Part shown: positions 1 to 64,000 of the stretch, one piece after another
Layout of the letters: each line of letters starts with the position of its first letter
How positions within the stretch are numbered: position 1 is the first letter of the stretch
Assembly (NCBI GenBank): GCA_001986395.2
Contig: MQVO02000012.1
Span: 558,001-622,000, forward strand
From: Irpex lacteus
Lineage: Eukaryota; Basidiomycota; Agaricomycetes; Polyporales; Irpicaceae
Direction: 5' to 3'
DNA length: 64,000 nucleotides
Notes under the pieces: model-generated
Told to the model about the DNA's origin: nothing
What the model saw: the letters and a program-made list of their open reading frames with translations, nothing else
The model's database searches: none
Made by a program: the position numbers and the translations under genes

Positions 1-1076
1 TTGGATCGTTGCAGTTATTTGTGGCATGTTCTTCTATCACTCTGGATACGATATTCCTGGCATGCAAAACCGATTGGGTGAGTCAAAGTCGTCTTTGTTT
101 ATTTTTACGAGAGTCTGACTCGCGTTATACAGGTGTTTTCTTCTTTACGCTCGCTCTATTCGGCTTCTCTTGTCTATCAAGTCTTGGTCTCTTTGCCAAT
201 GAGCGGATATTGTTCATGCGTGAAAGGTCAGTGTTTGGGCGCATGCATACAAGTTGATCATATTCACCGTTCGTTATAGAGCAAACGGGTACTACTCCCC
301 TCTCACCTACTTCGCAGCCAAGGTATGTCAGCCGTCAACTATATCAAGTACGGTAATCGATTGTGAAATGCAGGTCCTCTTCGATATGCTTCCACTCCGA
401 GTTGTACCACCACTCGTCTTTGGATCGATCATATATGGTCTCGTCGGTCTCGTCCCGGAAGTAGCGACGTTCTGGAAGTTCATGCTCACCCTCATCCTCT
501 TCAACCTCGCAACTGCCAGTGTCATTCTCTTGCTATCGATCGCATTCGCCAGCGTCAGCGTGGCAAGCTTGGTGGGAACGTTGATCATGCTCTTCAAGTA
601 AGTCACTTTACTTCCTAGGTGAGACGTTGCGCGTGGACGCTGATCTTGCACTTCCAGTCTACTGTTCACAGGTCTTCTGGTTAACAGAGAGACCTTACAC
701 CCAGCCTTCCAGTGGTTGCACGATGTGTCATTCTTCCACGCTGCCTATGAAGCTCTTGCTGTAAACGAACTCAAGTATCTCCAGTTGAAGCAGAAGAAGG
801 TGCGTGCCATACGACTTTCGTGAGATGTGATGATGCTGATAGTATTGGAACCTAGTACGGCGTAGAATTAGACATTCCTGCCGCCACGATCCTGTCGCTG
901 TTTGGTCTTCGAGCAAATGTAAGTGGTCCTCGTCCTACTTCGATCGACACGTTTGATACTGATAATCTGCGCAGTCATTCTGGTGGCCAAATGTCGCTCT
1001 CCTTGGGATCTTCTTCGGTGTGTTCACTATTGCCAGTTACCTAGTATTGCGCTTCTACGTCAAGGAGAAACGGTAG
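1..1076 (+). CDS. ADP1: ABCG-family (ADP1-like) ABC transporter, C-terminal part
   Basis: This is the 3' end of a gene that starts before the window. The predicted exons are 2-77, 133-226, 280-322, 374-597, 658-799, 856-918 and 975-1076, with introns of 51-60 nt. The joined product is the ABC-2 type membrane half of an ABCG transporter. It has a soluble loop ending in an ERANGYYSPLTYF motif, then hydrophobic segments around VPPLVFGSIIYGLVGL, a helix ending in LLFTGLLVN, an extracellular loop with YEALAVNELK, and a last helix before the basic end VKEKR. The NGYYSPLTYF block and the YGVELDIPAATILSLFG block are typical of the fungal ADP1 group, which has an N-terminal nucleotide-binding domain that lies outside this window. 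Its substrate is unknown. The family assignment is confident; ADP1 orthology is inferred. Confidence 0.85.
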
Positions 1077-1139
1077 AACCGCACCCAACGCCTGGATGCC
1101 ATCCCGACTGGATTTGAGTGAGAGATTTATAATATACCT

Positions 1140-1358
1140 TACATGCGAACGCTTTACTTTCTCTGGTAGGCTGCTGTACGTTATATCTGTATTGGTACGC
1201 GGAAGTATATACACGATTTTCATTTCGGGCTGCTGATGTGGAATCCAGCGCAGTATGCGTGGCATGTAACTCTAACTTTAAAATATAGGGATAGAGCGAG
1301 TTAAACTTAAGAGACGGCCACCTCAGCGCAGGATGATCGATAGCCAATCCCCTCCATC
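1140..1358 (+). promoter_or_regulatory. BTB-1 upstream region, duplicated before BTB-2
   Basis: The roughly 220 bases before BTB-1 can be matched to the bases before BTB-2. Shared landmarks are an ACATGCGAA/CCATGCGAA start, TTGGTACGC, a CGCAG(T/C)ATGCGTGGCAT block at about 1249-1264, and an AACTTAA-AGACGGCCA block just upstream of the ATG. An A/T-rich AAAATATAG stretch near 1278 could serve as the TATA element. Conservation of the promoter along with the gene shows that the duplicated unit included the 5' flank. Confidence 0.55.
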
Positions 1359-2675
1359 ATGGCTCTCGACGGCGTCACCAAACACCCGAACCTCTGGTTC
1401 GACGACGGAAACATCATCCTCGTCGCCGAGAATGTTGGCTTTTGTGTGTATCAAGGCATAATTACGAAACAATCAGAGGTCTTTCGGGATAGGCTCTCGA
1501 AGAAGCCTGTGTCTTTACTCCTCGGACTGTTTCGGGCCATGTTCGAGATGCCACAGCCCTCAACCGTCGACAGCAACTTTGGAGGCCGCCGTGTCGTTTA
1601 TTTGAACGATGATGGCGCGGACGAGGTGGCCACTGTGTTAGACTTGCTCTTCGATGCGAGACACAAGTATGTCGTTCAAATCGTTTTCGCCTTCGTCAAC
1701 GTAATATTGTGCATCTACAATGCAGCTTCTACAAGAACACGGAGCAGATCCCTTTCTTGACTGCTGCAGCCGCTCTTCGGTTGGGGACGAAGTACGGGTT
1801 CAAGGAGATGCGCGAAGAGGCACTTCGCCGCATTTCCGCATGCTATCCGAAGGACCTTCAGAACCTTCATACGGGTGCGAACGACTGTGATGACCCTGGG
1901 AGGTGCCCCATCGCCTGGAAAGAAGGTGACTGCATCGCAGTCTTGCATCTTGCTCGTCAGCTCGGTCTGGACGACTTGGTACCCGCGGCTCTGTACAGAT
2001 GCGCGAACGACGTATCTATCGAGCAACTGTTCACAGCCGCCGCGACCCGTACGGGCGTTCATTCGCTTACTTTTCAGGAGCTGCAAGATTGCATGCAGTC
2101 CCGTCGAGAACTGCTAGCAGTCAATATAAAGCTGTACGACATGTTCTCGCAAATGGTTCCAGCGTGCGTCAGAGCTCCCCAGGAGCCTACTGCTGACGGA
2201 GGGCCGGACGACACAGAAGGGAGACTCCAAGAGTCGAAATGTAGGCAAAGGATGAAGGACATCTTGGTATGGGCTCATAGAGATGGAAGCTTTGACGCTT
2301 CTTTGGCTCTATTCCCGATGGATGCTTGGATTGACTACAACGTCGAGCCGGATGCGTTATGCTCAATCTGCGGGTCCAATTTGAAGTCCACCCACGCAGG
2401 ACAACGCGAGGAGATATGGGCTGGCTTGCGGAACAAATACTGCACCAACGTTGTAAAGTTTGAGGAGCAGGTGAGATGGTAGCGAGATGGCAGAGATTTC
2501 TGTTTACTGACCCTTGTTTACCCAGGATGGCGAGGGCACAGTCAAACGGGACGAGACAGTCACCAGTATCAAGTTTGATATGCCCGAAAGACCTACAGTA
2601 AACAGGGAGTTCAGTACTGTGAGCTCGTCCTTTTATTATGCATCAATCGTCTCCAATCGTTCTCATCGTTGCTAG
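1359..2675 (+). CDS. BTB/POZ domain protein (BTB-1)
   Basis: Three exons (1359-1666, 1726-2470, 2526-2675) give about 400 aa. Residues 1-105 form a BTB/POZ-like domain that starts with the family signature KHPNLWFDDGN and carries the SEVFRD helix. The second exon holds a helical BACK-like part (LGTKYGFKEMREEALRRIS, then DCIAVLHLARQLGLDDLVP). It ends with a Cys-x2-Cys pair (CSICG) before EEIWAGLRNKYC. The short last exon is rich in charged residues. BTB proteins commonly dimerise and can act as CUL3 ubiquitin-ligase adaptors; that role is not shown here. Compared with the other copies, the BTB domain has a 16-residue insertion, which is shared only with BTB-2. The ATG at 1359 fits the paralogue starts. 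The exact end of the last exon is uncertain by a few codons, because an extra intron would end the protein after FST. Confidence 0.8.
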
Positions 2676-3344
2676 TAGGCTAGGCCTAGATTACGCCGAA
2701 TGTACGAATCCACCCAGACAAGTTTATCGTTAGGCAACGCTGTCTTCATATTGCTTTTGGCTTTTCTAAGTGCTTTGGGCACAAGTATTGGAAGGACAGT
2801 GCGAGGCGTATAATTGTAGTATATACCAACACGCCCGCGCTGTTCGCTTTGCTACGCCTTCTCTATCTGATCTTGCAAGGCACGAAAGGCCAGACAAGAC
2901 GGTTTTCGACATATTGAAGCGTACCTTGAGCACCATGGAAGCAGTTTGAAAAGGCGTACGGCTCCAACAACGGTAATGATACTTTGTTGCAACAGGGCCA
3001 CCAGGGTCAGAACTTCAGCGGTTTCAGTGTGACACATCCGAAAAGAAACCCATCGACAGTGACATGTTACGTGCTCACCTGTTCATGCTCGGGACAATAC
3101 TTTCGGCATAAGCGCGACCAGATGTCTTGCTTTCTTCTCTGTTCATGTCTCTGAAACACTCTCCGCAGATTCCATACCACCAGCCATTTCGAATAACACG
3201 GAGCACCAGTTGTGCGTGAGCGTTAAGTGCAAAGGCCGGTTAGCGCCGGCCCTTCCAAGTATGAGTTCAAGTCTTGAAGCTTGAAGTTGCATCCCACGCC
3301 GCTGGTTGATAACGACCATCATCTCGCTGCATAACGAAAAGACA
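2676..3344. other. Intergenic, nothing recognised
   Basis: I see no protein domain, RNA gene or clear repeat here. The first part is probably the BTB-1 3' UTR. The rest lies before a decayed BTB copy and may be its degraded promoter. Confidence 0.5.
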
Positions 3345-3935
3345 TTGCACTCGTGACTCTCGAAGGCGTAACTAATTATGTATATCTCTGGCATGAAGAT
3401 GGGAACTTCATAATCCTCATCGCTGAAAACACCGGATTTTGTATTGCGGGTGATCGGGGTCCTCGCGAGAGATTCTAAGATCTTTCGTGAAATCCTCCAG
3501 AGACCGCGAGCCCCGACATTTGACAGCGACTACGATGGTTAGTTCAGTCGAGTGATGAGTGGCGATGGCGTTAGAGTTGCTCTTCCATGTTGGGCAGTGG
3601 GCCCGGCACAGGTATGTAACTCATTTCCACCGCCTTTCGTCGACAAACTCATGAGTGTCAAATAGCGTATGGGTATTCTCGTAGCTTCTACATAAACACA
3701 GTGGTTCAACGCCGCTCCTTACCGCCGCTACTACTCTTCGGCTAGGCATCAAGTATGAGTGGAGATGCCAGAGGAGGCACTTCGACGCATATCTGCGTGT
3801 TATGCGTAAGACCTTGATGACGTCCAGACTAGTTTAGATGACGCCGATGAGTGCCCTATCGCCTTGAGGCTGAGAGTATGCATTGAAGTTCTCCATCTAG
3901 TTCGCCAATTCAACCTGTATCCCTGTGATCTAGCC
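3345..3935 (+). pseudogene. Decayed BTB/POZ gene copy
   Basis: A translated match to BTB-1 and BTB-2 is clear but broken. The first stretch reads ALVTLEGVTNYVYLWHEDGN, then FIILIAENTGFCIAG. Shortly after that the frame shifts and continues as GVLARDSKIFREILQRP. The match picks up again after an intron-like gap beginning near 3614, with FYINTVVQRRSL against the FY-N-T start of exon 2, and a degraded ALRRISACY-like stretch (EALRRISACYA becomes EALRRISVLCV-like). It fades at RQFNLYPCDLA, the counterpart of RQLGLDDLVPA. There are several stops and frameshifts, and no intact start context. It lies between the two intact relatives in the same orientation, so it is most likely a third tandem copy that died. 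Confidence 0.8.
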
Positions 3936-4029
3936 TTGTGTTAATTACTACATGCGAAATCAGACACAGGTACGTCCCGACCTGACCATGGGGAGTGCAG
4001 TTATCAGTGCACTGCATTGGTTGTACGTA

Positions 4030-4266
4030 GAAGGATCATCGCATACCTGCCATGCGAATGCGTATACTTCCCGCAGTATGATGCTGTGCGGCGTATTGAG
4101 TTGGTACGCAGTCTGATTCACACAATCTCATCTTAGATTATTGATGTAGTATCATAGCTCATCTGGCGCAGCATGCGTGGCATCCCGTTATCTAAGCTTT
4201 GGATAAGAGCCAGCTCAACTTAAACAGACGGCCAGTCCAGCTTGAAGACGCAAAGACTCCCCACTC
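4030..4266 (+). promoter_or_regulatory. BTB-2 upstream region, copy of the BTB-1 promoter block
   Basis: This is the counterpart of the block before BTB-1. It has CCATGCGAA near 4050, TTGGTACGC near 4105, CGCAGCATGCGTGGCAT at about 4168-4184, and CTCAACTTAAACAGACGGCCA-like sequence just before the start codon. The blocks diverge by small indels. Confidence 0.55.
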
Positions 4267-5498
4267 ATGTCTATCAACAACTTGAACATCACCAAACACC
4301 CCAACCTCTGGTTTGAGGACGGGAATGTAATTCTTGTCGCTGAAACCACAGGATTCTGTGTATATCAAGGCATGCTCACGAAGCATTCAGAGGTCTTTCG
4401 AGAGAGGCTTGCTAGTCAGCCTCCATCTACATACCTCGGGATGTTTCGCGCCATGTTCAAGAAATCACCAGAGACTGGCACAACCACCGACAGCAACGTT
4501 GCGGGCCGCTGCATCGTTCGCTTGAATGATGACAGTGCAGACGATGTTGCCCTCGTGCTGGACCTGCTTTTTGATAACGGGAACAGGTGCAATAATACAT
4601 TCTATTCTCACCTCAATTGCCATCCAGCTCACACGAAACTTCGCAGCTTCTACAGAAACACAGAAAAGGCGCCGTTCATGACCGTTGCAGCCGCTCTACG
4701 CCTGGGAACCAAGTACGGTTTCGAGTCGATGCGACAAGAGGCGCTTCGTCGCATTTCAGTCTGCTATGCGAAGGATCTAGACGACCTTCATACTAGGGCA
4801 GATGACTGTAGCGATCCCATGAAGTGCCCAATCGCCTGGGAGTCGCGGAGAGATTGCATTGCCGTCTTTCATCTTGCTCGCCAACTCGGCCTAGACGACT
4901 TGGTTCCAGCGGCGTTGTACAGATGCGCCAACGACGTCTCTATCGAGCAGCTGTTCGAAGCTGCGGCGGTTTCCAACGACGACCGTCTGTACATGCTTTC
5001 ATACCAAGAGCTGCAAGATTGTATCCATTCCCGTCAAGAACTGCTGGCCTACAGCATCAAGCTGTCTCCGGTGCCATCCAAAATCGAGCCCAGTTGCGAC
5101 GTGCTCTCCAATGAGCCTGTACCTGAAAAGAAAGACGCATCGAGCTGGAAACCCAAGAAGCTGATGAAGAACATTGTCACGCGAACTCAGTCGGTAGAGC
5201 TGTTCGATAGCCCAAAGGTCATACATTCGATGGATGCACTCGCTCAGGGTAACATCTGGCCGAATCTGCTTCGGTCAGCGAGTGACCCCAGTCTCAAGAG
5301 CACCAAGGCGCAAACGCGCGATGAGATTTGGTCTCGCTTGCGCAAGTATTGCGCCGTCAGCCCTACCCAAGCTGCCAAGTTGCCACCCGGTAAGATAGAA
5401 TGTATACCTCTCAATCGACATGTGTCGTTTCTAATAATGTGCACGAGGTCCCCCAGAATGACACAAACCCAGGTTCGGACGAGGCGGCGTCAGTTTGA
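4267..5498 (+). CDS. BTB/POZ domain protein (BTB-2)
   Basis: Closest relative of BTB-1. Predicted exons are 4267-4586, 4647-5389 and about 5473-5498 (about 362 aa). It has the KHPNLWFEDGN start, the same 16-residue insertion in the BTB domain, then the BACK-like helices (LGTKYGFESMRQEALRRIS, DCIAVFHLARQLGLDDLVP). The first intron is 60 nt, has a weak GTGCAA donor and contains no stop, so retaining it would add 20 residues in frame; the frame stays open through it. The C-terminal Cys-x2-Cys pair found in most paralogues is absent: the aligned stretch reads ASDPSLKST. The 3' end is ambiguous. Several acceptors after the GTAAGA donor at 5390 give different short tails, and without splicing the frame runs to 5523. 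The acidic ending GSDEAASV is preferred because paralogues end in acidic tails. Confidence 0.78.
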
Positions 5499-5711
5499 CG
5501 CGTTTGACGACCTAGCGATGTGAGTTATGTGTTGGAACCTATAGGAACTGTGATGCTGTAAGGTCGTATAAATTGTGTGCTTCACTGTTTAAACATTCTT
5601 ACTTTTCCTAGTAGACTAGGACGGAAATGCTTCAGTACCATTGACATGTGTCATCATGCCCATCATCTAAATACATCTCTCTCGTTTTCCATTATGAGAA
5701 TATCAATGAGC

Positions 5712-5802
5712 GACACCTCTGCTAAACGGACTGGTGTCTTACATGTGTTATGTACACGATAGACGTAAATTTAGATGGAAAAAAAGACACCTCTGCTAAA
5801 CG
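5712..5802. repeat. 17-bp direct repeat, two copies
   Basis: The sequence GACACCTCTGCTAAACG occurs at 5712-5728 and again at 5786-5802, 74 bp apart. Both copies lie at the broken 3' side of the BTB exon-1 fragment. On the minus strand each copy reads CGTTTAGCAGAGGTGTC, which resembles the exon-2/intron-2 boundary of BTB-10 (TTTAGCAGAGGTGAGT). One explanation is that the repeat is a leftover of that boundary after an internal deletion. Confidence 0.7.
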
Positions 5803-6075
5803 AATGATGACGCACTCGTGTCCACCGCCGAACAGAATGTCTAGCACGATAGCAACTTCCTCTGCACTACCGCCAGCCGAACGAACAACAGGACAGCCGT
5901 CGAGACTTTCCTCTCGGTGGGTAGGTTGTGGTATTTGGAACATGTCTCGAAAGACCTCCGAGTACCTCGCGAGCACTCCCTTGAACACTCGAAATCCGGT
6001 ATATTCAGCAATGAGAACGACGTTTCCGTCTTCGAACCATAGGTCTGGATGGTTCTCTATGCCTCGCAGAGCCAT
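5722..6075 (-). pseudogene. BTB/POZ exon-1 fragment (gene remnant)
   Basis: A clean BTB half-domain on the minus strand starts with ATG and reads MALRGIENHPDLWFEDGN, followed by GVLARYSEVFRDMFQIPQP and EEVAIVLDILFGGGHE. That is the full first exon of the family, ending at a GTGCGT donor. No counterpart of exon 2 (the FY start, the ALRRIS helix, the LGLDD helix) follows. The open frame runs on through non-homologous sequence to a stop at 5722. The remnant could be transcribed as a BTB-only peptide, but the lack of the second half makes a truncated copy the simplest reading. It is closest to BTB-3, which lies just upstream on the same strand. Confidence 0.7.
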
Positions 6076-6536
6076 GCGTTTAACGAACGTTGTCGTCGGT
6101 GAGGAAGATGATCGATGACGACTATCAAGGTTAAGTTAATCACAGCGCAGCGGCTGCGCCGTCCCAACTGCTGTAACTGCCTTATACGTATACCTGTCTC
6201 TGCTCGACCTTTCCTATAAATACACCACTGACTTACTGTGCAACAGAGCTATCGCATTGTTTTGACATTTCTCCCGTAAATGTCGCAGTAGCTAGTGCAA
6301 GTGAAGTAATACCGGAGGATACACAAATGGAATTGAAAAGGTCGTAACAAAGTAAATAAGAAGACAGATATACATATCTAGATGATTAGGATATAGTTGA
6401 CTCGGAAGAACCCAATAGTGTCGCTTTGGTGGACCAGGGTGGTATGGCAGCAATAAGAGCAATATGAAGAGAGGAGTGTACTGACGATCGTTCTCGCGGC
6501 CACTTGGAAGGTGCTGCATAGGATTCGACATGGCAT
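6076..6536. other. Intergenic between BTB fragment and BTB-3
   Basis: No gene was recognised. The stretch should contain the promoter of the exon-1 fragment (right of 6075 on the minus strand) and the 3' UTR of BTB-3. Confidence 0.4.
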
Positions 6537-7623
6537 TCACGTTTCAGATGCTTCCTCCTTGAAAATCGAGTCAATAGACGAGATATAGCAAGCGTAACGT
6601 GACGGAACTCACTAGCTCGTGTGTGGGACAGTACTTGCGGCGCAACCTGGACCAGACGTCATCGCGAAGCTGTGCGACCAAATTTTTCGTACCCTCCGCG
6701 CAATCCGGATGGATGCATTTTCCTTCGACCCAATGATCTATCCAGTCAAAAGCATTGTTTTCAAAGATGTGTCGAAACTGTTGGGGGTGGAATGGTGCGT
6801 TTCTTAATGACAGGCATCGCCCAGACTCGCCCACCAGCGGACCTGCTGGCGCAGATGCTTGGCAAAGCGTGTCATAAAGCGTGATGGCCTCCGTCTGTAA
6901 ATCACTATAGAGTAATATGCAGTCCTGCAGCTCTTGTTGGCTTAGCGTATGATATCTTTTGTTGCTGTTCGCTGCCGCGAAGAGCTCCTCAATCGACAGG
7001 CTAGTGACGCACTTGTACATCGCCGATAAGACCACGTCGTCCAGGCCAAACTGGCGGGCAAGGTGAAGTACTGCTATGCAGTCATGCTTGTTCCATGTGA
7101 TGGGACATGTATCTAGGTCATCTGGATACTCTTTCTGGGGATGAAAGTCTTCAAAGTGCTCTGGGTAGCATACGGATATGCGGCGAATCGCTTCACCACG
7201 AATCTTTTCGAGACCGTACTTCAATCCCAGGCGAAGGGCAGCAGCCGTATCTTCAAAGCTTATCTGCACCGTGTCGCTATAGAATCTGCCAACCACTTTC
7301 AACGCAATGTACACAACCTAACAAGTGCCACGTATCGTGCAGGACTATAGTGAGGCAACGTACCCATGTCCGTCGTCGAATAGTATACGTAGTATGACGG
7401 CAACTTCTTCTGCAGCATCGTCGGCCAGGCGTACGACAGGTTGTCCATCTAAGGTCTCTCCTGCAGCGGGAGGTTGTGGCATCTGGAATGCATCCCGAAA
7501 GACCTCTGAGTGTCTCGCGAGTACACCTTTGAACACACGGAATGCGGTATCTTCAGCGACGAGAACGACATTTCCATCCTCAAACCACAAAGTCGGGTGT
7601 TTGGTGATGCCTTCCAGCGACAT
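6537..7623 (-). CDS. BTB/POZ domain protein (BTB-3)
   Basis: Minus strand with exons 7623-7364, 7285-6613 and 6557-6537; 317 aa. The ATG at 7623 opens MSLEGITKHPTLWFEDGN; the open frame extends upstream but without an ATG. The BTB domain has GVLARHSEVFRDAFQMPQP. The second exon starts at the family FY codons, then ALRLGLKYGLEKIRGEAIRRIS and DCIAVLHLARQFGLDDVV. The Cys pair is represented by CIHPDC rather than Cys-x2-Cys. The last exon is 21 nt and encodes the acidic tail EEEASET. It was found from the donor CTA|GTGAGT and the acceptor TTTTCAAG, which is not a strong acceptor. The copy is intact and the first intron position matches the other members. Confidence 0.78.
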
Positions 7624-7827
7624 GTGTAGAGATTTTGTTCTCTTGAGCACAGAAGATCGTGACGGTGAAGGTCAAGTGCGGACTACTACTGTTTATGGCA
7701 ATTCGTCGGGCGTGACGGCTATGTCCGAATGAGCCCTCCGACTCATTGCAGCCTGCTGGTCTGCGTCCATCACCCTCATTTTCCTCGACTACCACTATCT
7801 CTCCTATCTCTTCCTTCATACACGAAA

Positions 7828-8627
7828 ATGAGCGTCCTCAGACCATTCCGCGCTACAGATATGTTCAAGTTTAACAACATGTGCGCATACGTTTTCGCAC
7901 AATTGTAATTAACGTTTCACTGAGCGCACTAGATAGTAACTTGGATATCTGGACCGAGACGGTACAGTAATTCCACAATCCACAGAATCCCAACTGACAA
8001 GCTGGATTATAGTATGGTATAAGCTTCTACTTGAGCTACTTATCGAGGTGGCCAGACCTGTGCTGTACTCAGGAAGCTCCTGGCGGCCGCATGATGGGCT
8101 ACGGTGCGTGATATGTATGGTGAAAAATACCCTTTACTCATGGCTCGCTTTCGTGAAAATACAGTCATCGGAAAGGCTGAAGGACTTGGTACCGAATGGC
8201 ATGGACATGTTACCGCCATCACTGTCGCCCCTGAATATCGCAGACTGTCTATCGCCCGCAAAATGATGGATCTCCTTGAAAACGTCTCTGACCAAGTTTA
8301 CAAAGGGTTCTTTGTGGACCTATACGTGAGATGCAATAATCATGTTGCCATCAAGATGTATGAGGGGCTGGGCTATAGCGTGTACAGACGAGTGAGAGAG
8401 TATTATGAGAGCCTTGGGCTAGGGAAGTCTGCGAAGGATGAAGAGGACGCGTTTGGTGAGTGCATCCCTCATACACTTTTCATGAAGAATTATATTATGA
8501 TTGCTTCTGTGCTCACGATTTTTTCTCCGCTTTAGATATGCGCAAGCCGTTATCGAGGGATCCTGGACGTCGGTCGGTACGAAGTAATGGGCGGGATATC
8601 GTCGTTCCTCGCCACGATGCGTCGTAA
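7828..8627 (+). CDS. NAT3: NatB N-terminal acetyltransferase catalytic subunit (Naa20/Nat3)
   Basis: Five exons (7828-7880, 7937-7961, 8013-8103, 8165-8455, 8536-8627) encode 183 aa, the usual size for this subunit. The product starts MSVLRPFRATDMFKFNNINL, continues TETYGISFYL and MMGYVIGKAEG, and has the GNAT core HGHVTAITVAPEYRR, then GFFVDLYVR and MYEGLGYSVYRRV. The family-specific end EDAFDMRKPLSRD is present. NatB acetylates the N-terminal Met of proteins starting Met-Asp, Met-Glu, Met-Asn or Met-Gln, on ribosomes together with the Naa25/Mdm20 subunit, which is not in this window. One oddity: the acetyl-CoA binding motif R-x-x-G-x-A reads RRLSIA, with Ser85 where a glycine is expected. 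The second exon is only 25 nt. The gene is independent of the BTB genes around it. Confidence 0.95.
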
Positions 8628-9041
8628 ATGATCGCGTTGTCTGTGCTGCTTCAAATCTATCCACAACTAGATTCTTTAGGTTCTCGGACGAAAACTTTCC
8701 TAGTTGCTTCGTCAGATCTGCCCTGCTTTCTGTTCCTTCACCCAAAGCGTTTGTTATAAGCACACATCAGATCGTCTTATCACTCAGTTAGCCCGCGGAT
8801 GTGTCTCGTATGACCTTAGTAAAACAAAAAGCTGCAGAAATATTCGTTTAGAGGTCTGACCTCCAGAACCCTAAGTATGATCTTCATCGCAGCACTGAAC
8901 GCATCGAGCGCCTACGCACTTACTCGTGCACTACCATCTGCCATCAGCCTCACGCTTGTCCCCTCCTCCTTCCAGCTATACAGCGGACACCTTGAACCAC
9001 ATAACTAGCACATCTTTATCAACTCAATAAGAGCAGCAAAT
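8628..9041. other. Intergenic between NAT3 and TMA46
   Basis: Holds the NAT3 3' UTR and the TMA46 promoter. A pyrimidine-rich run (CCCCTCCTCCTTCC) near 8959 precedes the start at 9042. Nothing else was seen. Confidence 0.45.
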
Positions 9042-10487
9042 ATGCCACCGAAGAAGCAGCAGCAGGGCTCGAGCTCCAAGGTCAAGGAGGACAAGGTATG
9101 CCTGCGGTCTGGGTCAATTTGCGTACTCAAGCTGATGAGCCGAACATTGACGAGTGGTTTTACAGACGTTTGGAATGAAAAATGTTTGTCGTAACGCAAC
9201 AGTTGACTCACACATGCACAAGTACTGACCTGAGATGTGGGGTAATCGACGATCCTTAGAAAAACAGATCGGCGAAGGTACAACAGAAGGTGGCTGTTAT
9301 CGAGAAGCAGCAGCAGATGGCTGGGAAGTCGAGGGCAGTATTGGAGAAGGAGAAAGAGAAGGAACTGAGAGCAAAGGCGAAGCTGGAGGAGGAGAAGAGG
9401 AAGAGAGAGGAGGCAGCGCTGTTTAAACCGGTGCAAGTGCAGAAGGTGCCGTTCGGCGTCGATCCGAAGACGTTACTATGTGAGTTCTTCAAGGTGGGCA
9501 AATGTGAAAAAGGGAGCAAGTGCAAGTTCAGTCACGACATGAATGTTGGAAGGAAGGTCGAGAAGAGGAATTTGTACGCGGATACGAGAGAAGAGAAGTT
9601 GAAAGGTGCGTACGCTTGATATTGTCAGATCCAAAACCCCTAACGGCAATGGCATAGATACTATGGATCAGTGGGACGAGGACAAGCTAAGGGAAGTTGT
9701 CCTATCGAAGAGCGGAAACCCAAAGACCACCACGGATGTATGTCCTATCCATTCATACCCTCACATCTTCATCTTACGCCATCCTAGATTGTCTGCAAAT
9801 TCTTCATCGAGGCAATAGAGACAGAAAAGTGCGCACACGACAGCTATCACAGGTCCCGCAACAACACTCACACTACACTCACTTAGGTTCGGCTGGTTCT
9901 GGGAATGCCCTAACGGCGAGAAATGCCAATACCGACATGCCCTCCCACCTGGTTTCATGCTCAAATCCCAACGGAAAGCCGCTGAGGAAGCAGAGAAAGC
10001 TAACACAATAACACTCGAAGAGTTCCTGGAAGTCGAGGTATGCCGTCTCCACTGGGTTCCAGGCCTTGTGTGGCTAATAATGAGCATAGCGTCACAAACT
10101 GGGTACAAACCTGACTCCGGTAACGAGAGAGTCGTTCGAGAAGTGGAAGCGGACGCGTATGGACAAGAAGACGGCAGAGCTGGAGGCACAGCAGAAAGCG
10201 AAGGATACTCAGGCTGCGGCGGGCAAGAACTCGGGTATGAGTGGAAGAGATCTGGTGAGTGCACCCATCCGGTTCAGAAGGACATTCGTTGACTCGTCAT
10301 GGCTGTTCAGTTCACGTACAACCCCGAATGGTTCGAAGACTCAGACGAGGAAGAGGAAGACTGGGATCTTGCGAAGTATCGCAGACAACAAGAGGAAGAA
10401 GACCTTGCCGCAGAGGCCCAGCGAATTCACGACCTCGGACTGGAAGACAGTACCGAACCACCAGCCGAGGAGGAAGGCGGCGATTAA
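9042..10487 (+). CDS. TMA46: CCCH zinc-finger translation factor, Tma46/DFRP1 (ZC3H15) type
   Basis: Eight exons (9042-9095, 9166-9183, 9260-9605, 9658-9737, 9788-9828, 9887-10037, 10090-10254, 10311-10487) encode 343 aa. The start [18 protein letters not shown] and TFGMKNKN are hallmarks of the family. A charged coiled-coil (about 25-80) precedes the first CCCH finger, [19 protein letters not shown] (about 98-116). A second finger, [12 protein letters not shown] through [11 protein letters not shown], is spread over exons 5 and 6. The DFRP region ([25 protein letters not shown]) and an acidic end (EEEGGD) follow. The family protein binds and stabilises the DRG1/Rbg1 GTPase and associates with ribosomes. 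Exon 2 is just 18 nt and has an unusual GTTTGT donor. The neighbouring CWC2 is convergent with a gap of about 165 bp. Confidence 0.95.
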
Positions 10488-10652
10488 TCGTATTCCTGAC
10501 GAGCCGGCTGCCTCCAATCTGCTGATCTTTGTGTTCTTCATGCTATCGCACAATTGCTATCGTATCTGTGATTACATACTAGCCGAAAATCGATGTATCA
10601 TCATGTACAATCATTAGCTATAGCAGAGAAACGGTCCGATACAGAAAACACC

Positions 10653-12084
10653 CTAGTCGTCATCGTCGTCACTGCCGTATCCTCCAAGACCTAATCCTGC
10701 GCTTTGCGTTGGTTGGATCTTCACAGCAGCCGGTACGGAGTGCTGCTGTCGAATCTGACTGAAATACTTCAGACTCTCCAGCGTGTCGGCACTCAATAGA
10801 CCTGTTGGCTTTGGAGGCTCTGCTGGTGGGGGTGTGGCGACGCTATCCTCCTCGCCTTCAATTTCCAGTCGCCTCCGCTTGGCGTTTGGTGCTGAACCAT
10901 CTTCAAGCTCTTCAATCTCCGGGCCCTCGTCATCCAACTCTACACCCTCTTCCAACGCTCGTACAGCCCTCATAGCCTCGACAATACGAGGGTCCATCCT
11001 CGCCTGTATCGCTTCCTGACCCATTTCCTCAAGACGCCTCTTCTCGGCAACTTTTGATACGGGGTTGGGGTCTTCTGTTGCCCATCGTACGTTGAGGATC
11101 TCGTCATTGTCGAGGGACTGACACGCCATGGCTTCCTTGGCGAATTGGGCATGGCATTCGTGTGTGTACGTCACGAAAGCGACACTTCGGTATTGAAGAA
11201 CACGTACTAGATGCAGAATATATGGTTAGTGGTTAGTACAAAGGGAGAAAGAGCTGGTGAGTCGACGCACTTTTCTCGATTTCACCCCACTCTTTGAAGT
11301 GCCTCTTAACAACCTCCTCCGTCTCAGGACCCGTCCCCGTCTCCTTTATCCGTCCAACATATAACGTCCTGTTCTGCCTCGTAAACGTGCCCACACCACC
11401 CATGTCGTCCCTGTAGTCGGAGAACTTGTCACGGGCGAAACAGTCTTTGGACGTATCCGGCACAGCAGCGGCGGGGTCAGGTAGTGTGTGAAGATATTCG
11501 CACTCCCAGCCGTATGGACAGCATCCTCGGGCAAAGAAGAGACAGCAGTATTTCACTCCTGTGGTGTTCGCGCGTGTGAGGCCTGCATCTTTCTTGATGT
11601 TGCAGCGGGTTTGTGACTTGACTTTGCTGGGACGAGTTAACAAATGTCAGGGCCGCGTGTCGAAGTGTATAGTACACCAGGTACGCACTTGGAGTAGCTA
11701 TCTTCTCTGTCTCCTCCAGCCCATTTATTATACCATATATCTGTGGTAGTAACCGACAGTCAGCGAATGGGCTCCCTATGCAGAGTTCAAAGCGTACGCA
11801 CTGTACTCCTTGCCCGACTGCGGTGCCTCCTTCTTCTCTACCTCACCAGGCTTCACTTGTTTACGCGCAGGCTTGAGTTTCTTCTGTTTTTTAGGAGGAG
11901 CGACCTGGGTTTCTGTCACAACTGGTTCCATGCTGGTGGCAAGTGGTAGAGAGAGCGTTGTTTGCTTGGTTGTGTTAGGATTCGAGGCGACTGACTGCCT
12001 TTTCGGGAGGTACAACTGAGCGCTCCTTCCAGGTTGAACTTTGCTCTCCATCATGCCAACGAGCCAGTATACGCCGAAATTCAT
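10653..12084 (-). CDS. CWC2: Pre-mRNA splicing factor Cwc2 (RBM22-like)
   Basis: Minus-strand exons are 12084-11802, 11740-11689, 11626-11271 and 11206-10653 (414 aa). A basic, lysine-rich N-terminal part is followed by the family block YNIWYNKWAGGDREDS and TRCNIKKDAG. Next come a CCCH finger (CLFFARGCCPYGWECEYLH, about 139-158) and an RRM starting TLYVGRIK and including RVLQYRSVAFVTY. The C-terminal part ends in an acidic tail GYGSDDDDD. In yeast Cwc2 belongs to the Prp19-associated complex and contacts the U6 snRNA and the intron near the catalytic core. The start is not certain: the frame opens at an ATG at 12084 (MNFGVYW), but the pair of ATGs at 12054 and 12051 (MMESKVQPG) may be the true start, giving about 404 aa. 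Confidence 0.93.
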
Positions 12085-12313
12085 GTGTATCTCTGTGGTA
12101 GGCTCGGGGAATAGAGAGGAGTGATGACTGTGAGTATAGTCATTATTGAATCATGCGAGCGCGAGTTGAACTGCTGTTCAGCAGCGCTACTTAGGCGAGC
12201 AAAAGAGGCATTCGCAGTGCCACGAATAGCAAAGCATGCAACTGACACGGGAAATGAACTTGAACACGAACCGCCACTCTGTATAACTGTTCCAACGACT
12301 CCACTCTCTCGCC

Positions 12314-13443
12314 ATGCACACCAGTAAATTCACAAGACACTTGGACTTGTGGTTCGACGATGGCAGTGTCATCCTCGTCGCCCAAACCACTGGCTTTCGT
12401 GTGCATCGAGGACTGCTCGCACGGCATTCGGAGATTTTTCACGATATGTTTTCCATGCCCCAGCCAGCAGAAGTTGAGACGTTTGAAGGCTGCCAAGTTG
12501 TCTGCCTGTCAGACAATGCTGCGGACATAGCTACGATTCTCGGCATACTATACGACTGTGGACAACAGTAAGTCACAGCTGTGCCGCTTCACTGACGTGT
12601 GTACTGAATAAATATAAATTTTCATCATAGATTCTACAGCGGAGCTCAGGAGATTGAGTTTCGAGTCATAGTCGCTGCACTCGAACTAGGGACGAAGTAC
12701 GCGTTCAGTGCCATGAGACGAGAAGCGCTGCGACGAATGTCCCACTGCTATCCGAGGGACTTGGAGATGACCATGGTCCCTGAGGTTGAACATTGCGCCC
12801 ACTGGCCGCACAACGCCGAGATTGGGTGTTCCATCACCTGGGGAAGTACAGATCCCATGCTTGTCTATCACCTCGCCCGTCGACTTGGCCACGACGACTT
12901 CATTCCCTTGGCGCTCTATCGGTGTGCATACTTGTCTCTCTCAGAATTATTTTCCGCTGTCGTTGAGCAAGATGGAAGACCTCCCATACTCTCGTTACAG
13001 GAGCTCGCCTATTGCATAGAGGCACGGGAGTATTTGTCCATTCAGCAATCGGCCATGTACGAGAGGTTTGCCACTGGATGGCTAAGCCCGGATTGTTTAA
13101 CCAACTCGCATCCACATAAATTCAGCGGAAGCCCCTGTCACAAGGCTGCCGAAGAGACTGCCGCGTACACCCTCGGAGAGCAGTACATGAGAAATCGCGA
13201 TGTTTTCTGGCCGATGGCGAGTTGGATCGAAGAGAACGGAGGCGATCTCTGCAAACATTGCAAAAGATATTTCAAGAAGACCATCCTCAAACAACAGAAA
13301 GAGGTGTGGGCGTATCTTCGTGAAACATTTGGCTCCGGTTCGGTATGACCCACTTTGTCATTCATTCATATCTCAGTCTTACCATCCCTCGTATGTAGCC
13401 TAAACAGCAGGTACCCGGCACAGACGACCAAGAGACAGATTAG
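12314..13443 (+). CDS. BTB/POZ domain protein (BTB-4)
   Basis: Exons 12314-12567, 12631-13342 and 13411-13443 give 333 aa. Together with BTB-5 it forms a subgroup with the start TRHLDLWFDDGS, a VHRGLLARHSEIFHDMF helix and an exon-1 end ILYDCGQQ. Exon 2 has ALELGTKYAFSAMRREALRRMS, then LARRLGHDDFIPLALYRC, and the C-terminal Cys pair CKHCKRYF before QQKEVWAYLRETF. The last exon encodes an acidic VPGTDDQETD. It is supported by a GTATGA donor directly at the first in-frame stop and a CAGCAG acceptor. Without that splice the protein ends three codons earlier. The start ATG is preceded by a C-rich leader and lies about 230 bp from the divergent CWC2 start. Confidence 0.78.
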
Positions 13444-14081
13444 CTCCTTCTGCTATGCAGTCAGCCCTACCGTTGTTTTCGATTCGCGTCCTTTTCTTGT
13501 TAGTGCTTCTTGGGCGTTTGATGTTCGTCTGACATTTGTGTTTGCTTTCTTGAGCTTGAGGAACCTCTGTTCGTCTTCTGTGTATGTTGCTCGGGGCTTC
13601 ATTTTCTTGAGAATGTTGTTCTGACTGTGTTTCTCTATTTAGACGTGGGGGCGATTGATGTCTTTTGCACCGACACACACAACTCAGCCTTGCACTATCG
13701 CTCGTCATGTATCGTTGCTACCGGTATTTTTGGGACGAAAATGTCACATAAATCGCATGAACAGTTGCGCTGGTGACTTCGCTTGGCGGACCACCAGCAG
13801 GAGTGTCGGCGGTGAGACACCCCAATGCATCATCTGCAACAGTTCCAGTACACGGTGAGGCGTTATGTGCAGAGGAAACTTGAATGGTGTTCATTCGTGT
13901 GTAATGGTGTCAGATCTATGAGAAGAAAACGGATTCAAGTTGCTCCTTTGGGGATCTGCACATGAGCGCTTCACCCGCCTTCATATCGAACTTGAAACGA
14001 TCTAGTCGACTACCATCGGAAACCGACGTTGGAGCAAGCAATCATCCTTAATAACGTGTCGGACAAGCCCCTTACAACGCC
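13444..14081. other. Intergenic between BTB-4 and BTB-5
   Basis: No gene or clear repeat was recognised. It should contain the BTB-4 3' UTR and the BTB-5 promoter. Confidence 0.45.
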
Positions 14082-15200
14082 ATGAACTCCAATGAGTTTA
14101 CAAGACATTCGGACTTATGGTTCGACGACGGTAGCGTCGTCCTCGTCGCTGAGGGTACCGGATTTCGTGTACACCGAGGACTACTTGCGCGACACTCAGG
14201 GATCTTCCATGATACGTTCTCTATGCCTCAGCCAGTGGACGTGGAGGTGTATGAAAACTGCCAAGTCGTTCGTCTGATGGAGGACAGTGCCGCGGATTGG
14301 TCTACGATTCTAGGCATACTGTACGACTGCGGGCAGAAGTGAGTTTCGATAATTCTACGTCTGCTGTTGGTCGTAATAGGTCTCGTTTGAAACAGGTTTT
14401 TTAACGAAGGCCAACAGATTGAGTTCCGCGTGGTGGCTGCTGCACTCGAACTAGGAACGAAGTACGCTTTCGATGGTATGAGAGGAGAAGCACTACGGAG
14501 GCTATCTCACTGCTGTCCGCGGAACCTCGAAACAATCTCGGATATTGACAAGCCACATTGTTCGCATTGGGGACACAGTGTTGAGGCTGGGTGCTCTATC
14601 ATCTGGCGCGAGGATGGGGCAGACTTTATACTTGTCTTCCGCCTCGCTCGTCGACTCGGCCTCGACGACCTCATTCCCATGGCCCTCTACTACTGCGTCG
14701 AAAACACGCTTCTCTCCGAGATTCTCTCTGCCTTATTGGCCAAGCAAGGCCGGTTCTCAATACTGTCGATGCCAGAACTTGTAGCTTGCATACAGGCACA
14801 CGAGTACTTATCCATACAGCAAGCAGCCATTTACGAGACCTTCGTCGCCGATATACGTGTACCGAGTCCCCACTGTACCACCAAGGATTTGTACAAAACT
14901 CTCAAAAGCCCTTGCCAGGAGGCTGTGCAAAGTTGTGCATATGAAGCTCTTGCCCAACAAACGTTCAGAAGGCGCGACATTTTCATTCCGATGGCGAGCT
15001 GGATCGAAGAAATGGGTAATTTCTGCGGACCTTGCAGCTTGTACTACAAGGAAATCATCTTTACGCAGCAGAAAGAATCTTGGGCGTATTTACGTGCGAA
15101 ATTTGGTTCTTCATCGGCCGTGGCACAGGTAATGTCTAGTCTTCCTCACCAGAGCACATACTTCATTCTCATTCATTCTACCATCAATATATAGGCATAA
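14082..15200 (+). CDS. BTB/POZ domain protein (BTB-5)
   Basis: Exons 14082-14338 and 14396-15128 are well supported. The terminal exon is not: acceptors near 15194 or 15231 would add QA or QDMIA, and reading through would end at 15194. The product is about 331 aa and is the closest paralogue of BTB-4 (TRHSDLWFDDGS, VHRGLLARHSGIFHD, ILYDCGQK). The second exon starts FFNEG instead of the usual FYxxx, then ALELGTKYAFDGMRGEALRRLS, LARRLGLDDLIPMALYYC and the Cys pair CGPCSLYYKE before QQKESWAYLRAKF. There is no sign of decay. It sits downstream of, and convergent with, the MDR-1/MDR-2 pair. Confidence 0.78.
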
Positions 15201-15536
15201 CCACGCGCGTCGGACACGAACACACAGGACATGATAGCATAGCACCTTCCGGTGTTTGGATTGTAAATCCCCCAATAGCCTGTTGTTTGTTGTACTTGTT
15301 GTTATCTACTTCGATCTTAGGCTCGTGTCAACCAGTTTTGTAGTCCCGCCTGCGTTACAAATTCAAAATTGGATAGACTCTCGAACACGATGGGCCATTA
15401 TCTACGCGAGTGAGATCATTCGACATCTCTTAAGAAAGTCCTTTCCAGATTGAAGTCGTGCCAAGGTGCATGCGCGATGTATTCCATTTCTATCTTTACA
15501 TACTATTACAGCTTCCCGCTTTGTCTCTTTCAATAC
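15201..15536. other. Convergent intergenic between BTB-5 and MDR-1
   Basis: Shared 3' region of two convergent genes. No feature was recognised. Confidence 0.4.
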
Positions 15537-16818
15537 TTAAGCCCAAGGTTGACCAACAAGCTTCGTCGCGCTGACCGTGCCCGACTTCAGCTTCTGCAAG
15601 CCATCCGGAATACCCGCAAGACCGTTGGGGAGTACCTCTACCTTGTTAGGCTACACATCGCAACGTATCATAAGTAATCGGCCTCTACAGCAAAAGTCGC
15701 TCATGCGTGCTCACCTTGAGATCTCCGCTCTCAAGCAACTTGGTAAGGTTCTTGTACAGACCCAGGCCGAGCGTCTTCTGCGTAGGGTCGTGCACCGAGC
15801 CAAAGATACGCGCAACGCGTTTGCTCGAGTCCCTCTTGGCTTCGTCGACGGCAAAGTCCAACACGAGACTGAGAGTTCCGCCAGGTGCGAGGACTTCGTA
15901 TGCGGATTCTTGAGTTGACTTGATGGAGATTGCGTCGTAGGCGTACTTGATGGGTTCGGAGGTGATGGCCTTGACGGCGGAGGGCAGGTCGGCGTTGCGG
16001 TCGATGACGTGTGTGGCACCGAGGGACTTGAGAAGGTCGGTGTTGCTGAGGGAGGCGGTGGTGATGATCGGGCTGAAGCCGGACAACTTCGCGAGCTGAA
16101 TGGCTATGTTCGGGAGAGTTTGTGAGGATGTGAGTGTGTGTGCGAGAGAGGAGATGACGAACCTTGCTGGCCTACTGCGGAAGCACCGCCGGCAATGAGG
16201 ATGGGCTGACCGGCGTACTTGCCACGTCCACCCTCATCCCAGGGAGCAGTGAGCTCGGCACCGCGGAGCTCGCCAGTGGAGACCTTGCCGCTGTACAAGC
16301 CGAAAGCAGCTGTGGCGAGGGCGAGGGGAATCGTTGAGCCCTGCTCGAAAGACAGGTTGGGAGGGAGCTAGAGATGATGAGATGTGAGTGTGAGTATGGG
16401 CGGTGGATGAATGGGTGGCGCAGTGCGTACCTTGGCAGTAATGTCAGCAGCGATGATGGTGTATTGCTGGAAAGTTGCTTTGAGGTTCGAGAAGTACCCT
16501 TGGAAAAGACTATATCCAATGTCATTTAGTATCTTCGCAAGTAAAGATCACAAGTATCACGTACACCTTGTCGCCAACCGCGAAATCAGTCACGCCTTCG
16601 CCGATCTCCTTCACGATACCAGCAGCGTCGGTACCAAGGATAGCGGGGTACTCTGTGATAAAGAACGCGTAGTCGTGGATCTTCCAGTCAACGGGGTTGA
16701 GACCCGTCGCATGGACTGCGACGAGGAGCTCTCCAGGACCGGGCTTGGGAGTGGGGATGTCCTTGACGGCGTAATCGCCTTGCTTCTCGAGAAGGAGGAG
16801 AGCCTTGTGAGTCGACAT
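15537..16818 (-). CDS. Zinc-less medium-chain dehydrogenase/reductase, ToxD-like (MDR-1)
   Basis: Five exons on the minus strand (16818-16565, 16509-16431, 16367-16163, 16103-15715, 15650-15537) give 346 aa. The GroES-like part has [40 protein letters not shown] and GTDAAGIVKEIGEGV. The NAD(P)H-binding Rossmann turn is GGASAVGQQAIQLAKLSG, followed by LKSLGATHVIDR and LAPGGTLSLVL. The ligands for catalytic or structural zinc of alcohol dehydrogenases are absent. The set therefore belongs with the quinone or enoyl reductase-like MDRs often annotated as GroES-like or ToxD-like in fungi. The substrate cannot be told from sequence. A minus-strand TATTTAAAG lies about 80 bp before the ATG. The same five-exon structure with equal exon lengths is found in MDR-2, so the two are a tandem duplicate. 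Confidence 0.85.
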
Positions 16819-17840
16819 TGCTAAGTTGCGAGTATTGAGAGTGTAAAGGGAAGAGAGGGAGTGTTTGTGTTGAGACGAATGACCAGAACGGGGACTTTAA
16901 ATAGTATGAGAACGAGAGACGATGGCGTGCTGAGGAACCATCTGGATGAGAATACGCTTAGGGATCTTAAATGACTTTGATAGAGCTGGCTTTGTCAGCG
17001 GCTATTGCCGATAATCATCGTCATCTATCACCCCGGTGGTGGGAGAGCAGTCGCAAGCTGCACAGTACTCGCGCCGGAGACGTAAGTATTGGTCCCTAAT
17101 GGGTGCGATCAAGCACGACCGAGTATTGAGTCTCGTTACAGAATATCGACGTATGCTGCCGCTGGTCTCGCGTAATGATCATCACAGAGTAAGGCTGACT
17201 CATCAGGGTTGCACAACGCAGCCCCTTGCCAAAAGAGGCAATTGAACCTGACTAACCACCGCGTTTTCGGGAAATAATTCTGGTCGATCCCGCACGTCCA
17301 CATCTCACAGCGCAGCAATTATTGATGAGATAATATGCGATTATGAACTATGTAGGAGTACAGTGATACATGTGGCGCCGTTGCAACTTCGTGTATTGGA
17401 CCCCAGACTACAGTATTGCAAGACACAGCCGATCATGCACGGACGTATCAAGCATAGATGATTAAATGAATCCATCCATTAGTAGCAATTTCATATTGAA
17501 TGTAATTCTGTACGACGAAGACGCACCATCACTTGATCTTGCTTATGTTTAGACCTTACTTAGGAATCCGAAATGACTTTGTTGGTGTAAGATTCTTCAG
17601 CACGCAATACAAGTCAGGGACAAATATAAGCAAGCATAGCGTAATTATGCACGAGTTGCAAATTGCCACGCAGTTCAATCAGCGTCACAACGCTTTCTGC
17701 AGAGATTAACAGCGACCCGTATCCTACAACGATAATCGCTTCTACACAAGATATCACGCCTTAGCTATATGACAAATATGTTGATTCCATTTCTATTCGT
17801 ATCAATACTGTGACTTTGTTGTTCTACTCTCCTTCGGTTC
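16819..17840. other. MDR-1 upstream region with TATA box and AP-1-like site
   Basis: The part next to MDR-1 carries a minus-strand TATTTAAAG near 16897-16905 and a perfect TGACTCA (17196-17202) about 380 bp upstream. The stretch 17000-17290 is recognisably similar to 19290-19530 upstream of MDR-2. Shared pieces include TATCACC-GG-GG-AGAGCA followed by GCTGC-CA-TAC-CGCGCC, and AAAGAGGCA, CTGACTAA and CGGGAAAT. The duplicated unit thus included several hundred bases of promoter. The left part of the interval (17300-17840) is A/T-rich, without a recognised gene, and should contain the MDR-2 3' UTR. Confidence 0.5.
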
Positions 17841-19130
17841 TCAAGCCCACGGTTGAGCAATGAGCTTAGCGGCGCTGACCGCGTCTGACTTCAGCTTTTG
17901 CAAGCCGTCGGGAATACCAGCAAGGCCGTTGGGGACGATCTCCACGTGATTGGGCTACATGACGCATGACGCATCGAGATATCAGCACACTACATTTCTC
18001 AGCAGCAACTAACCTATCAAAACTAACCTTAATCTCCCCACTTTCCAGCAACTTGGTCAAGTTCTTGTACAACCCCAGGCCTAGTGCCTTCTGTGTGGGA
18101 TCGTGCACCGAACCAAATACCTGCACCACGCGTTTGCTCTTGTCCAACTTAGATTCGTCGACGGCAAACGGCAAGACAAGGATGATTGCTCCACCAGGAG
18201 CAAGTACTTCATACGCGGTTTCCTGAGTTTGCTTGGTGGAGATCGCATCATAAGCGTATCGAATGGGTTCGGAAGTGATAGCTTTGACGGCGGAGGGGAG
18301 GTCGGCCTTACGATCGATAACATGCGTCGCACCAAGAGACTTGAGGAGCTCGGTGTTCTTGGTGGAAGCGGTAGTTATGATGGGGCTGAAGCCGGACAGC
18401 TTGGCGAGCTGGACCACTGTAATAGAATTGAAATGAGAATGCGAGTGCGAGAGAGTGCGTATGAAGGAGACAAATGACGAACCTTGCTGGCCTACAGCGG
18501 AGGAACCACCTACGATTAGGATAGGCTGACCAGCATACTTTCCACGTCCACCTTCCTCCCAGGGAGAAGTGAGCTCAACGCCACGGAGCTCACCAGTGGC
18601 GATCTTGCCGCTGTACAAGCCGAAAGCAGCTGTGGCGAGGGCTAGAGGAATCGTTGCTCCTTGTTCTAAAGATAGGTGAGATGGGAGCTATAGATTTTGC
18701 ATGAGTGTGAATGATAAATGTTCAGATAGCGCAGTGCTCACCTTCGCGGTAGTCTCGGCGGGAGTGATCGAGTATTGTTGGAACGTCGCCTTAGTGTTGG
18801 TGAAGAATCCCTGGTAAAGCCTGTTCACCGACGTCAGTTATCTTTTCAAATGCTACAAGTGATACAAAAGACGTACACTCTATCTCCAGGTGCGAAACCA
18901 GTGACACCTTCACCGATTTCCTTGACGATACCAGCAGCGTCGGTACCTAGAACAGCAGGGTACTCCGTAATAAAGACCCCGTAGTCGTGAATCTTCCAAT
19001 CGGCGGGGTTGAGACCTGTCGCTTTGATTTCGACGAGAAGCTCTCCGGGGCCAGGTTTAGGAGTGGGGACGTCCTTGACGGCGTAATCGCCTTGCTTCTC
19101 GAGAAGGAAGAGAGCTTTGTGTGTCGACAT
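17841..19130 (-). CDS. Zinc-less medium-chain dehydrogenase/reductase, ToxD-like (MDR-2)
   Basis: Exons 19130-18877, 18820-18742, 18687-18483, 18416-18028 and 17954-17841 (346 aa), each equal in length to its MDR-1 counterpart. Signature blocks are [46 protein letters not shown] and TFQQYS at the exon-2 junction, GGSSAVGQQVVQLAKLSG, and the end [16 protein letters not shown]. It lacks zinc ligands like the others. The TTTAAATAGG promoter element sits about 80 bp before the ATG, as in MDR-1. It faces BTB-6 head to head with an intergenic gap of about 690 bp. Intact; the specific substrate is unknown. Confidence 0.85.
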
Positions 19131-19823
19131 CTCTGCTGTTTGATGTTTGTGAGTGTGGAGAGTAGAAAGGGAGGAGAGTTGGAATGAAGGTCACTGACCA
19201 GAGCGTGGACTTTAAATAGGACGAGGACACAATGGCGTGCTGTGGAACCATCTTGGCTTCAAAGCACTCGCTCGCAGGTCACGCATGTCCTCGATAGCAT
19301 TATTCAGAAGGCTTCCGCCGATCGTCGTCAGCTATCACCGCAGTAGAGGAAGAGCACTCGGTAGCTGCGCAATACGCGCGCCAGTCCAATCAACTTGAAG
19401 TTCGATTCGGATTGACGTGTCCTGCTGATGGCCTCGTGTCATACTTTCTGACTGATTACAGTGCCAAGGCCACTGCTTACCGAAAGAGGCAGTCTTCCTG
19501 ACTAAGTAACCACCCCGATCACGGGAAATCAACCCTGGGTTGCAGCTGCGCGATAGCAGTTCACAGGAAGGCGACGAATATTGACGAACGATACAGGACA
19601 AAAATGCAGTGTCAGGTCTATTGGAGACGAACGTAAGTACTGACAGGAGTAACAGGACTTGCAATTGAAAGCAAAGTGACAGTCACGGTCACACCTCCAC
19701 GTGATTGCTGTTGCAGGAATCGCACGCGTCCGAGTCTTGCGATCAGATGAGCTCGAAAGCAGCAAACTTGAACACGAACACAACTGGCATCCTTTTTTTT
19801 TACCTTTGAGGTTCTGAAACTCG
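19131..19823. other. Divergent promoter region between MDR-2 and BTB-6
   Basis: Contains the MDR-2 TATA-like element on the minus strand (about 19209-19219), the block duplicated from the MDR-1 upstream region (about 19290-19530), and a short T-run (TTTTTTTTTACC) just before BTB-6. No other gene was seen. Confidence 0.5.
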
Positions 19824-20911
19824 ATGGCCATGTTGGCAGATCTCACAAAATCTCCAAACCTTTGGCTCGAAGACGGAAACGTCATCCTTGTTGCTGAAAA
19901 TACCGGGTTTCGGTTATATCGCGGATTACTCGCGAAACACTCAGAGGTCTTCCGAGATATGTTCCAGATCCCTCAACCTGAAGCGGCGGCTGAAAATACC
20001 TTCGAAGGATGTCCAGTCATTCATCTCGCGGACGATGGTGCAGAAGAGGTTGCAGCTGTGCTTACAATTCTCCTTGAGACAAACGGGAGTCAACGGTATG
20101 TGTTATTTTTCAGACTTGCGGCACTGTGTTATCACACAACCGCATTCTAACCGCTGGTTGTCCTCGACTGGGCAGATTCTATGGTCGGGCTAATCAGGTA
20201 CCCTTTGAGATCGTCGCTGCTGCTCTACGGTTAGGCCAAAAGTATAGCTTCAACGTGATGCATAACGAGGCACTACGGCGGCTGCGTTGCTGCTTTCCGA
20301 AGGACAGAACACTGCTTCACCGGCATTGCAACGTTGACTCGGATATCGAGCCAGCAGATATTGGCGAGAATTCGTCCATTTGCCCTGTGCGTTATGAAGA
20401 CATAGACTGCATTGCCGTCTTTCATCTCGCCCGTCAACTTGGCCTTAACGAGCTGGTACCAGCAGCACTGTACAGATGTGCAAACGATGTGTCGATCGAG
20501 GAGCTCTTTGCCGCTGCAGGGCGTACAAAGCTTGGAGTTGATAAACTCACGCTTGGGGAGCTTCAAGATTGCATGCTAGCTCGCGAGTTTCTCTCCGATG
20601 AAACTTCTGCCTTCCGCACCGTGCTTTCAAAGCTGCGCCCAGGCGCGGATTGTGCCCGCATGGAAGCCAATCAGAAGAAGTCAAGTTGCATTGTCATAAC
20701 GAATGCCTTGGCTGCCTCTGCCCATGGCGGTAAGATTATGGGTCGTCGGGAAGCCTTGGATCCCTCGCACTTTTGGATTTCGAACTATGCCGGTCATAAT
20801 AACCCGCAGCACGTTTTATGTGAGCCCTGTTCATTGAGCCTCACCTCGATGTTCAAGGAGAGGCAAGACGGGATTTGGCAGAGGTTGGGAAAAACTTTCT
20901 GCTCAACCTAG
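19824..20911 (+). CDS. BTB/POZ domain protein (BTB-6)
   Basis: Two exons, 19824-20095 and 20176-20911, encode 335 aa. The start may be either ATG of MAMLADL. The BTB part reads TKSPNLWLEDGNVILVAENT, GLLAKHSEVFRDMFQIPQP and HLADDGAEEVAAVL, and exon 1 ends with NGSQR. This longer end is shared with BTB-10 (SGSQR), which suggests a common branch. Exon 2 has FYGRANQVPF, ALRLGQKYSFNVMHNEALRR, DCIAVFHLARQLGLNELVP and the Cys pair CEPCSLSLTS before QDGIWQRLGKTFC. Unlike most paralogues it stops directly after that helix, and no separate acidic last exon was found. It lies head to head with MDR-2. Confidence 0.8.
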
Positions 20912-21456
20912 AGTTGGTGAGCTTCCATCCATTTCGGATATTGAGGAATATCCAAGTCCCCTTGGTCACTGACTCAGGGTTCCAGGAGTGCGTACCATTA
21001 CTACCCGTGAGCTGCATCATTCATCCTCCCGTTCTCGAATTTGAGCAAACCCCTCAGCGATAGCATACTTAGCATTGCTGATTTTGCTGTGTTTTAGACT
21101 GTCTCTTTCCGAACCAATGATCCTGGGAGCTACCATGCTATCTTCGAGTCTTTGGAGCTAAGCCGCATCCGCACACTGAGGTCCACGACGAAAGTAGTAG
21201 CGTTTTGGTGACCCAGGCAGATGTGTAATGGATGTTTTTGGGATTTATGATAGAAATCATTTATTTATTTTTTCACGTTCGAACATTCGACCTTGGGTTG
21301 AAGGTACTACCAAGCTCGCTTACTACGAGTGTTGCACGTTGTATGCGGTCGAGCTGCCCAGCGTCTTAGCTTGACGGTCCGACTCTTCTCTAACCGCAAC
21401 CGCCATCTCTGATAGTCTGGGCCCTTTCTTTCTCTGCGCGAAGCTATCTATTGTCT
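20912..21456. other. Intergenic between BTB-6 and BTB-7
   Basis: No gene was recognised. The right half (from about 21240) is the 5' flank that is duplicated in front of BTB-8. Confidence 0.45.
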
Positions 21457-22591
21457 ATGTCAGCTGCTGAGAATTTCGCAAAACATGCAGATCTCTGGTT
21501 TGAAGACGGTAATATAGTCCTCATTTCGGAGCAAAGCGGTTATCGTGTGCATAGATCACTGCTCGCGAGACACTCAGATGTCTTTCGTGATATGTTCTTA
21601 ATGCCACAACCATCGCCCACGGAAGATGAGACTTTCGAGGGATGCCCAACGGTCCGCCTGGTGGATGATCGTGCGGAGGAGGTTGCTATGATCCTGGCTA
21701 TCTTGTACGATGGAGGTCGCAAGTGCGTTTTCTGTCAGTGTTTCGCAGAAGTACATTTGTATTTATCCCTTGTTCAAACAGGTTTTACAATGAGGCTGTC
21801 CCGTTGGATCGCCAGGTTGTCATTGCCGCACTACGTATAGGGACAAAATACGGGTTTAATGATATTAGGGAAGAGGCCTTGCGGCGAATATCCATTTGTT
21901 ATCCCAAGAATCTGAAAGACCTACAAAGCCATGGTGAACGTTGCAGTTCTGCATGCCCGGTTATCTGGGAAGAAGAGGGCGCGAGCTCTATCGCCATCCT
22001 TTCCTTCGCTCGCCAGTTGGACCTCATTGACCTTCTACCAGCGGCACTCTACCGATGTTCTGCCGTGCTCATTCCTAGCTGGATATTGCACTCTGGTATC
22101 CAGGCCGATCCGGACAACGACTACTTTCTTCTTTCTCCACAGGAGGTAGTGGACTGTATTAAGACCCGCGAGGAACTGCACAACCAGAATATTAGAATAT
22201 ATGCAGCTCTGGAGACGATGACACCGGGACCCCAGTGCCCTGAGCGTGATAATGGAGAACGTTCACGCTGTATGAAAACCGTCAAGAGTTTCATACTCGG
22301 GTCTCTTCGCTCAACACACTTCGAGGAGCATGCCGCTCTGGCACCTCTGAATTCACATGTAACCGACTTCATATTTGGCCCACCGAAGCGCTTTATATGC
22401 CAATCCTGCGAAGCCAACATATACACTACAGCCATTGAGAAACAAGAAGAAATTTGGTCCAAGCTGTATCGAAGATGCAACACTGCAGACGTGAGTACCG
22501 AACAAATACCTTGTTACATGATGAGGTGAGCTAATGAAGTATTTCGCAGGACGAGTCCGAGTCGTCCGATTCCATGGATGAAGACAACTAG
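21457..22591 (+). CDS. BTB/POZ domain protein (BTB-7)
   Basis: Exons 21457-21722, 21782-22490 and 22550-22591 encode 338 aa. The ATG at 21457 opens MSAAENFAKHADLWFEDGN; the upstream in-frame TTG is not used as a start. It has HRSLLARHSDVFRDMFLMPQP in the BTB part. Exon 2 has ALRIGTKYGFNDIREEALRR, IAILSFARQLDLIDLLPAAL and the Cys pair CQSCEANIYT before KQEEIWSKLYRRC. The last exon encodes a strongly acidic tail (DESESSDSMDEDN). Compared with BTB-1 it has a different loop (PDNDYFLLSPQEV). It is the tandem partner of BTB-8, with which it shares both introns, the tail exon and both flanks. Confidence 0.85.
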
Positions 22592-23443
22592 GGAATTCTC
22601 ATACAATCATGAAACCATGTGTAACCTAGCGTGAAAAGCACTAGTACTGTATTCTTCAGTAAGAAATGTTCGACATCATGTCCTACTCACTCCAGTACTC
22701 ACCACACACATAGAATCATCATAGTCATCAGAATAGATGTTGTATAATGAACTTACATCCAAAATCTCTGAATTTATTAGTGTGCAGACTGCGACATACC
22801 ACTTCCACTTGGCGCGTCTGCAATAGTCCTATGTCGCCCCTTCTCAAGGTCTCATACACCGACTTGCCATATACGCGAACGGACTTGGATCACCATCATT
22901 GCTCATCTACTGTGTGTACTGGCTATGCCCATCATCCCTTTCAGCATTCGTTACCTTCAGCGTTCCCACAACGTTAACCGCCCCACCCCCTCCTTGTACC
23001 GTCTGCTATATTCTGCGTTACAACATGCTCGCCCAAGTGGATGAACGAAAGCAATAAAACCGCGTTCGACTACTGGTCCTCGATATCAACAAGATTTACC
23101 TGGTAAATTGGCTGTTTGAGGCCCATCTCGGGTTGAAGAACTTACGTTTAAAGTACTTAGTACCGTGATGCACCAGATAGATATGCTACTGTCTCGCCGT
23201 TTTGGGGATTCACAATAAAAAATCAGTCTATGCTACCATGCTCGAGTATCCCAACTTCGAGTCGTAAAAGACAACCAAGTATGCTTACTACGAGTAGAGA
23301 TCGTTGCACGCGCAATGCGCATGCCGTGCTCAGAGTTGCTCAGCGGCTCAGCGCTCAGTACTCAGTGCTCTCTTCTCCAACCGCAACAACCATCTCTGAT
23401 AGGCTGAGCCCATTCTTTCTCTACGCGAAACTACATATCTACT

Positions 23444-24562
23444 ATGTCAGCTCTCGAGGTCTACGCAAAACATCCCGATCTCTGGTTTGAAGACGGTAAC
23501 ATAATCCTCACTTCAGAGCAACGCGGATTTCGCGTGCATAGAGGACTACTCACGAGACACTCAGAGGTCTTTCGTGACATGTTCTTGATGCCACAACCAC
23601 CGCCCACGGAAGTAGAGAGCTTCGAGGGGTGCCCAATCGTTCGATTGGTGGATGATCGCGCGAGGGAGGTTGCCACGATTCTAACCATCTTGTATAATGG
23701 AGGCCGCAGGTACGTGTTTTCTACCAGCTGTGGGAGATGTTTACACACCTGTCCTTGTTAGAATAGGTTTTATAATGAGGCTGCCTCGTTGGATCGCTTT
23801 ATTGTCATCGCCGCACTACGTATAGGCACAAAATACGGATTCAACGATATCAGGCAAGAGGCCTTGCGACGAATATCCACCTGCTATCCAAAGAGCTTGA
23901 AAGACCTACAAAGCCACGGCGAATGCTGCAAGCCTACATGCCCAGTCATTTGGGAACAAGAGGGCGCAAGCTCTATTGCCATCCTTTCCCTCGCACGTCG
24001 ATTGGGTCTTATCGACCTTTTACCAGCGGCGCTTTACCGGTGTACCGCGCTACGTCCCAGGTGGATATTGCGCTCTGGTATCCAGGCCTATCCGGACAAT
24101 GACTACTTCGTTCTTACTCCGCAGGAGGTGGAGGACTGTATTGAGACTCGTGAGGAACTGCATAGCCAGAATATTGCAATTTATGCAGATCTGGAGACGA
24201 TGACACCGGGCGCCCAGTGCCCAGAGCGGGATATTGGAAAACGTTCACGTTGCATCAGGACTGTCAGGGAGTTTGTACTCAATTGCCTCAGGTCAGCATC
24301 CCTTGATAGACCCGATCCTCTGTCGGCTATGGATACAACTATAACGGAGTTCGTATCTGCGCGACCCAAGAGGACTATGTGCGAATCCTGTGAAGCACGC
24401 GTGTATGCTACCATTGCCGAGAAGCAAGGGAAAGTTTGGTCCAAGCTGTATCGAAAATGTAACCCTGCAGACGTGAGTATCGTATAGATAATATGAGGAG
24501 GTGAGCTAATGTCGTATATTGCGCAGGACGGGTCGTCCGGGTCCATGGACGACGACGACTAG
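23444..24562 (+). CDS. BTB/POZ domain protein (BTB-8)
   Basis: Exons 23444-23709, 23767-24472 and 24527-24562 encode 335 aa. The product begins MSALEVYAKHPDLWFEDGN and follows BTB-7 almost residue for residue: HRGLLTRHSEVFRDMFLMPQP, ALRIGTKYGFNDIRQEALRR, SLARRLGLIDLLPAAL, the Cys pair CESCEARVYA, and KQGKVWSKLYRKC. The last exon gives DGSSGSMDDDD. Differences cluster in the region after residue 260 (LDRPDPLSAMDTT in place of FEEHAALAPLNSH). The open frames and splice sites are intact, so it is presumably functional. The downstream flank runs into a set of degenerate repeats. Confidence 0.85.
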
Positions 24563-24879
24563 AGAAATTTCATGCGACTGTTATACCATGTTCGTCCTGG
24601 CGAGAAGCGCACTACTGTATTCTTCAGTAAGAGATGTTCGACATGTCCTACTCACTCCGGCACTCACCGCACACATAGTATCACTATAGTCAACAAAATA
24701 AATGTTGTATAATGAACCAATATCCAAAACCTTTACATTTACTCGTTTGCTGACTGCAACATACCACTTCCACTTGGCGCGTCTGCAATAGTCCTGAACA
24801 CTACGTCTCCCCTTCTCAATGCCTCATACGCCGACTTGCCATATACGCGAACGGACTTGCGTCACCATCATTGTTCATC

Positions 24880-25335
24880 GATCTACTGCGTGTACTGGCT
24901 ATGCCCATCATCACGGTCGCGCTTTCTTGAGGCCTGATTCCCCGATTTATGCACACACAGGTTGCCTTGCGTCACCACCACTGTCCATCTCCTCTGTGTA
25001 CTGGCTACGTCCATCGTCACGTTCAGCATTCGTCACATTTAGCGTTCTCAAAACGATAGCTGTCCTATTTCCCAGTATATTCGGCTTATCCTGCGTTCCG
25101 ACATTGTTCTTGTTGTCTGTACCGTGCCCATCCATGACTTGCGACACTACCACCGCTTATCCTCTGTGCACTGGCTACGTCCATCGTCCCGTTCAGCATT
25201 CGCTACATTTAGTGTTCTCAAAATGTTGACCGTCTCACCCCTTTCCATTGCCTTCGGCTTATCCTGTCTTCTGATATTGTTCTTGTTCTCTGTATCATGC
25301 CCACCCAAGTATATGAACGACAGCAATAAAACCTG
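24880..25335. repeat. Degenerate tandem copies of the BTB-7/BTB-8 3' flank
   Basis: The motif TGTGTACTGGCTA(T/C)G(C/T)CCATC occurs after BTB-7 (about 22910) and then three times here (near 24890, 24994 and 25164). The last two units, about 170 bp apart, continue with GTTCAGCATTCG, ACATTTAG-GTTCTCAAAA and TTCGGCTTATCCTG. The unit after BTB-7 and the last unit both end in GACAGCAATAAAACC-like sequence. No open frame of interest runs through them. Confidence 0.7.
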
Positions 25336-25414
25336 CATCTATCAAAGAGAGTATGTGCATAAGCTTCACCCCATCTCGTCGCTACCTGGATGGGATCAAA
25401 CCCACTGCCACTCC

Positions 25415-25638
25415 TCTCCGATATGATACCAGGGCTTTCGACCCGCATCGGTTGGATGCTCTGAACGACCAGCGTGCGTCACGATTCACGCAGGTGTCAG
25501 ATAGAGTAGCATTGAGTGACTAACGTACGTATCATTGTGGTTTATAATCCATTGTTGCTCCCCTCCGATATGATACCAGGACTTTCGACCCGCATCGGTT
25601 GGATGCTAGGGACACCCGGGGTGCGTCATAATTCACGC
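25415..25638. repeat. Two direct copies of a ~76-bp element
   Basis: Copies at about 25415-25491 and 25563-25638 share CTCCGATATGATACCAGG, CTTTCGACCCGCATCGG and TTGGATGCT, then, after a variable centre, GTGCGTCA-ATTCACGC. The element has a TTTCGACCC piece that recalls a tRNA T-loop, but no cloverleaf could be drawn. Confidence 0.65.
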
Positions 25639-26179
25639 TGGCCCTTGGCGAGAATATGTTACTATGATATTAATGTAAAGCAGTGTTCACCAAAATCCAT
25701 GCTAACAAAGCTCGAACTCGAGTCCTACTCCTACAACCGTTAGCAGTGGGCGATAGACTTCGTGGTACTTGCGATCGCGCTTTGTTTGGTGGTGTTAGGA
25801 TGAGAAGCTCGCCACAATATTCCTAATCGAGGCATGACACGGAACAACCGCACACCGGTACCTGACGTCACAAGCGCGTTAGGAACGCGAAATTTTGGAC
25901 GCGTTCCGGAGTCGTCAGACTTCGAGTCGCGGCAATAGTCGGAAGAGGTACATGATCTTGCTATCCTCCGGCGGTTTCAAGGCGGGATTCCGCGATACGT
26001 ACCTCTAAACCGCTCGACGAAACTGGCGAGGAATGATAGATGAATGGTGGTGTATGCAAGTGATGTGTGTGTAGGTATCACAACGCAAGTTTGGTCATCT
26101 ACAACTACGACCAACTCAGGTATTAAGGTATGCCAGTTATACAGATAAACAATATATAGGGTGTCGTGAGTGAGGGATT
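25639..26179. other. Intergenic before the cytochrome c 3' end
   Basis: No gene was recognised. A 7-bp inverted repeat, TGCTAAC at 25700-25706 and GTTAGCA at 25739-25745, encloses a CTCGAACTCGAG palindrome. This is too short for a tRNA. The right end is the 3' UTR of the cytochrome c gene. Confidence 0.4.
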
Positions 26180-26754
26180 TTAAGCGGTCTGCAGAGAGAT
26201 GAGTGAGCCGGAATGTCATGAGGTGGTCGTGAAAGGGGAGACTTACCGCCTCCTTGAGGTAGGTGACGAGGTCGTTGCGGTCCTTGTCCTTCTTGAGACC
26301 AGCGAACGCCATCTTGGTACCAGGAATGTACTAAGAGAACGCGAATGTTAGCTGTTTTTCATGATACAGGGCGCATGCACGAACGCACCTTCTTGGGGTT
26401 CTCGAGGTACTCGAAGAGAGTCTGCTCAGTCCAAGTGATACCCTTGTTCACGTTGGCAGCGGTGTAGGAGAAACCCTCTGCCTGACCGGTCTTACGACCA
26501 AAGACACTGAAATAGACACTACGTCAGAACAGACGCGTCTCCACCGACACTGCGCGTACGTACCCATGCAGGTTGGGGCCGACCTTGTGGGGCTCGCCAG
26601 CGCCGAGAGTGTGGCACTGAGCGCAACGGGTCTTGAAGAGGGAAGCACCCTTGCCAGCATCACCTAAACGTCACAGCTCATCGTCAGTGTTCGTTCGTTT
26701 GCGCGTAAGGCGGGTAGGGACGCGTGAAGGGAACTTACCAGGAGTGTAAGACAT
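26180..26754 (-). CDS. CYC1: Cytochrome c
   Basis: Five exons on the minus strand (26754-26739, 26663-26564, 26506-26389, 26330-26247, 26188-26180) give 108 aa, the normal size. The product starts [19 protein letters not shown]. It carries the haem-attachment motif CAQCH at residues 19-23 and the block [17 protein letters not shown]. It then has the GFSYTAAN and [15 protein letters not shown] helices and the haem methionine ligand in YIPGTKM (Met85). It is the soluble electron carrier between complexes III and IV in the mitochondrial intermembrane space, imported without a cleaved presequence. The last exon is only nine bases, coding Thr-Ala-stop, and is joined at a clean CTGCAG acceptor to give the usual LKEATA end. 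CCAAT boxes and a TATA stretch lie upstream. Confidence 0.96.
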
Positions 26755-27148
26755 GTCTAAAGTCTAGAGAGGATCGTTAAACGTGAAGAGGGAGTGTGGT
26801 AGGGAGGTGGAGGACGAGTGTGGATGAGGTGCAAAAGTGAAGTGGCTGGCAGGGCGGTTCACCTAAAATATATATATTCCTGCCCGAATGCCGGTTCCTT
26901 CCGTCGGCCAATCACAGATGTCCGATTATGTCCGCCCCGCATTGGTCGGGTCCTGGTTAGGGTTCATTCACGTGACGCAGTTTATCGAATGAGGGCGTGG
27001 GAATATTGGGCAACTCCGCCAGGTTGGTGTTGTGCTGACCCACGCGCGCGACGCGGAACGCGACTTGGCCATCGTCTCCGACATCCCGCTCGACATCCCG
27101 CTCGTCGTCTCGGTCGTCCTCGAGCCCCGTTTCAGGTAAGTCAGCTTG
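26755..27148. promoter_or_regulatory. Divergent promoter of cytochrome c and DSN1
   Basis: An A/T run AAAATATATATATT (about 26863-26876) is a good TATA element for cytochrome c on the minus strand. A CCAAT box is at 26908-26912 and a second one, on the minus strand (ATTGG), at 26941-26945. A CACGTG E-box (26969-26974) lies near the middle. CCAAT boxes fit control of respiration genes by the HAP complex, and the E-box could serve either gene; these roles are inferred. Confidence 0.6.
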
Positions 27149-29341
27149 ATGAGCGCAGGCACGGTCACTGCAACGCAAGTCATCGGGAACGGCCTGGAGC
27201 GCGATCTTCTTATGCTGCCTTCACATCCTCAACCCTCCACATCCAAACGGAAGACGGACGACGCCTCGAATCCCCTCATAAATGCCGCAAAGAAGCTCAA
27301 AGTGCGGAACGTTTTCTTTGTTGTTTTGTAATAACCACTGAAAAATCAGATGTTTGTGACATGTGCAGACTTCGTCTAATAAGCGGAAACGTATGTTTAG
27401 TAATCGCGTGTTGAACCGCGTCGCGTGAAGCTAAATCAGGGTGCAATTAGATGTAGGGGAGGAACAGCCAGGAGGACTGGTGATCATCCGCGCACCTTCA
27501 ACGCGTTCGCCGTCTGAAGACCCCCAACGAACGCAACAATCACTTCGAACTGCCCCTTTTCCCTCCAACCCCCTTACCAACGGAACCTCCTCCAAGCCAC
27601 CGTCAAAGAAGCAAAGAACGGATGTTCCGGGTGTACATCCGAACCCCAAAGAGCGCGACAAACCGCCAAACTCGCGCAACGGCACAGTAGACCTCGATGA
27701 GGACGCAAGACAGAGCGAGGATGTGCGACAAATGCAGTCCGAGACTGACACGTTGCGACGACGGTCTCGGCCCCCAGAAACTATCAACCCTGCGTTTCAT
27801 TTCCCTCCGCCTGACTCAAGTTTGAACGGGAAAGGACATAAACCATCGTCTCAGCAGAGAGGCCGAATACGAGAGATGTCCCAGCCACTACCGCTACAAG
27901 AGACGCCGGAGATTCGAAAGAATAAGCTGCTGAGGGGTGATCCTGTGGTGGGCAAGACGAGGCGGAAGAGCTCGTTGAGTCGGGGGAAGCGGATAAGTTC
28001 GACGTTTGAGAATACAGGGGTCATAGGTGAGCGATTCGCTCCCCTGTCTGTCAATTGGGCAGTTCTGGCAAATTGCTCACATTGTGTCACGGCGAGTTAG
28101 CGCAACCACATACGGCTGTACGAGACTCTAGTTTCTACAAGCATATCGACGTAGAGCTACCAGAACCACAACGAGCTCAACAACTGCTCATATGGTGTTC
28201 GCATCGGGCAATGAACGAGCTCGTCGAGAAGAATACTCAAGCAGCAACCGCATCGTTATCGCAACCGAACGGCAAAGACCCCGGGAAAGACCCTCCACCG
28301 ATGTCAAGCGCGGATATGATTCTGCTGAAAGGTGTAGAGGAGAACTTGGTGAGGATGCTGGCGGAGAAGAGGATAGACACGAACGTCTACAGTCCCCCGG
28401 ATGACGGAGAGACGTCGGTAATTCTGAAGGAGAACGAGGGCAATATGCGTAATCGAGCGAGAGAGGCTAGGTTCAACGCGCATATCCAGAAGTGCGTGGT
28501 TATGTAACTGTTTGTGAGTGTGAAGCTTAAGTACTGATACTGCATGTCTCTGCGCAAACAGGTTGAAGCTGGAAGACGAAAAGTGGACGGAGGTGGGGAG
28601 CTCGTATAATGCGTTCAGGTCGCAGGTGCTCGCAGAGCTGGAGGAACGGAGGAAGGAGTTTCCGTCTGCGAAGGCGAAGGGGAAGCAGCGGCTAAGTGAG
28701 GATGAGAGAGGCGAGGATGTGGATTTGTGGGATATCAGTGAGGCGGATCTGCCGGAGCATTTTCGAGGGAAAGAGGGTCTGGATCTGGCGAGGAGTATAG
28801 CGAAGGGGGAGGAGATGCAGCAGGATGTGGTGGGCGTGCGGCTAGCGGAGCTGGGGTTCACTGTGAGTTTACCGCTTTACGGATGCTACACTACGTCTCT
28901 TACGGTTGTGTTCCCTTTTACTTTTTACAGACGGACCAGCTGCACACACTCGCTCACTCCGCACTGAAGACAACACGAATCGCCGAAACAGACCTAAACC
29001 GACGCTTCGCAACACTCAACAGCTTCCTAGCAGCCCGCTCACACACCCTCGCCCCCGTAGTCCCTCCCTCATCCGGCGCACTATCCTCCTACCTCCCCCC
29101 AACAATCGCACGACCACCAGCAACCACCGACCCACAAGACCTCCTACGCGCGATGTCGAGGATAGATATCACGCGACCGCAGGCGCAGGTGGGAGATGCG
29201 GCGAGGAGGGCGGTGAGGGAGGTGCAGAGGGCGAATGAGGGTGGGCTTGCGGAGAGGAAGTTGACGGATGTGCCGCCTCCGACGCCGAGGAAACCGCCTG
29301 GGACTCCGAGGCGCAGTGCGAATACTCCTGGGAGGCGGTAG
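27149..29341 (+). CDS. DSN1: Kinetochore protein Dsn1/Mis13 (MIS12 complex)
   Basis: Six exons (27149-27301, 27369-27390, 27451-28026, 28101-28491, 28562-28862, 28931-29341) encode 617 aa. The N-terminal 220 residues are low-complexity and basic. The conserved Dsn1/Mis13 region begins with TRRKSSLSRGKRISSTFEN, which contains an RRKS site resembling Aurora B (Ipl1) sites, then QPHTAVRDSSFYKHIDVELP and EPQRAQQLLIWCSHRAMNEL. A helical coiled-coil part follows (EDEKWTEVGSSYNAFRSQV). The C-terminal tail is rich in Pro, Arg and Thr (PPPTPRKPPGTPRRS). Dsn1 is a subunit of the MIS12 complex, which joins inner centromere proteins to the microtubule-binding NDC80 complex. Exon 2 is only 22 nt. The start ATG follows a short leader; an upstream TTG in frame was discounted. 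Confidence 0.88.
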
Positions 29342-29959
29342 CTGAACTCTTTGAGGTTTCGCGTTTATGATTATGATCACGACTATCCCCTCCCCTCCCC
29401 TCTACCTCTTTTGTGCTCGATTTGTCCTCCATCTGTGCTGTGCTCGTGGTTCCCACTTCTTCTTCGGCTTCTCTATCACGCAACATTCCTACTCTTCTAT
29501 CCATCTCTTTATTCCGCCTTCAATATTCCATATCCAATGTCCATGTAATTCTACAACCTTTTCCGTATCCACTAACTCGTACATAGTCGTGCTCTTGCTC
29601 CGTGCCGGTGTGCAGGGGCAAACTAAGTATATGTTTATGATATGCTATGTATCGATTCGATTCTGGAACCCCTTCCTCGTGCTCTCTGCATTTTCTTCTG
29701 GCATATATCGATACCTCTGGTGCAATCTTAGGTAGTAGTAAAGGATGAACAAAGTATGCTCGTTTGAATTTCTGTTGCGGTGAGACTGTTCCTTCGTCAG
29801 CCTGCCATCGCTTTTCAAGCTCAAGTCATCACCGCCATGCCAGTGCTGCTGCGCTTCACTTTCTTCCTCCTCCCTTCATTCTCCCGACATCTGGGTCTCC
29901 AAACCGACGCATACGAGTGACGACGTGCTGCAACGTACAAACTTGAAGTATACGCGTAG
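29342..29959. other. Intergenic between DSN1 and the DHHC gene
   Basis: Pyrimidine-rich sequence directly after the DSN1 stop is probably 3' UTR. The rest should hold the promoter of the palmitoyltransferase gene. No further gene was seen. Confidence 0.45.
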
Positions 29960-31500
29960 ATGATCTGTGCAAAGCAGGTCTTCCGCTGCTTCAAATGGGT
30001 TGAGCGTGCGGGTGACGCGATCACAGGCGCAGCGGGCCCTGTCTTCATTTTCCTCGCCGTATGCTTAATATCGACGGGTGTCGTATGTTTCTGTGCGTAG
30101 CTTCCTTGTTATCCTTCATTTCCACTACGGAGTGCTGACAAGGCTTCGGTGTAGTCGACGTGGTACAGCCTACGTTGCCCTGGCCGTGGCTCACGACACC
30201 TTTATGTCTCCTCGTTGTGGTCAACCTCTTTGCGCATTATTACCTTGTGTGCACTGTCTCCCCAGGGTTTGTGGATGATTCTCCGAGTGTTCGAGGTTCT
30301 GAAAGGGGGTGGATTTGGGCGAAGAAGCGGGACGGGAGTCGGAGGCAGCTGACGGGCGTGCAGTGGTCGGAACATCTGAACATGACGAAGGCGACGACGT
30401 CGAAGTGTAAGAGGTGTGGTGTTATGAGGCCAGAGGTGCGCTACTTGTTCACTCTTTTGCGACATGGGGCGTGCTAAGATGATTGTTTGTTGAGCGTAGA
30501 GAGCACACCATTGTCGAATATGCAAACGTTGCGTGCTGAAGTACGATCACCACTGTCCAGTATGTCGTCTATTACAGTCGGCGGCGACGTGTACGCTGAC
30601 TCGACCAAGTGTAAGGTGTTTAGCCTTGCTTCGTGGTATATGCGTGTACTCAAGCGGCATTTGGTTTGTAGGGGTGAACCAGTGCATTGGACTGCATAAT
30701 GAAAGACATTTCGTGCTTTTCTTGTAAGCTTTTTCTCGTCCGTGTAGCCCTGTCTCTGCTCTGCTAATTGTAATACATGCGATACAGAGTAAATCTCAGT
30801 ATAGCCTCACTCGTGTACTCATGGTGCGGCTGGAAACACGTTTTATCTGCGTTGGGATGGTACGCTGTACGCCACTCTCCTTTACCCCTGGAAAATTTAT
30901 TCTAATCCTCTCTTGTCCATGTCTCTCTAGGACGACTGGAATCATCACGTACCAGAGATAGCATTCCTGCTCATCTACATCCTCTCTGTCGTACTGTTCC
31001 TTGCGGTGACCATTATGGCAAGCTACCACATTTATGGGATTGCCTGTGGAGAAACGACGGTCGAGTCGCAAGATCACGAATATTATCGAAGGATGGCTAG
31101 AGGCAGAGGCGAAGTGAGTTTCCTCGCCCATTTGTTCATGCTATGTGGGCTTAGTGCTGATTGTATATAGGATTTTGTGAACTCTTACGATCTAGGGTAC
31201 GCTGCGCCGATGAGAACGAGAAGACCTTTCAGTCTAACGCGTGTCTTATAGGAAACTAAATAATCTTAGACTCTTCTTCAATATCGGCCCTAACGGCTAG
31301 TACGTCTCCCTTCTGCTTTCATCACCACAAACAAGATTAACCCCCGAGAACTCTCACATAGCCCAACATACACACTCCTCCTCCCATTACGCACCGAGCC
31401 CTACACAGACGGCTACTCCTGGGCTCGCAAACAAGGCCTACAAAGTCACCCAGGCGTAAGAGCAGGAGATGAACTCACAGACGAAGAGGATTTATCATGA
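29960..31500 (+). CDS. DHHC-type protein S-acyltransferase (palmitoyltransferase)
   Basis: Ten predicted exons (29960-30092, 30155-30435, 30500-30559, 30610 alone, 30672-30723, 30788-30866, 30931-31113, 31171-31196, 31252-31299, 31362-31500) give 333 aa. Two transmembrane helices (about 28-45 and 52-75, the second ending HYYLVCTVSPGF) precede the cysteine-rich domain CKRCGVMRPERAHHCRICKR, then DHHC at 154-157. Two more helices follow (VNLSIASLVYSW and FLLIYILSVVLFLAVTIM). A TTVE motif stands after the last helix, then SYDLG, NLRLFFNIGPNG and LLLPLRTEPYTDG. It transfers palmitate to cysteines of membrane proteins, the catalytic Cys being that of DHHC. It resembles the ZDHHC16/Aph2 group. The only model found that restores DHHCPWVNQC in frame uses a one-base exon at 30610. 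Confidence 0.9.
30560..30671 (+). other. Two introns flanking a single-nucleotide exon in the DHHC gene
   Basis: Between the codon for Pro158 and the GG of the next coding block lie 112 bases. They split into intron A (30560-30609, GTATGT to CCAAG, with a CTGAC branch site about 15 bases from its end), a single T at 30610, and intron B (30611-30671, GTAAGG to TTTGTAG). Both lengths match the 50-65 nt introns of this window. Joining T to GG makes TGG (Trp159), so DHHCP-W-VNQC reads correctly. Treated as one 112-nt intron, the message would read CCA GGG TGA, a stop. Confidence 0.75.
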
Positions 31501-32724
31501 CCACCACTTCTCGTCGCTTTTCACAGTCTCCAAGTAAGTGTAGTATGTTCTCTCTTTGATGGTATGACACGAGATGATACTTGCCGGGGCCATATGACCC
31601 TCCGGAGGTTTGTCGAGTCGGACGTGAGGAATACTCACGGCCGGTTCGCACTCGGGGAGGTGTTTGATTTACGTCCGGCTTTCATCAGAGTTTTGCGACT
31701 CTACGATTCTTCCTGATTCTTCCTTTTGTCACTTTGATTTCGTCATCCCGTCTTATTGACTCTATACTCATCTAGGTGTGTGTCTAATCACGACGATTAC
31801 TTAATGAAGGCGCATATATATTTACGTTGTATAGTCATGAATCTCTTGGACTTTGGGGCGGCTTATAAATGGATGTTCTTGTCCATACTAACGTATGAGT
31901 GGCCCAGTAATGTCATTGTACGTGCTATCCCATCCAAGGATCCGACCGAGAGCCTCAAGGATATCTTCTGAACGTTATATACAAGGTATGCTGTGGCATG
32001 TTCAATTCCACCTCCCCGTTCTGTATACCGAGGGCCATGCATCATGCATCATGGGTGGCACTAGTACTGTGCTCTTGTTTTCCGGAAAACCAGATATCTA
32101 AGGTTGCAGCTATCCAGGATTTCCCGCACTTTAACTGCCATTGTCCCCATTCGCTCGGATGGTCACTCCATTGGAATGTGTTTTAGAATTGATTCTTGTA
32201 TTGGACACCGTTTAGAATAAATATACGAGCAACCGGTATCTACTTGACTATCTAGGCTACAATTTGAATTCATAGAAACTTTACTTAATAGTAGGAAGGA
32301 TGCAGAGAAGAGAGAACAAGCAACAAACAAAACATATTACACCCTACGATCAGGGACCAGCGGCGAGAAGAGAAAAGATAGGAAGATAGGAAGGTTAGAA
32401 GGCACACCCGTGTGTATGCAAAGGGAAGGGGTGAGTATAGACATGAAGGTTCGTAAACGAAAGCAGGAGCACATCTGCACGTAGGACGATGGTAGTATAA
32501 ACACAAGAAACGCGACGAGCGTCCACGGGGATATAATATAACGGAACAGCAAGCCATAGGGAACCTCGGAGCCCGAAACACACACCGCCCATTACCAATA
32601 CCAAAGTCTGAGAGGAGAAAGTCGTATGGAGCCGAGGCAGATCGGAGGAGCGCGCACGGAATGGAGACGACGCCCACGATGCAACGGTGAGCCCCAGACG
32701 GCGGAGATCGACAGTGGGGGAATG
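31501..32724. other. Convergent intergenic between the DHHC gene and CRZ1
   Basis: Contains the 3' regions of two convergent genes. An A/G-rich stretch on the plus strand (about 32290-32420) lies within the likely CRZ1 3' UTR. No gene or clear repeat was found. Confidence 0.45.
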
Positions 32725-35417
32725 TTACATCACGATGCCCCCGCTGTTACCAGCCCATCCCGCGTCCGGATCAGGTTTGAGGTTCGTAGGAGGCGCTGCG
32801 ACGGCAGGCTCCGTATCAGCCTGTTGCTCGTCGTCGCTAGGTCGCATCTCCTTCTGGATCTTCCGACACTCTGCACCACCCTCAGATCGTACTGTTGAGA
32901 AGTCAAAAGTTAGAATAGAGCCCGACGACCAACTGTCAGAAGCAACTCACGATGTCGGTTGAGAGCATCCATCCTGGCGAAGTTCTTCTTACACCCTTCG
33001 CAAGGGTAAGGACGTATGTTCAAGTGCAGCTGTTCGTGCCGCTTGCAATCATGCTGTCGCGCGAATCCCTTCTGACAGCCGGGCCACTTGCACATATACG
33101 GCTTCTGCTCCGCATGCGAGCGCAGATGCCCCTTGAGGTTGAAGTGGCGAGTGAACGTACTGCCACACCCAGGAATGGGGCATTTAAAGTTCGCTGGCTG
33201 CTTGCGTCGTTTCTGACTGGCGTCCGCGGTGCTCGGCGTCGTGACGTTCTGCTTTGCGACCGTCACAATTTCGCCCGTTGTCGGGAGCATCATGTCTACA
33301 CCCTGATCCATAATCCCGCTCATCATCGTAGGGTCGATGCCCATCGACCGACGAGAGACAGTGGGTCCTATGCCTCCCATGTCAGGAGGAAGAGGGCCGT
33401 AGCCAGGCCGTGGGCTGGCGTTTGGACTGGGATATGGGCTTGCACGCGCGCTGCTTGGTCCACTCGACCATCCGAGTGGACGCTCGCGAGATCCCGAAGA
33501 CGAACGCCTATGGTGTCCACGGGCTGCGATGGATGGGACGGCCTGTGTGGGGTGCAAGAATTGCTGGCTGGAAATGTTGCGGATGAATTCAGAAGATGAA
33601 GGACCAGGCGGCGGGTACGAAGCCGTGGTGTTTGAGAGTGAAGATGAGAACCGGTAGTCCTCAGAACGGACTTGTCGATGCCCAAACCCAGGTGCGCGCA
33701 TACCGTCGGACTTGGCCCGGCGCAAGCCAGTGGCGCCAATGTCCGGGGAAAGGAAGTCGTTAGACATTTGAGGGCGAGGGGAGAAGGAAGTGTTGGGAGG
33801 TCCGAAAGAGAAGTGGTGCGGAAGGTTATGATTTGTAGGCGGGAGGTTGTTGCCAAACGATGTTTGATGAGGCCCGGCTGACGACGGGACACGGGGCAAT
33901 GAAACCGATGCGAGCGAAGGCGATGGCGACGCCGATCCAGGCGGTGGTAGAACGTCATGCATATTGACCGTAGAAACATTGTTTGACGGAGCCGTGTCCC
34001 ACATCGGAGGACGAAGAGATGTGTCGGACATGCTTCTGCTACGAGCAAGCGGCACCTGAGGTATGAGATAAGTTGCCTGTTGTTGTCGTGATGGTTCGGG
34101 CGAAGGCGAGATGTCTGAACGCATCGAGCGGTTGGCGAAGCCCATTCCAGGAGACGATGTATTTGATCCGAGGTAAGAAGACTGCGGATTAGACTGCGGT
34201 AGCAACTGGTTCGAAGGCTGCGATTGCTGATTCCACACAGGAGGTCCAAGCTCTTGTTGATTTCCTGTGAGAGGAAAGGTGAGTAATGAGCAGGATGTGC
34301 GAGCAGTAAGGATATTTAAGAAAGCTAGCAGAATATATGCTGTGCCAATCAATATACGGTGCAGGAATAGTAGCACAGCATCATATTACGCACCGACACG
34401 GGCTCACAACTACGAGAACATGTCGGTGGACAGCTTAGGTCATCGCCTCCGGGCAGCAGACGCCCACGGTAAATTGCAGTCCCGATCACACTTAGGTTAG
34501 GGTTTACGGATAACCCCGAAAATGATCCCCGCCAGGGACATTGCGATCCAGGATGACATTGCCATAGCAAGAAAAGATATAACACAAAGACGAAGAGACT
34601 CACCCTGCGAGAGGTACGCAGCATTGTGCGCGTTGATACCGCCGCCGCTGATCGGTGTGGCGGGCACGATATGCAACTGGGGACCTGTGGGCACACCGTC
34701 GCCATCAGGTGCATTGATAATTGGTGGCTCGTCGTGAACCGTGGTTGCCGGGCTCGAGATATCGGGAATGACGAGCTGGGGAGGAGACTGAGGCTTCTGG
34801 GCAGGTGGCGATGCCCTATCGCCGCTCGGTAATGGTGCATTTGCCCAGCTCGGTGACGAATCAAAGCGCAAACTCTCAAAGTTGGCAGCAAAGTCGTTTA
34901 GTGGCGGCGATTGTGGGTGCACATATGATGAGTTTGACGAGCCGCGACTGAGGTGATCGTCCTCGAGACCATTACTGGAAGCGGGCGACGCATGGTCATA
35001 CGCCGTTGGCGACGAGTGATCATACGCAGGAGGGGTAATCGCAACGTGAGGGTTCGACGGATCTGCCGACATGTAGGATTCGTCGAATGTAAGCAGGGAT
35101 GAATTATTGGGTATGTCGTAGTCTCCTGGGTCGTACTCCTCACGAATGGTGATGCCCGACGGGTTCTCATCGAAGAGGTTCAGCGCGTCCGGAGCATCGG
35201 TGTTGCTATAATTTGGGAGCTCCGAATACTGAGAGAACGGCGAGCCGTTGTACGAGGGTGTGTGAGGAAACGGCGCGTGGTACCCAGGCTCGAAATTGTA
35301 CGGGTCGTACGTGCCTTCCAGGGCTGGCAGGTCAAACTGCGCCGACGTTGAAGACGACGGCTGGAAGTCCGTAGTGTCCTCGAGGAACGGCGAATTGACA
35401 ATGGAGTGGTGATCCAT
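32725..35417 (-). CDS. CRZ1: C2H2 transcription factor, CRZ1-like
   Basis: Minus-strand exons 35417-34604, 34264-32951 and 32891-32725 encode 764 aa. The first 620 residues are Ser/Pro/Asn-rich and low in structure. Two PQLxI stretches (PQLVIP and PQLHIV) lie near the end of exon 1 and could serve as PxIxIT-like calcineurin docking sites. Three zinc fingers occupy about 631-720: FKCPIPGCGSTFTRHFNLKG, then YMCKWPGCQKGFARQHDCKR, then CEGCKKNFARMDALNRHLRS followed by EGGAEC. The FARQHDCKRH and FARMDALNRHLRSEGG blocks are characteristic of fungal Crz1. That factor moves to the nucleus after dephosphorylation by calcineurin and drives calcium and cell-wall stress genes. The first intron is unusually long (339 nt). 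The last finger is completed only across the exon 2-3 junction, which supports the splice model. Confidence 0.85.
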
Positions 35418-38400
35418 GGTGTGCAGGATGGCGGTGATTTATGGTATTTGAAGCTGATGCGCTGCTTGTTATTTGCTTAGGGGGCTTGTCAGATGGAGAG
35501 ACTGGTATCCGAGATAGCCAATGAGTTAGAGAAAGAGATTAAGAGGGAAAGGCTGTGGTGGCAGGAAGGAAAGACGTGAAGGCCCGCCCAAACAAGAGAA
35601 GAGATCAGCTCAGAGACAAACAGGAGCTTATGAAATCGCTCCCCGGTCTTTACAAGTTCGCTCTCCGACACATCTCCGACTGTTCCCTGCATCCTCTCCC
35701 ATTCCCCTTCTTCGTCCCTCGACCTTGTGCGGCGACGTCAGGATCTGATTATCGACTGCTCGTCATGCACAGGAAGTGCGTATACAGCTTCGTCAGGTTC
35801 GAACTCACAGCCTCAGCTTTACTGCCTAGAGGCGATGCGCACGTTTCAGCAGGCGCGCGTCTGGTTCAGACCCCGCTATTGCCGACCTTTCCTCGCTGTT
35901 TCCACGTGTGGCGATATCCTCGACTCTTCGTCCCGTCGCCCGACAACAACCTACAAATTGTTCGTTGGGAACAGCATCTCTACTCGTCTCTCCCGTAAGA
36001 GGTTCGATCCACGGAGGACATTTTTCCTCATTTAGCCACATTGAGAACTAACTTTCCGTTTCATCTCTTCTTGATTCCAATCACTCCTCCTAACGCCGAG
36101 TCGCAACGGATCCATAGCCAAAGTTCTATGTCGTGTATAGTCTCTTTGTGCTTCAAGCAGCCTGATATCTGGTACGGTTCACTATCCTAACCGCGATCTA
36201 CGCTCGCTGTTCGATGATATGAACGTGAGCTTCGCGTCCTGTGGAAAGATGGAATCCTCTCTTCATCATCCGTTCATCACTAGCCTTTGTGTCTCTTCGG
36301 TCGTCTTACAAGAATCGCGACGCTCTGACCAACCCACCCAGCCTTGCAAGGTAGGCGGCATACTCTACTCCCAGTCATGGTGATACTTAATGGATTCGCA
36401 CAGCATACGTACACAGGCACAGCGTGTTAGTCTGCAAAGTATCCGGTCACTTCACGGATCCTGTGTCCGTTCAACGCATAGTACTTACGCTTCTCAAGAT
36501 GCTCGCGTATCTTTCGGTTGTCACCGACCCCTTCGCTCGACTGAGCACAATCAGCCCTGTTTTCTTGACTCTTTCTTTCTTCTGACCCCATGACCCGTAA
36601 TACAGGCTGCAATCGTTCATCCCAGGTACCCAAGGTGTCAAGCGTAAACGGTCTCAAGGGCAACTCTTACGTACTTCAACGAACCTTGTTCGTCGGTACC
36701 AATCCCGTCCCTTACTCCTGGTGCATTGATTCCTTGCTGTCAATGTCCCTCGGCTTTGAGAAGATGCTACGAAGACAGTTCCAGCCTCCAAGAGCCTCGG
36801 TTCTCCTCCGGCTCCCGCGAATGACCTTGACGTGGCCAGTCAATGCACCAATGACATCCCGTACTTTGTGTCCATCACCGCCCATCTTTGACGTCCTTGA
36901 TCGAGATCATCGTCGCAGCATCGTTACTGTTTACACCATCAAGCAATCAAATCTTTCGATTCATCCACTCCCCGCTGATGTGCCCAGAGCGACTTTGATC
37001 CATTCCGCTCCCATGCTCCGTCGTGTGCCTAGCGCCACGAAGCTCTCCCTTTCCTCTATTGGTATCGTAACGAAATGACACTTGCAGTTAGTGAGTGATA
37101 GAGAAGGCAAGAGAAGTATGTTCTTCCTCCCACTCAATTCCACGCTTGTTGCTTAAGGCTCATGCGCGCAGATCGTTTCACATTAAAGGTCGGCGCAATG
37201 AATTCTTGCATCATGAGGCTCTTCATTTATAAAGCGTCCGCTAGAGAGGTGAAGATTTTCCAAGTGTAGTGAGTACAGTGTTTGCAGCCGTGTTTTGAAC
37301 TTTACAGTCTCAATACAATACCGTTGTCAAGGGTCTCGCTGTGAGTGTCTTCTCCCCTGCTATATTGCCTTTCATAGTCTAATACATCTCCTGCCACCTC
37401 GTGTTCACCAAACTTCACCAACGCCACTAACATCTCAGCAGCTATCTCCTACTATTCTGGCCTAATGCCAAGCGCAAAGGATGATACGCTTGCGTCGCAG
37501 CAGAGATTGCCTCCAAAACATCAATCTTTGATCTCCTCATTGACACTCCCAACCGCTGATGTTTGTCATGAACGAACAGGCGCATGCAGGGTCCCGTCGC
37601 CATTTACGGCGAGAAGGTCGATATCCGCCCCCACGCACGACGACAACGACGGCTTCCATTCGCAAGCATCAAACGAAACATACGCACGCCACCATGCGCA
37701 ACTCTTGTTGCGACTACCAACAGGTGATGACTTGTCAGATCCTACACTCAGATACTCATGCCCCATCTCGTAGACGGATATTTCTACTCCATATGTCTAA
37801 CACTCAGGTTTTGGAGATGTTTCGTACGACTGATCGCTCCTGCGCCGGACAGTAATATCGCGCTCCAGGAGCGCCGAGCGGTTGTAGGGCATATCCGACC
37901 CCGTAGGCTCACGCACAATTGCATTGATGATTCTCTATGAGCGGATACGCTTTGTGGCGTTTGCCTGAAGCGTCCCGTCGCATGATCATGGACGCACCAC
38001 ACGGACGTGCCTGTCGTGGGTCCCTGATTTCCCTTGCTGAGACGTCAATGTCAAAACCATTGGCGTACGATCAACACCACGACCAACATAACTCGGGACA
38101 AGTCAACGCTCGTGTGCATTGACGTGCCTTGGCCGCGTTGGACGACGTCGCGGGTCGATTCGGGCTCAACAATGGACTCTATTAACGGGACGCGACCTTC
38201 CGAGAACATACCGTTATTGTCGCCTAGGTACGTACTTCTAAGTTCTAACGCTAGGCCGATTCTCTCGGAGAGCTTGCTAATCCGACCGCCCGACTGAAGC
38301 TAATGACCTTGCGCGCCCGCGAAGGACACGGTCCCGCGCTCTTCCGGATTCGCCATTTGTTGGTTCTCATTCCTTTCTTAGCCAAGCCGAAAGCAAACCT

Positions 38401-40245
38401 ACGACCCGCGCCTGGCTCAGTTTGTCCGTTGGAGCACAAACGGTTTCTACCGAGCTCAACGACTACGTGCTGCTATTCATTGGGTACGGAGGAAGACATC
38501 ATGAGAACGCTTCTGCCCATGACATTCTCCGGTGTTTTCGTATGTTTAGAACCTCCCATACCAAATTCTCCTCCAACATGATAATCTGGAACCTCCCTAA
38601 CTGAAGCCGCTCCGTGCTCACAGGACGAAGACGAACGTTAGTGTTCCTCACGAAGCCTATATCTACGGCTCTGATCCTCTTCCTCCGTCATTATCGCACT
38701 TGCACACGCTATGGATAACTCTACTCGGATTCAAGGACAGCTCAGGCTCCGCTAACTAGAGCGTACGGCTTGATGGCACCAGAAGAAGGTAGAGACTCCC
38801 CACGCGAGCGTCGAGATGCCCGTGGAGAGTTAATCGATCGTGTATCATATCCCGTAAGTACCGTCGGAGTAGCGTCTAGTCGCTCATCTTCCCTTGTCCA
38901 CAGCTTCATCTCCGGCGTCCATTTAACCTTGACTTATCGTTGCGTATAGATGCTAGGAATGCTGGTTGACAGCCTGATCGCGCGTTTCCATGTTTGCTTG
39001 TTCCTACTGGCCATGACTATTGGCCAGTCACCGAGCACTGCCCCTTCCAGCAGCTATACCTGTGCTCTCCGCAGGAGAAGCCTACATCACACAGCCTATG
39101 TGGCCCTATGCACGCCTTCTAGTGCGGTATATTGGGAGACAGGGTCTGTGCAGAAGAAAGGAGAAGGTTATATGACATGTATGCGACAGGTGGGTGTGGC
39201 GATGGCGGTGGTGGTGTGTATGTAAATGTGGTTTAATGTAAGTGAGGAATGATGTCCCTGTTACCCGACTCTGCTTTCTTACTCGTTCTGAAAATAGATG
39301 TTCGGGGTTGAGGGTAAGGGCCTGGAGCAGCTCTAGGAATGAAGCTTCGCCCCGCCAGCACCTTCGAAGTTTACACCCTTGATCGTATGCAGTCATACGA
39401 TCAACTTCTGAATTCACTTAGATATAGGTCGTATTGACAAGGTGTTATGTGTACTTACGCCATAAAACTCCGGCACTAGGCTGGATGGCTTACCTATCCC
39501 CCATCTGACGGCCACTCGGGATGTGGTTTGGTAGTATTTGGAACGATAAACTTTTGAGTTTTGGTACACTGGCAGTATGCTATGATGTATCTCGATAATA
39601 CTTGAGACAAAGCTGGACAGCTCGTATTATTGTTGGTTATTTTTTTGGTCCAATGGCGACTCGGAGTGTGCGTGGTGTTAGCAAAATCACACTGTGTACG
39701 AAGGAGTGGGTTAGAGATGAGCCCACCAGTACACGGTATTAAAGTGTACGAAGATTTAGGCATGAAGAACGGTGATGAAGAATCTAATGCGCTCGGCAGC
39801 ACGAAAGCGAGCAGCTTCATGATATCGAGTGAGACTGAGTATGTCCCACTCTCAAGTATCACTAGAGGAGGATATTGCTTATTCACTTACTACGCATCGT
39901 AATAAGCTTGCAAAGGTTCACTCAGAGTAAATACTAGTGACGTTCAAATACTGCCGTGACCAGTCATACCCCTGGAGTCAATACAAACAACCCGCCGCTA
40001 TTCCCAATATACAAGCCACAGCGGCCATACCATCACTGCCAGTGAGCACAAAGTGGATGATTGAAGGTTAAGTACGCAACATTGAGGCAGCTCCAACATA
40101 CTTTATTGAAATCCGCAAACAGTCCGAATCCTTGTAATAGTACGCAGCGCCCAGCCAACACTAGCAACGAGTGACAGTCAGCCGACGTAATTCTTCTCGT
40201 TCCTTTAAAAGCATTGTATTATACCTGATAAGACAACAATTTTGA
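35418..40245. other. Gene-poor region with scattered ORF fragments
   Basis: I recognise no complete gene in these 4.8 kb. Part of the left end must be the CRZ1 promoter. Several fragments of 60-160 codons look protein-like but change frame and strand. Examples are a minus-strand frame at about 36663-36427 (reading EHLEKRKYYALNGHRIREV), a plus-strand frame from the ATG at 37465 (ending TGDDLSDPTLRYSCPIS) and a plus frame around 39700-39900. None has a known domain and no consistent splicing joins them. Decayed genes or an unrecognised fast-evolving gene are both possible. Confidence 0.4.
39379..39404. repeat. Perfect 11-bp inverted repeat with 4-base loop
   Basis: TTGATCGTATG at 39379-39389 and CATACGATCAA at 39394-39404 are exact inverted copies separated by CAGT. 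The element could form a hairpin or bind a dimeric protein. It sits in the gene-poor region with no neighbouring gene to assign it to. Confidence 0.75.
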
Positions 40246-41372
40246 TCAAATCATGTCCTCCCAATCCATCTGTGTATCGTGCTGTTAGAGAACGAGCGGG
40301 CATGAGAAATAGTCTTATACAAGCAGAGAGCAAAACGCACTGGTGTAGACCCAAATCTGTTGCGAAACGCAGCCCAAACAGCAGCTTGTCGCCGTTCATA
40401 CAAACTGATGTAGTGGTCCATACAGTTGCAACACAGGCTGTGTTCCGAAATGTTGCCGGAATGCGACGAAATCCAGTTTCTTAGATCAAGAAACGTATCG
40501 CACTTCAGCATGAACTGATCCTCAAGACACTCCAATGCCATATCTGATAAAGCGGCTTCACAGGGTGTTGGGTCGCACGAGCTCTCGGGTTCGTGGACAC
40601 AATCTGGGCCCAGGTTGTTGACAAACGTCGTCTGGAGTGCCACATTCTTCTTAAACAGGTACTCGCGTGCCTCCATACAGTCCTCTAGTTCCTTTAACGA
40701 CAGCGAATAATAACTCGCATCTGGATTGTTTATGGCCGAGAAGAGTTGTGGAATTGTCATACTGTGTGCGCACCTGTACAGCGCTGCTGGAATGAGATCG
40801 TCCAAGGCCAAACGACGAGCAAAATGAAAGACGGCAATGGGGTCGGCCTTGTCCCAGATAAGCGGGCACGCCCGACAGTGGAAATAGCCACCGTGATCAT
40901 GGGCATGAAGCTCCTTCAGATCCTTCGGGAAACATACCGCGATTCGTTTCAAGGCTTCCCGGCGAATAGCATCAAACAAATACTTCGTTCCCAGCTGGAG
41001 GGCAGCAGCGGCTGTTCGGAAAGGTATCCGATAATTTTGCCCATAGAAACTGTTGAGAATTCAACTTCGTAAGACATATACGCTACAGTGAGATTGGAGA
41101 GAGTCTGACCTTTCACTGTCTTCGTAAAGTATGCCTAGTACTATGGCGACGTCGTCTGCGCTGTCATCCGGCATACGGACGACAGGACAACCGTCAAAAG
41201 AGTCTTCTGCGGCTGTCTGCGGCTGTGGTACCGAAAACATGTCGCGAAAGATATCTGAATGCCTTGCGAGGAGCCCTCGATACACCCGAAAACCCGTATT
41301 CTCAGCGATGAGGACAACATTGCCGTCATCAAACCACAGGGTTGGATGCTTCGTAATGTTATTGAAAGCCAT
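40246..41372 (-). CDS. BTB/POZ domain protein (BTB-9)
   Basis: Minus-strand exons 41372-41110, 41049-40341 and 40269-40246 encode 331 aa. It begins MAFNNITKHPTLWFDDGN, then GLLARHSDIFRDMFSVPQP and DDSADDVAIVLGILYED. Exon 2 has FYGQNYRIPF, ALQLGTKYLFDAIRREALKR, FHFARRLALDDLIPAALYRC and the Cys pair CCNCMDHYIS before RRQAAVWAAFRNRF. The ARRL and LIP features group it with BTB-4 and BTB-5. The last exon is 24 nt and gives MDWEDMI. It is supported by a GTGCGT donor and an ACACAG acceptor; otherwise the frame would run about 30 codons further through non-homologous sequence. The gene lies head to head with MDR-3 across about 970 bp. Confidence 0.8.
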
Positions 41373-42345
41373 TGCGAAAGGGTGCTATCAGAAACAAGAA
41401 ATGAGCACATGTGTATGGTTATTAAAGATTACTGAGGTCTCCACCCAGATATAGCTATCTTGTACTTACTGTTCGCTCTTCAAGCTTGTGAAGTTGTGGC
41501 CGTGGCTGGTTGAGCGCGCGGTCGAACGCGAACTTTCGAGTGTCACAGTATTGGGGTATAATCACATGACTCTGTGACCTTGTGACGATGCCGACCAGAT
41601 GATGAGATCTCCGAGCTGCTCCGTCGTCAACCTTGCGAGCTAGTACGACGCCGCACAGTGCCCACAAGTTACGATGAATATCGATGACCGGCTGGGCGCT
41701 GAGCGCTGAGCATTGGACGCAAACAAAATAAACGTGTGTCCATATTCATAATAGATATGGTGCACCGTATGCATTCATTCTTTACCAGGGACCCATCATG
41801 CTCACTAATCATCGACAGTTACGAACCAAAGTTAGTGGCATCTCGGCCAATCTCCCTGATCCTACACTGGCACTATGACTTGGCTTTTCTATACATCGAT
41901 GACTCTCCAGCCAAATATATAATGGTTTCGTATCAGTATACGACCCTCGTTATGCGTAGTACGTGAGCAGATCATTTATAGTACCATATGACGCCAATAC
42001 TCACCTCAATCTACCATGCTTACAGGATTTTGTTGGTTACGCTACTTCTATCACGGTATTGATGACTAAGACCCAGGGGTACATCACAGAATGCCTTATC
42101 TGGACCCATTGTACGGATTATGATGTAGTTTGCCACCCAGAAGGGCACCATCCTTTCTTAGTAAGCGTCGTAGCTGTGCCAGATTGTCGGAGGCCCGTTG
42201 GGCCGGGACTTAGCATGGTGTACCAGGTCATATTCGTGTTGCCTCATTCGTAGACATAGGAGCTCATATAAAGGTGCGGCTTTCGTCGTCCAAGCCCTCC
42301 ATCTGTTTCTCATTTCCAGCTATACTACCCAGCGAGCTTAAAGCA
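41373..42345. other. Divergent region between BTB-9 and MDR-3
   Basis: Promoter space of two divergent genes. CATATAAAG near 42266 is the likely TATA element of MDR-3, about 80 bp before its ATG. No other feature was recognised. Confidence 0.45.
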
Positions 42346-43634
42346 ATGCCGACGCACAAGGCTCTTCTCCTTCTCCAAGAACAGGGCGAGTACGCCGTCC
42401 AAGATGTTTCCACCCCCAAGCCTGGTCCTGGCGAGATCCTGGTCGAGGTTAGGGCGGCTGGCCTTAACCCCTCCGACTGGAAGAGACACGACTTTGGTGT
42501 CTTGATATCAGGGTACCCTGCTATTCTGGGCGCCGATATTGCCGGTATTGTGAAAGAGATTGGCGAAGGCGTGGCGAATTTCACTGCAGGTGATAGAGTG
42601 TATGTATCTGGCCCGTGAATGCTGTATACGATAGAGTTGCTGACTCATGTACGTTTACAGCATTCACGAAGGTTTCTTCGAGAACTCGAAGGCAGGTTTC
42701 CAACAATATTCTATCGTACCCGCCGAAATCGTCGCCAAGGTATGCATATCGTCTATATTTGATACGTCGTGCTCACTGCGTTGAACCATGATTAGCTTCC
42801 GCCGAACCTCTCGTTCGAAGAAGGAGCCACCATTCCTGTAGCCCTTACCGCGGCGGCCTTTGGTTTGTATGGAGGAATAACCACCACCGGTGAGCTGCGT
42901 GGCGCTGAGCTGACTCCAGTTTGGGAGGCAAATGGTCGAGGAAAATACGGCGGCCAGCCAATTATTGTGATTGGCGGCTCATCTGCCGTAGGCCAACAAG
43001 GTCCGCATTTTTTTTCTTGTCTATACTCACTATGAATTGGTTCTCATCTCGCATGGCTCGTTGTAGTCATTCAACTGGCCAAACTCTCAGGCTTCAATCC
43101 TATCATCGCCACAGCCTCGCTCAAGAACACCGAGCTACTTAAGTCTCTCGGGGCGACGCATGTCATCGACCGCCACGCCGACCTCGTTACTTCTGTCAGT
43201 AACATCACATCCGAGTCCATCAAGTTCGTCTACGATACGATCGGCAACAAGCAAGCGGCCGAACCTGCATACACAATTCTCGCCTCTGGTGGTACCTTTA
43301 TTAATCTGAATCCACCGTCTCCCATAGATGAGGCAAAGCAAGACAGCACCAAGCGTGTGGCGAACGTCTTCGGGATTGCGCATGATCCCTCTCAGCACGC
43401 GATTGCCGTAAGCGTGTGGGATAATGTGACGAAGTTGCTCGAGGCTGGGGATATCAAGGTAAGAAGACTCTGCCGTGCATCATCGTCTGTTTGTGTATTG
43501 ATGTCCGGGCATCTCTGTAGCCGAATATCGTAGAGATTGTCCCTAATGGTCTCTCTGGTATTCCGGAGAGTTTGGAACGAATTAAAGCGAACAAGATTAG
43601 CGGGAAGAAGTTGGTTGCCCAGCCTTGGGCTTGA
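42346..43634 (+). CDS. Zinc-less MDR reductase, ToxD-like (MDR-3)
   Basis: First gene of the eight-gene array. Exons 42346-42599, 42661-42739, 42796-43000, 43067-43458 and 43521-43634 give 347 aa. It starts MPTHKALLLLQEQGEYAVQD, has PTPKPGPGEILVEVRAAGLN-like sequence (here STPKPG) and GADIAGIVKEIGEG, and differs from most copies in carrying ADIAG where others have DAAG. The cofactor turn is GGSSAVGQQVIQLAKLSG. The stretch after LASGGTFINLNPP diverges from MDR-1 and is one codon longer. It ends KLVAQPWA. MDR-4 is its closest relative by the KRHDxGVLIS block and the INxN strand. The function beyond an NAD(P)H-dependent reductase is unknown. Confidence 0.84.
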
Positions 43635-44517
43635 GGACGATATGCTCATCGCGTTTCACGATCGTCGATGGTATTATCGCACATTCTCCAATATCTATGC
43701 CTGTAGAGATTCCACAATGCAAACTTAGTCCACGTGGATGGCCCGAATATTCTTAGGGCCGCTGTTCTTCGTGAGGACCCGGTTAGTGTATCTATTCAGG
43801 TAGCAAGCTTGTCAGCAGTTACGAGCTTCCGACATTACCTTCCTGCGACGTTCACATCATTATAGCTACTTATCATTGTGCCATGGCGCTCACAATGTCA
43901 GCATCGTCACCGTGAACTCGGTGTTGGATATCGGATGCCCAACTAAGCTACATTACTACCCATGCCAGCGCTGCATACGCTAGCGATGTCGCGGCGTTCG
44001 TTGTGAAACATGAACGGAAGTTCATCGAGGTGTGTATACTTGATATCTTTCTTCCATGGGCTAACATCTACTCGTATACGGTAAAACAGAGCTCGTCTAT
44101 TCTCGCGTCTATTCTCGAGAAACCGCTGGGTGCCAGTGGCTTTCTACTATTATGGCCATAGTGCTTCAGGCTCCAAGTATGAACTCGCCAAAATATCCGG
44201 ATTGATTCGCCTTGTACGCCATGTGCGCACTCCATTTACCCCCTTGTTAAACTTGCTCACTAATCACCGATAGCTACGGACTTCGACAGTGCTGTCCCCA
44301 AAGCGACCTTTTCCCCTGGCTGAGTAATCCGCTACAGTGAACGAACCCGTGGGAATTTCTTCCGTTTAAGGCGCACCATTGCAATAAGTCGTGTCTCTGC
44401 GGATCCTAGTGATCATGATGCTAACCTATAAAATGCAGACCACTCAACTCCAAGCCCATATCATTGTCCGCACGAACACCCTTCACACACCTCCATACGA
44501 ATCTCGAACTCATAGTA
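43635..44517. other. Intergenic between MDR-3 and MDR-4
   Basis: No gene was recognised in about 880 bp. ACCTATAAAATGC (about 44424-44436) is a good TATA element for MDR-4, roughly 90 bp before its start. Confidence 0.45.
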
Positions 44518-45795
44518 ATGTCTACTCACAAAGCTCTTCTCCTTCTGGAAAAGAACGGCGAGTACGCCGTACGTGACGTGCCGACTCCTAAGCCCGGTCC
44601 GGGACAGCTCCTCATAGAGGTCAGGGCAACCGCTCTAAACCCCGCTGACTGGAAGAGACACGACATTGGTGTCTTGATATCGGAGTACCCAGCAATTCTT
44701 GGTATTGACGCGGCTGGTGTTGTGAAGGCCGTCGGGGAAGGCGTGACGAACTTCGCTGTCGGCGACAGAGTGTAAGTGCTCTGCCTGCTTTTTCTCGTAT
44801 CTGTAGAAAACTGATCATACTGCAACTTATTAATACTAGTATCTACGAAGGCTGGACAGACAGCACCAACTCAACCTTTCAGCAATATTTGATCGCCCCC
44901 GCAGATGTCACCGCCAAGGTACGTATTTCAATGTTCATTGCAGCTATCCGTGATACTCACTATTCTGATCATTGCTTTAGCTTCCATCTAACATCTCGTT
45001 TGAAGAAGGTGCCTCTATTCCTCTAGGCCTGACCACAGCTGCTTTCGGTCTCTATTACGGAAAGGTCTCCACCGGCGAACTGCGTGGGGCTGAACTCGTT
45101 GCTCCATGGGAAGCAGGTGGTCGCGGAAAGTATGCTGGGCAACCTATCCTAGTTGTTGGTGGATCTTCGAGCGTAGGGCAATATGGTTAGTCTACCCTCC
45201 CTCGATTCGAATTCATATGCACTTGACCGACTTCACGTGTTATAGTTATCCAACTGGCCAAACTGTCCGGCTTTAGCCCCATCATCACTACGGCTTCTAC
45301 CCACAATACCGAATTGCTGAAATCTCTCGGGGCGACGCATGTCATTGATCGTCACCTCCCTCTCGCTCCCGCCGTGAAAGCCATCACCTCTGAGCCCATT
45401 AAGATTGTCTACGATGCCATTGCCATCACTGAAACGGCGAAGCCTGCCTTTGAGATTGTTGCACCAGGAGGGACATTCATCAATGTCAATTTCGGGCTCC
45501 CTCTCAAAGACGAGGATGAAAAGCGCGTGGCACAAGTGTTTGGGATGTCGCAGGATCCGGCACAATACGCGAACGGCGTGAGTTTGTGGAAGAATGTCAC
45601 CAAACTGCTCGAAAGTGGAGAGATTAAGGTAAGTCTTGATCTTTCTATGATACATGAAACGATTTTCATACTAGACTACAGCCCAACAAAGTCGAGATCG
45701 TCCCGAACGGTTTGTCTGGTATTCCCGACAGCTTGGAGAAGCTTAAAGCAGATAAGGTCAGCGGTAAGAAGCTGATTGCCCAGCCATGGCCGTGA
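44518..45795 (+). CDS. Zinc-less MDR reductase, ToxD-like (MDR-4)
   Basis: Exons 44518-44771, 44840-44918, 44981-45185, 45246-45628 and 45682-45795 encode 344 aa. It begins MSTHKALLLLEKNGEYAVRD, with GIDAAGVVKAVGEGVTNF in the GroES-like part, IYEGWTDSTNSTFQQYL at exon 2, and a cofactor turn GGSSSVGQYVIQLAKLSG in which the usual Gln-Gln becomes Gln-Tyr. Exon 4 is six bases shorter than in MDR-1. The C-terminal exon reads NKVEIVPNGLSGIPDSLEKL and ends AQPWP. It pairs with MDR-3 in a small subgroup. Intact splice sites and frame suggest a working gene. Confidence 0.84.
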
Positions 45796-46430
45796 ATGAT
45801 ATTATAGCTGTCATAATGTTGTGGAATATCAATGTCTTTGTACTTATGAACGCACCTGGGTGCGAATTCATGAACTTGAACTATGCACGTTTTGAAAACA
45901 CTCGGAGACGTTCTTGCTACTCAGTTCAAGCAATGGCCAATGCTGTGGCGCTGTCAGCGATTGGTTGCTTACGTCTACTCCAGAATCCTATAGATCTGTT
46001 TTGGTGACATATGATAACTGTGGTTTCCTGTTCAACAAGTTTGTGACGTACGTAATCTATTTTGGTTGCGAAACTCTGGCCACGACCAGATCACAATCGC
46101 CCCTTTTGGTAATAGCCATCCTTGTGGCGTTGATGAGCTGAGTCAGCTCCTGCCAATACCGTCGCAATCGGCAATTGTCGATTGCGACGTCGATGTCGAT
46201 CATGTTCCATTGCTCCAGACTTGTACTATGCTGAGTAAGACAACTCCAGGAACGTCATGCAATATCCCTCACTTCCGAGTGCAGCTCATCAGCATGCTAA
46301 GGTTACGGTGCGTTCCCGTCGTACACTCACGTAGCACATAACTTCAATAGGCAGTATATAAACTTGACGCGATCATCCCGAAACTTCGTCAAGAGACACA
46401 ACACTACATTTAGGTTCGTAACTTACACTG
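45796..46430 (+). promoter_or_regulatory. MDR-5 upstream region with AP-1-like site and 10-bp inverted repeat
   Basis: Contains TGAGTCA at 46139-46145 within GATGAGCTGAGTCAGC, a perfect inverted repeat GTCGCAATCG/CGATTGCGAC at 46161-46170 and 46179-46188, and GTATATAAA at about 46354-46362, about 75 bp before the ATG. The same GATG-GCTGAGTCAGC block recurs before MDR-6. The left third is the MDR-4 3' UTR. Confidence 0.55.
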
Positions 46431-47708
46431 ATGGCGACACATAAAGCTCTACTTCTTCTCGCGAAGCAAGGGGAGTCCGTTGTTCGGGACACTCCTACTC
46501 CTAAGCCTGGCCCTGGAGAACTGCTCGTAGAGGTTAAGGCAGCGGGTCTTAACCCAGTAGACTGGAAAGTCAACTATGACTATTCCTTTTTGATCCAGTC
46601 ATACCCTGCCATTCTGGGCTCTGACGCTGCCGGTGTCGTCAAAGAAATCGGCGAAGGCGTCACAGGCTTCGCAGCTGGCGATAGAGTGTGCGTGTTTTTC
46701 TTTCTCTCTCTCGGGATTTTATACGCGAAGCCAGCTCACTCGAGGATAGCATTCTTCACGGATCGTTTGCAGGCGGAACTTTCCAGCAATACACAATCGT
46801 CCCCGCACATTTTGCCGCGCAGGTGTGTGTTTATGTTGTTATCGTGTTTCCCTTCTGAATTCACTAACATCAACGACTATAGTTTCCATCCACTCTTTCT
46901 TTCGAGCAAGCTGCGACTATTCCCCTCGCTCTCTCTACCGCAGCCTTCGGGTTGTATAGTGGCAAAATAATCACTGGGGATTTACGTGGTGCAGAGCTCA
47001 CTCCTCCGTGGGAAGAAGGCGGCCGAGGCAAGTACGCAGGTCAACCCATTGTCATCGTCGGTGGTGCTTCGGCAGTAGGCCAGCAAGGTCAGTTTACATA
47101 TCAGACAAGATCTGCGCGGTCCTACACTAACTTTACTCTGACACAATGATAGTTATTCAACTTGCGAAGTTGTCTGGATTTAGTCCCATAATAACGACCG
47201 CCTCCCTCAAGAACACTGATCTTCTGAAGTCTCGCGGCGCTACTCATGTCATTGACCGTAATGCGGAACTTGTTTCCTCCGTCAAAGCCATCACCACTGA
47301 GCCCATCAAGTGCGCTTTCGATGCTATCTCCCTCAAGCAGACAGCGAAATCTGCATACGAAGTTCTAGCACCTGGAGGTACACTCACAGTAATTCTCCTG
47401 GGGGCAGCGGACGAGGTAAACGTGGACACAAGCAAGCGTATTGCGCAGGTAGTCGGAACGGTGCATGATCCTACCCAGAAGACGTTGGGTGTGAGCCTGT
47501 ACAAGAACGTGGCCAAGCTGCTTGAGAATGGCGACATCAAGGTGAGCATCAGCGTTAATTGATGTTGCTTGTTGATATTGATGCTATACACCAGCCCAAT
47601 AACGTCGAGGTTCTTCCCAATGGTCTCGCCGGCATCCCGGATGGGTTGAAGAGGCTGCAGGCGGGCGATGTCAGTGCTGCTAAGCTTGTTGCTCAACCTT
47701 GGGCGTAG
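46431..47708 (+). CDS. Zinc-less MDR reductase, ToxD-like (MDR-5)
   Basis: Exons 46431-46687, 46750-46822, 46883-47087, 47153-47541 and 47595-47708 give 345 aa. The start is MATHKALLLLAKQGESVVRD. Exon 1 is one codon longer than in the other copies (VNYDYSFLIQSYP) and exon 2 is two codons shorter (LHGSFAGGTFQQYTIVPAHF), so the loop that covers the active site differs. The cofactor turn is GGASAVGQQVIQLAKLSG. The helix LLKSRGATHVIDR has Arg where the others have Leu. It ends [20 protein letters not shown] and AQPWA. It groups with MDR-1, MDR-2 and MDR-6. Confidence 0.84.
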
Positions 47709-48227
47709 ATGTAGGATAAAGGATGGAACTTTTGTCGTCGACACTACATATGTATACTTAGGCTCCTACTATAAAGAAACACGGGCCACTGGGTGGCTTC
47801 ATGGGACGAGAAACCCGACATTATGCTGTGGAAGTCCAATGAGTACGGCTCAACGTTAAGATCATCAATGTTTTGTTCGATCTTTCGCTCAACACTGCCC
47901 CTCCCCGGAACGCTGCGCTGGCGGTAGTGTCTTATTATTGCCTTTCCTGGCAATTAGTCGGTTTTGATGGGCTGAGTCAGCGCGTCAACTCCGATGGCGC
48001 GGGAGTGGCCACCTGTACCAAAGCCTGCCAACGCTGATCTCGCCTACCAGTGCAGCTTGTCTCGACTCTTCCACCACTACGACGACAAATGACGAAGTTT
48101 ATCGGCGATGGATGACCTTTCGCTGAGTAAGCGAACTCGATTTAAAGGTCCTCACTTCAATATTTTAACACCAGCTTTTACCGTCCTCTCTCTTCAAGTT
48201 GCCGCAATCAACTCACTCAGCTAATCA
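47709..48227 (+). promoter_or_regulatory. MDR-6 upstream region with AP-1-like site
   Basis: TGAGTCA at 47973-47979 stands in GATGGGCTGAGTCAGCG, nearly the same block as before MDR-5. GATTTAAAGG near 48138 lies about 88 bp before the start codon and resembles the TATTTAAAG of MDR-1. Confidence 0.5.
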
Positions 48228-49503
48228 ATGTCAACTCACAAAGCTCTCGTCTTACTCGAGAAGGGAGGAGAATACGTCGTCAGAGACATTCCTACTCCGA
48301 AGCCAGGTCCTGGAGAACTTCTAGTCGACGTGAAGGCGACTGCTCTCAACCCCGTCGACTGGAAGGTGCACGACCACGGGTATTTCATCTCTGAATGGCC
48401 TGCCATCTTGGGTAGTGATGCTGCCGGAGTCGTGAAGGAGATTGGAGAGGGTGTGACGGGTTTTGCAGTCGGTGATAGAGTGTAAGTGATCCGAGCGAAC
48501 TCCAGAGAAAAGTAGCTTATACGTGGAAGCAGCATTCACCAGGGATTCTTTACCAACGCGAAGGCGACCCACCAGCAGTATTCCATTGTCCCAGCTGAGA
48601 TTGCTGCGAAGGTAAGTACTACAGCCACCGCTTAATTGTCATTTTTGCTCATATGCTCGTCATCCGTAGCTTCCGTCCAATTTATCTTTCGAGGAAGGCT
48701 CAACTCTTCCCCTCGTAGCTATTACTGCCGTTTACGGTTTTTACAGCGGCAAGGTCTCTACAGGAGATCTCCTCGGCGCTGAACTCACCGCTCCATGGGA
48801 AGAAGGTGGACGTGGCAAGTATGCTGGCCAGCCTATCGTCATTGTTGGAGGTTCTTCCGGAGTCGGTCAACAAGGTGCGCTCTATCCTTTCTCCTACATG
48901 CACTCGCTCGATCACTCATCTGTGTTTTTGAACGTAGCTATACAGTTCGCAAGGTTGTCTGGCTTTAGCCCCATCATCACTACTGCCTCTCTCAAGAATG
49001 CCGACTTCCTCAAGTCTCTTGGTGCCACGCACGTCATTGACCGTAATGCCGACCTCGCTTCCTCCGTTAAAGCCATCACGTCCGAGCCTCTCAAGTATGT
49101 CTTCGATGCTATTGGTCTCAAGCAAACTCAAGAAGCTGCATACGAACTCGTCGCACCTGGCGGAACCCTACTCGTCGTCTTAGACGTCGAAATTGACGAA
49201 GCTAAACGGGACAAGAGCAAACGCACAGCGCGGATCTGGGGCACGTCACACGATCCTAGGCAGAATGCGGTGGCTGTAAGCTTTTATAAGAACTTTACGA
49301 AACTGTTGGAGAGTGGGGATATTAAGGTGAGCATGAATGAGGGGCCCGTTTGATGGCGAATCGCTGATGGTGTACGGAACTTCGCATAGCCCAACCGGGT
49401 GGAGATTGTTCCCAACGGGCTTGCTGGAATACCGGATGCCTTGGAGAAGCTGAAAGCCGATGCAGTAAGCGCGACCAAGCTCGTTGCCCAGCCGTGGGCG
49501 TAA
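48228..49503 (+). CDS. Zinc-less MDR reductase, ToxD-like (MDR-6)
   Basis: Exons 48228-48481, 48533-48611, 48670-48874, 48938-49326 and 49390-49503 encode 346 aa with exon lengths identical to MDR-1 and MDR-2. The start is MSTHKALVLLEKGGEYVVRD. It has [20 protein letters not shown], a HQGFFTNAKATHQQYS junction in which His replaces the usual Phe of TFQQY, and AVYGFYSGKVSTGDLLGAEL in exon 3. The cofactor turn is GGSSGVGQQAIQFARLSG. It ends [20 protein letters not shown] and AQPWA. It is the last member of the PTPKPG subgroup; the next four genes carry ETYKPG (HPG in MDR-8) instead. Confidence 0.84.
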
Positions 49504-50098
49504 GTGACGTTTAGAAAGGAAGCTGAAGAGTTCTAGTAACGTGTACAAAACAAAATGGATTCTACCTATCTTACGAATATCTCTATCACGGGCGCAGGCA
49601 CGACTGATCCATTGGGGTTTCTGCGGTTGCCGCTTCATTTCAGGGCAAAATGATCAGTCAATTGATAGAATTGCAGGTGATGGTGCGTAATGTTGTAGGA
49701 CCACATCAGTCATGAGGAGATCTAGGGAGATCGCGCGTGCATCCAGATCTCCTTGTGTGGGCTAAGTACCACTAGACGTGACCGACTGTGCGATGTAGGT
49801 TTGCAAGCACAGCATCGAATGGCGAGTAGAACCACGGTGATAACTTGACGATAACAGCGCCTGCGCCTCCTCACTCTAATCGATCTATATATAGACATCC
49901 CGCACTGCGATCGCCTCTGATCTCCTGCGGTCATCCAACTCCGTTCCAGATACATACTCGAGATCACGGAGCCTGGTGATGACATGTATAGTTCGTCAGC
50001 TGGTCGGGGATGGTGACTATATATAATCTTGTGAGTATTGTTCCTCCTTGAGTAGACAAACCACCACCTCACCCCAGTGACATTGGTCAATTTCTAGT
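49504..50098. other. Intergenic between MDR-6 and MDR-7
   Basis: Holds the MDR-6 3' UTR and the MDR-7 promoter, with TATATATAATC near 50018-50028, about 75 bp before the start. A 12-bp palindrome TCTATATATAGA lies at about 49884-49895. No gene was recognised. Confidence 0.45.
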
Positions 50099-51415
50099 AT
50101 GCCGACTCACAAAGCTCTCTTCCTACTCGAGAAGCATGGAGAATTCGCCGTGCGTGATGTCGAGACGTACAAACCTGGTCCTGGAGAGCTCTTAGTAGAA
50201 ATCAAGGCGACCGGTCTGAATCCTCTGGATTGGAAGATCCAGCAGGTAGGCATCTTCGTCAGTGAGTACCCTGCAATTCTGGGTACCGATGCTGCCGGGG
50301 TTGTGAAAGAGGTTGGGGAAGGCGTAGAGGGATTTACGGTTGGCGATAGAGTGTACGTTTTCTGTTTCGTCCCTCCTCTTAGCTGGGATTGAGGTCTGAT
50401 GGCTGCAATACAGCCTGTGGGAGGGGCATTTCATAAACCCGAATGCCACGTTCCAGCAGTACGGTATCGTTCCTGCTGATATAGCAGCAAAGGTAAACCA
50501 CAGGATCACGGTTGTCTCAGTTGATAGCGCACGGCTGACCAAATACTGTACTCTGGCAGCTCCCACAAAATCTGTCATTCGAAGAAGGCTCCACACTCCC
50601 GAATGCTTTCATTACGGCCGCCTTCGGCTTGTATAGCGGGCAGGTCAACAGCGGTGGATTGCGTGGCGCAGGCCTACGCGGTGCTCAGTTGACCCCTTTC
50701 TGGGAGGAAGGTGGTCGTGGAAAGTACGCAGGCCACCCTATCCTCGTCATCGGTGGGGCATCCGCCGTTGGACAGTCCGGTAAGTTTTATAATGATCAAG
50801 CATCTGCATGGTGTAAGAGTGTTCATTACACGGAAATGTGTGTCAGCCATCCAAGTTGCCAAAATCTCTGGGTTTAGCCCCATCATTACCACAGCCTCCC
50901 TACGAAATGCCGACTTTCTCAAATCTTTGGGAGCAACTCATGTCATTGACCGGAACCTACCCCTTGGAGACGCCGTGAAAAGTGTCACAACCGAGCCGAT
51001 CAAATACGTTTACGACGCCATATCTACCAAGGATACACAACAACCGTCGTATGACGTTCTTGCTCCCGGAGGAACGCTCATCATCGTGCTTCACCCCGCT
51101 CTAGATAAAAGCAAGATCGACGATTCCAAGGTCGTTGTCGAAGCTTTTGGTGCGGTTTATGACCCTGCCCAGAGGGAGTTGGGTGCTACGGTATTCAAAC
51201 ATTTCACCAGTTTGCTGGAGAGCGGAGAGATTAAGGTATGTCTTAAACTACATCTGAGGATGGACAGTGTCGAACTGATCTGCGCGGGGATAATTTACTA
51301 GCCTAATAACGTAGAGGTTGTCTCGAATGGTTTGGCAGGGATCCCGGAGGGCTTAGAGAGATTGAAGGCGAACAAAGTCAGCGCTAGCAAGCTGGTTGCT
51401 CTGCCATGGGCCTGA
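50099..51415 (+). CDS. Zinc-less MDR reductase, ToxD-like (MDR-7)
   Basis: Exons 50099-50352, 50414-50492, 50560-50779, 50847-51235 and 51302-51415 give 351 aa. This is the first member of the second subgroup: [75 protein letters not shown], and a cofactor turn GGASAVGQSAIQVAKISG. Exon 3 is 15 bases longer than in MDR-1 because of a small internal duplication that doubles GLRGA (GGLRGAGLRGAQL). It ends [20 protein letters not shown] and ALPWA. The last exon and the 3' flank are almost identical to those of MDR-8, although the rest of the gene is not. Confidence 0.84.
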
Positions 51416-51998
51416 AGGGGCCTGGGACAGGTGGACAGACGAAGTAAACGCGAGGATCGCGACAGACGTACGTACTGAATAGAACAATTTTTTCGACATA
51501 ATGGGGCTTCGCTTGACGACCTGAGTCCCGAAGCGGCTGCGAAGACATCAAGGTCAGTGCAGTCTGGCCGCTATGTATAACAGAAGTCGCACTAAATACA
51601 CCTAGATGCAGCACACTCACACTGCATCTCGTACAGACGTAGCTTACTTGAGCTGATCTTCAACTAAGCGTCTGCTTTAGCAGTGCTGAACTGGTGACGT
51701 TTAGTACGTGAGGCCATCGCTGATGAACCTTGATGAACACACACAAGTGCTCGCGCCTATCACTCTTGACTGCTGATACTCATGAGTAGGGATTACTATT
51801 GAATATGATACAATAGACCGTTCGCATCGCAAACGGCTTGCAGTCATATCGCCCAGAACCCGACTAACGGGGATTGTTCAAGTTAGTCAGCATCGTGGTT
51901 AGGATATAAAGCCAGTTGCCAGTAAGTCTCCTGGTTCCCAACAGAGTCCTTTTCACATCTAACATTGCCTCTCACGACAGACCATTTAAGTTGCTAAT
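51416..51998 (+). promoter_or_regulatory. MDR-8 upstream region with conserved promoter block
   Basis: The left half is the MDR-7 3' flank, which recurs after MDR-8. Further right is a block shared with the MDR-9 promoter: CTTGACTGCTGATACT-ATGAGT near 51768, GGGATTACTATTGAATATGA, then AGAACCCGACTAACGGGGATTGTT-like sequence (51854-51878), followed by the TATA element GATATAAA at 51903-51910. Confidence 0.6.
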
Positions 51999-53311
51999 AT
52001 GCCGACTCACAAAGCCCTCTATCTCCTAGAAAAGCTTGGAGAATTCGCCATTCGTGACGTCGAGACCTACCATCCTGGCCCTGGAGAGCTCCTAGTTGAG
52101 ATTAAAGCCGTTTCCCTGAACCCCCTTGACTGGAAGGTTCAAGCGCTGGGTCTTTTCGTGACCGAGTATCCGGCTATACTGGGGTACGACGCCGCTGGCG
52201 TTGTGAAAGAGGTGGGGGAAGGGGCAGAAGGGTTTACTGTTGGCGATAGAGTGTACGTGTCCAGAACTCCGACCGTTAGTCAATGGTACTAGTGGCTGTA
52301 ATCATAAAGTCAAATACTGATACTGCGATGATAGACTTTGGGAAGGAACTATATTCAACTCCTCTGGCGCAAACTTCCAGCAATATAGCCTGATTCCCGC
52401 CAATATCACCGCGAAGGTACGCTACTGTTGTAGGCCTAGGACCATAACATTATCTGCATTACTGACGTTATCGATGTACAGATCCCCCCAAACATGTCCT
52501 TTGAGCAAGGCTCTACCATTCCAAGTGTCTACATCACCGCCGTTTACAGCTTCTTTAGTGGGCTGAGCGGCTCCGAGAGACGTGGCGCTCAACTGACACC
52601 ATTCTGGGAGGAAGGCGGACGTGGAAAATACTCGAGCCAGCCACTACTTATCATTGGAGGAGCTTCTAGTGTCGGCCAGGCAGGTGGGTCTGCGCACTCA
52701 TTCATAAACGGAGAATGTACTGATTTGATGATGCTACCTAGTTATTCAAGTCGCCAAACTCTCCGGATTCAATCCCATCATCGCCACTGCCTCTCTGCGA
52801 AACACAGAATTGCTTCAATCCCTGGGAGCAAGCCACGTCATTGACCGGAACGCACCACTTGCGGAAGCAGTGGAGGTAATCACCTCTGAACCGATCAAGT
52901 ACATCTACGATGCCATTTCTACCAAGGAGACTCAGGAGCCTGCCTACCAAGCTCTTGCGCCGGGAGGGACCTTCATTCTTGTGCTGCCATTTGCGATAGA
53001 CAAGGCTCAAGTTGACGACTCAAAGGCTGTCGTGGTAACCTTTGGTTTCTCTTTCGATCCAAGCCAGAAGCAACTTGGTATTGCAGCCTTTAAGCATCTT
53101 CCAGCGTTACTTGAAAGCGGCGAGTTCAAGGTGGGTAATTGGATCTCTCTGGAAATGGATATACGATAGCTAAAGTTGACGTTGCGGTCTTTACCAGCCG
53201 AATAACGTGGAAGTGCTACCTAACGGTTTGGCAGGGATCCCTGAGGGCTTAGAGAGATTGAAGGCGAACAAAGTCAGCGCTAGCAAGCTTGTTGCTCTAC
53301 CATGGGCCTAA
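51999..53311 (+). CDS. Zinc-less MDR reductase, ToxD-like (MDR-8)
   Basis: Exons 51999-52252, 52335-52416, 52482-52683, 52742-53130 and 53198-53311 encode 346 aa. Exons 1-4 match MDR-9 and MDR-10: [87 protein letters not shown] and [18 protein letters not shown]. The last exon is instead like MDR-7 ([23 protein letters not shown]), where MDR-9 and MDR-10 have KALERFK. The gene is therefore a likely recombinant between two array members. It has [10 protein letters not shown] where relatives have [10 protein letters not shown]. The frame is intact. Confidence 0.84.
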
Positions 53312-53907
53312 GTGGATGTAGGATAGACGAGATAGTCACGCGAAATGCACGCGAGGATGGCGACACGCGCACGTACTAGAGTAATATAGCAAATCTTTTG
53401 ACATGATGTAGCTTCGTTTGACGACCTTAGTCTCGAAGCCGCCGCGAAATTATGAAGGTTCGTGCGGTCTAGCTGCTGTGCATAACGGAAGCTGCACTAA
53501 ATGCACTTGGATGCAGCATACTCACACTGCACGTCGTACGGACGTAGCTTGACTGGGACGCTGCCAGTGGCCAGCAACTTGAACTGAGCGCCTGATTTGG
53601 GCAGTCACTGTGGTGGCGTTTAGCGCGTGAGGCCATCGTTGATGAATACCGTGACACACAACTGCTTGAGCCAATTACTCTTGACTGCTGATACTAATGA
53701 GTCGGGATTACTATTGAATATGATACACTGGACCGTTCGAATCGCAAACAGCCTACAGCCATATCGCCCAGAACCCGATTAACGGGGATTGTTAGTCAGC
53801 AGCGTAGTAGGAGAGGGATGATATAAAGTCCACTGCTAGTAAGTCTCTTGGTTCCCAACAAAGTTTCCAGCCCATCTCACATTGCCTCACGACAGACCCT
53901 CGACAAT
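53312..53907 (+). promoter_or_regulatory. MDR-9 upstream region, near copy of the MDR-8 promoter
   Basis: The block CTCTTGACTGCTGATACT, GGGATTACTATTGAATATGA, AGAACCCGATTAACGGGGAT (53770-53793) and GATATAAA (53820-53827) repeats the MDR-8 arrangement with few changes. The left part is the MDR-8 3' flank, itself a copy of the MDR-7 3' flank. Confidence 0.6.
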
Positions 53908-55184
53908 ATGCCAACTCACAAAGCCCTTTATCTCCTTGAAAAGCACGGGGAGTTCGCCGTTCGTGACGTTGAGACGTACAAACCTGGCCCCGGAGAGCTC
54001 CTAGTAGAGGCAAAGGCCATTGGCCTGAACCCTCTTGACTGGAAGATCCAAGAAATAGGTCTATTTGTCACTGAGTACCCAGCGATATTAGGATACGATG
54101 CCGCTGGTATTGTAAAAGAGGTGGGAGATGGAGTCGAGGGCTTTGTCGTTGGCGATAGAGTGTACGTCTTCATTTGGTAGTGTTAGAAGCCAAAGCCGCC
54201 GAGGACTCATGCTGCGATGATAGACTCTGGGAAGGAGACTTTATGAACTCCTCTCGCGCAAACTACCAGCAATACAGCATCGTTCCCGCCAATCTCACTG
54301 CAAAGGTACGCCGCATCACGACCTTGGCAGCATTTACTACTCTACTAACTTCAGCGTTGTAAAGCTTCCACCAAATCTCTCTTTCGAACAAGGTTCCACT
54401 ATTCCAAGTACCTACATCACTGCCGTTTTCAGCTTCTATAGTAGGCCAATCGAGGGTTCCGGGATTCGTGGCGCTCAACTAACACCATTCTGGGAGGACG
54501 GTGGTCGTGGAAAATACTCGAGCCAACCACTGCTTATCATTGGAGGAGCTTCTGGCGTAGGACAGGCAGGTGGGACCGCGAACTCATTCACATATGAAGA
54601 ATATACTGACCTGACGACGCTGCCTAGCCATTCAAGTCGCTAAACTCTCCGGATTCAGTCCCATCATCGCCACCGCGTCACCGCGAAACACAGACTTGCT
54701 CAAATCCCTGGGAGCAACCCATGTTATTGACCGGAATGCACCACTTGCGGAAGCAGTGAAAGCAATCACATCTGCTCCGATCAAGTACATCTACGACGCC
54801 ATCTCTATCAAGGAGACGCAGGAGCCTGCCTATCAGGTTCTTGCGCCGGGAGGAACCTTCATTCTTGTGCTCCCCTTCGCGATAGACAAGGATCAAGTTG
54901 ACGATTCAAAGGCCGTCGTGGCAACTTTCGGTTGGCCCTATGATCCTGATCAGGGCGACCTCGGTGTTGGAGCATTTGAGCATCTCTCCGCCCTAATTGA
55001 GAGCGGTGAGTTCAAGGTGAGTACTCGAAGTTCTGCGGGGTGAGTGGATAGTAGCTGAAACGTACATTTCAACCAGCCAAATAACGTGGAGATTGTACCG
55101 GGCGGCCTTGCTGGTATTCCCAAGGCGTTAGAGAGGTTCAAGGAGAACTCTGTCAGCGCTACCAAGCTTGTTACTCTGCCATAG
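53908..55184 (+). CDS. Zinc-less MDR reductase, ToxD-like (MDR-9), shortened by two codons
   Basis: Exons 53908-54161, 54224-54305, 54365-54569, 54628-55016 and 55077-55184 give 345 aa. It is close to MDR-10 and the body of MDR-8: [56 protein letters not shown], and [18 protein letters not shown]. Exon 3 differs by RPIEGSGIRGAQL in place of [12 protein letters not shown]. The conserved C-terminal end LPW-A/E is missing. The tryptophan codon TGG has become TAG at 55182-55184 and is followed by GGA TGA, so the protein ends KLVTLP. Loss of only the last two residues may be tolerated. Everything else looks functional. Confidence 0.83.
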
Positions 55185-56505
55185 GGATGACTACGAGTCG
55201 ACAATCGGTGAATAGGAGCTCTGAGTTATAACTGGTGTGTTTAAGTATGTATAATTATAACGAATGAATGCAAGAGTATACAGTGATGTCAACACATCAC
55301 CTCAATTCGAAACGACGTTGATATAAGGAGCTCGAGGATACGGCTTATGGATGTGGACGGACGCTGCCAGTATGTGCTCACATCATGTTAGAGCTATACT
55401 GTACGTCATACCAGGTCTACTACTTAGGGTGTGCGCTGTGCGCTTGCAACGACTCGCTGCTACTACACCGCCGCATAGAGACATAAGTACATAGTCTAAA
55501 TGTCATTCGGACGCTGGCTCTAGGGCACTGAGTCCAAGCTCAGTCTACTTTTAGCAGTATTGATCCTTGTGGCGTTTAGCGCGTGAGGCCGTCGACCGGC
55601 GCCAGCTACCGTGACCGTTACTTACAACTTGGCATCCATGACCGTCCCGTCAAAAACTGATGCTCTACAGATGTAGCAATGCATCGCGTTTCATCACCGC
55701 GTGGTATGAGCCCGCGTATGTCTTCACGGCCTGTATCGTCGAGCAGAAGGTTGTCGAGGTCACTCGGGCCATAGTGCAACGACTGGTCGACAGTGGCCAT
55801 CAGATTGGGACCTTCCGCCCGACAGGTGGAAGTGAGATGAGGCAGAGACATATTCTCTCTATCCTCTTCTGGCATTATTTTGAAAGGTTAGTCCCTCGAG
55901 ACGCTCCCGAGAGCTTCTTCTGACGCTTTCTTTGCTAGGTGGCTGTAATGCCTGCCTGTAGTACAGCCGGCATGCTGGCGGCGACCAGCTTTTCGTCGTC
56001 CACCATGACCTCGCTCTTATATTCGTCTCCCTGGGGCTCGTCACTCTCCGTCGCCCTCACGCATCTATTTCTCTGGCTTGGTGCTGCTTGTTTTGGTAGC
56101 ATCATTTTATCTGTATCGCGCTGTCAGCGGTTGTTCTCCCGCTTTATGGTTTATGTCCCGCCAGGAACCCGGCGAGCACACCCTGGGCGGTGTCGGTGCA
56201 TGCTCGTAACTCACTCCTCGCACGCAATATCTATATGAGGCGCTCTATCATCGTGTGTACGCATGTGTTCGCGCCGGTTAACTCCTGTTGACTCAGGAAT
56301 CGGGCTTAGTACTGAGCACGTCGGGCTTACTACTAAACATGATCTATCTTTGCAAGTAGCCGACGCTAATACTACCCATCGAGCAGAACCCGATATACGG
56401 AGATTGTTAGTCATCGTTATGGATAGGATATAAGATCTCCTGCTGGTAAGTCTGCTATTCACCAACAGCCCTATTCACTTTCTCTCGCAGCGAACATTCG
56501 ACAAT
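55185..56505. other. Long intergenic before MDR-10, with possible minus-strand ORFs
   Basis: The right end is the MDR-10 promoter: TGACTCA at 56289-56295, the block AGAACCCGATATACGGAGAT (56385-56408) and GATATAAG at about 56427-56434. In the middle, two minus-strand frames look protein-like. One runs from an ATG near 56106 (MMLPKQAAPSQRNRCVRATE, then VMVDDEKLVAASMPAVLQAG); the other runs 55875-55618 (starting MPEEDRENMSLPHL). No splice joins them convincingly and I recognise no domain. They may be a small hypothetical gene or a remnant. Confidence 0.4.
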
Positions 56506-57806
56506 ATGGCAACCCATAAAGCCCTTCTACTCCTCGAAAAGCATGGAGAGTTTGTCGTTCGAGACGTCGAGACGTACAAACCCGGCCCTGGAGAACTCCT
56601 AATAGAGATCAAGGCCGTCTCTTTGAACCCCCTTGACTGGAAGGTTCACGCTACAGGTGTGTTCGTGAGTAAGTATCCGGCCATATTGGGGTATGATGCA
56701 GCTGGCGTTGTCAAAGAGGTGGGAGAGGGGGTAGAAGGCTTCGCCGTTGGCGATAGAGTGTACGTATACAGAATCCTGACAATGACCTTGATGGCACTGA
56801 TTCTGCGATGATAGACTCTGGGAAGGAACATTGTTTAACTCCTCTCGCGCGAATTTCCAGCAATATAGCCTCGTTCCCGCCGATATCACCGCCAAGGTAC
56901 ACCAACCTCTTCATTGCTCCAGGGAGGCTGTAGCATCGTTCAGGTTACTAATGTCAATACTGTACAGCTCCCACCTAGCATCTCTTTCGAACAAGGCTCG
57001 ACCATTCCGAGTGTTTATATCACTGCCGTATTCAGCTTCTATAGTGGGCTGAGTGGTTCCGAAAGACGTGGTGCTCAACTGACGCCATTCTGGGTGGAAG
57101 GCGGACGTGGGACATATACAGGCCAGCCACTGCTCATTATTGGAGGAGCCTCTAGCGTTGGTCAGGCAGGTGAGTCTGCATTTATCAGTGTAGCGCACGA
57201 CCTACAGAGAGTATATTAATTTTAATACGCTGTCCAGTCATCCAAATTGCCAAACTCTCCGGATTCAGTCCCATCATTGCCACCGCCTCTTGGCGAAACG
57301 TCGACCTTCTCAAGTCCTTGGGAGCAACCCACGTTATTGACCGGAACGCACCCCTGGAAGATGCAGTGAAAGCAGTGACTTCTGAACCAATCACATACAT
57401 TTACGACTCCATCTCTACAAAGGAGACGCAGGTCCCTGCGTACGAGCTTCTCGCACCGGGTGGGACCTTCATCATCGTCTTACCGTTCGCGGTAGACAAG
57501 GATAAGGTGGACGACTCAAAGGTCGTTGTGGCATCTTTCGGTTCCCCTTACGATCCCGACCAGAAGCCGCTCGGTGTTGTGGCTTATAAGCATCTCCCCG
57601 CCTTGCTTGAAAGCGGTGAATTTAAGGTTGGTATTTGAACTTCATCGGGCGATGAGCAAGAATGGCTTAAGAATATTTTGCGATTTGAACAGCCGAATAA
57701 TGTGGAGCTTGTATCCAACGGCCTTGCTGGGATTCCCAAGGCGTTGGAGCGGTTTAAGACGAACTCTGTTAGCGCTGTTAAGCTCGTCGCTTTGCCTTGG
57801 GAATGA
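56506..57806 (+). CDS. Zinc-less MDR reductase, ToxD-like (MDR-10)
   Basis: Last gene of the array. Exons 56506-56759, 56815-56896, 56968-57169, 57238-57626 and 57693-57806 encode 346 aa. It starts MATHKALLLLEKHGEFVVRD and has LWEGTLFNSSRANFQQYS and [20 protein letters not shown]. Within QLTPFWVEGGRGTYTGQP the conserved EEGGRGKY block reads VEGGRGTY. The cofactor turn is [18 protein letters not shown]. It ends VELVSNGLAGIPKALERF and ALPWE. It runs toward BTB-10, which is convergent at about 260 bp. Confidence 0.84.
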
Positions 57807-58062
57807 ACAGGAGAGATACGCAAAGTGAAAAGGACCCTTTCATCATGTCCACGGTATCTATGTATAATCACAATTGATGCAATAAAATACTACAGCGGTT
57901 TTGACATATATCGTACATTCAAATCTACATTGATTTTCGGAGCGCGGAGCTTATGGATGTGAAAGACTTCGTGCATTTGCTTCAAAAACAGATGAACGGT
58001 ACGTATTTTTCGATCCAGATACGATAGCAGAATATGATACATAAATCAAACAACAAGCGATA

Positions 58063-59253
58063 CTATGCGACCTCCATATCCGAACCGTCGCTGTTTCCTC
58101 CACTATCGCTCTTGGCACCACTACCCGAAAAATCACTGTCCTAGACTTACGAGCGTACTCAGCAATGACAATGGACACATGCTTGTTTCTTGGACTCACC
58201 TCTGCTAAATTCCACCCTGACATCACACAGATATCGTACCAAATCCCTTTCTGAAGTTCGGAGAACGCCGTAAATACCCGGGGAGCACAAGCATTGCACA
58301 AATTATCGCGACCTGGGCTGTTTTCATCTCCAGAATGACGCCAAAGCCATTCGTCCATGGGCCTCATTGCCATAAGACTCGTCATGGAACGAGATGAGTG
58401 TGCAGTGGCAGTCAAGTAGGCCAGTGTAGCAAAACATGATTCCTTCTCTACGTCAAATGGCTGGCGACAAGTTCGGGGGCTTTGTTGAATGTCTGAGAAT
58501 ATCTTGAAAAACTTCAATTTCTGTTCCACCAGAAATTCGCGGACTTTGATACACTCTTGCAACTCTGCAAAGGACAGCGTGTGAATTCGATCCATGTTCT
58601 CGTTCGACGCAGCAGCAAAAAGAATGTCGGTGGATGATATGTGGGCGGCGCATTGAAATAACGCTATTGGTGCTAAGTCTTTTAAGCCGAGTTGACGAGC
58701 AAAGTGGAGGATAGCGATACAATCATTGTTATCCCACCAAACTTGACATGATGGGGTTCGTATACTGTTTGTATGATCGTGGTCGGGGTCTTCGTCTCTT
58801 TCAGCCGTATAGCACATGCGTATCCTTCGTATCGCCTCGTCCTTGATCTCTGTAAACCCATATTTATAGCCCAGACGAAGTGCTGAAGCAACAGTCAAAA
58901 ACTGGAGCTTCACGTTGTGACTGTAGAATCTAAATATCGTTGCAATCAGTGTAATACAGGAACGTTTGCTGGATGACGCACCGCTGGCTACCAGATAATT
59001 CGAAAATGATACTGAGCACGGTTGCAACCTCTTCTGCTCCGTCATCCGCTAGATGGACGACCGGACAACCTTCGTGTGTATCTTTAGCATTACCAATCTC
59101 CGGTTGAGGGATCTCGAACATATCGCGGAAGATTTCTGAGTATCTGACGAGCGGCCCTCGATATACGCGAAAACCTGTATTCTCGGCAACGAGAACGACA
59201 TTGCCATCTTCGTACCACAAGGTCGGATGCTTGGTGAATTCCTGAACGGTCAT
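58063..59253 (-). CDS. BTB/POZ domain protein (BTB-10)
   Basis: Minus-strand exons 59253-58982, 58929-58200 and 58140-58063 give 359 aa. It begins MTVQEFTKHPTLWYEDGN and has GPLVRYSEIFRDMFEIPQP, HLADDGAEEVATVL and the exon-1 end SGSQR, which it shares with BTB-6. Exon 2 has FYSHNVKLQF, ALRLGYKYGFTEIKDEAIRR, DCIAILHFARQLGLKDLAP and the Cys pair CNACAPRVFT before LQKGIWYD. The last exon is the longest acidic tail of the family (26 codons, starting DSDFSGSG and ending MEVA). It is supported by the donor GAG|GTGAGT and the acceptor GTCTAG. Unspliced, the frame would run on without homology. Confidence 0.8.
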
Positions 59254-59889
59254 TGCGATAACTTACGCGTTCCCCAGAATCGAGTCAGAGTCCGACTGAC
59301 AGGTAATGGCAGTGTAGTGCACTAATGGTGGTTCGAGGAAGATACTTAAGCGCTTACTGCCCCTGAAAAACATTTGCTTTGAGCTCAGCGTGTTGGGTTT
59401 TATATGTACCATCGCGTTGAGCATGCCTATTTTATGTCTGGTATCAAGTACCAAGGCTAAGGGTTGATTGCGAGCTTAGTTATCCCACAACCAAAATGAC
59501 GCTGTCGTAATGCTCAGGCTGGAGGCCCGACGCATCCGAGTCGAGAGCAAGTACCATACAGCCGACAAGTAGTCTATAGTAGTAGGTATCCAGCGGTCAG
59601 TCTTCTGATACAACGACATAAGTACGAGAGCGGAGATACAAGAGGACATGAATACTTTCATAAAGTTCTGTATGATAAGCAGCGTCACCGTCCGTTACGA
59701 AGGGCGAGTTTCTAGATCATAATAAGGAGCACGATTTGGCCGATACAACTCACATAATAAACGTCAAAGGTGCGGAGAATATATAAATATGGTAGTTAGA
59801 GGAGAGAAAAAGTCTGTGTATCGTCGCGACAGCAAAGTCCTCACCGCTGCCAGTGGCACCAATCACCCGGGCCCCTCCGTCCAGCGCGA
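59254..59889. other. Intergenic between BTB-10 and a C2H2 gene
   Basis: BTB-10 promoter and the 3' UTR of the zinc-finger gene. No further gene was recognised. Confidence 0.4.
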
Positions 59890-60812
59890 CTAATTCACCT
59901 TGTGCACGTCCCTTTTGTGCCTCTTCATGGTATCCTGACGCGAGAATGGCTTGCGGCATAAGTCGCAAGTCCACTTCCGAGGGCCATGCACGGATTCCAT
60001 ATGCCTATGCAGCTCGTGCGGGCGTTTAAAGGGAGTTCTCCCACAGACCCCACAGACGAGCTCCGCCGAGGATGGCTGTGCCGTAGGTGTAGCTTCATTT
60101 GTCCAGTAGTGATTATCGGCGGTCTGTAGGGCGTCGTGGACCGAAAGTGGGAGAATGAACGGGCCTGTACTGGAAATGCCAGGCGCGGTGAGAGAGCGTG
60201 ATGAATTCTTAGTAGAGTGCAAGCCCTCTAAGCCAATTTCCGCGGCAGGAAAGGCTGGAGGCACGACATGAAGCGGCGAGCTCATTCCATGAGCATGTGG
60301 ATAGTAAACCGCCCCTGCAGCGGGAGACTGCACCGCATTGACTTGGGAGAACGTAACGGTCTCTGTGGAAAACGTCTCATCAGCTCATGCAAATTTACTT
60401 GCGAGCATGGGAAAGCCTTACGGGGTCCTCCTGAAGGGGCATAAAAATGTACAATTTCCTCCGCTGGAGTATGGGGAGGGCTAAAAGGGCCGTGATCAAC
60501 GGAGTGGTACGGGTATATTTGGTATGATCTATGATTCATCGATGACGCGCGACCGCCAGTAGAGCTCGCAGGAGGAAGGCGACGGGCTAGGTCTGGATGT
60601 GTCGGTTGAGCGACACTTACGTGCGGCGACATTGCGTGGTGCAAAGATAGCTGTTGAGCAGAATGAACACTGGCAGTCGAGGCTCTTTGTGGACATATTT
60701 CTTGCCGTGGCGAAGGGGAATAATTTTCACGGACGCTGCTAGACCTAGCGTGGAAGGAAGCCGGTGGACCACCGTGAGCGTATTTATCGTGGTCTTTGGT
60801 GTTATGGTTCAT
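59890..60812 (-). CDS. Two-finger C2H2 zinc-finger protein
   Basis: Minus-strand exons 60812-60422 and 60362-59890 encode 287 aa. The ATG at 60812 gives MNHNTKDHDKYAHGG. The first 230 residues are Ser/Pro/His-rich and without known domains. Two C2H2 fingers stand at the very C-terminus (about 233-285): CGVCGRTPFKRPHELHRHME, then CDLCRKPFSRQDTMKRHKRD. The linker SVHGPRKW differs from the usual TGEKP linker. It is probably a DNA-binding transcription factor, with target unknown. The gene 2.5 kb to its right has the same layout and linker, so the two are paralogues. Confidence 0.8.
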
Positions 60813-63366
60813 GTTAATCAACGAGGAAGAGAGTTGTCTGAGGACCCGTTAGTCAACGAGATCGCCTTTTTAAGTAGGACACACTCATCATCTATGCGTA
60901 GCAAATCAAACGATGGGCCCGGGGCTGTTACTCATAGAATACCGGAGGGAGGCTAGAGGCTGGCATTGCACAGGCTCCTGTCATCCAACTCGGTCACTGC
61001 TGGGAGACACACAAAAAAACTTTTAAGCAGTTTGGCCGCAGTACGGATGATCGGCGCCGCGAGTAGGCGCATGGATCCACAAGTACATCCTGAGGCAGCC
61101 CAGGAATGCGGATCAGTGGTGTACTGCGATTCGAGCGTCGAATCAGCGTTCATACGAACGACCGAAGTTGATGGTAGACCCTTACAGAATGTATCGCCAC
61201 AACAGCTGTGGCGGAGTATGATCTTGCTTATCTGTCCGCATTTATCAGAGCGATTTCCAATCAATCTTTAATAGAAGTCTGCTGTTAAACGTAGTACAAG
61301 TACTAGGCGGACACTGAATGCGCATGCCTACCGCACAAGAATCTAGGGTGGATATGTGACAGCGGTGCAAACCTTGAAAAAATCCACTTTTCGTTAAGGA
61401 GGCTACCGTTAGATAGCAAGTAGAGCTAATGGCGGGATCTTCAATACAGCATGGGCCATGTCGCAGATTTCGAAGTACGCAGTGCGCGAAACATAACGAT
61501 CGTCCACCGGTTCGGCTATGCTGAGGTATGACAGAGACGGCCAATATCCCACGCAGGAGGCGGAATTTTACTGCTGAATTTGAGTGAGTGGTAGAAGGCC
61601 ACAGAGACGTATTGACATGGTGATCGCTGATGATGGGGGTCAAACATTCGACAAGTGCAGTGGGTCAGCGAACTTACCTCACAGCGACTGTCATCCCACT
61701 GTGACGGTGCGGCTTTGGGAAAGTAATAGGTGCGAATCATAGAGGGCATGGAATAGTAGCTATTATACTGCCATAACGGGGTATTTATCTAGAACCCTGA
61801 GCAGAGGTTGATCGGCGTTTTGAGAAGACTACAATTTGTATATATAGACGGTCCGGAAGTCGAGCATCACGACTGGTGACTACACGGATTTTGATGAATT
61901 AGAGTATGCTTATGCATCGGAAAGGATGTCTCTTACAGCTGTCCAAACTTTCGTGACTCGCGCGTATCGATCATGGACACTATGGCTTGTACGCCACGTA
62001 AATCGTGAATTGGCCAACACCGAGCTGAAATGAATGCTTCAGATATCTGGCCAGAAAGCAAGATGCGAAGTTCGAGTCGTGTCGATATGCAGTAGTAAGA
62101 ATTGAGATCGCGAGCTGGATAAAAAATAAGTAGTGGCACGAGGCCGAGTCCCGGCCGCCGATGGGCGCCATCAGATTGATGCTGATAAATCAAATTTCTT
62201 GAATAGGCAATGCATCTTAGTGTTGCTCATGGCGCAGCCCAGCTCAGCACGGTTCAGCTTTGATGGCTTTTGATGAGAAGTGATGGACCGAGCCACGCCG
62301 AGCCGCGAAGTTACGGCTCGGTTCAAACGGCTACGGCTCAGCCGATTATGAGCCATCAATACGGGCGCCTCGTCCTCATGTTCTGTGGACCGATACTAAC
62401 CTTGCCTCTCTGGCTACCTACACTTCACAATTCTGCGGAATTAACCTCAAAAATGTGTCTGTGAGTATTTTAGACTCACTTTAATTGCATTCTGAATGAT
62501 TTTATTTAAATATGTAAAGGACCGGTATATTCGTCCATTGCCAGGATGGGTCACCGGCTTGAGCCGTCCCAGCCGGTTTATGAGCCGTGAGCCGTGGCAA
62601 GCTGAACCGGCAAGAGCCGATGACTTATAGCTCGGCTTAGCTCGGCTCCAAAACGGTTCAGCTACACGGCTCGTGGCTAAGGAGCTGAACCGTGAGCAAC
62701 ACTAATGCATCTCTACGATACGCCGCCGCTGAGTTTCTCCAGTGTAACACCAAATGTTGAGCCAACCGGCCTTACGTTCCGCTTCGTTGCCACATGTTAC
62801 CTAGAATTAAGCCACTCTGCAATACAGGATCAGACACTAAAAGCATCCATCAATACGTGCGGCCGCCACCTGCGGCACTACTTATCAAAAAACAAGACAT
62901 CGCACGTACCTGTTGTCGTGCGATACTACGACACAACACTACTACTACTGTAAATATATACATGTACAGCGCATCAATATTGCAGAGCTCTTGCAGATCC
63001 AAATTCAACGTTTGAGCCAACGACGATCTAAGTATATAACGGGTGAGTCCGCATTCTAATGCAGATCTACATACATATGCTACACATTGAGAGACTAAAG
63101 ATATAACAATACACAGAGAGCATAAACCAGCTATGCGATAAAGTTCCACAGAAAACGTCAGCTTGTGGGTGCGAGTAGCACCACACTGGGCCCCATTTTG
63201 TATATCGATCATGACATGTAGTACTGAAGGGGAGATCGGGGATCGTCCATACAATCAAAGGTTAGAGAGAGTGGAACTCGGAGGAGGCCAGGGGATAGGA
63301 GAATTTAAATAAAGAAGAAAAGTGTCTGTTGTTGCTGCTTCGCAGCACTGGCCGGATCAAAGTTTG
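60813..63366. other. Long intergenic between the two C2H2 genes
   Basis: No protein gene was recognised. It holds the promoter of the left zinc-finger gene, a 487-bp MITE (listed separately), and the 3' UTR of the right zinc-finger gene. Small open frames around 60966-61271 and 61245-61643 have no recognisable domain. Confidence 0.5.
62218..62704. mobile_element. hAT-type MITE (487 bp) with 8-bp target-site duplication
   Basis: Terminal inverted repeats are TAGTGTTGCTCA at 62218-62229 and its exact complement at 62693-62704. Similarity extends to about 18 of 21 bases. The flanks carry a perfect 8-bp direct repeat ATGCATCT at 62210-62217 and 62705-62712. An 8-bp duplication and ends that fit the T/C-A-A/G-N-G rule are typical of the hAT superfamily. 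Inside are more than ten copies of GAGCC or its complement GGCTC, concentrated toward both ends, as expected for subterminal transposase-binding repeats. There is no transposase, so the element is non-autonomous. Confidence 0.88.
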
Positions 63367-64000
63367 CTATCCCGACTGCATTCCCACATCGGAGGGATCG
63401 CTCATCGTATCCGAGCCCTCGTGTACAGTCTTGACATGCTTCTTCAGAATATCTTGGCGCGTATACCATTTTTCGCATAACTCGCAGCGCCACTGCCGAG
63501 GTCCATGCACAGATGTTATGTGCCTATTCAACTCGTGCAGACGCTTGAATGGAGTTTTACCACACTCCTCGCAACAGAGAGGATGGGAGGGTCGTTTGCC
63601 GTTTTCAATGCTCTGCGTAGCGACTCCGGGATTCATCTGCATGGGAGTGTGTTGGCTTTGGTGCAATGTGACATCGGGTATGGGAGTAATCGGGATGTGT
63701 GATGTATAGACTCTGCCATCAAGACTCCTTGCACCATCTCTCGAGCTCGGAGGGGCAGGAGTTGTGGAAGCAGTCTGAGACATAAAACGTGTCATAAGGA
63801 TCCCCGGATGATGCGATGTTCCAACGTCAACGGGATAACAAGCCACATTCGTGTTGAATGGGTTAGCTATGTGGTACAAGAAAGAATCTCATCAGCGGTG
63901 ACGATTTATTTGGATGTAGCGCTCGACATACGGGTCACTTGCGTCGTTGAGGAGTAGCCAAAAGTTTGTCCAGGAAGATGGTAGAATGATCCAGAGTCGA
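63367..64000 (-). CDS. Two-finger C2H2 zinc-finger protein, 5' end outside window
   Basis: The last two exons are visible on the minus strand (64000-63932, cut by the window end, and 63866-63367). The donor is GTATGT and the acceptor CACATAG. The visible protein has a Pro/Thr/Ser-rich part (SFYHLPGQTFGYSSTTQ, then TSHIPITPIPDV). It has two C-terminal fingers CEECGKTPFKRLHELNRHIT and CELCEKWYTRQDILKKHVKT joined by SVHGPRQW, and a 20-residue tail ending DVGMQSG. The start codon is not in the window. The order of motifs, the finger spacing and the linker match the gene at 59890-60812, which supports a duplicated pair. Confidence 0.78.

Follow-up and report, generated by a model that had tools for sequence, protein, structure and literature searches.

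How can a gene for a DHHC palmitoyltransferase encode the Trp that follows His-His-Cys-Pro in its catalytic motif, when the reading frame is interrupted at that very codon by 112 nt that cannot be removed in one piece? This question is raised by a locus of Irpex lacteus, contained in the stretch of 64,000 nt that was analysed (the window; contig MQVO02000012.1, positions 558,001 to 622,000), which belongs to a fungal assembly of 44.3 Mb. The explanation favored here, to which we give a probability of about 90%, is a joint one: a single T would be retained constitutively as an exon between two short GT-AG introns, these introns would be removed sequentially, and the arrangement would be an old one, held in place by the motif that it interrupts.

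The gene and its divided tryptophan codon

The DHHC gene spans positions 29960 to 31500 of the forward strand. Spliced translation, Pfam and homology support a model of ten coding exons on this strand, namely 29960-30092, 30155-30435, 30500-30559, 30610, 30672-30723, 30788-30866, 30931-31113, 31171-31196, 31252-31299 and 31362-31500, the last one including the stop codon, which ends at 31500. Their sum is 1002 nt with the stop, in frame, as had been calculated in the preliminary description of this DNA, and encodes a protein of 333 residues. This protein matches the Pfam family PF01529 with 111.3 bits (cut-off 28.7), so that it has the cysteine-rich domain with the DHHC motif, and its sequence also matches human DHHC20, whose structure is solved (E 6.9e-23). 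The nearest named proteins among the matches listed come from Irpex rosettiformis (84% identity across the full window protein) and from I. lacteus itself (97% identity, with 72% of the query covered). The nine introns of the model all have GT-AG ends and measure 50-64 nt, and apart from the joint at the Trp codon the reading frame is intact. The DNA of the gene matches a single place in its own genome assembly. Downstream of it, and facing it, the reverse strand of the window holds an open frame of 488 residues with C2H2 zinc-finger matches (PF00096; 32910-34376).

Exon 3 (30500-30559) ends in CACCACTGTCCA, which encodes His-His-Cys-Pro, and exon 5 (30672-30723) starts with GG GTG AAC CAG TGC, the remainder of the Trp codon followed by Val-Asn-Gln-Cys. 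The interval between them is divided in the model by exon 4, a single T at 30610 with which the Trp codon TGG begins. Intron 3 (30560-30609, 50 nt, phase 0) reads GTATGT...CCAAG and harbors a branch-like CTGAC at 30596-30600, whose A lies 10 nt from the intron end; intron 4 (30611-30671, 61 nt, phase 1) reads GTAAGG...TTGTAG and harbors a branch-like CTCAA at 30649-30653, with its A 19 nt from the end. The T is thus enclosed by an upstream AG and a downstream GT, CCAAG/T/GTAAGG, at 30605-30616. The GTATGT donor, the CCAAG/T/GTAAGG and the frame resumed with GG GTG AAC CAG TGC had been read from the letters in the preliminary description, and each is present in the sequence.

In size and signals the introns on either side of the T are ordinary for this genome, with the AAG acceptor as the less common type. 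The other seven introns of the gene measure 55-64 nt, against 50 and 61 nt for these two; all seven have donors of the form GTRNG, and introns 3 and 4 start with GTATG and GTAAG. A strict signal search over 264 kb of the genome yielded 48 candidate introns with strong signals, of which a control rate predicts about 15 by chance. This search lists none of the nine introns of the DHHC gene and was used for lengths and acceptor types only. In the 48 candidates, about a third of which may be false, the length quartiles are 53, 58 and 63 nt, and four of the 48, with the same share of possible false ones, have AAG acceptors, which makes the CCAAG of intron 3 uncommon. A self-trained intron caller also recovered none of the nine introns, and its percentiles were set aside.

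Division of this codon is not a general property of the DHHC genes of this genome, since a second one (L003, in G000:C37, around 252414) keeps CAT TGC CCT TGG in one piece and has an intron immediately upstream of it.

The one-base exon is the only canonical route to HHCPWVNQC. All deletions of 21 nt or more within the region were evaluated, with any end dinucleotides, and no single one gives this sequence: the base after CCA is G, the base preceding the downstream exon is G, and neither is the T that is needed. Excision of the whole 112 nt leads to HHCPG and then to a stop, which bears out the earlier statement on one-piece removal, and with the T retained the product is HHCPWVNQC. When two GT-AG introns of at least 40 nt each are allowed, seven solutions are in frame, and DHHCPWVNQC results from just one of them, that with exon T at 30610; the restoration of the Trp of DHHCPW by T and GG, as originally proposed, is therefore unique. 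This Trp is invariant in 22 aligned sequences, a set chosen for having Trp. In 264 kb, both strands considered, AGTGT occurs at 9.9e-4 per base and AGTGT[AG]NG at 1.7e-4 per base, so that about 0.02 and 0.004 occurrences, respectively, are expected by chance over the about 23 positions at which neither intron falls below 44 nt.

The frame could also be kept without any micro-exon, by a single intron of 108 nt (30564-30671, forward strand, GTCGTC...TTGTAG), which would give HHCPVWVNQC with one extra Val. The preliminary description had foreseen such a donor, and it exists, at position 30564 and not at 30563. The equivalent choice, a GT at +5 of the donor, is made in 66 of 132 annotated models among the homologues listed. 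However, GTCGTC has neither the +3 purine nor the +5 G common to all nine introns of the model, its calculated pairing to U1 is weak (-1.9 kcal/mol, against -2.9 for the donor at 30560 and -6.2 for that at 30611), the extra Val lowers the Pfam score from 111.3 to 103.2 bits (a loss of 8.1), and none of the 25 transcript-like homologues listed has an insertion at this position. The single intron is thus very unlikely. A further donor, the GT at 30555, was rejected: its product, HHWVNQC, loses the catalytic Cys-Pro, and it is the choice of some public models (P0079, P0087, P0113).

The joint in homologous proteins

Three protein searches, from which the best 120 of 320, of 643 and of 277 matches were taken, provided 157 distinct proteins that were aligned with the window protein. 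They fall into two classes by source: 132 genome models, which have an NCBI genome record, and 25 transcript-like proteins, which are present only on jgi, lgn or ena contigs. The latter are taken to derive from cDNA. Seventeen of their contigs do not reach the 1541 nt that the gene spans in the genome and so cannot accommodate its introns; the other eight are longer, and all 25 are probably cDNA-like, since an unbroken frame of 311-383 residues on a contig that has no annotation requires DNA free of introns.

The two classes differ sharply at the joint. Among the matches listed, all 25 transcript-like proteins read HHCPW, then V, I or L, and NQC (P0126, P0140, P0145, P0150 and P0152 being those beyond the first 20), while HHCPW is found in four of the 132 genome models (P0011, P0049, P0144 and P0149) and damage at or around the joint in the other 128 (e.g., P0001, P0002, P0008 and P0009). 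The four HHCPW genome models carry the names Taiwanofungus, Tricholomella, Mycena latifolia and Flagelloscypha; in them the one-base exon may have been placed, or one or both introns lost. Together with the uniqueness of the solution in the DNA, these counts uphold the interpretation of the T as an exon.

The ways in which genome models fail are informative. Among the matches listed, 66 of the 132 read HHCPV[RWG], where the intron is begun at a GT inside the donor (GTNNGT, at +5), a choice that adds one residue and restores the frame. Another 36 contain longer inserts that end in R, W or G, which is what a codon made of any base and an initial GG of the next exon would encode. HHCPG appears in 15 models, and wider damage, such as HHWINQC or HHCPCVG, in 11. 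The first three classes all need one base (modulo three) from within the interval to keep the frame. The public I. lacteus model itself reads HHCPGVNQC, which is also the product of a one-base slip of a single intron in the window DNA. As judged from the protein sequences, this is a systematic annotation fault: in 128 of the 132 public models listed, a residue next to the catalytic Cys-Pro is wrong or absent.

Insertions just after the Pro of the joint are present in 105 of 132 genome models and in none of the 25 transcript-like proteins. At other places where insertions are frequent (residues 90, 105-118 and 200-202, and the C-terminus) they are frequent in both classes, like natural length variation. 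A milder effect accompanies intron 2 (30436-30499): inserted residues follow the Pro of RPER (residue 137) in 13 of 132 genome models, against none of the 25 transcript-like proteins, and are seen in homologues such as P0025, P0030 and P0031.

A FastTree tree was built without the junction; 57 of its 155 inner branches have good support, and P0157 and P0151, being long, are of unsure placement. Of 18 independent pairs that differ in source, an average of 17.7 have the W on the transcript-like side and none has it the other way round (sign test over the 18 pairs, median p 7.6e-6). Close relatives can differ in this way: P0069 (W) is 86% identical to a Lactarius pseudohatsudake model with VG, P0060 (W) 82% to a Collybiopsis luxurians model with VR, P0150 (W) 81% to a Ceratobasidium model with G, and P0140 (W) 75% to a Serendipita vermifera model with VSPLLWW. 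For the transcript-like P0006, P0007 and P0118 the nearest genome model reads W. In the aligned sequences, therefore, the split between W and damage goes with the source of the data and not with phylogeny. Such a split fits a one-base exon conserved through the Agaricomycetes and probably older, and it argues against an assembly error, a pseudogene and the extra Val.

A base lost in sequencing or assembly, or a pseudogene, would explain the interruption with no micro-exon at all. Errors of this sort usually betray themselves by a frame problem confined to one joint, and the assembly offers a single copy for comparison. Nevertheless, the same joint fails in 128 of the 132 independent genome models listed, from two fungal classes, the transcript-like proteins are intact there, and the remainder of the gene is an intact frame of 333 residues with canonical introns. 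Since the failure recurs so widely, this explanation is rejected, and the chance left to it is close to negligible.

The preliminary description had been concerned with a single gene. What it saw there holds, but the pattern is wider, extending across the Agaricomycetes and to one model of the Dacrymycetes. Damaged models are found in Irpex (Polyporales, Agaricomycetes), Serendipita (Sebacinales), Auricularia (Auriculariales) and Cantharellus (Cantharellales), and, going by genus names, presumably also in the Agaricales, Boletales, Russulales, Hymenochaetales, Gloeophyllales and Gomphales. The Dacrymycetes are represented by one gene model, that of Dacryopinax, which is damaged as well (HHCPLGINQC); Tremellomycetes and other subphyla are absent from the matches listed. 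On these protein sequences, the one-base exon is probably conserved through the Agaricomycetes, with an older origin that includes the Dacrymycetes. We infer from the protein models that relatives have the same DNA anatomy; scans of collections of viral contigs and genome contigs gave no match to genomic DNA of a relative.

Proposed removal of the two introns

From the sequence of the locus we infer that the one-base exon is spliced in Irpex itself. With introns 3 and 4 excised, the T would join GG to encode the Trp of the catalytic motif DHHCPW. Recognition of each intron as a unit, by intron definition, is probable, and the anatomy fits this: both have the usual size, a GTRNG donor, a branch-like CTNA motif and an AG. 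A single base separates the AG of intron 3 from the GT of intron 4, so that the acceptor of the former and the 5' splice site of the latter could hardly be occupied together; this suggests that the introns are removed sequentially, whichever of them goes first. Removal of intron 3 first would leave a usable junction, ...CCAT/GTAAGG, and removal of intron 4 first would leave another, ...CCAAG/TGGGTG. In a U1 duplex calculation the donor at 30611 pairs best of the nine (-6.2 kcal/mol) and that at 30560 has -2.9, so that, if anything, intron 4 first would be favored, although this is not decisive. The idea that removal of intron 3 improves the pairing of the donor of intron 4 was dropped, since the calculated value is -6.2 before and -5.2 after. 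A cDNA that reads CCATGGGTG would support the one-base exon, and one that reads CCAGTATGGGTG would speak against it.

It could be argued that the interval is instead a composite intron removed in two steps, stwintron-like or recursive, and not two independent introns. Introns 3 and 4 abut almost directly, a zero-length AG/GT site is present at 30615/30616, and nested introns are well documented in fungi, as the available parts of that literature indicate. A stwintron, however, needs complete removal, and removing all 112 nt of this interval gives a stop; the zero-length solutions yield HHWVNQC, HHCPVWVNQC or HHCPVCRVN, none of them with HHCPW. The T must stay, and what stays is an exon by definition. 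The composite intron is thus exceedingly unlikely, and sequential removal with the T kept is possible.

Two introns flanking a retained T, the reading that we prefer, would belong to a known and very rare kind, and the taxonomic breadth of this case is its unusual part. The remark in the preliminary description that one-base exons have been reported in plants is correct, with APC11 and VPS55 as examples (PMC4674806, PMC8831610); its remark that no fungal case had been described no longer holds, as a one-base exon in CYP621A of Fusarium was published in February 2026, and is claimed by its authors, in the available text, to be the first in a fungal gene (PMC12940212). According to the same text, the two cases are alike in several respects: both concern a fungal nuclear gene with the exon within a conserved protein motif (PKG in CYP621A), the intervening total is about that of two introns, public models are wrong at the joint, and skipping breaks the frame (PMC12940212). 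They differ in that CYP621A is the case of an Ascomycete, in one P450 subfamily of one genus, its base is G, the second of a Gly codon, and RNA reads have demonstrated it, whereas in Irpex, a basidiomycete, the gene encodes a DHHC acyltransferase, the base is the T that starts a Trp codon, the evidence consists of transcript-like proteins of relatives, and the range is apparently class-wide and beyond (PMC12940212, available text). APC11 and VPS55 of land plants resemble the Irpex gene as constitutive one-base exons in conserved genes, widely kept and missing from reference annotations, as far as the accessible parts of the reports go (PMC4674806, PMC8831610). In Arabidopsis APC11, as described there, the exon lies 333 nt into an interval of 422 nt, compared with two introns of about 55 nt in Irpex, and it was tested with reporter constructs, while the Irpex exon is known from sequence (PMC4674806).

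Fungal stwintrons, in the descriptions available, share with this locus two adjacent introns whose sites overlap in space and which need consecutive reactions; they differ in retaining nothing between their parts in the mRNA, where the Irpex gene retains one base. Phanerochaete belongs to the Polyporales, the same order as Irpex. Its P450 genes likewise have very short exons beside introns of 45-55 bp, the shortest in the accessible description being 6 bp, versus 1 nt in the Irpex gene (PMC1184071). In the open-licence literature of PubMed Central, no one-base exon was found for a DHHC gene or for any basidiomycete, and that of Irpex would be the first in the Basidiomycota as far as such papers show.

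Age and significance

The arrangement may have persisted because residues can be neither added to nor lost from the motif that it interrupts. It is somewhat probable, taking the parts jointly, that the one-base exon was fixed before the split of Agaricomycetes and Dacrymycetes and has been kept since, that it is among the oldest and most widely kept outside plants, and that it sets a splicing-dependent limit on the enzyme. Its age is well supported at the level of protein sequences. The limit is speculation: as introns 3 and 4 compete for a few shared bases and faulty removal leads to an immediate stop, the joint could restrict the level of the enzyme.

Uncorrected, the annotation fault would mislead the expression, modelling or alignment of this DHHC enzyme, and the pattern suggests a cheap screen for joints that are broken in genome models and consistent in transcript assemblies. 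Should the DNA of relatives agree, one fungal class, and probably a second, would have kept a one-base exon for its whole existence, at a position where any slip costs a catalytic residue or the frame. It would then be a natural system in which to study how an exon that is too small for binding is defined by the spliceosome; many species could serve as replicates, and laboratory mushrooms that are easy to culture could serve as hosts.
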